Shown: positions 1 through 27,995 of the stretch, piece by piece
Layout of the letters: each line of letters opens with the position of its first letter
Numbering within the stretch: position 1 is the first letter of the stretch
DNA from: a virus
Length of the DNA: 27,995 nt
IMG/VR virus record: IMGVR_UViG_3300030390_001913
Location: 1-27,995 of that record
Reading direction: 5' to 3' (one strand)
Notes under the pieces: model-generated
Told to the model about the DNA's origin: nothing
The model's database searches: none
The model's input: the letters and a program-made list of their open reading frames with translations, nothing else
Translations under genes and position numbers: made by a program

Positions 1-112
1 GATCAATAGTTTCCGAAAATTGTCTTAGAGTATAGTTATCTGTAACTTCTAAGTCAATATAAGGTTTACCAGAATCCTGAGAAGCTTGATTTAAGTCCGA
101 GTAATTTTGCAT
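1..112 (-). CDS. C-terminally truncated small ORF at the window edge
   Basis: An open frame starts at an ATG (complement of 110-112) inside the end of the preceding 435-aa gene, overlapping it by 47 bases in a different frame, and runs off the window with 37 codons and no stop. The peptide begins MQNYSDLNQASQDSGKP and continues to DNYTLRQFSETID. The segment resembles, from memory, the start of a small conserved marine-phage protein of unknown function in which a 'Y-T-L-R-x-F' stretch is followed by a 'WH-D' motif; that second half would lie outside the window. No function can be assigned. The main doubt is that a 37-codon open frame can arise by chance in AT-rich DNA. Confidence 0.5.
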   Translation of the reverse strand, partial: MQNYSDLNQASQDSGKPYIDLEVTDNYTLRQFSETID

Positions 113-1373
113 AACGTGGTAATCTACAACTCCAATATCCAGCTTTTGTTCTATCTTTTTTAGATGAACATTTATGACGAGCAGCAAATGCTGCACGTGC
201 TTTTGAGTCATTTATTTTAGCTCTTAAACCACCAGATCCAAATCTGACAGTTTTAACTTTTTTAGTTTTAGGATCCTTAACATATACTTTATATGCTTTT
301 CCACCTGAAGATGAACGCATAGGTTTTCCTATTGGTCTATTATCTTTTTTCTTAGCTTTTTTCTTTTTAGCTTCTTCTACAACTTCTTTAATTAAATTAT
401 GCATTTTAGCTTCTTTTTCAGCTTTATCTCTTTCTTCACCCTTTAATTGTTTATAATCTTTATCAAATAAACGATGAGAAACTAAATCTAACATTTCATC
501 TTTATTTTCATTTATTTTACCTTTAGATTTAGCTTTTCTAACTAATGAATTAAAGTTAGATAAATCATATCCATCCCAAGGTTCAATTTCAGTATTGTTA
601 AAGGTTTTTTCTTGACCTGCTACTGGTTTAGAATTTAGATAATGCATTTCGTTTTGAGTCAATGTAAAGAATTTATCTACTTGATCTTGAGTAGGCATTT
701 TACCTTTATCTTCATTTAATGATTCTGAAAAATCAAAATGGCTACTAAGATTTTTTCTAAATATGTCAAAATCACTTCTATCAAAAGCTAATATTTGACC
801 GTTATTTAAATTTCTATAAACACCTTTTCCACCTTGTTCTGTACCTGTATATCTCCACATCCCACTTGAAATAGATGTATCTTGATATTTTATATTTTTA
901 TTTAAATCAAAATTTGGATATTTAGAATCTGATTCATTTATAGACATATTATCCATTTCATCACGAACCCATTCTTTTTCACCTGATCCTAATTGATCAT
1001 AATCCATTCCAAATTCCATATTTGCTAATTCATCCTCAAGATCCATTTCCTCATTTAATTCAATAGGAAAATCTAAAGGTACTTTTTTACCTTCAAACAT
1101 GCCAAAATGGCCTAAATCTGTTTCAGTTAGTAAACCTAAATCATCTTCATTAGTAAATTCTAAGATACCTCTACTATATAAAGATCTTGCTTCTGCTATT
1201 AAATCAAAGTAAGCACGTGAACCTGCACGATATAAATGCTCAGTAAGCGGTTTATTGTTGTCTATATGGTGTTTTAAACCTTCAGACAATATAGTCGCCG
1301 GAGCTTTGCTCTCATTAAGTACTAACATAGTACTTTCAGTTTCACATGTATTACATCCACATTTTTGACACAT
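66..1373 (-). CDS. Modular acidic/basic protein with DUF5754-like C-terminus; probable processed virion cargo
   Basis: 435 aa. The N-terminus is cysteine-rich (C2, C5, C7, C10), followed by a conserved-looking segment around residues 28-108 (ILSEGLKHHI, PLTEHLYRAGSRAYFDLI). The middle is acidic and low in complexity. A lysine-rich helix (about 315-345) leads into a basic C-terminal module (about 355-417) with YKVYVKDPKTKKVKTVRFG, AARHKC and KAGYWSC, which I recognise as DUF5754-like. At least seven (L/I)xE motifs (E21, E31, E61, E108, E147, E221, E289) punctuate the chain, as expected for a substrate of a T4 gp21-type prohead protease. The homologous modules occur in marine phage proteins of unknown function. 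It follows the 375-aa gene after 8 bases and is probably transcribed from the late promoter near 5620. No enzyme motif is visible; a DNA-binding or head-internal role is inference. Confidence 0.8.
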   Translation of the reverse strand: MCQKCGCNTCETESTMLVLNESKAPATILSEGLKHHIDNNKPLTEHLYRAGSRAYFDLIAEARSLYSRGILEFTNEDDLGLLTETDLGHFGMFEGKKVPLDFPIELNEEMDLEDELANMEFGMDYDQLGSGEKEWVRDEMDNMSINESDSKYPNFDLNKNIKYQDTSISSGMWRYTGTEQGGKGVYRNLNNGQILAFDRSDFDIFRKNLSSHFDFSESLNEDKGKMPTQDQVDKFFTLTQNEMHYLNSKPVAGQEKTFNNTEIEPWDGYDLSNFNSLVRKAKSKGKINENKDEMLDLVSHRLFDKDYKQLKGEERDKAEKEAKMHNLIKEVVEEAKKKKAKKKDNRPIGKPMRSSSGGKAYKVYVKDPKTKKVKTVRFGSGGLRAKINDSKARAAFAARHKCSSKKDRTKAGYWSCRLPRYAKLLGLKSSFSGFW

Positions 1374-1381
1374 ATTATTAT

Positions 1382-2509
1382 TTATTTAATTCCGTTTGTA
1401 AATGTTGAAGGAGATACTGATTTAGTAGATACAGGACCCGAAAATGTTTGAGGATTTTCATCTATATATGTTTCCATTTCTTCTCCTGATTTAACTAAAT
1501 AATCTCCAAAATTAGAAGCTGTATCAACAAAAATAAAATCTTTTACTCCTTCGGCATTAATATAATTATTAACATATATTTTTTGAAATGCCTTTCTTAA
1601 TCCAAGTGGACTATCTAATACACTATTAGTTAATACTTTATCAATATTATCAGCTTTTGGATACATTTCACCTGCTAAATCTTTTGATAGACTTAAAATT
1701 TCAGCTCTATCTTCACCTCTTTCTATTAAATCTGGTATAAACAAATCTGGTCTTACTTTATTTGATATATCTTCAAATTCATCTACTTTTTTTAATAGTG
1801 GGGTATTTCTAGAAATTGTTTGATCTCTTTTTCCTAATCTACCAGATGTTCCTTTTACTTCTAAATAATCACCATTCCAACTTAAATCACCTTTTCCTCC
1901 AGTCATCATTTTAACATCTTTTAAAAGTAATGCTAATGATATTTCTGCTTTACCTACACCTCTACCTCCTTCAGTACCTCCAAAATTAATTAAATCTCTT
2001 AAAGAATTAGGTGAAATGCCTGATTTTGCTAAATCATTAATTAAATTTGATTTTCCTGATTTTTTTAATCCTGCTAATGAAAAATGATTCCTTACTATGT
2101 ATTTTTGAAAAGCATCTACATCATTATTATTAACTAAAATATTAAATAATTCTTGAGCTGCATCTATCCCTGCTAATGTGCTTTTATTTATATCGGCATC
2201 ACTAGCTACTTGTGTAAAAAACTTTTGTTTTGGTCTATTTTTAATATATTTTTTTAAGTAAGTTATAGCTTCTTCATCATCCCCAAGATCTTTAAGTAGT
2301 ACACTTATATCTTCTCTATCTAAATCTTTTAATTCTTCATCTGGGAATAAAGATAGTTGAGCATCTTCAACTCTATCATCTGCTGCTTCTACTAAAAATT
2401 TTTCAACCATTTCAAATAATAACTTTTTTTCTTTAGGATTATTTACATCTGGGTATCCTTTAGGAAATTTATATGCTATTCTGTTTAAATATGTAGTTAA
2501 ACTATCCAT
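1382..2509 (-). CDS. PD-(D/E)XK nuclease-like protein with probable capsid-targeting leader
   Basis: 375 aa. An N-terminal region with TYLNRIAYKFPKGYPD ends in a helix with VEKFLVE (E41) followed by A, a good (L/I)xE cleavage context. The core at about residues 180-225 reads GVGKAEISLALL (E189), then GDLSWNGDYLEVKG, giving D208 followed by E217-V-K219. This order of Glu, Asp and E-x-K is what PD-(D/E)XK endonucleases show, so a DNA cleavage role is plausible. The rest (226-375) has no recognisable motif. The start ATG overlaps the stop of the 152-aa gene (TAATG), indicating translational coupling. If packaged, it could be injected to attack host DNA; that is inference. Alternatively it may be an inactive structural relative of the fold. 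Confidence 0.75.
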   Translation of the reverse strand: MDSLTTYLNRIAYKFPKGYPDVNNPKEKKLLFEMVEKFLVEAADDRVEDAQLSLFPDEELKDLDREDISVLLKDLGDDEEAITYLKKYIKNRPKQKFFTQVASDADINKSTLAGIDAAQELFNILVNNNDVDAFQKYIVRNHFSLAGLKKSGKSNLINDLAKSGISPNSLRDLINFGGTEGGRGVGKAEISLALLLKDVKMMTGGKGDLSWNGDYLEVKGTSGRLGKRDQTISRNTPLLKKVDEFEDISNKVRPDLFIPDLIERGEDRAEILSLSKDLAGEMYPKADNIDKVLTNSVLDSPLGLRKAFQKIYVNNYINAEGVKDFIFVDTASNFGDYLVKSGEEMETYIDENPQTFSGPVSTKSVSPSTFTNGIK

Positions 2510-2967
2510 TATATGTTTATTGTTTCTTCGTTGTCTATATCAACATCAATATCTTCTTCTGCTCCTCCACTTTCTGATTCACTTCCTTCACTATCTCCTG
2601 TATCTGGTGCTCCATATCGTAATATACGAGCAATAGCATCAATAGCTCTTTCTTCTTCAGGTAAATTAAGTAAATAATATTTTTTACCTTCAACTTGAGC
2701 TATCCAACTAGATCTTGTAAAAATTAAATAAAAATTAAAATCGTTTTTTAAATTTATTCTAAAAGTTGTAGGTTTAGGTGCAACCCAATCAATTGATGCT
2801 AAAAAAGCATCGAATTCATGAGTTAATAAATCAACTATTACTTTTTTTAATTGTGGGAATTTAGCAAATTCATCATACTCAACAGCAGCTGCTTCAGCTT
2901 GTTTTTTATTCCCAACTAGCGTTGGGACAAGTAATCTAATCTTTTCCCTTAATTCTGCCGCTGTCAT
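2509..2967 (-). CDS. Conserved phage protein of unknown function with acidic tail
   Basis: 152 aa. The first 120 residues look like a compact globular domain: LLTHEFDAFLASIDWVAPKP, then a beta-rich stretch (TTFRINLKN, FNFYLIFTR, WIAQVEGKKYYLLNLPEEE) and a final helix AIDAIARILRYG. I recall this pattern from uncultured marine phages, without a known role. Residues 125-152 form a very acidic Ser/Gly/Asp/Glu tail (DSEGSESESGG, EEDIDVDIDNEE), which may mimic nucleic acid or keep the protein soluble. It lies between the 578-aa gene (1-base gap) and the 375-aa nuclease-like gene (1-base overlap), so it is probably made with them late in infection. It lacks a clear N-terminal (L/I)xE leader, unlike several neighbours. 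Confidence 0.75.
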   Translation of the reverse strand: MTAAELREKIRLLVPTLVGNKKQAEAAAVEYDEFAKFPQLKKVIVDLLTHEFDAFLASIDWVAPKPTTFRINLKNDFNFYLIFTRSSWIAQVEGKKYYLLNLPEEERAIDAIARILRYGAPDTGDSEGSESESGGAEEDIDVDIDNEETINI

Positions 2968-2968
2968 G

Positions 2969-4705
2969 TTATTTTTGTTTTGCTGTTGGACCTTTTCCTC
3001 CGCCTTTTGCTTTATAGGATGCTACTGCACCTGCAATTGCTTTCGCTGCTTTTTCTGATTTGCCTTGTTTTTTAATTTTATTTACTAATTTGTCATATGA
3101 TTCATCTACTTTACCATCTTGATCTTCATCTTCAGCATCGATTTTTTTATCCCAAAATCCTTTAGGTAAACCTTCTTTTAATTCTTTAGCTAATTTTTCT
3201 GATATACGAGATACTATCCCATTAGAATTTAAATTTGAATTATCATCTGAGTTATTATTTGAGTTCTCATTTGATCCTTGATTTGTTTGTTCTTTTACTA
3301 ATGCGTCTGGGTAATATTCTGCTGGGCCTATTCTTAATTTACTCTTATCAGTAACACCAGTATCAAACCAAGATTTAATAGCATTGTCAACATTTTTACC
3401 ACCTAAGAAATGACTTAGTAAACTTTCTAATCCTTTAGATCCTTCTGCTACCCAAGCATCAAATTCTTCTTCATTATCCCACTCAAATTTATCATCTGAT
3501 GTAAATTGATATGGTGGTTTATTTTGTAAATTAGACATTGCAAATGACATCCCACTACCTTCATGATTACCATAATGTGATTCTCTAAGTGATACAACAT
3601 CTTTAGAAGGTGTTTCTTTATATTTAAAATAAATAGTATATCTCTTTTTATTACCATTATAATCTTCTAGATATACTGTTTTTGTAGCAAATGCTTTTCC
3701 GTTGTAGGCACGGCGCCATTTATTCATATTCATAGCTTCTGTTATATTAGTTTCTGTTAAATCATTAACTGATGTAATGTAATCTTCAACAGTTTCATCA
3801 ATTTCAACGTCATCTACGACTTCTATATTATCATCGCTTACTACGCTTGTAGCTACGTCAACTACATCGTCAATTTTTGGTTCATTCAATTCAAAATCAA
3901 GATACTCTTGAGCACCTGTTATTGCTTCTTTTGCTTTAAATATTTTACTTTGCCACCATGAAGGTAAATCTACTTCACCCATACCATCAAATTGATCTAA
4001 TACTCTATATAATTCCATTGATGCTTTACCAATTTGATATAAATCACCTTTAATCATAGATGGTTCATTATCCTCATGACCTAAATCTAAATCTTCTTTA
4101 ATAAATTTTGATTTAGCTGCTTTAAAATCTCCTTTATAAAGACTTTGAACTATTTTACGCCCAACCGTTTCAAGTTCATCAGCACTTAAGCTATATTTTT
4201 TTCCAAATCCTTCTAAATATCCTCTTGCTATATCTCCATAATCAGCAGGATCAATAACATCATCTACTGATTTTGCTTCTAATTCTTCTAAACCTGCAGC
4301 TGACAATGCTTCAATATCACTTGCTTCATTATCATTATCAGAGGTAATATCATAATTACCTACTTTAGGATCACCATATTGTCCACTTTCTAAGTCTCCA
4401 TCTTCACTTATATTTTTTTCAATAGCAGCACCTCTGGTTTTTTCGTAATCGGATAACTTACCATCTTTGTCTAGGTCTGCTTTTTTAGGATTTTTTAAAG
4501 CATCTTTAATTAACTCTGTTAATTTAGGATCTCTCATCTCTGTGGTTTTCTTTTTTGCCATATTAGTAGCACGTCCGTACATTACTGCCTCTGCATCTTT
4601 ACCATATTTTTTAACAAGATCTCTCTTGTTTTTTTTCATATTCATTATGATATCTTCTCTTTTATCAAGCTCAGATTTAGATAATTTACGTTCGTTTAAT
4701 GACAT
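2969..4705 (-). CDS. Multi-module protein with EF-hand-like loop and basic C-terminus; probable processed virion cargo
   Basis: 578 aa built from apparently independent modules. Residues 1-60 are basic and helical (NKRDLVKKYGKDAEAVMYGR). An EF-hand-like loop DLDKDGKLSDYE (D77, D79, D81, E88) follows, then an acidic stretch. At about 210-272 lies a segment I recall as recurrent in marine phages (MIKGDLYQIGKAS, LPSWWQSKIFKAKE, AQEYLDFEL). Next come a mixed domain (324-470), an Asn/Ser-rich linker (475-495), a second weaker Ca-loop DEDQDGKVDESY (526-537) and a very basic tail (QGKSEKAAKAIAG, GGGKGPTAKQK). (L/I)xE motifs lie near the joins: E5, E101, E204, E275, E323, E503. This fits proteolytic separation during head maturation, but no processing is shown. 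The start is 4 bases after the H1-like gene. Confidence 0.8.
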   Translation of the reverse strand: MSLNERKLSKSELDKREDIIMNMKKNKRDLVKKYGKDAEAVMYGRATNMAKKKTTEMRDPKLTELIKDALKNPKKADLDKDGKLSDYEKTRGAAIEKNISEDGDLESGQYGDPKVGNYDITSDNDNEASDIEALSAAGLEELEAKSVDDVIDPADYGDIARGYLEGFGKKYSLSADELETVGRKIVQSLYKGDFKAAKSKFIKEDLDLGHEDNEPSMIKGDLYQIGKASMELYRVLDQFDGMGEVDLPSWWQSKIFKAKEAITGAQEYLDFELNEPKIDDVVDVATSVVSDDNIEVVDDVEIDETVEDYITSVNDLTETNITEAMNMNKWRRAYNGKAFATKTVYLEDYNGNKKRYTIYFKYKETPSKDVVSLRESHYGNHEGSGMSFAMSNLQNKPPYQFTSDDKFEWDNEEEFDAWVAEGSKGLESLLSHFLGGKNVDNAIKSWFDTGVTDKSKLRIGPAEYYPDALVKEQTNQGSNENSNNNSDDNSNLNSNGIVSRISEKLAKELKEGLPKGFWDKKIDAEDEDQDGKVDESYDKLVNKIKKQGKSEKAAKAIAGAVASYKAKGGGKGPTAKQK

Positions 4706-4709
4706 TTAA

Positions 4710-4880
4710 TTATTTTTTATCCTCTGTAACAGATACTTTTCTGTACTTTGGAATTATTTTATTTATTTCTGATAAAGCTTTTCTCGCACGTCCATGAGCG
4801 GCTTTTGATTTGCCTCCATGTTCAATTGAAAATGTTTCGAATAAAACTTGAAGCTTCTCAAATAATTCTTGAGTGTTCAT
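4710..4880 (-). CDS. Histone H1-like (Hc1-type) small basic protein
   Basis: This 56-aa gene fills the space between the 578-aa and 229-aa genes. The protein begins MNTQELFEKLQVLFETFSIE and continues with HGGKSKAAHGRARKALSEI and KYRKVSV, ending EDKK. An N-terminal helix, then a 'G-K-S-A-x-x-R-A-R-K-A-L-x-E-I' core and a basic 'YRK' segment, match the pattern of the histone H1-like Hc1 family known from chlamydiae and Bacteroidota and from some of their phages. Such proteins bind and compact DNA. The ATG is 17 bases after the stop of the 229-aa gene, and its TAA stop lies 4 bases before the next ATG. It sits among probable head-cargo genes, so a role in condensing packaged or host DNA is plausible. 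Confidence 0.8.
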   Translation of the reverse strand: MNTQELFEKLQVLFETFSIEHGGKSKAAHGRARKALSEINKIIPKYRKVSVTEDKK

Positions 4881-4897
4881 TTTGTTTAATTTTTAAA

Positions 4898-5587
4898 TTA
4901 TTTAATAAGTCCTGCTAATTTTTTAAATCTAGTGATTTCTTCACTAAGAACTTCTTCTTTTATTTTTTCCTCATTGGTTGTTTTAACAACATGAGCTCTA
5001 GTATAATAAGTAATTGTATTTCCGATTTGATCCATCAGTTTATCATCACCCATTCTTTCTGCTTTTTCTTGAGCTTTTGTTAAAAGACCTAATACAGCTG
5101 ATACATCAGAAGATTCACCTGCTAATTCAGAATCAACTTCGATTTCAGATTTATCAGATACATCATCAATATCAATATCATCTTCAACATTAATATCAAC
5201 ATTATCTTCGACATCTACTTCTTCAGCTTCTCTCATAGTATCATCTTCTTCCATATCACCACGCATTTCTTCTTTAACGTCGTCTTCTTCGTAAGTACTA
5301 CGCATGCCTTCTTCAACATCATCTTCCATATAAGATCCACCTCGCATGCCTTCTTCAACATCATCCTTTTTCATTTCTTCAGAAACGTCTTTAGGTTCGT
5401 CTTTTTTAAGTTTAGCTAATTTTTCTTCATTGTCTTTAATGTCTTTTTCAAGGTTTTTTATATGGTCTCTATCATCACGGATAGCACCTTCCATACGTTT
5501 TTGTTCTTCCTTGTTTCCTTTTTTAGAATCTTCAGCCTCTGCTAAAAAGTTGGCTTTGATTATTTCTTTTAATTCCGATTTTTTCAT
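4898..5587 (-). CDS. Acidic repeat protein with probable capsid-targeting leader
   Basis: 229 aa, very acidic. The N-terminus MKKSELKEIIKANFLAEAED is an amphipathic helix ending in FLAE followed by A (E17), closely resembling the T4 capsid-targeting sequence with its gp21 cut site. Residues 25-65 look like a charged coiled coil. Residues 75-120 hold an imperfect tandem repeat of 13-14 residues (DDVEEGMR, DDVEEGMR, DDVKEEMR). A long Asp/Glu-rich stretch follows, then a helical C-terminus with EEVLSEEITRFKKLAGLIK. The C-terminal 'I-x-R-F-K-K-L-A-G-L' ending recurs in marine phage proteins, from memory. It is the first gene after a canonical late promoter. An internal head or scaffold-like protein is my best guess; no enzymatic motif is seen. 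Confidence 0.8.
   Translation of the reverse strand: MKKSELKEIIKANFLAEAEDSKKGNKEEQKRMEGAIRDDRDHIKNLEKDIKDNEEKLAKLKKDEPKDVSEEMKKDDVEEGMRGGSYMEDDVEEGMRSTYEEDDVKEEMRGDMEEDDTMREAEEVDVEDNVDINVEDDIDIDDVSDKSEIEVDSELAGESSDVSAVLGLLTKAQEKAERMGDDKLMDQIGNTITYYTRAHVVKTTNEEKIKEEVLSEEITRFKKLAGLIK
5262..5365 (-). repeat. Imperfect in-frame tandem repeat within the 229-aa acidic gene
   Basis: Two identical 23-base copies start at 5301 and 5343 (42 bases apart) and a diverged third copy starts at 5262 (39 bases away). All spacings are multiples of three. They encode DDVEEGM, DDVEEGM and DDVKEEM, each followed by a short variable spacer with a Met-Glu/Glu-Glu-Asp end. The repeat can change copy number without breaking the frame. 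Confidence 0.85.
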
Positions 5588-5612
5588 TTTATTGAATTTA
5601 TTTTAGTTGGGT

Positions 5613-5628
5613 TTATTTATAAATATAC
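5613..5628 (-). promoter_or_regulatory. T4-type late promoter
   Basis: Read on the minus strand this is GTATATTTATAAATAA, containing the T4 late consensus TATAAATA (complement of 5614-5621). It lies in the 79-base gap after the 189-aa gene, 26 bases before the ATG of the 229-aa gene. The same extended sequence occurs at two other gene starts in the window. It probably drives the operon from 5587 to the left edge. Confidence 0.8.
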
Positions 5629-5666
5629 AAAATTATTTTCTAATTGCGTATTCTTGCGTGGCTTTG

Positions 5667-6236
5667 TTATTTTTTATTATATTCTGCCTTTTTAGTGTTT
5701 TTAACGAATTGTTTTCCTTTTTTATCTCCTCGAACTTTTTTAGCTACTGTTGCTTTTCGTTCTGCTTTGGTTAAAGATTGTGCTTTTTTCTTAGGTAAAC
5801 ATCTTGTAGTTGCTTTACCTTTTTTCATAGTACCACAATCACCTGATATATTACCTGATGTATTGATTCTTACCCAATTTTCTTTTTTAAACCAATCGCG
5901 TAAGGATTCTTTAACTTGCTTAGTAACTCGCTCATAGTTAGGGGCTACATTTTCATTTAATTCATCTTGCTCATCATAGTAATCTTTTGGATGGAATTTC
6001 ATTTCAACGATTTTACCATCTGGTTTAATACTTTGACCATCAACTAAAATTTCAACTGGATATGGTTTATCTGGTTTATCATACCAATAAGCCATTTCGT
6101 AACCACCATTATCTAGTAATTCAACTATTAAACCTCTTTTATAATCTGTGTCTTCGGCTTGTAGGATTACTTTTTTACCTCTAGGTAAAATTAACTCAGC
6201 TTCAGGTACTCTATTATTATCTTTTTCTTCAGCCAT
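5667..6236 (-). CDS. Two-domain protein with DUF6321-like basic C-terminus
   Basis: 189 aa. Residues 10-85 form a beta-rich domain (LILPRGKKVILQAEDTD, RGLIVELLDNGGYEMAYWYD, YPVEILVDG). A joint QDELNE (E95) followed by N is an (L/I)xE site. The C-terminal part (about 113-185) is basic: DWFKKENWVRINTSG, GDCGTMKKG, TRCLPKKKAQSLTKAERKA, then a lysine-rich end. I recognise this as DUF6321-like (WVRI...GDCGT...RCLPK). Two cysteines (C134, C146) could bind metal or form a disulfide. It starts 2 bases after the 175-aa gene and ends its operon. Cleavage at E95 would release the basic domain, possibly a DNA-binding cargo peptide; that is inference. Confidence 0.8.
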   Translation of the reverse strand: MAEEKDNNRVPEAELILPRGKKVILQAEDTDYKRGLIVELLDNGGYEMAYWYDKPDKPYPVEILVDGQSIKPDGKIVEMKFHPKDYYDEQDELNENVAPNYERVTKQVKESLRDWFKKENWVRINTSGNISGDCGTMKKGKATTRCLPKKKAQSLTKAERKATVAKKVRGDKKGKQFVKNTKKAEYNKK

Positions 6237-6238
6237 TT

Positions 6239-6766
6239 TTATACTGCTATATTTTTAATTATAGATACTATATCTTTTCCTTTTAATGCAGCTTTTAAAC
6301 TACTTATACCCCCTGCTACTACATTAGATTTTCTTAATGAGTTAAATGCTTCTGTTCCTGCTCTTGCTCCTAAACCTAATAATAATAAAATAAATAAACT
6401 ATCAGTAATTATTGTTTTTGCTTTTTGATCTTTAGTAAATAATCCAACTACACGTTCAATTGGTTTTTTAAAATCACCTTCTAACTTATGTGTAAAATTA
6501 TATATTTTATCAGCTGCTTCTTTACCTTTACCAAAATTATATTTATCAAATAATTTACTTACATATTTAGCTAATATATTAGTTAAGGTAGTTCCTGCTA
6601 AAATGTAAGAAAGAATTGATAAGGGATCTACTACTTCATTTAATTCATCTTTTTTATCATCTAATTTATCTTTAATTACAGATGCTAATTCATCGCCTAA
6701 TAAACCTAACTCATTTTCATTTAAATAGTTTTCTTTTAGATACTTATGTATGTTGAATTTATCCAT
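6239..6766 (-). CDS. Hydrophobic protein with capsid-targeting-like leader; possible membrane-active cargo
   Basis: 175 aa. The N-terminus MDKFNIHKYLKENYLNENE contains two overlapping (L/I)xE sites (YLKE at E12, YLNE at E17), and a further DELNE (E44) precedes the main body. Two hydrophobic segments follow: about 49-68 (LSILSYILAGTTLTNILAKY) and about 118-138 (TDSLFILLLLGLGARAG), the second a convincing transmembrane helix. The remainder is basic and helical. The TAATG overlap with the 408-aa gene shows coupling. A cleaved, packaged hydrophobic protein would suit a role in DNA ejection across the inner membrane, by analogy with ejection proteins of other phages. That is inference; a host membrane protein role cannot be excluded. 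Confidence 0.75.
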   Translation of the reverse strand: MDKFNIHKYLKENYLNENELGLLGDELASVIKDKLDDKKDELNEVVDPLSILSYILAGTTLTNILAKYVSKLFDKYNFGKGKEAADKIYNFTHKLEGDFKKPIERVVGLFTKDQKAKTIITDSLFILLLLGLGARAGTEAFNSLRKSNVVAGGISSLKAALKGKDIVSIIKNIAV

Positions 6767-7992
6767 TATCCTTTCATATCACCTTTACATACTTTAACTG
6801 CACGTCCAGACAAATATGCTGATGATTTTTCACCTGCTGCCATTCTTTTTTTTCTATATGCCTCACCTTTTTTACAAAGTTTTTCAGTTAATTCTTGTTC
6901 TTTTTGTGGATTCTTTTTTCCTAAAGCTACTAATTGTTTAACAATTTTATCTGCTTCTTCTTTCGATTTACCATGCATTTGAATCATTTTAGAAACACGT
7001 TCAGGTGATGGTTTTTCATCTTCATCTAACTCACCAAACTCATATGTCCATTCCCCCTCATCCATTCTATCAAATTGTGAGGATTTATTAAATTGATCTT
7101 TAGATACTACTGTATCATACTCATCTTGAGTTATTTTACCTACTGCTACATCATAAGACATTTGTGCTTGTTCTTTTCCTTTACTTTTTATAAATCTAAT
7201 AGCTTCTTCATGTGCGTGAATTTCATCAGCATATTGGTCTGCTATAGGACCACCTTCTGGTTCAGCTTCCTGTTCCATATCTCTATAAATTTGTTCAAGA
7301 TTTCTTTCTAAATCTTCTAATTCATATCCATCAACTAATTCAGCAGCTTGTGATGAAATTTTTATTTCATTTACTTTACCTTTCATAAAAATTCTATCTC
7401 TATCAATTTCATTTTTATCTTCTTCAAAACTTCTCATCCACTTAGCTAATATTTCTCTAGCTTCTCTTTTATCTAAACCAAATTCATCTTCTAAATAAGA
7501 ACCAGCTCCAAACATATTTGTTATACCTGAATCTCTTAAATCATTTAAAAATGTAAACATTGATTTTTCAACACCTTCGTTTAATTTTTCTTTTTTTGGT
7601 AATGCAAAAAATGAGACTGAAGCTGCCCATGTTCTATCATCATCAATATCTGTTTCATAATCAGAAACACTACCATATTCATAATCAAATTTATCAGTTA
7701 TTTTATTTACTTCTTCAAATGCTTTTTTTAAATTTAAAACATCATCACCTTCAAAATAATGATTACCTCTACCCGCCATTCTTATGTAGTATCCTTTTCT
7801 ACCATCTGACATAGAACCTCTAACACTATCATCAAACTCTAATCCTGTTTCGCTATTAATAGTTTTTACTAATTTTTGAATATCATCTTCTTTTTCCATT
7901 TCATATGGAGAAATAGATTCTTCATTTAATTTAGAATATGCTTCTTTTAAATATTGGCTTTTAAACCATTTAGTAGTGTTAAAATTATCCAT
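6766..7992 (-). CDS. Modular protein with capsid-targeting-like leader and DUF5872-like C-terminus
   Basis: 408 aa. The leader MDNFNTTKWFKSQYLKEA has a YLKE site (E17) followed by A; a second site KLNE (E24) is close behind. Residues 30-133 form an alpha/beta module (GLEFDDSVRGS, GYYIRMAGRG, DDRTWAASVSFFALP), closed by KEKLNE (E139) before G. A helical module follows (ILAKWMRSFEED), then GKVNE (E209), a helical acidic region with QYADEIHAHEEAIRFI, and a basic C-terminal motif at about 370-404 (EKLCKKGEAYRKKRMAAGEK, SSAYLSGRAVKVCKG) that I recognise as DUF5872-like. It is the first gene of a late operon, 7 bases after a canonical TATAAATA. Function unknown; multi-part virion cargo is the working hypothesis. 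Confidence 0.8.
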   Translation of the reverse strand: MDNFNTTKWFKSQYLKEAYSKLNEESISPYEMEKEDDIQKLVKTINSETGLEFDDSVRGSMSDGRKGYYIRMAGRGNHYFEGDDVLNLKKAFEEVNKITDKFDYEYGSVSDYETDIDDDRTWAASVSFFALPKKEKLNEGVEKSMFTFLNDLRDSGITNMFGAGSYLEDEFGLDKREAREILAKWMRSFEEDKNEIDRDRIFMKGKVNEIKISSQAAELVDGYELEDLERNLEQIYRDMEQEAEPEGGPIADQYADEIHAHEEAIRFIKSKGKEQAQMSYDVAVGKITQDEYDTVVSKDQFNKSSQFDRMDEGEWTYEFGELDEDEKPSPERVSKMIQMHGKSKEEADKIVKQLVALGKKNPQKEQELTEKLCKKGEAYRKKRMAAGEKSSAYLSGRAVKVCKGDMKG

Positions 7993-7998
7993 TTGATT

Positions 7999-8015
7999 TT
8001 ATTTATAAATATACG
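7999..8015 (-). promoter_or_regulatory. T4-type late promoter with almost no leader
   Basis: On the minus strand: CGTATATTTATAAATAA, with TATAAATA (complement of 8000-8007) only 7 bases before the ATG at 7992. T4 late transcripts begin a few bases after this box, so the mRNA would be leaderless or nearly so. It fills the 23-base gap after the 190-aa gene and should drive the 408-, 175- and 189-aa genes. Confidence 0.8.
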
Positions 8016-8588
8016 TTATTCCCTTGCCTTTTCCCATTCTGTAATAGTTTTGTTTAAAGCTTCAATTGCTTTTACTTTATTTACGCCACCATTCCATCTT
8101 TCTACATCTCCCTGTTCAGTAATATATGATTTATTTTCAATATTAATAGCATCCATTACCCATTCTTTATACCATCTTATAAAATAATCTATATTTCCAT
8201 TAGTGGTTTTTTTGTTCCATTCTTCCCATAAACCTGTAGCTTTTAATTGTGTTTCAAATTTTTTAAAACATTTAAAACATTGATCTGTGGCCATATAGTA
8301 ACTAGGGTCCATTCCTCTATTCATAACTTTTTTACACTTAGGACAAAATAAAGGTACTATATTAGATTTTCTTGCTTTATTTAATTTAGTAATATTTTGC
8401 TTAATACCCTCTTTAATAGTCCATTGACGACCTCCTTCAGTCCAAATATCTCCTTCTTTATAAAAAGAATCTTTTTGACTATAACCTACACTTTGACCGG
8501 TTTTATCTCCAACTTTTCCAGTTACGAGATTTCTTAGACGAGTTACATCTTTTTTTCCAAATTGCTTTTTTAAAACGTTTTCTGACAT
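8016..8588 (-). CDS. Zinc-ribbon-like conserved phage protein, function unknown
   Basis: 190 aa. The N-terminal part is basic (VLKKQFGKKDVTRLRNLVTG) and contains GYSQKDSFYKEGDIWTEGG with RQWTIKEGIKQNITKLNKAR. A zinc ribbon follows: C82-P-K-C85 and C104-F-K-C107, 18 residues apart. The C-terminal part is helical (WEEWNKKT, YFIRWYKEWVMDAIN). The pattern is familiar to me from uncultured marine T4-like phages, without a known role. It lacks the (L/I)xE leader. It lies 3 bases after the 139-aa gene and ends just before a late promoter. Nucleic-acid binding through the ribbon is plausible but not shown. Confidence 0.75.
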   Translation of the reverse strand: MSENVLKKQFGKKDVTRLRNLVTGKVGDKTGQSVGYSQKDSFYKEGDIWTEGGRQWTIKEGIKQNITKLNKARKSNIVPLFCPKCKKVMNRGMDPSYYMATDQCFKCFKKFETQLKATGLWEEWNKKTTNGNIDYFIRWYKEWVMDAINIENKSYITEQGDVERWNGGVNKVKAIEALNKTITEWEKARE

Positions 8589-8591
8589 TAT

Positions 8592-9011
8592 TTATTTTTT
8601 ATATCCTTTAATAAGGGTAGTTAATTTCGATTCAGATTTACCTGATTTAGGTATTATAACTTCATTTTGTGATACTTTTATAAGTATATTATTGATGTTT
8701 TCTATTAAAAATTTTAAGTTTGAATAATTTAATCTATTATCACTATAATCTTCTTTTATTTTTTTTATAATTTGATTAGTTAATTTAGTTGATTTTATTC
8801 CTCCACTATAATCTATATTTAATTTAATACATTGTATATTAGCTACCAAAAAAGTTAAATCTATATCTTTTAAATCATTATTTTTATATGCTTTTTTAAT
8901 AGAAGGAATAATTTCATTTATATAAATTTTAGGTTGAGGTGTTAATTTAGGAGAAGGAGTACTTTTATCTCCTCCTTTATATCCTCCTGATTTTAAATTT
9001 ATTATACTCAT
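8592..9011 (-). CDS. Small lysine-rich protein of unknown function
   Basis: 139 aa. The first 30 residues are Gly/Ser/Pro/Lys-rich and probably disordered (SGGYKGGDKSTPSPKLTPQ). The rest is alternating helical sequence rich in Ile, Asn and Lys (IIPSIKKAYKNN, LTFLVANIQCIKLNIDYSGG, LKFLIENINNILIKV), possibly two related helical units, since 'DLTFLVANIQCI' and 'NLKFLIENINNI' are similar. The start overlaps the stop of the 754-aa gene (ATGA), so translation is coupled to it. One INE tripeptide (about residue 33) occurs but is not a convincing processing site. I do not recognise a family. Confidence 0.65.
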   Translation of the reverse strand: MSIINLKSGGYKGGDKSTPSPKLTPQPKIYINEIIPSIKKAYKNNDLKDIDLTFLVANIQCIKLNIDYSGGIKSTKLTNQIIKKIKEDYSDNRLNYSNLKFLIENINNILIKVSQNEVIIPKSGKSESKLTTLIKGYKK

Positions 9012-11272
9012 AGTCCTAATTTTTTAAGTTGACTAATAGTATCTGATGCTGAAGTATGTAATATTCCAATTCCACCTTGTGCTCTCCACTGTTCTATATT
9101 AGATTTTCTATCATCTATTAGTATGTGGTTAGGAGCAGCATAATTTTGTTTTTTAGATGCTTGTGCTAGTGTTAATTTAATTCCTGGCATATTATTTCTT
9201 ACCCATAATCTTTTACCTAATCTTGATGTAGCTGATCTTGAGGGAGAAGATAATAATTCTGTATCATAATTTTTAATATAATCCCAATACTGTTTTCCAT
9301 CCTTCATCCAAGGCATGCCAACCCAAAATCCTACTTTACCTTGACCATCAATTAATTTCCAAAATTCTTCTTTACCATATTTTTTTTCATAATCTGATGG
9401 TGCTATTCCATCTGAATATTTTTTAAATGATTCATCAAAATCTGTTAAAACACCATCCATGTCTGAAAATATTTTATATTTTTCTTCATTTTCAAATAGT
9501 GGTATGTTTAGCTTTGGAGCTCTATTTCTCCATAAATTTTTTATATCTCTTTGATCATTTGTATCTAAATTTAATTCATATTTTAAATAATTATCAATTA
9601 TATTTTTTAAAGGTTTTCTTGATTTTTTTGCTTTTAAATATAAACCCTGCAAATTAGCATCAATTTCTTTTTCTAATTTATAATAATCAGGAGTACCTAA
9701 TTTTTTTCTCCAAATTTTCCACCAAGGTTTTTTACCAGTTTTTAATTCATCTCTTTCAGCAGAGTCAGATTCCATTTCTTTACCTGTCTTGACATTAATG
9801 CCACTTTGCATTAAATGTTCAATTTCATGTCTAATTACATTCCTAATATCCATTGAAATTTGTTCCCACATTCTAGGTAATTCATCTATAGGAATTCTAT
9901 AATTTAATTCTACTTCTGGGATTGGTTTTTTTATAGGACGAGCTACCCCTGATGAATTAAAATCATCTACAAAATTAGCTTTTGCTATATATAAAAATTT
10001 TAAATAAGGGTATTCAAATTCTTCTCCAGGACCTACTTTTAAACTAAAATAACCTTTATTTTGACTATCTTCAAAATCACCTTTCCAAGCATTTAAAGTA
10101 TAACCTGCTAATTTAGTTACTAATGAATCATACTTACCTTCATTTAATACTTCCTTAGCTACTTCTTTAATAAATTTATTTATTCCAAAATGGTCTTTAT
10201 TTTCATTTAAAAATTCATTATCATGTCCACATTTATGGCATATAAATAAATCATTACCTCCATCTTTTATTTTCCAACTCCAATTACATTTATCACATTC
10301 AATTTTATCATCTACAATAGCTTCTGTTATACTAGAACTAACATCACCATCTATAGAATCTGTCCAATTTCTAAACATCATATTGCCTTCTGAATACGCT
10401 TCTCTTTCAATAGCATCTAAATCTTCATCTGCTGTTGTATCTGTCGTTTGAAGATTTCCAATTCTATCTTCTAAATTTTGGGTATGGTGAACCATTTCAT
10501 GAGCAAATGATCTGACAATATCTTTAGGATGTCTTCCTTCAGTATATAAAACTATAGTTTTAGTATTAGGATCATAATATGCTGTTCTACCAAAGAAATT
10601 TTTAGCATTATTATCATCTCCATCTATAAATTCTAAATCTGGTAATGGTAAAATATTTCTATTATTTTCTATCATATAATCTACTAAATCAACTATCATT
10701 TGCTTATAATCTATATACTCAGAATAAGTTGCATTTTCATTTATACTCTCATTAGTAGGGGGTCGTAGTATAGAATATATTTCTGATTTTTCTTCTACTT
10801 CAGATGGTAAAAATTCAATAAATTCTTTTTCTGATTTGTTAAGTGCCTTTCTTGCATTAGTTCCACTCATATTAGGATCATAAGTAGGAATAACTTTAAC
10901 TACAATATTTGGATATTTTTTTTCTATATCTCCTGTTCTTGCTGATACATCATCTAAATCATCCTGTCTTCCTTCTCTGTAACCAATAACAAAATAAATT
11001 ATATCTTGAGGATTATTTTTAGCTAAACGTAAAATATCTCCAATTGGAGATTTTACAGGTTCTATTTTAACTTTATTTGCTAAATATCTTTTGTAAATAT
11101 CCCAAACTAAAACAGATTCAGTTTGTTCAATACCATCACGTACTTTTCCTCCTACAAATATTGTAAATTCATCTATTTCAGGATAATCCTGTAATGCACG
11201 TTTTACAATTTCAAAATGACCTGCTGTTGGTGGTTTAAACCCACCCCCGTATGCTGCTAAAATTTTACCCAT
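9008..11272 (-). CDS. Five-domain multi-enzyme polyprotein: nucleotidyltransferase, two HExxH domains, zinc ribbon, HAD phosphatase
   Basis: 754 aa. Residues 1-170 are a cytidylyltransferase-type nucleotidyltransferase: GGGFKPPTAGH carries the HIGH-like motif (T16-A-G-H19) and SGTNARKA (136-143) the second ATP-binding motif. Residues 180-317 hold FAHEMVHH (H258, E259, H262) with EREAY (about 289-293) as possible third zinc ligand. Residues 318-357 hold a zinc ribbon (C326, C329, C345, C348). Residues 379-594 hold IRHEIEHLMQ (H482, E483, H486) with E534/E536 as candidate third ligand. Residues 595-754 are HAD-like: SDMDGVLTDFD (D604, D606), SSPSRS and ILIDDRKSN (D720, D721), similar to 5'(3')-deoxyribonucleotidases. 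Each joint carries an (L/I)xE: E179, E317, E357, E378, E594. The start overlaps the kinase gene by 8 bases. Substrates are unknown; the five domains are well supported, the cleavage is inference. Confidence 0.85.
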   Translation of the reverse strand: MGKILAAYGGGFKPPTAGHFEIVKRALQDYPEIDEFTIFVGGKVRDGIEQTESVLVWDIYKRYLANKVKIEPVKSPIGDILRLAKNNPQDIIYFVIGYREGRQDDLDDVSARTGDIEKKYPNIVVKVIPTYDPNMSGTNARKALNKSEKEFIEFLPSEVEEKSEIYSILRPPTNESINENATYSEYIDYKQMIVDLVDYMIENNRNILPLPDLEFIDGDDNNAKNFFGRTAYYDPNTKTIVLYTEGRHPKDIVRSFAHEMVHHTQNLEDRIGNLQTTDTTADEDLDAIEREAYSEGNMMFRNWTDSIDGDVSSSITEAIVDDKIECDKCNWSWKIKDGGNDLFICHKCGHDNEFLNENKDHFGINKFIKEVAKEVLNEGKYDSLVTKLAGYTLNAWKGDFEDSQNKGYFSLKVGPGEEFEYPYLKFLYIAKANFVDDFNSSGVARPIKKPIPEVELNYRIPIDELPRMWEQISMDIRNVIRHEIEHLMQSGINVKTGKEMESDSAERDELKTGKKPWWKIWRKKLGTPDYYKLEKEIDANLQGLYLKAKKSRKPLKNIIDNYLKYELNLDTNDQRDIKNLWRNRAPKLNIPLFENEEKYKIFSDMDGVLTDFDESFKKYSDGIAPSDYEKKYGKEEFWKLIDGQGKVGFWVGMPWMKDGKQYWDYIKNYDTELLSSPSRSATSRLGKRLWVRNNMPGIKLTLAQASKKQNYAAPNHILIDDRKSNIEQWRAQGGIGILHTSASDTISQLKKLGL

Positions 11273-12092
11273 TTATAAATGATTTTAATTTTGCTTGTGC
11301 TTCTTCAGCTGATACTGAGTTGTCAATAACATCTTTTACTCCACCATCTGATAAAAATGATTTTATTTGAGTATTTATAGCTGCTTTTCTTTTATCTGAT
11401 CTTGCTTGTGCTTTAGCATCTTTAGGTTTTGTACCTTGCGGTTTGTATGGAGTTAAGTATTTATTTACTATATCTTCTAAATTATCTAATTTTTCATCTT
11501 TTAAAGTGTTAGCAACTGATACAAAATTATTACCAAAAGAACTTTTATATTCATTATAATTTTTAGTTACATCATTCCAAGTAGTCATAACAATTGCTGG
11601 GGCTAAACTTCTATCTTCACCTCCTGATTTATCAAATCTATCTTGGTTTTGTTTTAATGAACGTTCTAAATCTGTGTAAACATAAAGCATAAATACATCA
11701 TATCCTGCGTTTTCTAATTCATCTTTTAATTTAAGTGTAGCTCGGCTTGAAGCTCCTGTACCATCTAATATAAATGATTCTCTACTAGCTATTGCTTTAG
11801 GTAAATCTTCATCTTTTAATTTTGAAGCTGCTTGTCTCATTAATTTAGCTGATGTACTTCTTTCTTCTGGGGTAGCATTTTTTAAATCTAAACTAACACC
11901 TGCTTTTTTAAGTAAAGGAACAAAATCTAAATCTAAATTATAAGTAGTTAAACCTGATAAATCTAGACCACGTAAAATATAACCTTTACCTGCTCCAGGA
12001 GCACCAGCTAATATAATAGCTTTAGGATTATTAGAAATTTCTTTCAGTAGTTTACCTTCTGCTATATATTTTTTATAGTCAAAATTATCCAT
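11265..12092 (-). CDS. P-loop kinase (zeta-toxin/AAA-like) with capsid-targeting-like leader
   Basis: 275 aa. The leader MDNFDYKKYIAEGKLLKE ends in YIAE followed by G (E12), strikingly like the T4 internal-protein leader that ends in FIAE before A; LLKE (E18) is a second site. Walker A is GAPGAGKG (30-37, K36). Later segments fit a small kinase: LDLDFVPLL, FILDGTGASSRATLKLKDEL (Walker B-like region about residue 108-115), and DVFMLYVYTDLERSLKQNQDR (base-binding or lid-like). The fold resembles zeta toxins and polynucleotide or small-molecule kinases; the substrate cannot be read from sequence. The C-terminus (215-275) is basic and helical (KPKDAKAQARSDKRKAA). It is followed by the 754-aa gene with an 8-base overlap and preceded by a variant late promoter, which fits a late, packaged enzyme. 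Confidence 0.8.
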   Translation of the reverse strand: MDNFDYKKYIAEGKLLKEISNNPKAIILAGAPGAGKGYILRGLDLSGLTTYNLDLDFVPLLKKAGVSLDLKNATPEERSTSAKLMRQAASKLKDEDLPKAIASRESFILDGTGASSRATLKLKDELENAGYDVFMLYVYTDLERSLKQNQDRFDKSGGEDRSLAPAIVMTTWNDVTKNYNEYKSSFGNNFVSVANTLKDEKLDNLEDIVNKYLTPYKPQGTKPKDAKAQARSDKRKAAINTQIKSFLSDGGVKDVIDNSVSAEEAQAKLKSFING

Positions 12093-12101
12093 AATATAAA
12101 T

Positions 12102-12118
12102 TTTATTATAAATATTAC
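12102..12118 (-). promoter_or_regulatory. Degenerate late-promoter-like motif
   Basis: Minus strand GTAATATTTATAATAAA resembles the extended late motif GTATATTTATAAATAAA found elsewhere, with TATAATAA in place of TATAAATA. It ends 9-10 bases before the kinase ATG and overlaps the stop of the 256-aa nuclease gene. It may give late expression of the kinase and the genes after it. The departure from consensus makes this uncertain. Confidence 0.4.
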
Positions 12119-12885
12119 AATTTTCTTTTAGCTGTAGTCTTAAATTCAGTAAATATAGGTTTATGTTTAGGAAATTCTAAATCAAATAATCTTTTTACGG
12201 TGTTAAATATATCAATATTTTCACCTTGCGTACGTTTTGACTCATACATTTCCCATCCTTTACCTTGAATAGCGCCTTCTTTAGGACCTCTTTTAGATGA
12301 TTTTAACCATAAAACCCCATAACGATCTGCTTTTTTACCAAAACATTCTTCATAACATTTACCATAAATAGCTGTTTGTAAATCATAGGTAGTTTGTAAA
12401 TGGTTAGATGTTTTAAAATCTATAATCCACAATTCACCATCAATTTCACATACCATATCACAAGTACCTGCTACTTTGATTTCATCTGAAAATAAATGAA
12501 CTTCAGTTTCAATTAATGTTGGGTTGTAAGTTTCCCAAAAATCAACAAAACGTAAAAACATTTGCCATACTAAAGGATTATACATTGGAATTCCATTTTG
12601 TAAAAAATTTAATTCTTTTCCATTAAGATAATCCTCACACATTTCATGTACTTGTGTACCTTCTTCTGCTGCTTTTTTTACAATCCAATCAGCTGAATAA
12701 CCTACCTTTTTTAGCCAATCTTGAAAAAATTTACCTTTAGGATAACAACTTAATACATAAGTTATTGATGGATAATACTTACCATTCCTTTGATAATACC
12801 TAGAGTCAGGCAAAGTAATCTGTTTAGCATCTTCACTAATTTCTAAAATCCTATTATAAGATTTTTTAATTGTTTTCTTGCTCAT
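12115..12885 (-). CDS. PD-(D/E)XK exonuclease-like protein (RecB/Cas4 type)
   Basis: 256 aa. The nuclease motifs are clear and in order: GTQVHEM (H80), TEVHLF (E128 region), VAGTCDMVCE (D143), ELWIIDFKTSN (D156-F-K158) and LQTAIYGKCYEE (Q170, Y174). This is the pattern of RecB-family/Cas4-like PD-(D/E)XK nucleases, which cut or degrade DNA with a divalent metal. The N-terminal part has PSITYVLSCYPKGKFFQDWLKK, typical of this family in phages. No iron-sulfur cysteine set is visible. The ATG overlaps the primase stop (ATGA), so the two are translated together and a role in replication, recombination or end-processing is likely. It lacks the (L/I)xE leader seen in the cargo genes, so probably acts in the infected cell. 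Confidence 0.85.
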   Translation of the reverse strand: MSKKTIKKSYNRILEISEDAKQITLPDSRYYQRNGKYYPSITYVLSCYPKGKFFQDWLKKVGYSADWIVKKAAEEGTQVHEMCEDYLNGKELNFLQNGIPMYNPLVWQMFLRFVDFWETYNPTLIETEVHLFSDEIKVAGTCDMVCEIDGELWIIDFKTSNHLQTTYDLQTAIYGKCYEECFGKKADRYGVLWLKSSKRGPKEGAIQGKGWEMYESKRTQGENIDIFNTVKRLFDLEFPKHKPIFTEFKTTAKRKL

Positions 12886-13811
12886 ATAAGTTGTAATTTC
12901 TTTTCCATTAAATCATATTGTGTTAATGGAGTGGTAGTTTGAATTAATTTAGTAAAATCGTTAAATCCCATTTCACTCGGGTCTTTCCCCTGAAGTTCTA
13001 CCATATAAACTTCTTTACCTTCATTTATAAATTCTTCAGCATATTTAATTGCTTTTTTAATTGCATCTGAATCTAATGCTATATATATTTTTTTAACTGC
13101 TGATGTTACTATTTTTTTCATTAAAGAACCCTGTATATTACTACCTAATAAAGGTATTGCATTTCTTTTAACTGCAATTGCATCAAAAGGACCTTCGCAT
13201 AATACTAAAGGTAGATTCCAATTAATGAATAATTCAAAAGGAATTATATTTCTTGATGCTTCTGGGTTTCTATATTTTCTAAATGGATCTTTTTCAAAAG
13301 ATCTACCTGTAAAATAATTTAATTTTCCATTTTCATCGTATGAAGGTATTATAACCATATTTTTATAATTACCATACTCACAATAACCTAAATTATATTT
13401 AATTACATCATCTATAGTAATTCCTCTATTTTTTAAATAATTCCAAGCCTTTCTTCCTATTAAATCTTTTGATTGATTATTAATTAATTTAAATTCAGAT
13501 GGCAATTTAATATCTGTTTTATTTTCTACTTTACTATATTCTTTTTCTTCTGATACTAATTTATATAATTCCGTAAATTTTTCTGATGATGCTTTTAATT
13601 GTTTAAATAATGTAGATATTCTTGTTCCTTTTTTACCACATACCCAACAATGCCAAGGATTATATCCTTTTTTGTTTTCAGAAAAATTAACTTCTAGTTT
13701 AGGTTTGGCATGGTTACAAAAAGGACAAGTATAAGCTTGATTACCTCTTGCAGTTCTTTTTCCAGTACCAAGTACAGAATTTACCAAATTAACTAGTAGT
13801 TCATTTATCAT
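12882..13811 (-). CDS. DNA primase (DnaG/T4 gp61-like)
   Basis: 309 aa. An N-terminal zinc-binding domain has CPFC (C29, C32) and HCWVC (H54, C55, C58). The catalytic TOPRIM domain follows: VLCEGPFDAIAVKR (E206), LLGSNI, IYIALDSDAI (D247, D249) and VELQGKDPSEMG. This makes RNA primers for lagging-strand synthesis, normally with a replicative helicase (gp41-type), which is not in the window. The length is a little under T4 gp61 (about 340 aa) with no missing motif. An AT-rich motif CGTATATTATATATT directly precedes the ATG. It is coupled to the downstream PD-(D/E)XK gene by a 4-base overlap. Confidence 0.9.
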   Translation of the reverse strand: MINELLVNLVNSVLGTGKRTARGNQAYTCPFCNHAKPKLEVNFSENKKGYNPWHCWVCGKKGTRISTLFKQLKASSEKFTELYKLVSEEKEYSKVENKTDIKLPSEFKLINNQSKDLIGRKAWNYLKNRGITIDDVIKYNLGYCEYGNYKNMVIIPSYDENGKLNYFTGRSFEKDPFRKYRNPEASRNIIPFELFINWNLPLVLCEGPFDAIAVKRNAIPLLGSNIQGSLMKKIVTSAVKKIYIALDSDAIKKAIKYAEEFINEGKEVYMVELQGKDPSEMGFNDFTKLIQTTTPLTQYDLMEKKLQLI

Positions 13812-13826
13812 AATATATAATATACG
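13812..13826 (-). promoter_or_regulatory. Possible variant promoter before the primase
   Basis: Minus strand CGTATATTATATATT lies directly before the primase ATG in a 27-base gap. It shares the CGTATATT start of the three late promoters but lacks TATAAATA. It could be a degenerate promoter or simply AT-rich spacer. Confidence 0.25.
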
Positions 13827-13838
13827 TAAAGGATTTTG

Positions 13839-14330
13839 CTAATCAAAGTCTTTCCTAAAGAACTTTCCTAATATATTATCATTTATATGAGCACTATATT
13901 GATTTTCTAGTACATCATTTTTAAATAAATATTTAGTTTCATAATATGTAAGTAATTTTTTATTAGGTACGAATTCTAATATGCGTTTTTCCCAATTTTT
14001 ACTGCTGTTATCTTTTTTAGATAGGATAACTATTTCTTTTTGAGATCCAAAATAATCTTTCCAATCAGATTCTGTTATTACTTTTTGTTTTATTGGGGTG
14101 CGTCCTCTAAGACCTTGTTTTGCTCTTTCTTCTTGTAGTAATTTTAAGGCTTTTTTACCTAATCTTTTATTTCTTTCAAAATAAAGTACTTTCTTACCAA
14201 TATATCTTACATCAGTTGGTTTATAAATTACTTCATAAACAAACCCATAAGTTTCTTCTGGCATATCCTTTATTGATGTTATAACCTTTCCCTGGTGTGT
14301 CCAGGTAGCGGTTGTTGGCATATTTACCAT
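13839..14330 (-). CDS. GIY-YIG-type endonuclease (Seg-like)
   Basis: 163 aa. The signature is slightly modified: Y28-G-F-V-Y32 stands for GIY and R42-Y43-I-G45 for YIG, followed by KKVLYF. SDWKDYFGSQKEI (88-100), YYETKYLF (E131 as candidate metal-binding glutamate) and INDNILGKF (N150/N152) complete the pattern seen in T4 Seg-type and related phage nucleases. It would cleave DNA; as a free-standing gene between structural and replication genes it could be a homing endonuclease or a repair nuclease. The annotated start overlaps the 441-aa gene by 7 bases; Met4 (ATG at 14321) would remove the overlap and give a 160-aa protein beginning MPTTATW, which may be the true start. It probably follows the structural operon transcriptionally. 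Confidence 0.75.
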   Translation of the reverse strand: MVNMPTTATWTHQGKVITSIKDMPEETYGFVYEVIYKPTDVRYIGKKVLYFERNKRLGKKALKLLQEERAKQGLRGRTPIKQKVITESDWKDYFGSQKEIVILSKKDNSSKNWEKRILEFVPNKKLLTYYETKYLFKNDVLENQYSAHINDNILGKFFRKDFD

Positions 14331-15649
14331 GTATCAAAGTTAACTACGAATGTTGTGTCTACATATAGTGAAATAGGTATAGGTTGTGATAATTTACCTA
14401 CAGCTAATAGTTGATAATTTTCATTATATAATCCTATGGTAGTGACATAAGGACTAAAATATGATCCTGTTAAGAAATCATAGTATGTATCGTTTTGATT
14501 TTCAGTTCCTAAATTAGTAACATCTTCTAATGTTAAAAAGAAACCTATATTTCCTGTTCCTCCTGTAGAAGATAAGCTAGATAATACAAAAGTATTAGGA
14601 GCATATCCTCTACCTTTATTAACTACTGTTATATCTGATATAGTTCCATCAGCAGCAACTGTAAAATTTGCAGTCCCATTAGAACCTGGTGATAATCCAT
14701 CATCAAGAGCTATTTCATATACACCAGGTGTACCACCATCATTATATGTTGTTGTTGAAATATTAATTGATCCCGATAGTTGATTAGGTTTTGTATTTAA
14801 TTCTCCTATAGGTCTTAATGCAGATGGGTTAGTTGTAAAAGAATATTCATTATCTCTTACTACACATTTATATTGATTTTCTCTAATTTGAAGAGATGAT
14901 GAAAATGAAATAGAAGATGAATTAATATTAGCATTAGGATTAATAGGGGTTATTGAAGTACCTGCTAGACCCATATTTTTAGGAAATGATTTTAATGATC
15001 CACTACCCTCATTAGTAATAACAGCTATACCTTGTGAATAAAATATATCTCCTACTTTATCACCACTTCCAGACATTGTTGGATCATTATAATAAGCTAC
15101 TAAATTACCTTCAGTATCATCAACAACTATACTTCTTGTATAATTTTCTGATGAGGTATATTCAAATTTGAAGGTAGATGTAGGAATTTGTTCTCCAAAC
15201 AATTTTGATGGAATTGATATTATTGCAGGTCCTTCATTATTTCCTGAAGAAAAATCTGATTGGGAAAATTGAGCAAAATATCTTGATTGAGTTACTGATG
15301 ATTGGAGAAAGTTATCAAATCTAGGACCTTCTATAGGGCCTACATATTGATCTTGTGATGGATCAGCCCCAGCAATAAGACTTTCTGTAATAAAATTATC
15401 TCCTGTTGATTGAGTTAAATAGTTTGTATAATATAATTGTTTAACACTATTAAAAAGTAATATACCATCTAATACAGTAGTAAGTCCTGTTGGAAATGAT
15501 CCTGAAATATATGTACCTTGATAAGATTGATAGTATTCTATCCCTACATTAGATGCTGATACTGAAGATCCGGCATATGCAAATCTTTTATTAGCATTGA
15601 ACGGGGCAACTACTACCTGATTTGTATTAAATTGTTTAAATATTGCCAT
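14324..15649 (-). CDS. Virion structural protein, paralogue of the 358-aa protein
   Basis: 441 aa, Ser/Thr/Asn-rich, beta-rich, without signal peptide or membrane segment. The C-terminus (YVTTIGLYNENYQLLAVGKL with SQPI) is plainly related to that of the next gene upstream (YITTVGLYNDSQELLAVAKL with SRPL), and both have a segment 'R-x-x-E-Y-x-x-x-x-N-P-S' (about 272-282 here). An inserted small beta module near residues 325-370 carries GTISDITVVNKGRGYAPN, a 'G-x-GY' pattern that recurs in the giant structural protein. It lies among tail or fibre genes with a 6-base gap. Exact position in the virion is unknown; a tail tip or fibre-associated role is likely. The late promoter at 17438 probably drives it. 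Confidence 0.75.
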   Translation of the reverse strand: MAIFKQFNTNQVVVAPFNANKRFAYAGSSVSASNVGIEYYQSYQGTYISGSFPTGLTTVLDGILLFNSVKQLYYTNYLTQSTGDNFITESLIAGADPSQDQYVGPIEGPRFDNFLQSSVTQSRYFAQFSQSDFSSGNNEGPAIISIPSKLFGEQIPTSTFKFEYTSSENYTRSIVVDDTEGNLVAYYNDPTMSGSGDKVGDIFYSQGIAVITNEGSGSLKSFPKNMGLAGTSITPINPNANINSSSISFSSSLQIRENQYKCVVRDNEYSFTTNPSALRPIGELNTKPNQLSGSINISTTTYNDGGTPGVYEIALDDGLSPGSNGTANFTVAADGTISDITVVNKGRGYAPNTFVLSSLSSTGGTGNIGFFLTLEDVTNLGTENQNDTYYDFLTGSYFSPYVTTIGLYNENYQLLAVGKLSQPIPISLYVDTTFVVNFDTW

Positions 15650-15655
15650 TCCATC

Positions 15656-16732
15656 TTAAAAATCTAATTTAACCCTTACAAGAAGTTCTTTTGTAAAATT
15701 CTTCTCTAGTGGTCTAGATAATTTAGCTACAGCTAATAATTCTTGTGAATCATTATATAATCCAACTGTAGTAATATATGTTGTTGGGTTATCAATAAAT
15801 GAATCAAATAATATAGCACCTGTTGAGGATGAAATAAATGAAGGATTTGAAGAATAATTATATTCACTATTTCTTGCTCTACAAAAATAAAAATCAGAAG
15901 AAATATCTTCTTTTGAATTTAAAGTAAATCCTACAGTATTAGAAGTATTAGAACCAGCTCTGGCTAAAGCATCAATTAGTCTTCCAGGATTTTCACCTAA
16001 TGTATCAAATGATCTACTAGTTGCTAAAGCAATTCCATCATTTGCTGTTGATTCATCTAATGCTTCTCCATTTAATAATAATAAATCAACATCTGGTAAT
16101 AACCAGCCATATGATCCTTTATTTGAAGTCCATCCACTTGTATTTACAGTTTGATTAACTACACCTGCTGAACCTGATACTATTTGATAAACTCTACCTG
16201 CATCTGTAAATGTTGTTGTTGTTGTTACTTTACTATCATCTGTTAATGATAACAAATCACCTGTTCCTGTTGTTCCTGATATATTTAATGTCCAAGTTCC
16301 AGGTAGTATTTCTTGTTTATATCTTGCTCTTTCTATAGGCATTGCATAAAAATATGATGCAGAATAATTACCAAATATAAAAGATGCATTTTCATCTCCT
16401 AATACTAAATTTCTATACTGACCATAATTTGTTCTTGTAGGAGTTGATCCTGTTACTAAATTATTTAAAAATTCACTACCACTACCTACTTTATCACAAT
16501 AAGCAACATCAAATTGAACTTCTGCTGATACTTCTGTTGATGCTGTTTGATATACTGTAATATAATATTGTGAAACATTACTTGCAGCTTGAACTGAGCT
16601 TGATAAAAATGACTTTAAAGTAGGAGTATTTTCACTCCACATTGCTGCTGTAACTGCATCTGTAGTTAATACTTTATCATCAGATGCTAATTCCGTATAG
16701 GCTCCTTTTGTTATTTGTTTTTGATCTGCCAT
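15656..16732 (-). CDS. Virion structural protein, paralogue of the 441-aa protein
   Basis: 358 aa. The N-terminus MADQKQITKGAYTELASDD leads to a Ser/Thr-rich beta protein with IERARYKQEILPGTWTLNIS (about 135-152), a recognisable motif of phage structural proteins. The middle contains GSYGWLLPDVDLLLLNGEAL and SRSFDTLGENPGRLIDALAR. The C-terminal 60 residues match the 441-aa protein, indicating gene duplication. It sits between the 227-aa and 441-aa genes with short gaps (10 and 6 bases). It has no catalytic motif. Because the neighbouring proteins are fibre- and tail-like, assembly into the tail or its fibres is the best inference. Confidence 0.75.
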   Translation of the reverse strand: MADQKQITKGAYTELASDDKVLTTDAVTAAMWSENTPTLKSFLSSSVQAASNVSQYYITVYQTASTEVSAEVQFDVAYCDKVGSGSEFLNNLVTGSTPTRTNYGQYRNLVLGDENASFIFGNYSASYFYAMPIERARYKQEILPGTWTLNISGTTGTGDLLSLTDDSKVTTTTTFTDAGRVYQIVSGSAGVVNQTVNTSGWTSNKGSYGWLLPDVDLLLLNGEALDESTANDGIALATSRSFDTLGENPGRLIDALARAGSNTSNTVGFTLNSKEDISSDFYFCRARNSEYNYSSNPSFISSSTGAILFDSFIDNPTTYITTVGLYNDSQELLAVAKLSRPLEKNFTKELLVRVKLDF

Positions 16733-16742
16733 AATTTATTTT

Positions 16743-17426
16743 TTAAGCTGAAATTGTTGTTTTAGTTATATTAACTGGGATTTGTGCTCTTGCTCCACTA
16801 TCTAAACCTACAACTATTAAAGAAGCAAATAAAGTATTTGATGTACTAAATAATACATTATTTCCTGTTCCTGTTATTTGACAAGTAGTACCTATTACTG
16901 TTATAGATGTAGATGTACCATTTGTAATTACAGCAGTAGCATTTTGTTTGTTTAAATTATTAGCGGCATCTGTATTTCTTCCTTCTGCTGTAAACCCATT
17001 TGTTGTTGTTACTCTTGCATCTGATAATGTAAATGAATATCCTGATGTTTCAACTAATTGTCCATTTAAATAATTTAAAGTTTGTGGAGTAACATTAATT
17101 GATGAATTTTGTGCAATTTTTAATGATGGTGGTATTCCTGCTAGTATTGGCATTACTTGAGTTCCTCTATTAAGAGTAACTAATTTATATTTCATCATTT
17201 GATTTTCATCAGGAAACGCCTCTAATAAAGGCATATTTTCTATAGCTTCACCATAGTAAGCTGATCCTGATGGATGATTTGGATTATACAATGTATAATC
17301 TATTTCATCATCAGATAATGCAAATTGAGTAATATCAAAGTTTCCACCACCCATTGCGAGTAATTCTCTACCTTTTTTAGTCAAAATAGCATCTACTGTT
17401 ATGACTTGATTATTTAAATATCCCAT
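16743..17426 (-). CDS. Virion structural protein with conserved N-terminal domain
   Basis: 227 aa. The N-terminal half is a sequence type I recall repeatedly from uncultured marine T4-like phages: NNQVITVDAILTKKGRELLA, FDITQFALSDDEIDYTLYNP, AIENMPLLEAFPDENQMMKY, KLVTLNRGTQVMPIL. The C-terminal half is a Thr/Asn-rich beta region (TVIGTTCQITGTGNNVLFST). No catalytic motif is visible. It is the first gene after a canonical late promoter, so this is where strong late expression restarts after the giant gene. Location in the particle is unknown, probably tail or baseplate associated. Confidence 0.8.
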   Translation of the reverse strand: MGYLNNQVITVDAILTKKGRELLAMGGGNFDITQFALSDDEIDYTLYNPNHPSGSAYYGEAIENMPLLEAFPDENQMMKYKLVTLNRGTQVMPILAGIPPSLKIAQNSSINVTPQTLNYLNGQLVETSGYSFTLSDARVTTTNGFTAEGRNTDAANNLNKQNATAVITNGTSTSITVIGTTCQITGTGNNVLFSTSNTLFASLIVVGLDSGARAQIPVNITKTTISA

Positions 17427-17437
17427 ATTATATTATT

Positions 17438-17454
17438 TTATTTATAAATATACG
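17438..17454 (-). promoter_or_regulatory. T4-type late promoter
   Basis: Minus strand CGTATATTTATAAATAA, identical over 17 bases to the motif at 7999-8015. TATAAATA is the complement of 17439-17446 and ends 12 bases before the ATG of the 227-aa gene, leaving only a very short leader. It should drive the 227-, 358- and 441-aa genes and possibly the nuclease and primase genes beyond. Confidence 0.8.
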
Positions 17455-17480
17455 TTTTTTTTGTTTCTAATCCAAGTTCA

Positions 17481-17501
17481 AATTAAAAATATATTTTAAT
17501 T
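17481..17501. repeat. AT-only inverted repeat at the end of the giant structural gene
   Basis: Arms AATTAAAA (17481-17488) and TTTTAATT (17494-17501) pair perfectly around a 5-base loop and touch the stop codon of the 2707-aa gene. All pairs are A-T, so the hairpin would be weak; a terminator role is doubtful, though the position between two transcription units fits one. Confidence 0.35.
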
Positions 17502-20500
17502 AAAACCCATCTGGATCTGTTACATCTATTCCTGAAAATTCTCTTCCTGCACCATTACCCGCATTTGATATATCTTGGGGGAATGAATTTTTAGATCTCA
17601 TTTCATTAATAATAGTTAATGCGTTTTGTTTTTGTATAAAACTTAAATCATTAGGAATTAAAAATCCTTGACTAGATACTGCTGATGCTCCTACTGCTTT
17701 ATCTCGTCCTGATAGTAATACATTTTTAGTTGATAGATAACAAACAACAGTTCCAGCACCAACGTTGGGGGAAGCACCAATTTGTCCAGCTGTAAGTGTA
17801 AGTTTATCACCTGGCTCCCATCCAAAAGATTCTGCAACATCTGAAAAAGCAATTTGAGTAACCTTACCTCCACTAATAGTTACAGTTACTTTTCCTCCTA
17901 ATCCATTTCCATCTGTCATACTAGGTAATAAACTTACAATTTCAGTACCATTCGATATACCAGTAGTAGTATTAAATTCGTAAAAAAGAGAACCTATAAT
18001 TGAACCTAATCGTAGTACTCCTGAGTATGAACTAGATGTTACAGTTGGTATGATTGTTGGAGGTTCAATATTATAAATCATTACTGATGAATCATCTTCA
18101 ATTTGTCTTCTTAAAGTAAATCTTTTAATTTCACCTTTAGAAACCCCATTTAATACTATTTCAGGATCTCTATCTGTAACTAAAAATGAAGGCCATCTTA
18201 CAGGATAATAACCTGCTTGAGTACTTGTATATGCTGAACCACAACCATTTACTGCTTTCATTTTAAATGGATTGTCAGATCCTGTATCACTTACTAAAAT
18301 AGAAACACCAGTACTTTGGTCTACTTTACTTTTCATATTTTCAATAGCTATAACCACAAAAAACGTTCCAGCTCCAATTGGACTTCCATTTATTTGGAAT
18401 ATATCTCCAACAGCATAATCAGCAACTATAGTAGGAGGAGGTGATAATACAGGATTTCCTGTAGATCCACTTACACTAACATAAGCTTCTACAATATTAC
18501 TTCCATCAGAAGTAAATGTTCCTACAGCACCTCCAGTCCCTAAGTTAGCTGTAAAAGTACCTGCTACAGTTGCTGGTAAATTACCTGCAACTAAATTAAC
18601 CCCAAGACCAGTAGAGGAATTGTATGTATTATATAATTGTCCACTTGTACTACCTTGCCCATTAACATAAGCAGTATCTCCAACATTTAAACTTAATAAT
18701 TGAACACTACTTGAATAATAATAATCTAACGTATCCATAATAGTAAAATCTTCAATAAAGTTTGAATCTGCAGTAATATTTCCTTGAAACTGTTTTTCTG
18801 TAAATCCTTCAACTCTAAGAATATCTCCTCTTTGTATTAAGAAAGGAGTATCTGTATTTTCATATTCTCTCATTCCAGATCCTGATGGATTCCATTTATA
18901 ATAATTTTCTGGATTTGAAGGGTTTTGACCTCTATTAATAAAATATGCATTTGTAGGACCTGTAAATTGATTATCTCTCGCATTAGTGACACAATTTTGA
19001 CTATTCTGTTGATTAAATCTTTCTTCTGAAATTGCTCTATTATATGTGTGGAAATTTACTAATTGAGGTGCTTCAACTTCTAAAAAACCATCAGAAGCTA
19101 CATTGGAGAAAAAGTCACTACTTTTTAAAGAATTATTTTGTGAGTAAAGAATCTTTGATAAACTACCTGACATTAAAAATCCTTTTATTACTTTAGTATC
19201 GAAAGTAAATGTTGCAGTTGCATTTTGAGTACCTATATTTTGAACTATTGTTACTACATCACCAATACTATATCCAGTCATGAATGCATTGTTATTTGAA
19301 ATTACAAAATCTGTAATAACACCACCTTTATCAACATCTAAAATATCAACTTTCATAGTGGTGGCACCAGCTGAACTAATAGTAGAAACATTACTTGCAG
19401 GAATATATCCTGTACCCCCGAAAATATTACTATTTACATTTATATTAGTACTACTAGTTATAAATTGTGTTACATTAAAAGTACTTTCAGCAGGGAGAAA
19501 ATTAACTAAATTAGCATTTCCTTGTCTTGATGCCGTAATAGTATTTCTTAAACTGTAAGACCATGACACAGCAGTAGTACTTCTAGTTCTTTCGTTAGAG
19601 TTAAGGGTTAAAAATCTAATTGCTCCTCCCCCAAGTGTATAAGACTTACCAAAACCATCTTTTGATTGTTGAGTTGAAAAATTTAACTTAGCAGTATTTA
19701 AAGCATCATAACTAACTGCTACTTTTCTATTAGGTTCAAATGTAGAAGATACTATTTTTTTACTTTGATTATTACCATCAATTAATATAGGTTGGGGAGT
19801 ATATCCTTGTTTTCCTTGTATACTTTCACTAGGAATTAAAATTAAAGAATCAATATTAAATTGACTTGAATCCCAATAATTTAATTGTTCAAATGAATCT
19901 TGAAAATGAGCTATATATATTGGGTTTTTATCAATAACAGCTGTTTTTCCATAAGAATTATCTCCTTCCCAAGCTGCTAATCCAGTTTCTTGAGATTGTG
20001 TGCTTCCATTTAAAAATGATAAAGCTACTGATGTTTGTATTGATGTTTGTCCTTTTGCTTTTTTATTATATGGTTGAACAGGTAAATTTAAAGGTTGACC
20101 TACAGTACCAGATGGAGTAAAATGATTGTAATCTAAACTTTGCAATTCTGATCCGTTATATCTAGGATTTATAATTCCTGGTTTTGTATAATTACTATCA
20201 GGTATGTCAGCAAATACTGACTGACTTGTATTATTTAAAGAATAAGTTACTACATTTTGAAAATTTTCTGGTTGGTATTGTTCATCATTATATGATAATA
20301 ATAATCTAGTACTACTACTTCTATTAATATTAACATTATTATTTAATGGATTATAATCTGAATTTTCAAATATTATACTTTGTGTATTTTCTACTTGCCA
20401 TTGATCTTGTTGTAAAGGGTTTAAATAAACATCTGCTACAACTTCATTCCAACTTGGATCTGCTGCGTAATCCGGAGATATACTAAAATTACTAACAGTA

Positions 20501-23500
20501 CCTATAAAACCTGGGGAGGCTGCTAATTTTGCGGATAATGTAGTTTCTCCGTTTGGAACAAAAGCAGTTTGTAGTGATGCTGAAAAGGGACCATTTGCCT
20601 TAGCTGCAATATTTAAATTAGCCCAAAGAGTAGTAGTACCATCAGAAGCATCACTTCCAAATCCTACTCTACCTATACCATTATAATTAGATAAATCAAA
20701 TGAAACCTTATAATATTTTAAATTTATAATATTAGTAGGTTGTCCTATTAAGAAAATAAAGAAATTATTACCTGAATTATTTACATTGAAACCATCAGAA
20801 GTTATACTTTCAAAATTACATATAGCATTATCTGAAACATCATTAAGTTGAAATGCGCTTACTTGTGCAGCTCCTAATTCCCCTATTGGAATTTCAAAAT
20901 CATCACCTGCTACAATAGGTGTTGCTAAATTATCAGTAATTATAATGTCTGTTATAAATTTTAAACCGAAACCTGTCCCAACTGTTATTGCAGCTTTAAG
21001 AGTACCCGTTGCTGTTCCAGATGTTGGGTTTATAGTAACATTTACATAGGTTTGAGCAACTACACCTGAAGGTAATAAGTTAGGGACACCTAAAGAACCA
21101 AAATCAGTAAGTAAATTTGTTGATTTTCTAAATCTAACATTTTGTTGTGTACTAAGAGTAAGATCACTTGTTGGAAATATCCAAGGAACAACACTATCTT
21201 TATTTACTTTTTTAAATGGATTATACTGTACATTACGTGTACTAGCATCAAATGTACTTCCACTAAATTCACCATCATAAAATTCTTCTTGATTAGTAAC
21301 TGCTTCACCTAATAAACCTACATTAGTTGTATTATATTCTATATAACCCTGAGATGAATGTGCTGAAGACGATATATCAGGCATAATATTTAAATCTCTT
21401 AACTCTATAGCTGTCTGAGGAAGATTTTGATTAAATGTTTTAACTGTAAAATTTGTTAAATTATATGCTGTAGAAGTAATATTTTTAACCATAAATGATA
21501 ATGCCTCATCAGGCATTATATCCATTAATGGTGTTATTGCAATCTTATAGGTAGTTTGATTTGAAGAGCCTGTAGGGTGATTATAAATTTCTCCTCTAAC
21601 GGATGATGATATTATAAACTCAATTACATCTGTATTATTAATTCCAAAATTTCCAAATGCATTAAAAGAAAATGATGCTTTTACAGGTTCTGTTGATTTT
21701 AAATAACCCACTAAAGGTGCTGATGGTACATTAAATAAATCACTATCTTTTTCAGCATATAAGTTTCCATATAATGCTGTTGGGGATTGTCCTGGAGCTG
21801 AAACAGCTGAAGGTGAATTATTCATTACTACATACTCTCCTGGTAGAACAGATGTAATAGTCCCTAATGAAAAACCATAATACCCAAACTGTGAACTTGT
21901 TATATTATATTTATTTAAACTACCTCCTGTACTACCTGTCATTTCATACATTTCAATACTACCTGTTAGCTCTAAATTTTGAGCAGTTAAAGGTATATTT
22001 GTTATAGCATAAGACTGCGTAGTATACGAGTCAACCTGTGGTTGTCGGTATCTATTGCGCTCTAACATGTTTTGATGTATTACAATACCTGTAGACACGC
22101 TAGTACGCGCTGGAACATAGTTTTTAATTGCTTTAAATAATGAATCATCAAAATATTTAATTAATCTTAAATAATCGTATACATTACTACCAGCATATTT
22201 TTTGAAGTAATCTTCTGCAATTTTTCTTAATTTAGGATAATAAAGATCTGAAGAATCTGCAAATCTAGGATCTGCTAAAATTTCTTGTATTGCTCCATAT
22301 CCTAAAGATTGAATTATATCATCATTTATTTCATCTTGTGGTGAAAAAGCAACTTCTAATTGATTTAAATTTTCTGTGTAACTTTGACTTATAAATGGAT
22401 CTTTTTCTATACTAACTAATCCTGATAATACTGTTCCAAAATTAAGATCTTTAGTGGATTGAATTTTATTTGAAATTCTATTTCTAAAACCAATTGCAGC
22501 TTGATCTAAAAAGTAAGTTTCAGTATTTGTTTTACTAAATATTCTTACATTTTCATTTTTTTCATATCTTATATGATAATTTGAAGTAACATCACCATTA
22601 AAGGGGTTGTGAAATGAACCTGTGATTAATTCATCTGCAGAAGCCGTTACAGCAGGGTGAGAAGATGTAATATACTCATTATAAGCTGAATTTGTAACTG
22701 CATAAGATGCTGAAAATATGTTTTCTAATTCATTACCTAAAGGTGCTCTAAAATTAACTATGTCAAATGATGATTCTGATCCTGTTATAAAATTTCCCTC
22801 AATTGATTCAGGATTCATTACAAAATCATTAAATACAGATTCACTTATATCATTTGAATAGTATCTAAATTCTTGAAAGGATCCAGAAAATGCTTGTCCT
22901 GGTAGATTAGTATCTAATGTTCCTACTGTAGCACCATCAATTTTACCTCCAAGATAAACTCCATCTTTTTCAGTTACTCCAAATTTATTCCATGCATAAT
23001 TTAAAGATGATGATATTTCGGCTCCATATAAAGCTGTTCCATACAAACCAGTCCCATATACACCTGCTCCATTAACATCAAAAGCATCAATACTAGCTGA
23101 TCCTTGAAATCCTAAACTATTACCATCATTACCATTATATATTTTATTTTTAGCATATAATGTATAAGTTACTCTATTTGAATTATTTGAAGCAGCTACG
23201 TGTTGATTTCTTTGAAGTAAAACAGACCACCAACCCCCATCATAAAAAGGTAAATAAATAGGATCTGAAATTGCATTACCTCCATCTGCTGCTGCTCCTG
23301 AAATGTATAATTTCATTTCTGCCCAATTTCTATAATCACTATTTCCTGCTCCTTGATATGAACCTGATGTTGAACCTGTGTAATTTAACATTATACCCCA
23401 ATCAAATTCTTTATCATTTTGACCATTTGATTTTTTAATGGCTAAAGAAGCTGTATTAAAACTTCCAGCAAATGAAGATGATGGATAACCTGTTGTTTTA

Positions 23501-25623
23501 AACCTAAAAGCAAGTCCATCAGGAACTACTTTTGCATTTCCTCCATCTGCTATCCTATTTCTTTCTAAAGGCATCCAAGGTATAATAGCTGATGCACTTG
23601 CTCGATAAGAATTAGCTACAGGGGTGTATGCATAGCTATATCTATCATACCACAAATCATAATCATCGGTTTGATCTTTATTTTTACCCCCAAATTCATT
23701 TATTCTTAATATAGTATTAGGTATACCCCAAATATTAATTAATTGTCTTAATCCAGATATTGTACCTTTTTTCTTAACAAGATACGCCATATTATGGTAA
23801 AGTCTTTTAAATATTTCTTTACTTACGGCATCTATAGGATAAGGAAATCCTTTTTTAATTAATTGTTCTACATAATCTTCCCATGCATATTCTGTTTGCC
23901 AATAATTAATTATTTCACCATTATTAATAGCAATATAATTTAATATTAATTCACTTCCTGTTGGGGGAACATATATTCCATCATCGTTACCAGCTAAACC
24001 TATAAAATTATCTTGGTTATTATAATTATTTCCAAATCCTGTATATCCTAATGATGTTATTACATCATCTGCTAATGATAAAGGAACACCTTCATCTAAT
24101 ACATTAGTAGTATTTAATTTTGCTGTTACAGTTTTAGTATACAACCACAATTCATCAAATGATTGCCCTACCATATTAACAAACTCTACATAATTATCAT
24201 TATTATTTTGTTCTGTTATAAAAGTAGGTATAGTATAATATAAATAATTTTGATTATCATTATCATATCTAGAAGCTGAATATAAAACACCTCCATAATA
24301 TTGGTCATTTTCTATATCACTACCTAACCAATTTAATACTGTAACACTTCCAGTATTTAATAATGGATAGGGGAAAATATTTGGATCAGAAAGATCTTTT
24401 GGATAAGAATCAGATGCAGTATTATAATATAAATAATAATCCCAACCATCAAATGCTTTAATTTCATTTTCAATTTGGGTATATAAACTTGCTATACTTT
24501 TTGAAACTTGAGATGTTGGATTAGAAGCTGTTGTATAATTTAATGTATTTATATCATCTTCATAAGATTGAATTCTAGTTACTTTTTCATAAAAGTTTTG
24601 TGTTCTTTGTTTTGCTGATGAAAAATTAACAAATTGATCAAATGAAGAAGTAGAATAATAAGGAGTTAAAGCAATTCCTTTTTGTTCTAAAATTTGTAAT
24701 GTTTGATTTTTAGAACCACTTGATTTTGTACCTAATAATTCATCTTTATTTTTATATGTTGTAGAATTATTAATAAAATCTTTAATATCTAAATTAATAT
24801 TAGGTCCTTGTAATGCTATAGTATCGTCAATTACACTTAAATCTTCTTGAAATTGAACTTCAAATACTTGTGTTTCTGCTGTTTTAGTAACAACATACAA
24901 TTCGCTCATTTCTGTATATTGAGCGGGTAATGCATCAAAAAGTTTTATTAATATAGAAGCATCATTACTATTTGCCTCAGCTGTTAAAGGAGATATAAAT
25001 TGACTATTAACTCCTATATGATATTCATTTTGACCAAATGTTATATAAAATTCATCAAAATAATTAACAGCATTTAAAGTATCTTCAAGTAGTATATATG
25101 AACTTAGCATATCTTCTGCTGATAGATAATTAGATTTAATTCTAATTTCTGTTCTATCCCCAGATATTTCTGATATATAATATCTATTATCGTTAGATGA
25201 TGATAATTCTAAATTTACAAAATTATATACTCCATATAAAGTTCCATTAGTATATCCTGAATTGTAAATATCTGTTTCAGGATTAATATTAATAATATTA
25301 GTAGCAGATGATTGACCATCGATAAATTTCGTTGGAGCAAAATTTGATTCAACTGCGGCAAAATTATTATCTGATTTTGAACCACCAGCGTTAGAATTTT
25401 GAGTTATTTGATAATCCGTAAAATTATAATCAGAGTATTGTACTTGTTGTTGTGAATCATATACATAAAATTCAATATTATTTAAACCTTGAGTAAATGA
25501 TCCAGAATATTGTTCATTAGGAATTAATGAACTATTTTCAAGTTCAAAACCATCACTAAATAAAAATCCAGGGTTTACTTGCTGGATTGATGACGAAATT
25601 GGTATTTGTGTTTCTATTGCCAT
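17500..25623 (-). CDS. Giant virion structural protein (tail/fibre) with LamG-like region
   Basis: 2707 aa, by far the largest gene. The N-terminal 680 residues include a helical segment at about 600-640 (SKEIFKRLYHNMAYLVKKKG, TISGLRQLINIWGIP). At about 700-920 lies a concanavalin A/LamG-like region (LAFRFKTTGYPSSSFAGSF, FDWGIMLNYTGSTSG, WAEMKLYISG, FSGSFQEFRYYSNDISESVF), which often binds carbohydrate. Within it the short repeat YGTGLYGTALYGAE occurs. At about 1145-1190 is YLRLIKYFDDSLFKAIKNYV then PARTSVSTGIVIHQNMLERN, a motif I recall from marine phage structural proteins. Near 2065-2110, 2360-2420 and 2560-2625 are small beta modules of the 'GG-x-I/V-T-D/Q ... G-x(2)-GD' type. The C-terminus ends EFSGIDVTDPDGF. 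Host-surface recognition is likely; baseplate anchoring by the N-terminal part is inference. Confidence 0.85.
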   Translation of the reverse strand: MAIETQIPISSSIQQVNPGFLFSDGFELENSSLIPNEQYSGSFTQGLNNIEFYVYDSQQQVQYSDYNFTDYQITQNSNAGGSKSDNNFAAVESNFAPTKFIDGQSSATNIININPETDIYNSGYTNGTLYGVYNFVNLELSSSNDNRYYISEISGDRTEIRIKSNYLSAEDMLSSYILLEDTLNAVNYFDEFYITFGQNEYHIGVNSQFISPLTAEANSNDASILIKLFDALPAQYTEMSELYVVTKTAETQVFEVQFQEDLSVIDDTIALQGPNINLDIKDFINNSTTYKNKDELLGTKSSGSKNQTLQILEQKGIALTPYYSTSSFDQFVNFSSAKQRTQNFYEKVTRIQSYEDDINTLNYTTASNPTSQVSKSIASLYTQIENEIKAFDGWDYYLYYNTASDSYPKDLSDPNIFPYPLLNTGSVTVLNWLGSDIENDQYYGGVLYSASRYDNDNQNYLYYTIPTFITEQNNNDNYVEFVNMVGQSFDELWLYTKTVTAKLNTTNVLDEGVPLSLADDVITSLGYTGFGNNYNNQDNFIGLAGNDDGIYVPPTGSELILNYIAINNGEIINYWQTEYAWEDYVEQLIKKGFPYPIDAVSKEIFKRLYHNMAYLVKKKGTISGLRQLINIWGIPNTILRINEFGGKNKDQTDDYDLWYDRYSYAYTPVANSYRASASAIIPWMPLERNRIADGGNAKVVPDGLAFRFKTTGYPSSSFAGSFNTASLAIKKSNGQNDKEFDWGIMLNYTGSTSGSYQGAGNSDYRNWAEMKLYISGAAADGGNAISDPIYLPFYDGGWWSVLLQRNQHVAASNNSNRVTYTLYAKNKIYNGNDGNSLGFQGSASIDAFDVNGAGVYGTGLYGTALYGAEISSSLNYAWNKFGVTEKDGVYLGGKIDGATVGTLDTNLPGQAFSGSFQEFRYYSNDISESVFNDFVMNPESIEGNFITGSESSFDIVNFRAPLGNELENIFSASYAVTNSAYNEYITSSHPAVTASADELITGSFHNPFNGDVTSNYHIRYEKNENVRIFSKTNTETYFLDQAAIGFRNRISNKIQSTKDLNFGTVLSGLVSIEKDPFISQSYTENLNQLEVAFSPQDEINDDIIQSLGYGAIQEILADPRFADSSDLYYPKLRKIAEDYFKKYAGSNVYDYLRLIKYFDDSLFKAIKNYVPARTSVSTGIVIHQNMLERNRYRQPQVDSYTTQSYAITNIPLTAQNLELTGSIEMYEMTGSTGGSLNKYNITSSQFGYYGFSLGTITSVLPGEYVVMNNSPSAVSAPGQSPTALYGNLYAEKDSDLFNVPSAPLVGYLKSTEPVKASFSFNAFGNFGINNTDVIEFIISSSVRGEIYNHPTGSSNQTTYKIAITPLMDIMPDEALSFMVKNITSTAYNLTNFTVKTFNQNLPQTAIELRDLNIMPDISSSAHSSQGYIEYNTTNVGLLGEAVTNQEEFYDGEFSGSTFDASTRNVQYNPFKKVNKDSVVPWIFPTSDLTLSTQQNVRFRKSTNLLTDFGSLGVPNLLPSGVVAQTYVNVTINPTSGTATGTLKAAITVGTGFGLKFITDIIITDNLATPIVAGDDFEIPIGELGAAQVSAFQLNDVSDNAICNFESITSDGFNVNNSGNNFFIFLIGQPTNIINLKYYKVSFDLSNYNGIGRVGFGSDASDGTTTLWANLNIAAKANGPFSASLQTAFVPNGETTLSAKLAASPGFIGTVSNFSISPDYAADPSWNEVVADVYLNPLQQDQWQVENTQSIIFENSDYNPLNNNVNINRSSSTRLLLSYNDEQYQPENFQNVVTYSLNNTSQSVFADIPDSNYTKPGIINPRYNGSELQSLDYNHFTPSGTVGQPLNLPVQPYNKKAKGQTSIQTSVALSFLNGSTQSQETGLAAWEGDNSYGKTAVIDKNPIYIAHFQDSFEQLNYWDSSQFNIDSLILIPSESIQGKQGYTPQPILIDGNNQSKKIVSSTFEPNRKVAVSYDALNTAKLNFSTQQSKDGFGKSYTLGGGAIRFLTLNSNERTRSTTAVSWSYSLRNTITASRQGNANLVNFLPAESTFNVTQFITSSTNINVNSNIFGGTGYIPASNVSTISSAGATTMKVDILDVDKGGVITDFVISNNNAFMTGYSIGDVVTIVQNIGTQNATATFTFDTKVIKGFLMSGSLSKILYSQNNSLKSSDFFSNVASDGFLEVEAPQLVNFHTYNRAISEERFNQQNSQNCVTNARDNQFTGPTNAYFINRGQNPSNPENYYKWNPSGSGMREYENTDTPFLIQRGDILRVEGFTEKQFQGNITADSNFIEDFTIMDTLDYYYSSSVQLLSLNVGDTAYVNGQGSTSGQLYNTYNSSTGLGVNLVAGNLPATVAGTFTANLGTGGAVGTFTSDGSNIVEAYVSVSGSTGNPVLSPPPTIVADYAVGDIFQINGSPIGAGTFFVVIAIENMKSKVDQSTGVSILVSDTGSDNPFKMKAVNGCGSAYTSTQAGYYPVRWPSFLVTDRDPEIVLNGVSKGEIKRFTLRRQIEDDSSVMIYNIEPPTIIPTVTSSSYSGVLRLGSIIGSLFYEFNTTTGISNGTEIVSLLPSMTDGNGLGGKVTVTISGGKVTQIAFSDVAESFGWEPGDKLTLTAGQIGASPNVGAGTVVCYLSTKNVLLSGRDKAVGASAVSSQGFLIPNDLSFIQKQNALTIINEMRSKNSFPQDISNAGNGAGREFSGIDVTDPDGF

Positions 25624-25632
25624 TTTTTAATT

Positions 25633-26115
25633 TTATCCTTCTGATGCTCTTTCAGCATCTTCAATTGCTTGATCGATAGTTTGTTTTGCTCCTAATATTT
25701 CAGCCATATCTAATTGTAGGGCTAAATTTGTTTCTCTTAACTCAGCTATTTCATCTAATAAAGCTTGAATTTCTAATTGATTTGCTTTATAGTCTATATA
25801 TTCACTACTCTCTTTTATTAAATATTCATGTGAGTTTATTTCACCTAATTTTGGTATTAAAAAAAATAAGTTACTATATATATTAAAAAAATCATCTACG
25901 GTAGCCAAATTAGGATCAAAAAAACTTAAATCTTGTTCTTCAACCCCTAACTCTGTAAAAGCTGTTTGAAAAGTAGCATCAAATGCCTCTCTATTAAAAC
26001 CTGTTCTAACTAATGTTAGTGGAGTGTTAGCTTGAGTAGATGGATTAAATTTATTTTCTGGAATTAATCCTAAATTTTTTATATCTAATTTATTATCTGT
26101 AATTTTCTTTTCCAT
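25633..26115 (-). CDS. Small coiled-coil virion-associated protein
   Basis: 160 aa. The N-terminal half is compact (LTLVRTGFNREAFDATFQTA, FFDPNLATVDDFFNIYSNLF, FLIPKLGEINSHEYLIKESS). Residues about 108-156 form a heptad-rich coiled coil (QLEIQALLDEIAELRETNLA, LQLDMAEI), suggesting a trimeric or dimeric stem. The ATG overlaps the stop of the 625-aa gene (TAATG) and the giant gene follows 9 bases later, so it is probably made in step with both. It may be an adaptor or chaperone for the neighbouring fibre proteins; no family name can be given with confidence. Confidence 0.75.
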   Translation of the reverse strand: MEKKITDNKLDIKNLGLIPENKFNPSTQANTPLTLVRTGFNREAFDATFQTAFTELGVEEQDLSFFDPNLATVDDFFNIYSNLFFLIPKLGEINSHEYLIKESSEYIDYKANQLEIQALLDEIAELRETNLALQLDMAEILGAKQTIDQAIEDAERASEG

Positions 26116-27992
26116 TATCCATTTACTACTTTAAACATTATATCTTCATCAAATACTTGTGTTGTACCATCTAATACAGTTTTAATTAAAATAGTATAAT
26201 ATCTTTCAGGTTCCAAACCATTCATATAAACATCAAAGAAACTTGATGTTGAATCTGCACTAATTTGAGTATAAGTTTCATCAAAGGGAATTACAAATTC
26301 ATTTGTATCTGTATCTTTTATAGCATATGTAGATACTCCTTTAGGTAAATAAAAATTTGTTGTGTATAAAGAAGCAGTTTGAAATACAACATCTGGGTAT
26401 TTTGGTATAGCTGCTATTCTAAATCTCTCAACACTTTGAGAATAATAAGTTCCTACATTATTATAAACAGACATAAATGCTTCAGGAGTACCTATTGTAG
26501 TATTTTTTGAAGATCCTGTATCATAATATTGATCATTCCATTTTAAATCTAATAATGGAGGATAAATAGTATTTGTATCAATTGAAAAATATCTAAAAGT
26601 TGCTGTTGTAGCTTGGCTATCAATAAATTCTCTAGAACTTGATTGTTTAACTAAAAACCCATCATTAGAAAAACCAACAGTATTATCTACTAAAGAATTA
26701 GTATACCAAGTTTTTATAGTATCTGTTACATCTATACTTAAATCTACACCTATTCCATATGAAAAAGATTGAGACTGGATTACAGGTAATTCTAGATTAG
26801 ATCCAGTATACCAATTACCACCACCCTCTTTACCTAATATAAAAGATGCAGTTGCGTATGCATTATAAGGATCTACTATTTGCCATTCTTTACCTCCGGC
26901 TGCAATTGATCCTGAAAATGTGGAAAATTTCCAACTAGCTCCATCTGTTGATTGTGGTAAATCAAATAATTTTCCTGATCCCATAGCCCAACTTCCGGAA
27001 ATAGGATATACTTTTAATTCTTGATCAATATTTAAACCATTTACTACTGCTGCTGAGTTTCTTAAATCAACTCCAAATTCTCTATTACTCCAATTAGACG
27101 ACGATACAGCTGGTGATGATAATTTTATTTTTATATCATCTGAAAAAGGATAACCTGAAAATGATTCTGATTTAAATATTAATTCATCTCCTGGTCTGTA
27201 ACCTATTCCATAAGGGGGTTGTGCTTCTAAAACTGTTACTGTTGTTATTAAATCATCAGCATGAATTTTAAAATAAAAAGTATCGTCAGGGTAAGCTGAA
27301 GGGAATGTAAATACTCCAACTCCAACTGTTGAGTCAATAGCTGCTGGTGTTAAATAAATATCTTTATTATCAAAATATGAAAAATAATCTTGACTTACAT
27401 ATGAAGCCGATCCATTGTTTACTATTGGTGCAGATATTACTTTATTATTTTTAACTACTAAATTTATTGAAGCACTTAAAGAAGATGTTGTAACTGTATT
27501 TTGTACATCATCATTTGATATAATAAATGGACCATAAGTACCATCATTTGCAGTAAATGTAGGAGTAATTACTAAAGTATCTGCTATATCTCTATTAGGT
27601 ATAAAATAAGTTCCATGTGTTTGAACATTAAAATGTTGTCCTCTTCCATTTCCTGTTGATGATGATGGTATTAAATCCCATGAAGGTGTTATAAATCCCA
27701 CTCCATCTGATTGTGTTGGATAATTAGCAGATGATGTCATTGTTTGATCAAATAAAAGATCAGATTCACCTATATCTGTATTAAGTACTGTAATTCCTGA
27801 TCCTGATATATAAGTTGTTATAAAACTATCTATTTCAGGTTGTGAAAATTTTAATAAATATCTACTAACTTGAGGGGTAGTATTAGTAATAACAGTTGAT
27901 GCCTCTAAAATCTCATCAAGTCCTGTATTTTGACTTGGGAATTGAGAGTAAAGAGAAGTATCTTTTGTTGGAAAAATTTTATATATTGCCAT
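26115..27992 (-). CDS. Virion structural protein, DNRLRE-like
   Basis: 625 aa. The N-terminus IYKIFPTKDTSLYSQFPSQN and TGLDEILEAS, followed by RYLLKFSQ, and later VDLSIDVTDTIKTWYTNSLV, DNTVGFSNDGFLV, TFRYFSIDTNTIYPPLLDLK and W, are the recurring strands of DNRLRE-type beta domains, used in extracellular and fibre proteins. An insertion at about 165-300 contains the beta module with VTVLEAQPPYGIGYRPGDEL. The C-terminus (about 480-625) has ERFRIAAIPKYPDVVFQ and PERYYTILIKT, FKVVNG. The start is 3 bases from the window edge but lies at a good ATG (MAIYKIFPTK), so it is probably complete. It is the first of a coupled structural set; its promoter lies outside. No catalytic motif is seen. Confidence 0.8.
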   Translation of the reverse strand: MAIYKIFPTKDTSLYSQFPSQNTGLDEILEASTVITNTTPQVSRYLLKFSQPEIDSFITTYISGSGITVLNTDIGESDLLFDQTMTSSANYPTQSDGVGFITPSWDLIPSSSTGNGRGQHFNVQTHGTYFIPNRDIADTLVITPTFTANDGTYGPFIISNDDVQNTVTTSSLSASINLVVKNNKVISAPIVNNGSASYVSQDYFSYFDNKDIYLTPAAIDSTVGVGVFTFPSAYPDDTFYFKIHADDLITTVTVLEAQPPYGIGYRPGDELIFKSESFSGYPFSDDIKIKLSSPAVSSSNWSNREFGVDLRNSAAVVNGLNIDQELKVYPISGSWAMGSGKLFDLPQSTDGASWKFSTFSGSIAAGGKEWQIVDPYNAYATASFILGKEGGGNWYTGSNLELPVIQSQSFSYGIGVDLSIDVTDTIKTWYTNSLVDNTVGFSNDGFLVKQSSSREFIDSQATTATFRYFSIDTNTIYPPLLDLKWNDQYYDTGSSKNTTIGTPEAFMSVYNNVGTYYSQSVERFRIAAIPKYPDVVFQTASLYTTNFYLPKGVSTYAIKDTDTNEFVIPFDETYTQISADSTSSFFDVYMNGLEPERYYTILIKTVLDGTTQVFDEDIMFKVVNG

Positions 27993-27995
27993 AGT

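Follow-up and report, generated by a model that had tools for sequence, protein, structure and literature searches.

A leader-bearing gene cluster in an uncultured virus probably encodes head cargo of a T4-related phage

Among described systems, the internal proteins of phage T4 come closest to the gene cluster analysed here. IPI, IPII, IPIII and Alt each carry a capsid-targeting sequence (CTS) that is cut by gp21, a short aromatic N-terminal propeptide ending in (I/L)xE before a small residue, and in IPIII targeting needs no more than the first ten residues, of which positions 4 and 7 serve targeting and positions 8 and 10 processing (PMC9026906). As controls, the T4 sequences give MKTYQEFIAE↓A at the start of IPII and IPIII and ITE19↓A in IPI, where the arrow marks the cut, actual or putative. 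Comparable too are the T4 scaffold proteins gp22, gp67 and gp68, with many LxE sites per protein and cutting by gp21 to several fragments (PMC9026906), and the head proteins of phiKZ, 201phi2-1 and SPN3US, some of them thought to be ejected, from which a gp21-like protease removes N-terminal propeptides (PMC9026906, PMC10052503). Polyvalent proteins, in which one phage protein combines several domains of metallopeptidase, nucleotidyltransferase and zeta-toxin type and which are in some cases packaged (PMC5512222, J Bacteriol 2017), provide a further point of comparison.

The window, that is, the whole 27,995-base stretch that we analysed, comprises bases 1-27995 of a 48,904-base (48.9-kb) virus record, in which tail genes, a primase gene and an exonuclease gene are followed by a cluster of cargo genes, the gene for a 435-aa protein being the last (Table 1). 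The original prediction had noticed amphipathic stretches ending in (L/I)xE at the starts of a kinase and of 408-aa, 175-aa and 229-aa proteins, together with FLVE↓A at residue 41 of a 375-aa protein, and had read them as T4-type leaders of injected cargo. The observation is real and confirmed: the four quoted N-termini are all present, on the minus strand like all the cargo-cluster genes named there, and FLVE↓A is found at residue 41. We think it likely that the genes of the cluster specify the head cargo of a T4-related marine myophage. Each cargo would be bound to the prohead core by a short leader at its N-terminus; a serine protease of the gp21 type, whose gene in relatives lies just past the point where our contig ends, would cut after the Glu of [L/I]xE and so remove the leader; and the mature protein would stay in the head and enter the host with the DNA. 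Long cargos such as the 754-aa chain would probably be cut at their module joints to give separate enzymes inside the prohead. We infer recruitment and leader removal or dicing from comparative evidence and T4 precedent, while for injection into the host the argument is the T4 precedent. No virion proteomics or N-terminal sequencing for phages with such leaders was found in the literature.

Table 1. Features of the cargo cluster, with positions in the window, and two features located in relatives
Feature	Position	Strand	Sequence or sites	Remarks
435-aa protein	66-1373	-	starts MCQKCGCNTCETESTMLVLNE	cysteine-rich
435-aa protein, N-terminal part	1239..1373	-	LNE21↓S, LSE31↓G, LTE45↓H	weak, motif only
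375-aa PD-(D/E)XK-like protein	1382-2509	-		
375-aa protein, N-terminal segment	2387..2509	-	ends FLVE41↓A	alignment; structure model
578-aa modular acidic protein	2969..4705	-	ISE101↓D, IKE204↓D, LNE275↓P	sites at alignment breakpoints
229-aa protein	4898-5587	-	N-terminus MKKSELKEIIKANFLAEA	
229-aa protein, C-terminus	4901..4930	-	RFKKLAGLIK	same motif as head scaffold C-terminus
229-aa protein, class B leader	5537..5587	-	MKKSELKEIIKANFLAE↓A	
189-aa protein	5667-6236			leaderless in window
175-aa hydrophobic protein	6239-6766	-	N-terminus MDKFNIHKYLKENYLNEN	
175-aa protein, leader	6716..6766	-	MDKFNIHKYLKE↓NYLNE↓N	
408-aa protein	6766-7992	-	N-terminus MDNFNTTKWFKSQYLKEA	
408-aa protein, C-end module	6769..6882	-	CKKGEAYRKKRMAAGEKSSAYLSGRAVKVCKG	LTE370↓ before it
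408-aa protein, class A leader	7942..7992	-	MDNFNTTKWFKSQYLKE↓A	NITKWFKxQYLxE subtype
754-aa modular chain	9008..11272	-		no N-terminal leader in window copy
Joint before nucleotidase	9491..9499	-	LFE594↓N	linker 593-596; alignment breakpoints cluster; less regular in homologs
Joint before metalloprotease-like 2	10139..10147	-	LNE378↓G	linker 353-379; 17/17
Joint after Zn ribbon	10202..10210	-	LNE357↓N	linker 353-379
Joint before Zn ribbon	10322..10330	-	ITE317↓A	linker 309-320; 9/9 on module motif
Joint before metalloprotease-like 1	10736..10744	-	INE179↓N	linker 173-186; LxE in 21/21 homologous joints
Kinase cargo, 275 aa	11265..12092	-	N-terminus MDNFDYKKYIAEG	Zeta_toxin PF06414, E 2.9e-17
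Kinase class A leader, residues 1-18	12039..12092	-	MDNFDYKKYIAE↓GKLLKE↓	two LxE sites, second conserved
Rossmann-type gene in relatives	G008 L047:17191-18807; G018 L046; G016 L050:18360-19649			
Scaffold-tail motif loci in relatives	L042:40627-41868; L043-L045			

A profile search of the leader across related genomes had been proposed, and at least 120 stretches of viral contigs matched the leader DNA pattern M(D/E)NF(D/N)xxK(Y/F)hxE. At least five interchangeable N-terminal leader types were seen: class A (MDNFDLKKYLAEGKLLKE), class B (MKKSELKxIIKExLxE), class C (MISLVQLLKE), class D (MKELYRFRQFLTE) and class E (M..E.LRMQKLAGIITE). Among the matches listed, types A-D stand at the head of at least 316 proteins whose mature parts fall into at least 115 unrelated clusters (78 singletons), and Pfam matched 8 families, several of them DUFs, across 106 leader-bearing representatives. 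Homologous cargos often change leader type at an [L/I]xE. A common LxE lies where homology starts in 274 of 330 homologous pairs with differing leader type, a figure in which 246 of the 330 are kinase pairs and the independent families number about a dozen, one of them a spurious signal-peptide family; further swaps distinguish L066 from L116 and L084 from L116. The set selected by the pattern is biased to LxE by construction, and the tests on the kinase, the 375-aa protein and the modules are unbiased in this respect. On these comparisons, the leader behaves as a detachable module, an exchangeable address label on unrelated cargos. Used alone as a tblastn query among isolate phages, the leader found a match only in the Flavobacterium phage immuto, at E 9; immuto is also the annotated relative that we reached through homology to the 754-aa protein. 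A baseplate-region protein (L001:3449-3865, immuto gp114) starts with a class-B-like amphipathic helix, MKTSALKSIIKEAVREAIQEELKEILLE, and class B leaders may not be exclusive to head cargo.

The kinase illustrates such exchange most fully. In the window it carries a class A leader, while most relatives have class C on kinases up to 90% identical. The original prediction was right that a leader with LxE is present, but the conserved site is LLKE18↓I and not IAE12↓G: all 46 homologs have [LIVMF]xE directly ahead of the kinase domain, 43 of them at a distance of exactly 4 residues from PKAIILAG, and it is this second site that survives wholesale replacement of the leader. We therefore replaced IAE12 with LLKE18 as the main kinase site. 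Likewise, the 229-aa protein reads MKKSELKEIIKANFLAE↓AEDSKKGNK in the window and, with a class A leader, MDNFDYKKYLSSGMIHNFDQINE↓KKEDSKKGNK in relative G016. Homologs of the 175-aa protein bear other leaders (L009, L012, L050, immuto gp095), and the leader subtype of the 408-aa protein recurs in L003, L009-L012, L015, L020, L071, L110 and L139. Some cargo-cluster genes have no leader at all. One of them encodes the 189-aa protein, whose homologs in L039 and L121 do possess a class A leader, whose C-terminal part matches phrog_23735/14910 and in which SLRDWFKKENWVRI is preceded by VKE. In the 435-aa protein, a cysteine-rich start followed by several LxE is conserved in many relatives. The predicted cargo set is supported and is larger than stated: there are at least five leader types, and the leaderless 754-aa chain looks cleavable.

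The site in the 375-aa protein differs in lying within a longer N-terminal segment, where hydrophobic-x-E occurs in 9 of 10 aligned family members (alignment read by eye). Its structure model (pLDDT 62.5) has a helix to about residue 51, with low confidence at 42-55. D208 and K219 are invariant in the family alignment and E217 nearly so, giving a putative D...ExK motif, and the best Foldseek match of the model is a weak one to HinP1I (E 0.54). We treat the protein as PD-(D/E)XK-like, a candidate nuclease.

How far does the motif itself carry this argument? Three of 57 contig proteins start with M[DE][NK]F[DN], against 0.008 expected. On the window contig, 6 of 12 cargo genes and 10 of 45 others have a bare [LI]xE within residues 6-22 (p=0.065), so that N-terminal enrichment within this contig alone is not significant and only suggestive. 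In the complete genome of immuto the corresponding counts are 15 of 21 for the cluster and 38 of 178 for the remaining genes (Fisher p=7e-6), which include those of head proteins and of further leader proteins such as gp003 and gp231; composition shuffles gave a mean of 4.9 and a maximum of 11. The motif is short, with a background of about 1.4% per residue. The exonuclease, which had been described as beginning without a leader, holds ILE15 and ISE18 by chance, a correction from which it follows that LxE alone is not diagnostic and that leader type is.

No head genes were seen in the 48.9-kb record of the window phage, which stops short of them, and a PF03420 profile search of that record, run without a positive control, gave no match; since the record stops before the head genes, it neither shows nor excludes a prohead protease by itself. 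In immuto, primase, exonuclease and a small-protein cluster are followed by the 375-aa homolog gp078, gp077, gp076, terminase and portal, and then by the prohead core serine protease gp070, gp069, the scaffold gp067 (our own assignment) and the gp23-type major capsid protein gp066. Peptidase_S77, Gp23 and Portal_T4 were confirmed by Pfam, and near relatives have the common order of cargo cluster, terminase, portal, protease, scaffold and gp23. Immuto gp077, gp076 and gp069 start MADNFNLRSFLTEN, MENFDLKKFLVEN and MENNFDIHKWQAKFLKE, respectively, and gp080 starts MKKSQLRQIIKEAL. Between the cargo genes and the terminase, relatives have a gene with a Rossmann-type (FAD/NAD-binding-like) start, (M)SKKVVIVGAGVAGVNAATKLVDN. 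Leader-bearing genes of immuto are also present at a distance from the head cluster: gp003, gp230 and gp231 (classes A, E and C) have genes for replication and metabolism around them. We found no published virion proteomics of immuto, and PMC7077304 does not mention this phage.

Absence of a prohead protease had been named in advance as refuting the prediction, and a gp21-type gene near the capsid gene as the thing to look for. Such a gene was found in the gene order of relatives rather than in the phage's own record. Three contigs from relatives, each with the kinase or the 375-aa gene of the window, also encode a homolog of gp070, and on one of them the 375-aa protein is 82% identical to ours. 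PF03420 matched 14 of 19 records, among which are all six leader-bearing contigs tested that reach 100 kb or more; immuto has a match as well. T4 gp21 and the proteases of four relatives have GELxHP and G(V/I)SSRG in common, motifs that hold His85 and Ser140 (T4 numbering), which we take to be the catalytic residues of a gp21-type protease. Moreover, the gp23 propeptides of relatives end IVSE↓A, LVTE↓N and LVTE↓T, cut positions that we place by homology at the site of FLTE65↓A in T4 gp23. Classes A and D also share with the T4 CTS a layout of aromatics followed by (L/I)xE, a comparison made by eye on stretches too short for homology. The protease in relatives, the detachability of the leader on unrelated cargos and this likeness to the CTS together give good support to the T4-type capsid-targeting reading. 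Amphipathic N-terminal helices are able to bind membranes, and with the class-B-like start of a baseplate-region protein one might suppose that they address the host membrane or the tail instead of the head. We judge this very improbable, as the cargo genes adjoin terminase, portal, protease and gp23, the class A protein gp069 of immuto directly follows the protease gene, and the head-targeting sequence of T4 has the same aromatic-then-(I/L)xE layout.

The scaffold itself offers a further possible address. Its C-terminus is R(F/M/W)xKLAGII(K) in immuto and the relatives tested, and the R(F/M/W)xKLAGII motif opens class E cargos (e.g. RMQKLAGII), followed by TE↓S or TE↓G. A peptide of this kind would bind core or shell, staying uncut at a C-terminus and being cut off at an N-terminus. 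That the 229-aa protein ends in the scaffold's motif, and that some leader proteins are small and acidic, could also mean that the leaders are core- or scaffold-binding helices that are never removed, and that the proteins form a structural prohead core serving assembly only, like T4 gp67, gp68 and gp22. We regard this as unlikely: cargos that comprise a Zeta-type kinase and a PD-(D/E)XK-like protein, besides numerous unrelated accessories differing from phage to phage, do not resemble a core, and LxE is retained through changes of leader.

Head cargo would also include the 754-aa chain, whose modules run nucleotidyltransferase, metalloprotease-like 1, Zn ribbon, metalloprotease-like 2 and 5'-deoxyribonucleotidase. 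Homologs of about 500 to 1300 aa have modules in varying order, and in some relatives MNHLTRSLLEGLLEE or MNKLIKLLLEGLLPE opens the protein, ahead of the same domain. Whatever lies upstream, LxE precedes the GKYDSLV module in 17 of 17 cases, the NA(T/S)YS module in 21 of 21 and the Zn ribbon in 9 of 9, with varying middle residues and codons. In the AlphaFold2 model (mean pLDDT 75), the low-confidence segments 173-186, 309-320, 353-379 and 593-596 contain the joints, and a further one, 490-533, has none. Foldseek matches to NadD/CoaD-type nucleotidyltransferases and HAD-type hydrolases fit the first and last domains; the HExxH-type modules have HEMVHH and HEIEH motifs, with Pfam matches below cut-off. 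Across cargo alignments, 11.2% of breakpoints have LxE at the start position against a 2.9% baseline (non-cargo, 1.8% against 1.3%), and by module context LxE occurs in 41% of cargo cases against 21% in the internal control (others, 16% against 14%). The joint rule is strong for several modules and not universal: LxE at every module joint is ruled out, as the SGGKAYKVYV and MEQEAEPEGG modules lack it at their breakpoints.

LNE is the commonest joint form, TTAAATGAA is its commonest codon set, and the LxE background is higher in cargo than in other proteins, as would be expected if LxE at starts and joints were incidental to flexible linkers that are acidic and rich in helix, or to recombination-promoting TTAAATGAA DNA, with no proteolysis involved. 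This explanation seems to us quite improbable. The codons and middle residue vary widely (TTAAAAGAA, CTTAAAGAG, ATGGCAGAA, CTTTTAGAG and others), the placement of LxE is exactly kept, no peak appears at background offsets or in non-cargo proteins, and the gp23 propeptide ends in the same motif; a DNA-level recombination sequence was judged unlikely as the cause because the codons vary. Cleavage by the prohead protease is the reading we retain, and the comparisons suggest that the 754-aa chain is a cargo polyprotein diced by that enzyme. We lean, by a small margin of belief, toward the general form of this proposal, in which head cargo would be made as polyproteins that are cut apart in the prohead, each enzyme then being delivered on its own, and the cut sites would double as points of module and leader shuffling. 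In the open-access literature searched, we came across no account of a prohead protease that cuts polyprotein cargo of a phage.

If these readings are correct, the proteins that a large group of uncultured T4-like phages inject could be recognised from leader type together with the LxE rule; Pfam matches very few of these cargo proteins. The idea that T4-like capsid-targeting sequences carry diverse proteins would become a testable census. Two things would be new to phage biology, a prohead protease that processes polyproteins and an address peptide shared with the scaffold tail, and the leaders could be used as they are to tag proteins for loading into phage heads.

Compared with the T4 internal proteins, then, the cluster is alike in its unrelated mature parts, its cognate PF03420 protease and its gp23-type head (protease and gp23 being found here in relatives), but has several leader types, some with tandem LxE, at least about 115 cargo groups among the matches listed, swapped leaders, LxE at the internal joints of modular cargos, and often G, N, D or E besides A after the Glu. 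In phiKZ the motif is S/A-x-E, most SPN3US propeptides are long, and the available text of PMC9026906 and PMC10052503 describes no cut-apart enzyme chains; here the kinase site and the module joints examined have L, I, V or M at P3, not the S or A of phiKZ type. Fragments of the T4 scaffold are mostly discarded (PMC9026906), whereas the pieces between sites here are folded domains. Finally, the 754-aa protein, with two candidate metallopeptidase modules, resembles polyvalent proteins in having several effector-type domains in one chain, but its joints carry the consensus of the prohead protease, which suggests separate mature enzymes.

Follow-up and report, generated by a model that had tools for sequence, protein, structure and literature searches.

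Does the 754-aa reading frame on the minus strand of the window (the whole analysed stretch of 27,995 nucleotides, from the viral record IMGVR_UViG_3300030390_001913) code for a single multi-domain enzyme, or for a precursor to be cut into several proteins? Tailed phages deliver proteins along with their DNA, and the internal proteins known from T4-type phages are single units. The frame proposed in a first-pass annotation is confirmed, and all the domains named there are recognizable from motifs: a nucleotidyltransferase (GGGFKPPTAGH and SGTNARK), two HExxH proteins (HEMVHH in MP1, HEIEH in MP2), a zinc ribbon (CDKCNWSW...CHKCGH) and a HAD domain (DMDGVLTDFD and ILIDDRK). The order of modules is: adenylyltransferase-fold enzyme, HExxH protein 1, zinc ribbon, a 21-aa leader-like peptide, HExxH protein 2, deoxyribonucleotidase-type HAD. 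The frame overlaps the genes on both sides by a few base pairs, as in a co-translated operon. All features are located in Table 1.

Table 1. Location of the polyprotein gene, its predicted modules and cleavage sites, and neighbouring genes in the window; a slash marks a predicted cleavage position.
Feature	Coordinates	Strand	Support
754-aa ORF, predicted cargo polyprotein	9008..11272	-	about 80 relatives
Residues 1-179, adenylyltransferase-fold (NadD/CoaD-like) module, ends INE179	10736..11272	-	Foldseek, Pfam, immuto homologue
Residues 180-317, MP1 (HExxH putative metallopeptidase module 1), ends ITE317	10322..10735	-	HEMVHH, DUF6782
Residues 318-357, mobile zinc-ribbon module (ZnR), ends LNE357	10202..10321	-	CxxC...CxxC
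Residues 358-378, embedded capsid-targeting-like leader NKDHFGINKFIKEVAKEVLNE	10139..10201	-	motif placement in other ORFs, low pLDDT
Residues 379-594, MP2 (HExxH putative metallopeptidase module 2), ends LFE594	9491..10138	-	43-sequence alignment
Residues 595-754, HAD 5'(3')-deoxyribonucleotidase-like module	9011..9490	-	phrog_2643, 3bwv, architectures
INE179, predicted prohead-protease site	10736..10744	-	pLDDT <50 at 174-179; NMNAT to MP1 junctions with [LIV]xE 26/26
ITE317, predicted site	10322..10330	-	10-residue block pLDDT 54; MP1 to ZnR junctions 7/7
LNE357, predicted site	10202..10210	-	pLDDT <50 at 354-356
LNE378, predicted site	10139..10147	-	40/40 contexts with Glu at P1 and Gly at P1'; Leu at P3 in 32/40
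LFE594, predicted site	9491..9499	-	block pLDDT 67; MP2 to HAD junctions 10/10
Zeta-toxin-fold kinase, upstream overlapping gene, leader MDNFDYKKYIAE/GKLLKE/	11265..12092	-	Pfam Zeta_toxin E 2.9e-17
Leader protein MDNFNTTKWFKSQYLKE/; C-terminal ~44 aa are a polyprotein module in L012, L047	6766..7992	-	
Leader protein MDKFNIHKYLKE/NYLNE/	6239..6766	-	
Separate gene; its homologue is a fused module in the relatives L024, L054, L014	5667..6236	-	
Leader protein MKKSELKEIIKANFLAE/, scaffold-like tail RFKKLAGLIK	4898..5587	-	

Family models match the protein weakly: in Pfam CTP_transf_like, DUF6782 (a metallopeptidase, at MP1) and NT5C are found, all below cut-off, and NCBIfam gives weak matches only. 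When the AlphaFold model is compared with the PDB by Foldseek, the first module retrieves NadD/CoaD adenylyltransferases (E 3.6e-6), and its homologue in phage immuto is annotated as NMN adenylyltransferase: by fold and motif, with family scores all below cut-off, residues 1-179 are a putative NMN/phosphopantetheine adenylyltransferase. Residues 595-754, which combine the HAD motifs with a match to the PHROGs deoxyribonucleotidase profile phrog_2643 (E 2e-23) and to the deoxyribonucleotidase-like PDB entry 3bwv (Foldseek, E 1.4e-4), are a predicted 5'(3')-deoxyribonucleotidase (NT5C). In an alignment of 43 MP2 sequences, RHExxH (R103, H104, E105, H108) and a distal E158 are invariant; the search for its fold in the PDB gave nothing below E 0.2, and no fold family was assigned. 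PADLOC found no defence-system match. As to the two small products proposed earlier, residues 318-357 are a mobile zinc ribbon, while residues 358-378 are leader-like and no enzyme.

The (L/I)xE tripeptide occurs nine times in the protein, against 9.4 expected from shuffled sequences: the number of sites, taken as evidence in the first-pass annotation, is at chance level and was rejected. The five sites listed there (INE179, ITE317, LNE357, LNE378, LFE594) do sit at the residues given, but are five of nine, IDE35, IKE370, IPE453 and IDE464 having been omitted. The position of the sites, unlike their number, is not due to chance. In an AlphaFold model built from 100 sequences (mean pLDDT 85.5, pTM 0.49, i.e. 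good predicted domains whose mutual orientation is not fixed), six of the nine fall in low-confidence ten-residue blocks, which make up 12 of the 76 blocks (hypergeometric p = 0.0003). All five listed sites lie within these low-confidence joints, as a structure prediction, the check originally suggested, was expected to show for sites in linkers. The equal weight implied for all tripeptides does not hold: IDE35, IPE453 and IDE464 are inside well-folded domains and are probably not cut.

A scan of viral contigs found 108 encoding stretches, and 80 loci were retained. The 56 non-redundant relatives show 38 architectures: between nucleotidyltransferase and HAD, modules go missing, occur in duplicate or change places, with variation in number, order and copy. 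The nucleotidyltransferase heads the chain except in two loci (L002:17128-19851 and L035:3757-5583), where an extra pol-beta-type nucleotidyltransferase domain precedes the adenylyltransferase; the HAD module is last in every fused case. MP1 is found in 55 of the 56, a figure to be read with the retrieval, whose search patterns, derived from the window protein, are biased towards MP1. The zinc ribbon occurs 17 times in the 56 polyproteins, at differing positions. Further cargo modules in relatives are Fe/Mn superoxide dismutase, plastocyanin-like and KptA-like; in a 1253-aa polyprotein (L024:3071-6832), LxE/VxE sites enclose a plastocyanin-like domain and a full Fe/Mn superoxide dismutase. At least two distinct enzyme domains in one polypeptide and a variable architecture are features that the window polyprotein shares with the polyvalent proteins.

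The claim that the sites mark domain joints is borne out across these relatives by two kinds of statistics. [LIV]xE is present at 46 of 47 junction types, against 6.7 expected, and strict [LI]xE at 33, against 4.6 expected, in a test whose module borders and seeds had in part been placed by eye at LxE sites; some junctions have VxE or MxE, which the strict T4 motif does not cover. A second test, based on BLAST breakpoints, is independent of the hand-drawn borders. Performed on all BLAST matches it was noisy, at about 2-fold, and it was narrowed by identity cut-offs of 55% and 65%: at 65% or above, [LI]xE within three residues is enriched 3.6-fold at left and 5.0-fold at right breakpoints, and VxE is enriched likewise. 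Control motifs range from about 0.2 to 2, with [LI]xD down to 0.4–0.5. Relatives are not independent samples: all p-values are too small, and it is the effect sizes that count.

Relatives in which the domains are separate genes had been proposed as a further check, and the same site is found there, in a short leader directly preceding the domain. [LI]xE is located just upstream of the nucleotidyltransferase in 49 of 49 distinct leader contexts, and before the domain in 35 of 35 distinct contexts of stand-alone HAD genes; a separate MP2 gene reads MQLTLSDILFE/GKYDSL. For internal contexts, where the background is 0.205, [LI]xE precedes MP2 in 34 of 39, MP1 in 68 of 91 (80 of 91 for [LIV]xE) and HAD in 23 of 35. 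The kinase genes beside the polyprotein feature [LI]xE in 73 of 73 distinct leaders, of at least two dissimilar types (MISLVQLLKE/ and MDNFDYKKYIAEGKLLKE/); that unrelated leaders share the tripeptide argues for conservation of the site, not for common leader ancestry. The window protein, too, carries (L/I)xE at predicted mature borders, as do gp21-processed internal head proteins.

An N-terminal capsid-targeting leader, found in 49 contexts of relatives, is absent from the window copy, which begins directly at the nucleotidyltransferase. The embedded segment 358-378 (NKDHFGINKFIKEVAKEVLNE), with low pLDDT at residues 367-376, has the appearance of a one-time N-terminal leader that the chain has taken in, because the motif it matches is N-terminal elsewhere (of the first 25 further ORFs listed from these loci, 20 have it at residues 3-5) and internal in 7 of 11 leaderless contexts; the remaining four are short forms.

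Other genes of the window carry comparable leaders (Table 1). The zeta-toxin-fold kinase directly upstream, whose leader is capsid-targeting-like, is encoded in many relatives too and may itself be packaged cargo. The tail of the acidic product of 4898-5587 nearly matches RFKKLAGII, from the predicted scaffold of the relative G005. The product of 66-1373 features several N-terminal LxE sites (VLNE/, ILSE/, LTE/), while its last ~80 residues hit phrog_7595 and are similar to HTVC008M gp131.

A candidate protease is encoded by relatives: a gp21-family gene (Peptidase_S77, PF03420) is present in 14 of the 14 longer ones, immuto included (gp70), and the Gp23 capsid protein in 13 of 14; in the window's own 48.9-kb record, which is a fragment, neither gene was found. 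In G005 the protease itself (MSQLLIE/), the predicted scaffold (MNRNFLQE/) and the predicted capsid protein (MSQLNSLLE/) carry short leaders of a similar kind. T4 gp21 cleaves after L/I-x-E; ten residues at the N terminus of IPIII are enough for packaging, and a change of position 10 to Asp blocks processing while targeting stays intact (PMC9026906). T4 IPII and IPIII start with MKTYQEFIAE/A; a leader of this type, MKKFSAFLNE/A, starts the cytidyltransferase of cyanophage S-SM1 (SSM1_190, T4-GC190); both this enzyme and gp21 were detected in virions after purification (PMC3037559). The window nucleotidyltransferase is a distant, weak match to the S-SM1 cytidyltransferase: they share the profile phrog_3041, with E 0.013 for the window and 2e-11 for the relative L074. 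Two hypothetical cyanophage proteins, in S-SM1 (L214, 12845-13333) and P-RSM1 (L213, 6362-7009), start with a T4-like leader, MLSFKELQE/, and internal head proteins may be numerous among the unannotated proteins of cyanophages.

The likely answer to the opening question is that the gene, from a marine T4-like phage, encodes a precursor of several virion internal proteins, which would be cut by gp21 in the prohead and injected. Modules, junction sites, shuffling and leaders, along with the protease genes of the relatives, are read from the sequences themselves; packaging, cleavage and injection of the pieces we infer. Entry of the precursor into the prohead core would, for the window copy, probably depend on the embedded segment 358-378, since this copy is without the N-terminal leader of most relatives. 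A gp21-type prohead protease would cut after (L/I/V)xE at residues 179, 317, 357, 378 and 594, freeing an adenylyltransferase-like enzyme, two putative metallopeptidases, the zinc ribbon and a nucleotidase, which would leave the head along with the DNA when the phage infects. The same sites would also be the cassette borders where modules exchange, and where separate leader-tagged genes are fused or split. The polyprotein idea of the first-pass annotation is retained on the strength of linker sites and of leaders in relatives, without its site count, its equal weights and its identities for the small pieces; the early-takeover role it suggested is plausible, as the pieces resemble packaged internal proteins.

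Joining genes that bear leaders would be enough to leave LxE at every joint, and described polyvalent proteins are multi-domain and thought to be injected (PMC5512222): the protein might then be packaged and injected whole, its (L/I)xE tripeptides being uncut relics of leaders. This is rather unlikely, given that the sites are present also at junctions with no recognizable leader, and that [LI]xE is under-represented in module cores (0.0056 per residue, where the window protein's composition predicts about 0.0125). Moreover, before MP2, P1 is Glu and P1' Gly in 40 of 40 contexts and P3 mostly Leu (32 of 40), while P2 is free and the remaining linker drifts, the entropy of the columns upstream of the site being near 3 bits; such a pattern is, on the aligned residues, the footprint of an L-x-E protease.

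That protease need not be gp21: an HExxH module could cut the chain in cis or in trans, as proposed for the MPTase domains of polyvalent proteins, with P1 DdrB as a precedent (PMC5512222), and MP1 is nearly ubiquitous in the relatives found. Yet this prevalence comes from the MP1-biased retrieval, the motif is that of gp21, and the same sites are present in leaders of peptidase-free proteins, such as the kinase and the separate HAD, which makes self-cutting quite improbable. An ordinary cytosolic multi-domain enzyme, with coincidental motif positions, would agree with the nine sites expected by chance at such composition; contradicted by junction, breakpoint and leader statistics, it is very hard to maintain.

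Extending the precursor reading, we lean towards a combinatorial cargo, in which T4-like phages would chain unrelated enzymes with the ends fixed and the middle shuffled, and the motif of the capsid-maturation protease would mark cut sites and cassette borders alike. If so, any folded domain between two (L/I/V)xE sites would be a separately delivered internal protein, and chained cassettes would explain the quick change of injected cargo in such phages. If the capsid protease does cut a multi-enzyme precursor, this would amount to a polyprotein strategy in a DNA phage; no description of an enzyme polyprotein cut by a prohead protease was found in the open-access literature, which does not prove absence. 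The (L/I/V)xE leader may be used as a searchable tag for unannotated internal proteins of marine phages, cyanophage hypothetical proteins included.

Among known systems, the gp21-processed T4 proteins IPI, IPII, IPIII and Alt share the short N-terminal leader ending in (L/I)xE and the gp21-family protease (both, here, in relatives), as well as fast-changing cargo. They are, however, single units that lose a terminal propeptide, whereas in the window polyprotein enzymes are chained and every joint is predicted to be cut. With polyvalent proteins (PMC5512222) the likeness is in the many shuffled enzyme domains, metallopeptidases and nucleotidyltransferases included. These are expected to enter the host, while entry of the window pieces would follow from the leaders; their processing is ascribed to built-in peptidase domains, while the border motif found here is that of the capsid-maturation protease. 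S-SM1 T4-GC190 is likewise a nucleotidyltransferase, but the T4-like leader and the presence in virions are features of S-SM1, and the cyanophage protein, unlike the window one, is not fused to peptidase or HAD modules. In HTVC008M, zeta-like kinase, cytidyltransferase and HAD are separate genes, in the same order as in the window. The cultured relative, Flavobacterium phage immuto (NC_055915), features an NMNAT-MP1-MP2 chain (gp88), which differs by an additional N-terminal pol-beta-type nucleotidyltransferase domain, and a HAD gene (gp87) which is separate and has its own leader, MKKVMGNLADLLLE/. Its predicted cuts follow E286, E702 and possibly E496 in gp88, and E14 in gp87. The window polyprotein has features of T4 internal proteins and of polyvalent proteins, and fits neither group exactly.

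Follow-up and report, generated by a model that had tools for sequence, protein, structure and literature searches.

The nearest known kinds of system to the one described here are the internal proteins of bacteriophage T4, the polyvalent proteins of phages, and the propeptides of giant-phage head proteins. In T4, according to the parts of PMC9026906 drawn on here, the head protease gp21 cuts after L/I-x-E, and N-terminal capsid targeting sequences (CTS) of 10-19 residues bring the internal proteins into the prohead. Polyvalent proteins, as presented in a portion of Iyer et al. 2017 (PMC5512222), are predicted to be packaged and processed, and an analogy is drawn there with the polyproteins of RNA viruses. 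For the head proteins of SPN3US and phiKZ, sections of three accounts (PMC10052503, PMC5694885, PMC9026906) give up to three mapped cut sites per protein. A literature search that lay mostly outside subscription titles found no report of an enzyme polyprotein processed by a head protease, and it turned up neither proteomics nor cleavage data on any relative. We describe here a candidate for such a protein.

Domain layout of the polyprotein

The DNA analyzed (the window) is a stretch of 27,995 nucleotides, positions 1 to 27,995 of the IMG/VR virus record IMGVR_UViG_3300030390_001913. Its source is a T4-like phage, and the host is probably to be found among marine flavobacteria. The protein of interest and the leaders found on neighboring genes are listed in Table 1. 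The N-terminal domain has its top PDB matches to NadD and CoaD (E 4e-6 to 1e-5); its Pfam match, CTP_transf_like, is below the cut-off, and its counterpart in Flavobacterium phage immuto (MW353175) is annotated as NadR-like. The match of PEP1 to the metallopeptidase family DUF6782 is also below the cut-off (E 0.017), and residues H258, E259 and H262 are invariant in the 33 aligned sequences. The zinc ribbon is variably present in relatives and its position varies. In many relatives the HAD domain is encoded separately, behind a leader of its own, for example MKKTPTLLDLYE followed directly by AIRPKYTIF.

An AlphaFold model based on 33 aligned sequences shows the domains with confidence. The stretches with pLDDT<50 at 173-180, 308-320, 352-360, 363-379 and 593-596 coincide with the joints, and further short low-confidence stretches occur at 224-228, 278-282, 335-342 and 519-521. 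Residues 358-378, referred to below as the element, form at most a weak isolated helix (364-372) in the model. They are predicted to lie outside the confident folds (pLDDT<50 at 352-360 and 363-379) and not to be part of a folded domain, in keeping with the initial annotation, which had treated them as a linker.

Table 1. Features of the polyprotein and leaders of neighboring genes, in window coordinates.
Feature	Position	Strand	Basis or remark
Putative cargo polyprotein, 754 aa, multidomain	9008..11272	minus	Single ORF; 80 viral-contig relatives, modules shuffled between NMNAT and HAD ends
NMNAT/PPAT-type nucleotidyltransferase domain, residues 1-172	10757..11272	minus	PDB fold matches NadD, CoaD
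Junction TNESINEN, residues 173-180, putative cut after SINE	10733..10756	minus	phi-x-E before PEP1 24/24; pLDDT<50 at 173-180
PEP1, first HExxH (HEMVHH) putative metallopeptidase, residues 181-316	10325..10732	minus	DUF6782, invariant H/E/H
Zinc ribbon CxxC...CxxC, residues 317-354	10211..10324	minus	Sequence
LNE 355-357, putative head-protease site upstream of element	10202..10210	minus	
Leader-like element NKDHFGINKFIKEVAKEVLNE, residues 358-378, C-terminal LNE 376-378	10139..10201	minus	
PEP2, second HExxH (HEIEH) putative metallopeptidase, residues 379-592, G directly after phi-x-E	9497..10138	minus	
LFE 592-594, putative site before HAD	9491..9499	minus	phi-x-E precedes HAD 19/21
HAD-type 5'(3')-deoxyribonucleotidase domain, residues 597-754	9011..9484	minus	phrog_2643 E 2e-23
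Leader MDNFDYKKYIAEGKLLKE, start of P-loop kinase gene 11265-12092	12039..12092	minus	Orthologues 85-89% identical in body, other leader (MISLVxLLKE)
Leader MDKFNIHKYLKENYLNE, start of gene 6239-6766	6716..6766	minus	
Leader MDNFNTTKWFKSQYLKE, start of gene 6766-7992	7942..7992	minus	
Second-class leader MKKSELKEIIKANFLAE, start of gene 4898-5587	5537..5587	minus	

Shuffled modules and their stand-alone counterparts

Of 108 confirmed relatives of the polyprotein, 80 were kept. Relatives carry 33 further segment clusters between sites (some 30 segment types); the clusters were made by cutting at phi-[NKTQ]-E, so that some are pieces of one domain. The segments include an Fe/Mn superoxide dismutase (E 5e-30) and a plastocyanin (E 3e-16). 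Modules M1, M2 and M9 are without a Pfam match, and those of M0 are all below the cut-off. As in polyvalent proteins, several unrelated enzyme domains occur in one phage polypeptide. One polyprotein, at 3071-6832 of contig L022, combines a complete superoxide dismutase of the Fe/Mn type with a cupredoxin of the plastocyanin type (residues 480-687 and 818-911).

Superoxide dismutase, M0 and PEP2 each occur in two forms, as a stand-alone gene in which a leader ending in phi-x-E is followed by the module, and inside a polyprotein, where the module again follows phi-x-E. The stand-alone borders, marked by a slash, are MINLIQLLTE/superoxide dismutase (L041), MIKLVDLLKEITE/M0 (L040) and MQLTLSDILFE/PEP2 (L034). 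A leader is kept at a fusion joint in L033 (3757-5583), where a nucleotidyltransferase is fused ahead of NMNAT and the NMNAT-type leader is retained between them (KLFKGLVKELILPLFELE); the fusion recurs in gene 183 of immuto, where the leader is reduced. The broader idea that separately tagged genes and fused modules pass into one another draws good support from these cases.

Leaders on neighboring genes

The orthologue of the kinase gene in L006 is 89% identical from residue 15 and begins MISLVNILKE, and kinase orthologues with interchangeable leader classes are present in many relatives. The L057 orthologue of gene 6239-6766 is 77% identical from residue 17 and has the leader MEELKSIQEFFSKPIYE. 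The body at 5667-6236 is leaderless in the window, carries the leader MNDFDLKKYFNKQYLTE in L044 (86% identical), and is a module of the polyprotein in L022, L052 and L012. Compared at the level of sequence, the leaders are swappable tags on conserved bodies. In immuto, leaders scoring >10 bits were found in none of the 66 genes of the replication-to-tail stretch and in 4 of the 50 genes of the cargo-to-head stretch, one of them adjoining the protease.

Several other genes deserve mention. The kinase, directly upstream of the polyprotein, is Zeta-toxin-like (Pfam Zeta_toxin E 2.9e-17) and is a candidate packaged effector. Two more long proteins of the window, at 66-1373 and 2969-4705, have eight [LIV][NKT]E sites each and may be extra cargo or core proteins. 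In L003, six leader-tagged genes of the MDNFDLKKYLAEG type lie within ~6 kb (15923-22107), a candidate catalogue of packaged proteins.

Cleavage-type motifs at the joints

Motifs were counted in 42 non-redundant polyproteins out of 63 unique ones. LNE was seen 64 times, against 14.1+/-3.7 in shuffled sequences. The wider motif [LIV]NE occurs 89 times in the 11,289 residues outside the five domains but only 9 times in the 20,873 residues inside them, which is an 18-fold enrichment in linkers. Enrichment in the polyproteins is limited to phi-N-E and, mildly, phi-K-E; the generic phi-x-E, with 556 occurrences against an expectation of 562.7, shows none. The other ORFs of the same loci, many of which are neighboring candidate cargo genes, are also 2.5-fold enriched in phi-N-E.

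The placement of sites was examined by counting domain matches whose alignment begins no later than residue six of the domain. At the domain start, phi-x-E is found in 24/24 cases for PEP1, 28/28 for PEP2 and 19/21 for HAD, compared with 9-19% of equal stretches inside domains. Before PEP2, phi-x-E followed directly by G is invariant (28/28); domain borders were drawn by hand, which partly builds in the exact border of PEP2, but the same border is seen independently in the stand-alone genes. As in substrates of gp21 (Peptidase_S77), phi-x-E borders the predicted mature parts. Polyproteins in L025 (4366-8304) and in L026 + L027 (8888-12370) contain two tandem diverged copies of PEP2, each starting with GRYD after phi-x-E.

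Of 10 records searched, 9 encode both a protease of the Peptidase_S77 (gp21) family and a capsid protein of the gp23 type; in the window's own 48.9-kb record, which is a fragment, no S77 protease and no capsid gene were found. LTE63-65 of T4 gp23 corresponds to [LI]V[MVST]E in all nine gp23 homologues, and the N-termini of the relatives' proteases carry LIE, LNE or LTE, and LVE or similar.

The element compared with N-terminal leaders

The element is present as the initial annotation had described it: the minus strand at 10139-10201 encodes NKDHFGINKFIKEVAKEVLNE, with LNE355-357 before it, LNE376-378 at its end, and then G. The alignment with leaders that had been claimed for it holds in register, since D-x-F-x-[hydrophobic]-x-x-[aromatic]-x-x-E is common to DHFGINKFIKE, DKFNIHKYLKE and DNFDYKKYIAE. 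It had also been proposed that the element is excised as a 21-residue peptide. Here the flanks are as proposed, phi-x-E lying on both sides, while the cutting itself is a prediction from these motifs. Compared with a CTS, the element ends in LNE and has approximately the right length at 21 residues, but it is inside the chain and not N-terminal.

The genes sampled, 1041 unique ones in all, came from the window, from the 80 relatives and from two stretches of immuto. An N-terminal pattern selected 63 genes beginning like MDNFDLKKYLAEGKLLKE, a few of them chance matches. A weight matrix was made from 37 N-terminal leaders of other genes, with the window's own excluded. The element scores 7.2 bits with this matrix, which for the best of 11 registers corresponds to p=0.00068 relative to 40,000 internal stretches chosen at random; p is 0.18, 0.39 and 0.48 for the three other linkers of the polyprotein, so the resemblance of the window's copy to leaders is real. 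When the window's leaders are included in the training, the element ranks 17th of 292,098 internal positions. True leaders score far above it, and the list is headed at 32.4 bits by a leader whose gene start was mis-called. The element family is less leader-like than the window's copy, with a median rank of 655 of 292,098 among the matches listed. In the reverse test, a matrix of the internal family (DPFGLNxYARELA) retrieves no N-terminal leaders, 6 of its top 200 matches lying in the first 8 residues against 6.0 expected.

An independent class of leader, MNxLTKFLVxxILNE, stands at the start of NMNAT genes. With a matrix from 25 of these leaders, the L006 copy of the element, NKFVNEVADEILNE, ranks first of 288,975 internal positions; the window's copy ranks 200 (best-of-15 p=0.011), and many members of the family fall below rank 1000. 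As regards T4, columns 5-11 of the leader fit residues 4-10 of IPIII in the expected register (7.4 bits, p=0.004; the CTS of IPII/IPIII is MKTYQEFIAE). The full 11-column leader matrix does not recognize T4 IPI-III (ipIII -16.3). These T4 comparisons concern the leaders, and it was with the leaders that the element was compared.

Neighbors of the element and its distribution

Exactly one copy of the element is found in each of the 36 non-redundant proteins that have it. Its neighbors were counted with modules M21 and M29 excluded, as their cut pieces contain the element. Upstream is PEP1 in 23 proteins, the zinc ribbon in 6 (29/36 together) and something else in 7; downstream is PEP2 in 17/36, HAD in 11/36 and something else in 8/36, among these the zinc ribbon (2) and the C-terminus (2).

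The initial annotation had taken the element for the leader of a separate gene for the second HExxH protein, kept as a linker after fusion to the upstream neighbor. Over 54 rows of the polyprotein tree (L034 being excluded for its short NMNAT match), element and PEP2 are both present in 19, the element only in 15, PEP2 only in 11 and neither in 9, which gives a Fisher p of 1.0. A scan with PEP2 by itself gave 22 loci. In the 16 of these that were read, PEP2 is always directly after phi-x-E, and what precedes it varies: the element, a ribbon (L119, where it sits between element and PEP2), module M0 (L107), another module (L125), PEP1 without the element (L111, L116), or a leader. Given that phi-x-E/G is constant before PEP2 despite these varied preceding parts, it is the site and not the element that is the fixed feature of PEP2. 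A stand-alone gene joining this leader to the second HExxH domain was looked for; the sole stand-alone PEP2 gene found (one gene, on four contigs) begins with another leader, MQLTLSDILFE/GKYD.

All 54 polyproteins in the tree have an N-terminal leader, the element, or both. The element is present in 22/22 leaderless rows (including L044, re-labelled as leaderless because its called start is upstream of the homologous one) and in 12/32 rows with a leader (Fisher p=1e-6). This complementarity corresponds to between one (starred) and three independent contrasts on the tree, and the p value is therefore not taken as independent proof. Because there is one copy in 36/36 proteins, and a leader, the element or both in 54/54, the element probably is, or descends from, a capsid-targeting sequence.

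Discussion

The reading that we prefer, and to which we give slightly better than even chances, is that the window encodes a cargo polyprotein that is packaged and that the head protease dices, residues 358-378 being an excised, possibly capsid-targeting, spacer. The polyprotein would be made for carriage in the phage head and brought into the prohead core, where a gp21-type head protease would cut it after phi-x-E, preferably phi-N-E, at the joints between domains. Nucleotidyltransferase, both putative peptidases, ribbon and nucleotidase would thereby come apart into individual enzymes, to be delivered to the next host. One of these joints would be the leader-like stretch 358-378, which has a cut-type site at each end and would be released as a 21-residue fragment. 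The element would probably serve as, or descend from, the capsid-targeting sequence of the polyprotein, placed internally and usually behind PEP1. Given that the joints look like head-protease sites and that one joint carries a leader-like tag, we infer that a single tag may be enough for the phage to package and cleave an entire set of enzymes.

The main rival is that the element is the C-terminal tail of PEP1, for example a regulatory helix, which moves with PEP1 and has no targeting role, the phi-x-E flanks still being processing sites. PEP1 or the ribbon, which is an insertable module, is indeed upstream in 29/36 proteins, and the element-family matrix is unrelated to leaders. However, the element comes after PEP2 in L009/L010 and after another segment in L025, and it precedes PEP1 in L043. 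It is absent from 20/54 tree rows, although most of those contain PEP1. AlphaFold shows it as a low-confidence linker, and the window's copy is leader-like (p=0.0007). We regard the tail as unlikely.

Another explanation draws on the polyvalent proteins of Iyer et al. 2017: the protein would be one of these, cut by its own embedded zincins and not by the head protease, either before packaging or in the new host. One chain holds two HExxH domains, and autoprocessing by embedded metallopeptidases is what Iyer et al. propose in the portion of PMC5512222 used here. We nevertheless consider this improbable, in that phi-x-E also borders the module in stand-alone genes whose listed module is no peptidase (M0 in L040/L041/L066, dismutase in L041), and the motif equals both that of the T4 gp21 family and the one found in these phages in the propeptides of capsid protein and protease. 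The motif evidence favors the head protease over the embedded zincins as the predicted processing enzyme.

The chain might also be an uncut multi-enzyme fusion working in the infected cell, in NAD or nucleotide metabolism, with LNE merely a favored linker word. A metabolic role would suit the nucleotidyltransferase and nucleotidase ends, and an NAD synthetase is annotated nearby in immuto. What makes such a fusion quite improbable is that phi-N-E is 18-fold richer in linkers than in domains, that phi-x-E/G precedes PEP2 in 28/28 cases, that unrelated modules (superoxide dismutase, plastocyanin, nucleotidyltransferases) shuffle in the same slots, and that the leaders of the neighbors are exchangeable.

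The retention of a leader from a once-separate second-HExxH gene is largely refuted and very improbable: the element resembles leaders, a stand-alone leader-tagged PEP2 gene exists and L033 preserves a leader at another fusion joint, but element and PEP2 are unassociated (Fisher p=1.0), 19/36 elements have no PEP2 downstream, the stand-alone PEP2 bears a different leader, and a ribbon intervenes in L119.

The packaged and head-protease-diced polyprotein can be put in a fuller form, which we offer tentatively and hold at somewhat below even chances. The protein would be a cargo polyprotein in the full sense: enzymes directed at the host would be strung together and reshuffled, would need a single capsid-targeting tag, which can be internal, and would be diced in the prohead by the head-maturation protease; the phi-x-E sites would act as recombination-tolerant borders, so that leader-tagged genes and modules interconvert. 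In T4, proteins are packaged singly, each behind a tag that can be cleaved off; if the fuller form is true, related phages have turned tag-and-cut into a platform of polyproteins with swapped cassettes. For many T4-like phages that have not been cultured, it could then be predicted from sequence alone, by way of leaders and module borders, which proteins are injected. The internal tag would also raise the question of whether capsid targeting requires a free N-terminus.

Comparison with known systems

Genes 183/184 of immuto, a phage of Flavobacterium sp. LMO8, have the same order, NMNAT, PEP1 and PEP2, then HAD, and the phage has gp21/gp23 head genes. It differs in that a nucleotidyltransferase is fused in front and HAD is a separate leader-tagged gene. 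It is without the DPFG-type element, and the joint before PEP2 is a bare VMAE/GRYD.

The head proteins of SPN3US and phiKZ, ejected proteins included, are cut by gp245/gp175 at short x-E motifs, as would be the case here. The cuts described in the portions of PMC10052503, PMC5694885 and PMC9026906 drawn on remove propeptides; those portions do not report the freeing of several enzymes from one chain.

Polyvalent proteins, as described in part of PMC5512222 (Iyer et al. 2017), are multidomain phage proteins that mix unrelated enzymes including zincins and Pol-beta nucleotidyltransferases, and in this they are similar to the present protein. Their processing is ascribed there to the embedded zincins, whereas in the present case the motif at the joints is that of the head protease, and modules are found as leader-tagged single genes as well.

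In T4, again according to parts of PMC9026906 and PMC5694885, IPI-III and Alt, packaged effectors of diverse kinds, each have a short N-terminal leader with phi-x-E at its end, as do the candidate effectors here, and the head protease is of the same Pfam family (S77) as in the window's relatives. T4 Alt is also trimmed C-terminally, and cutting breaks gp22, gp67 and gp68, all proteins of the core, into several pieces. The leader sequences here (MDNFDLKKYLAE, MISLVQLLKE) differ from those of T4. As these sources have it, T4 cargo consists of separate genes with one leader each, whereas the window phage has several enzymes per chain, with sites at the joints and a leader-like element inside.
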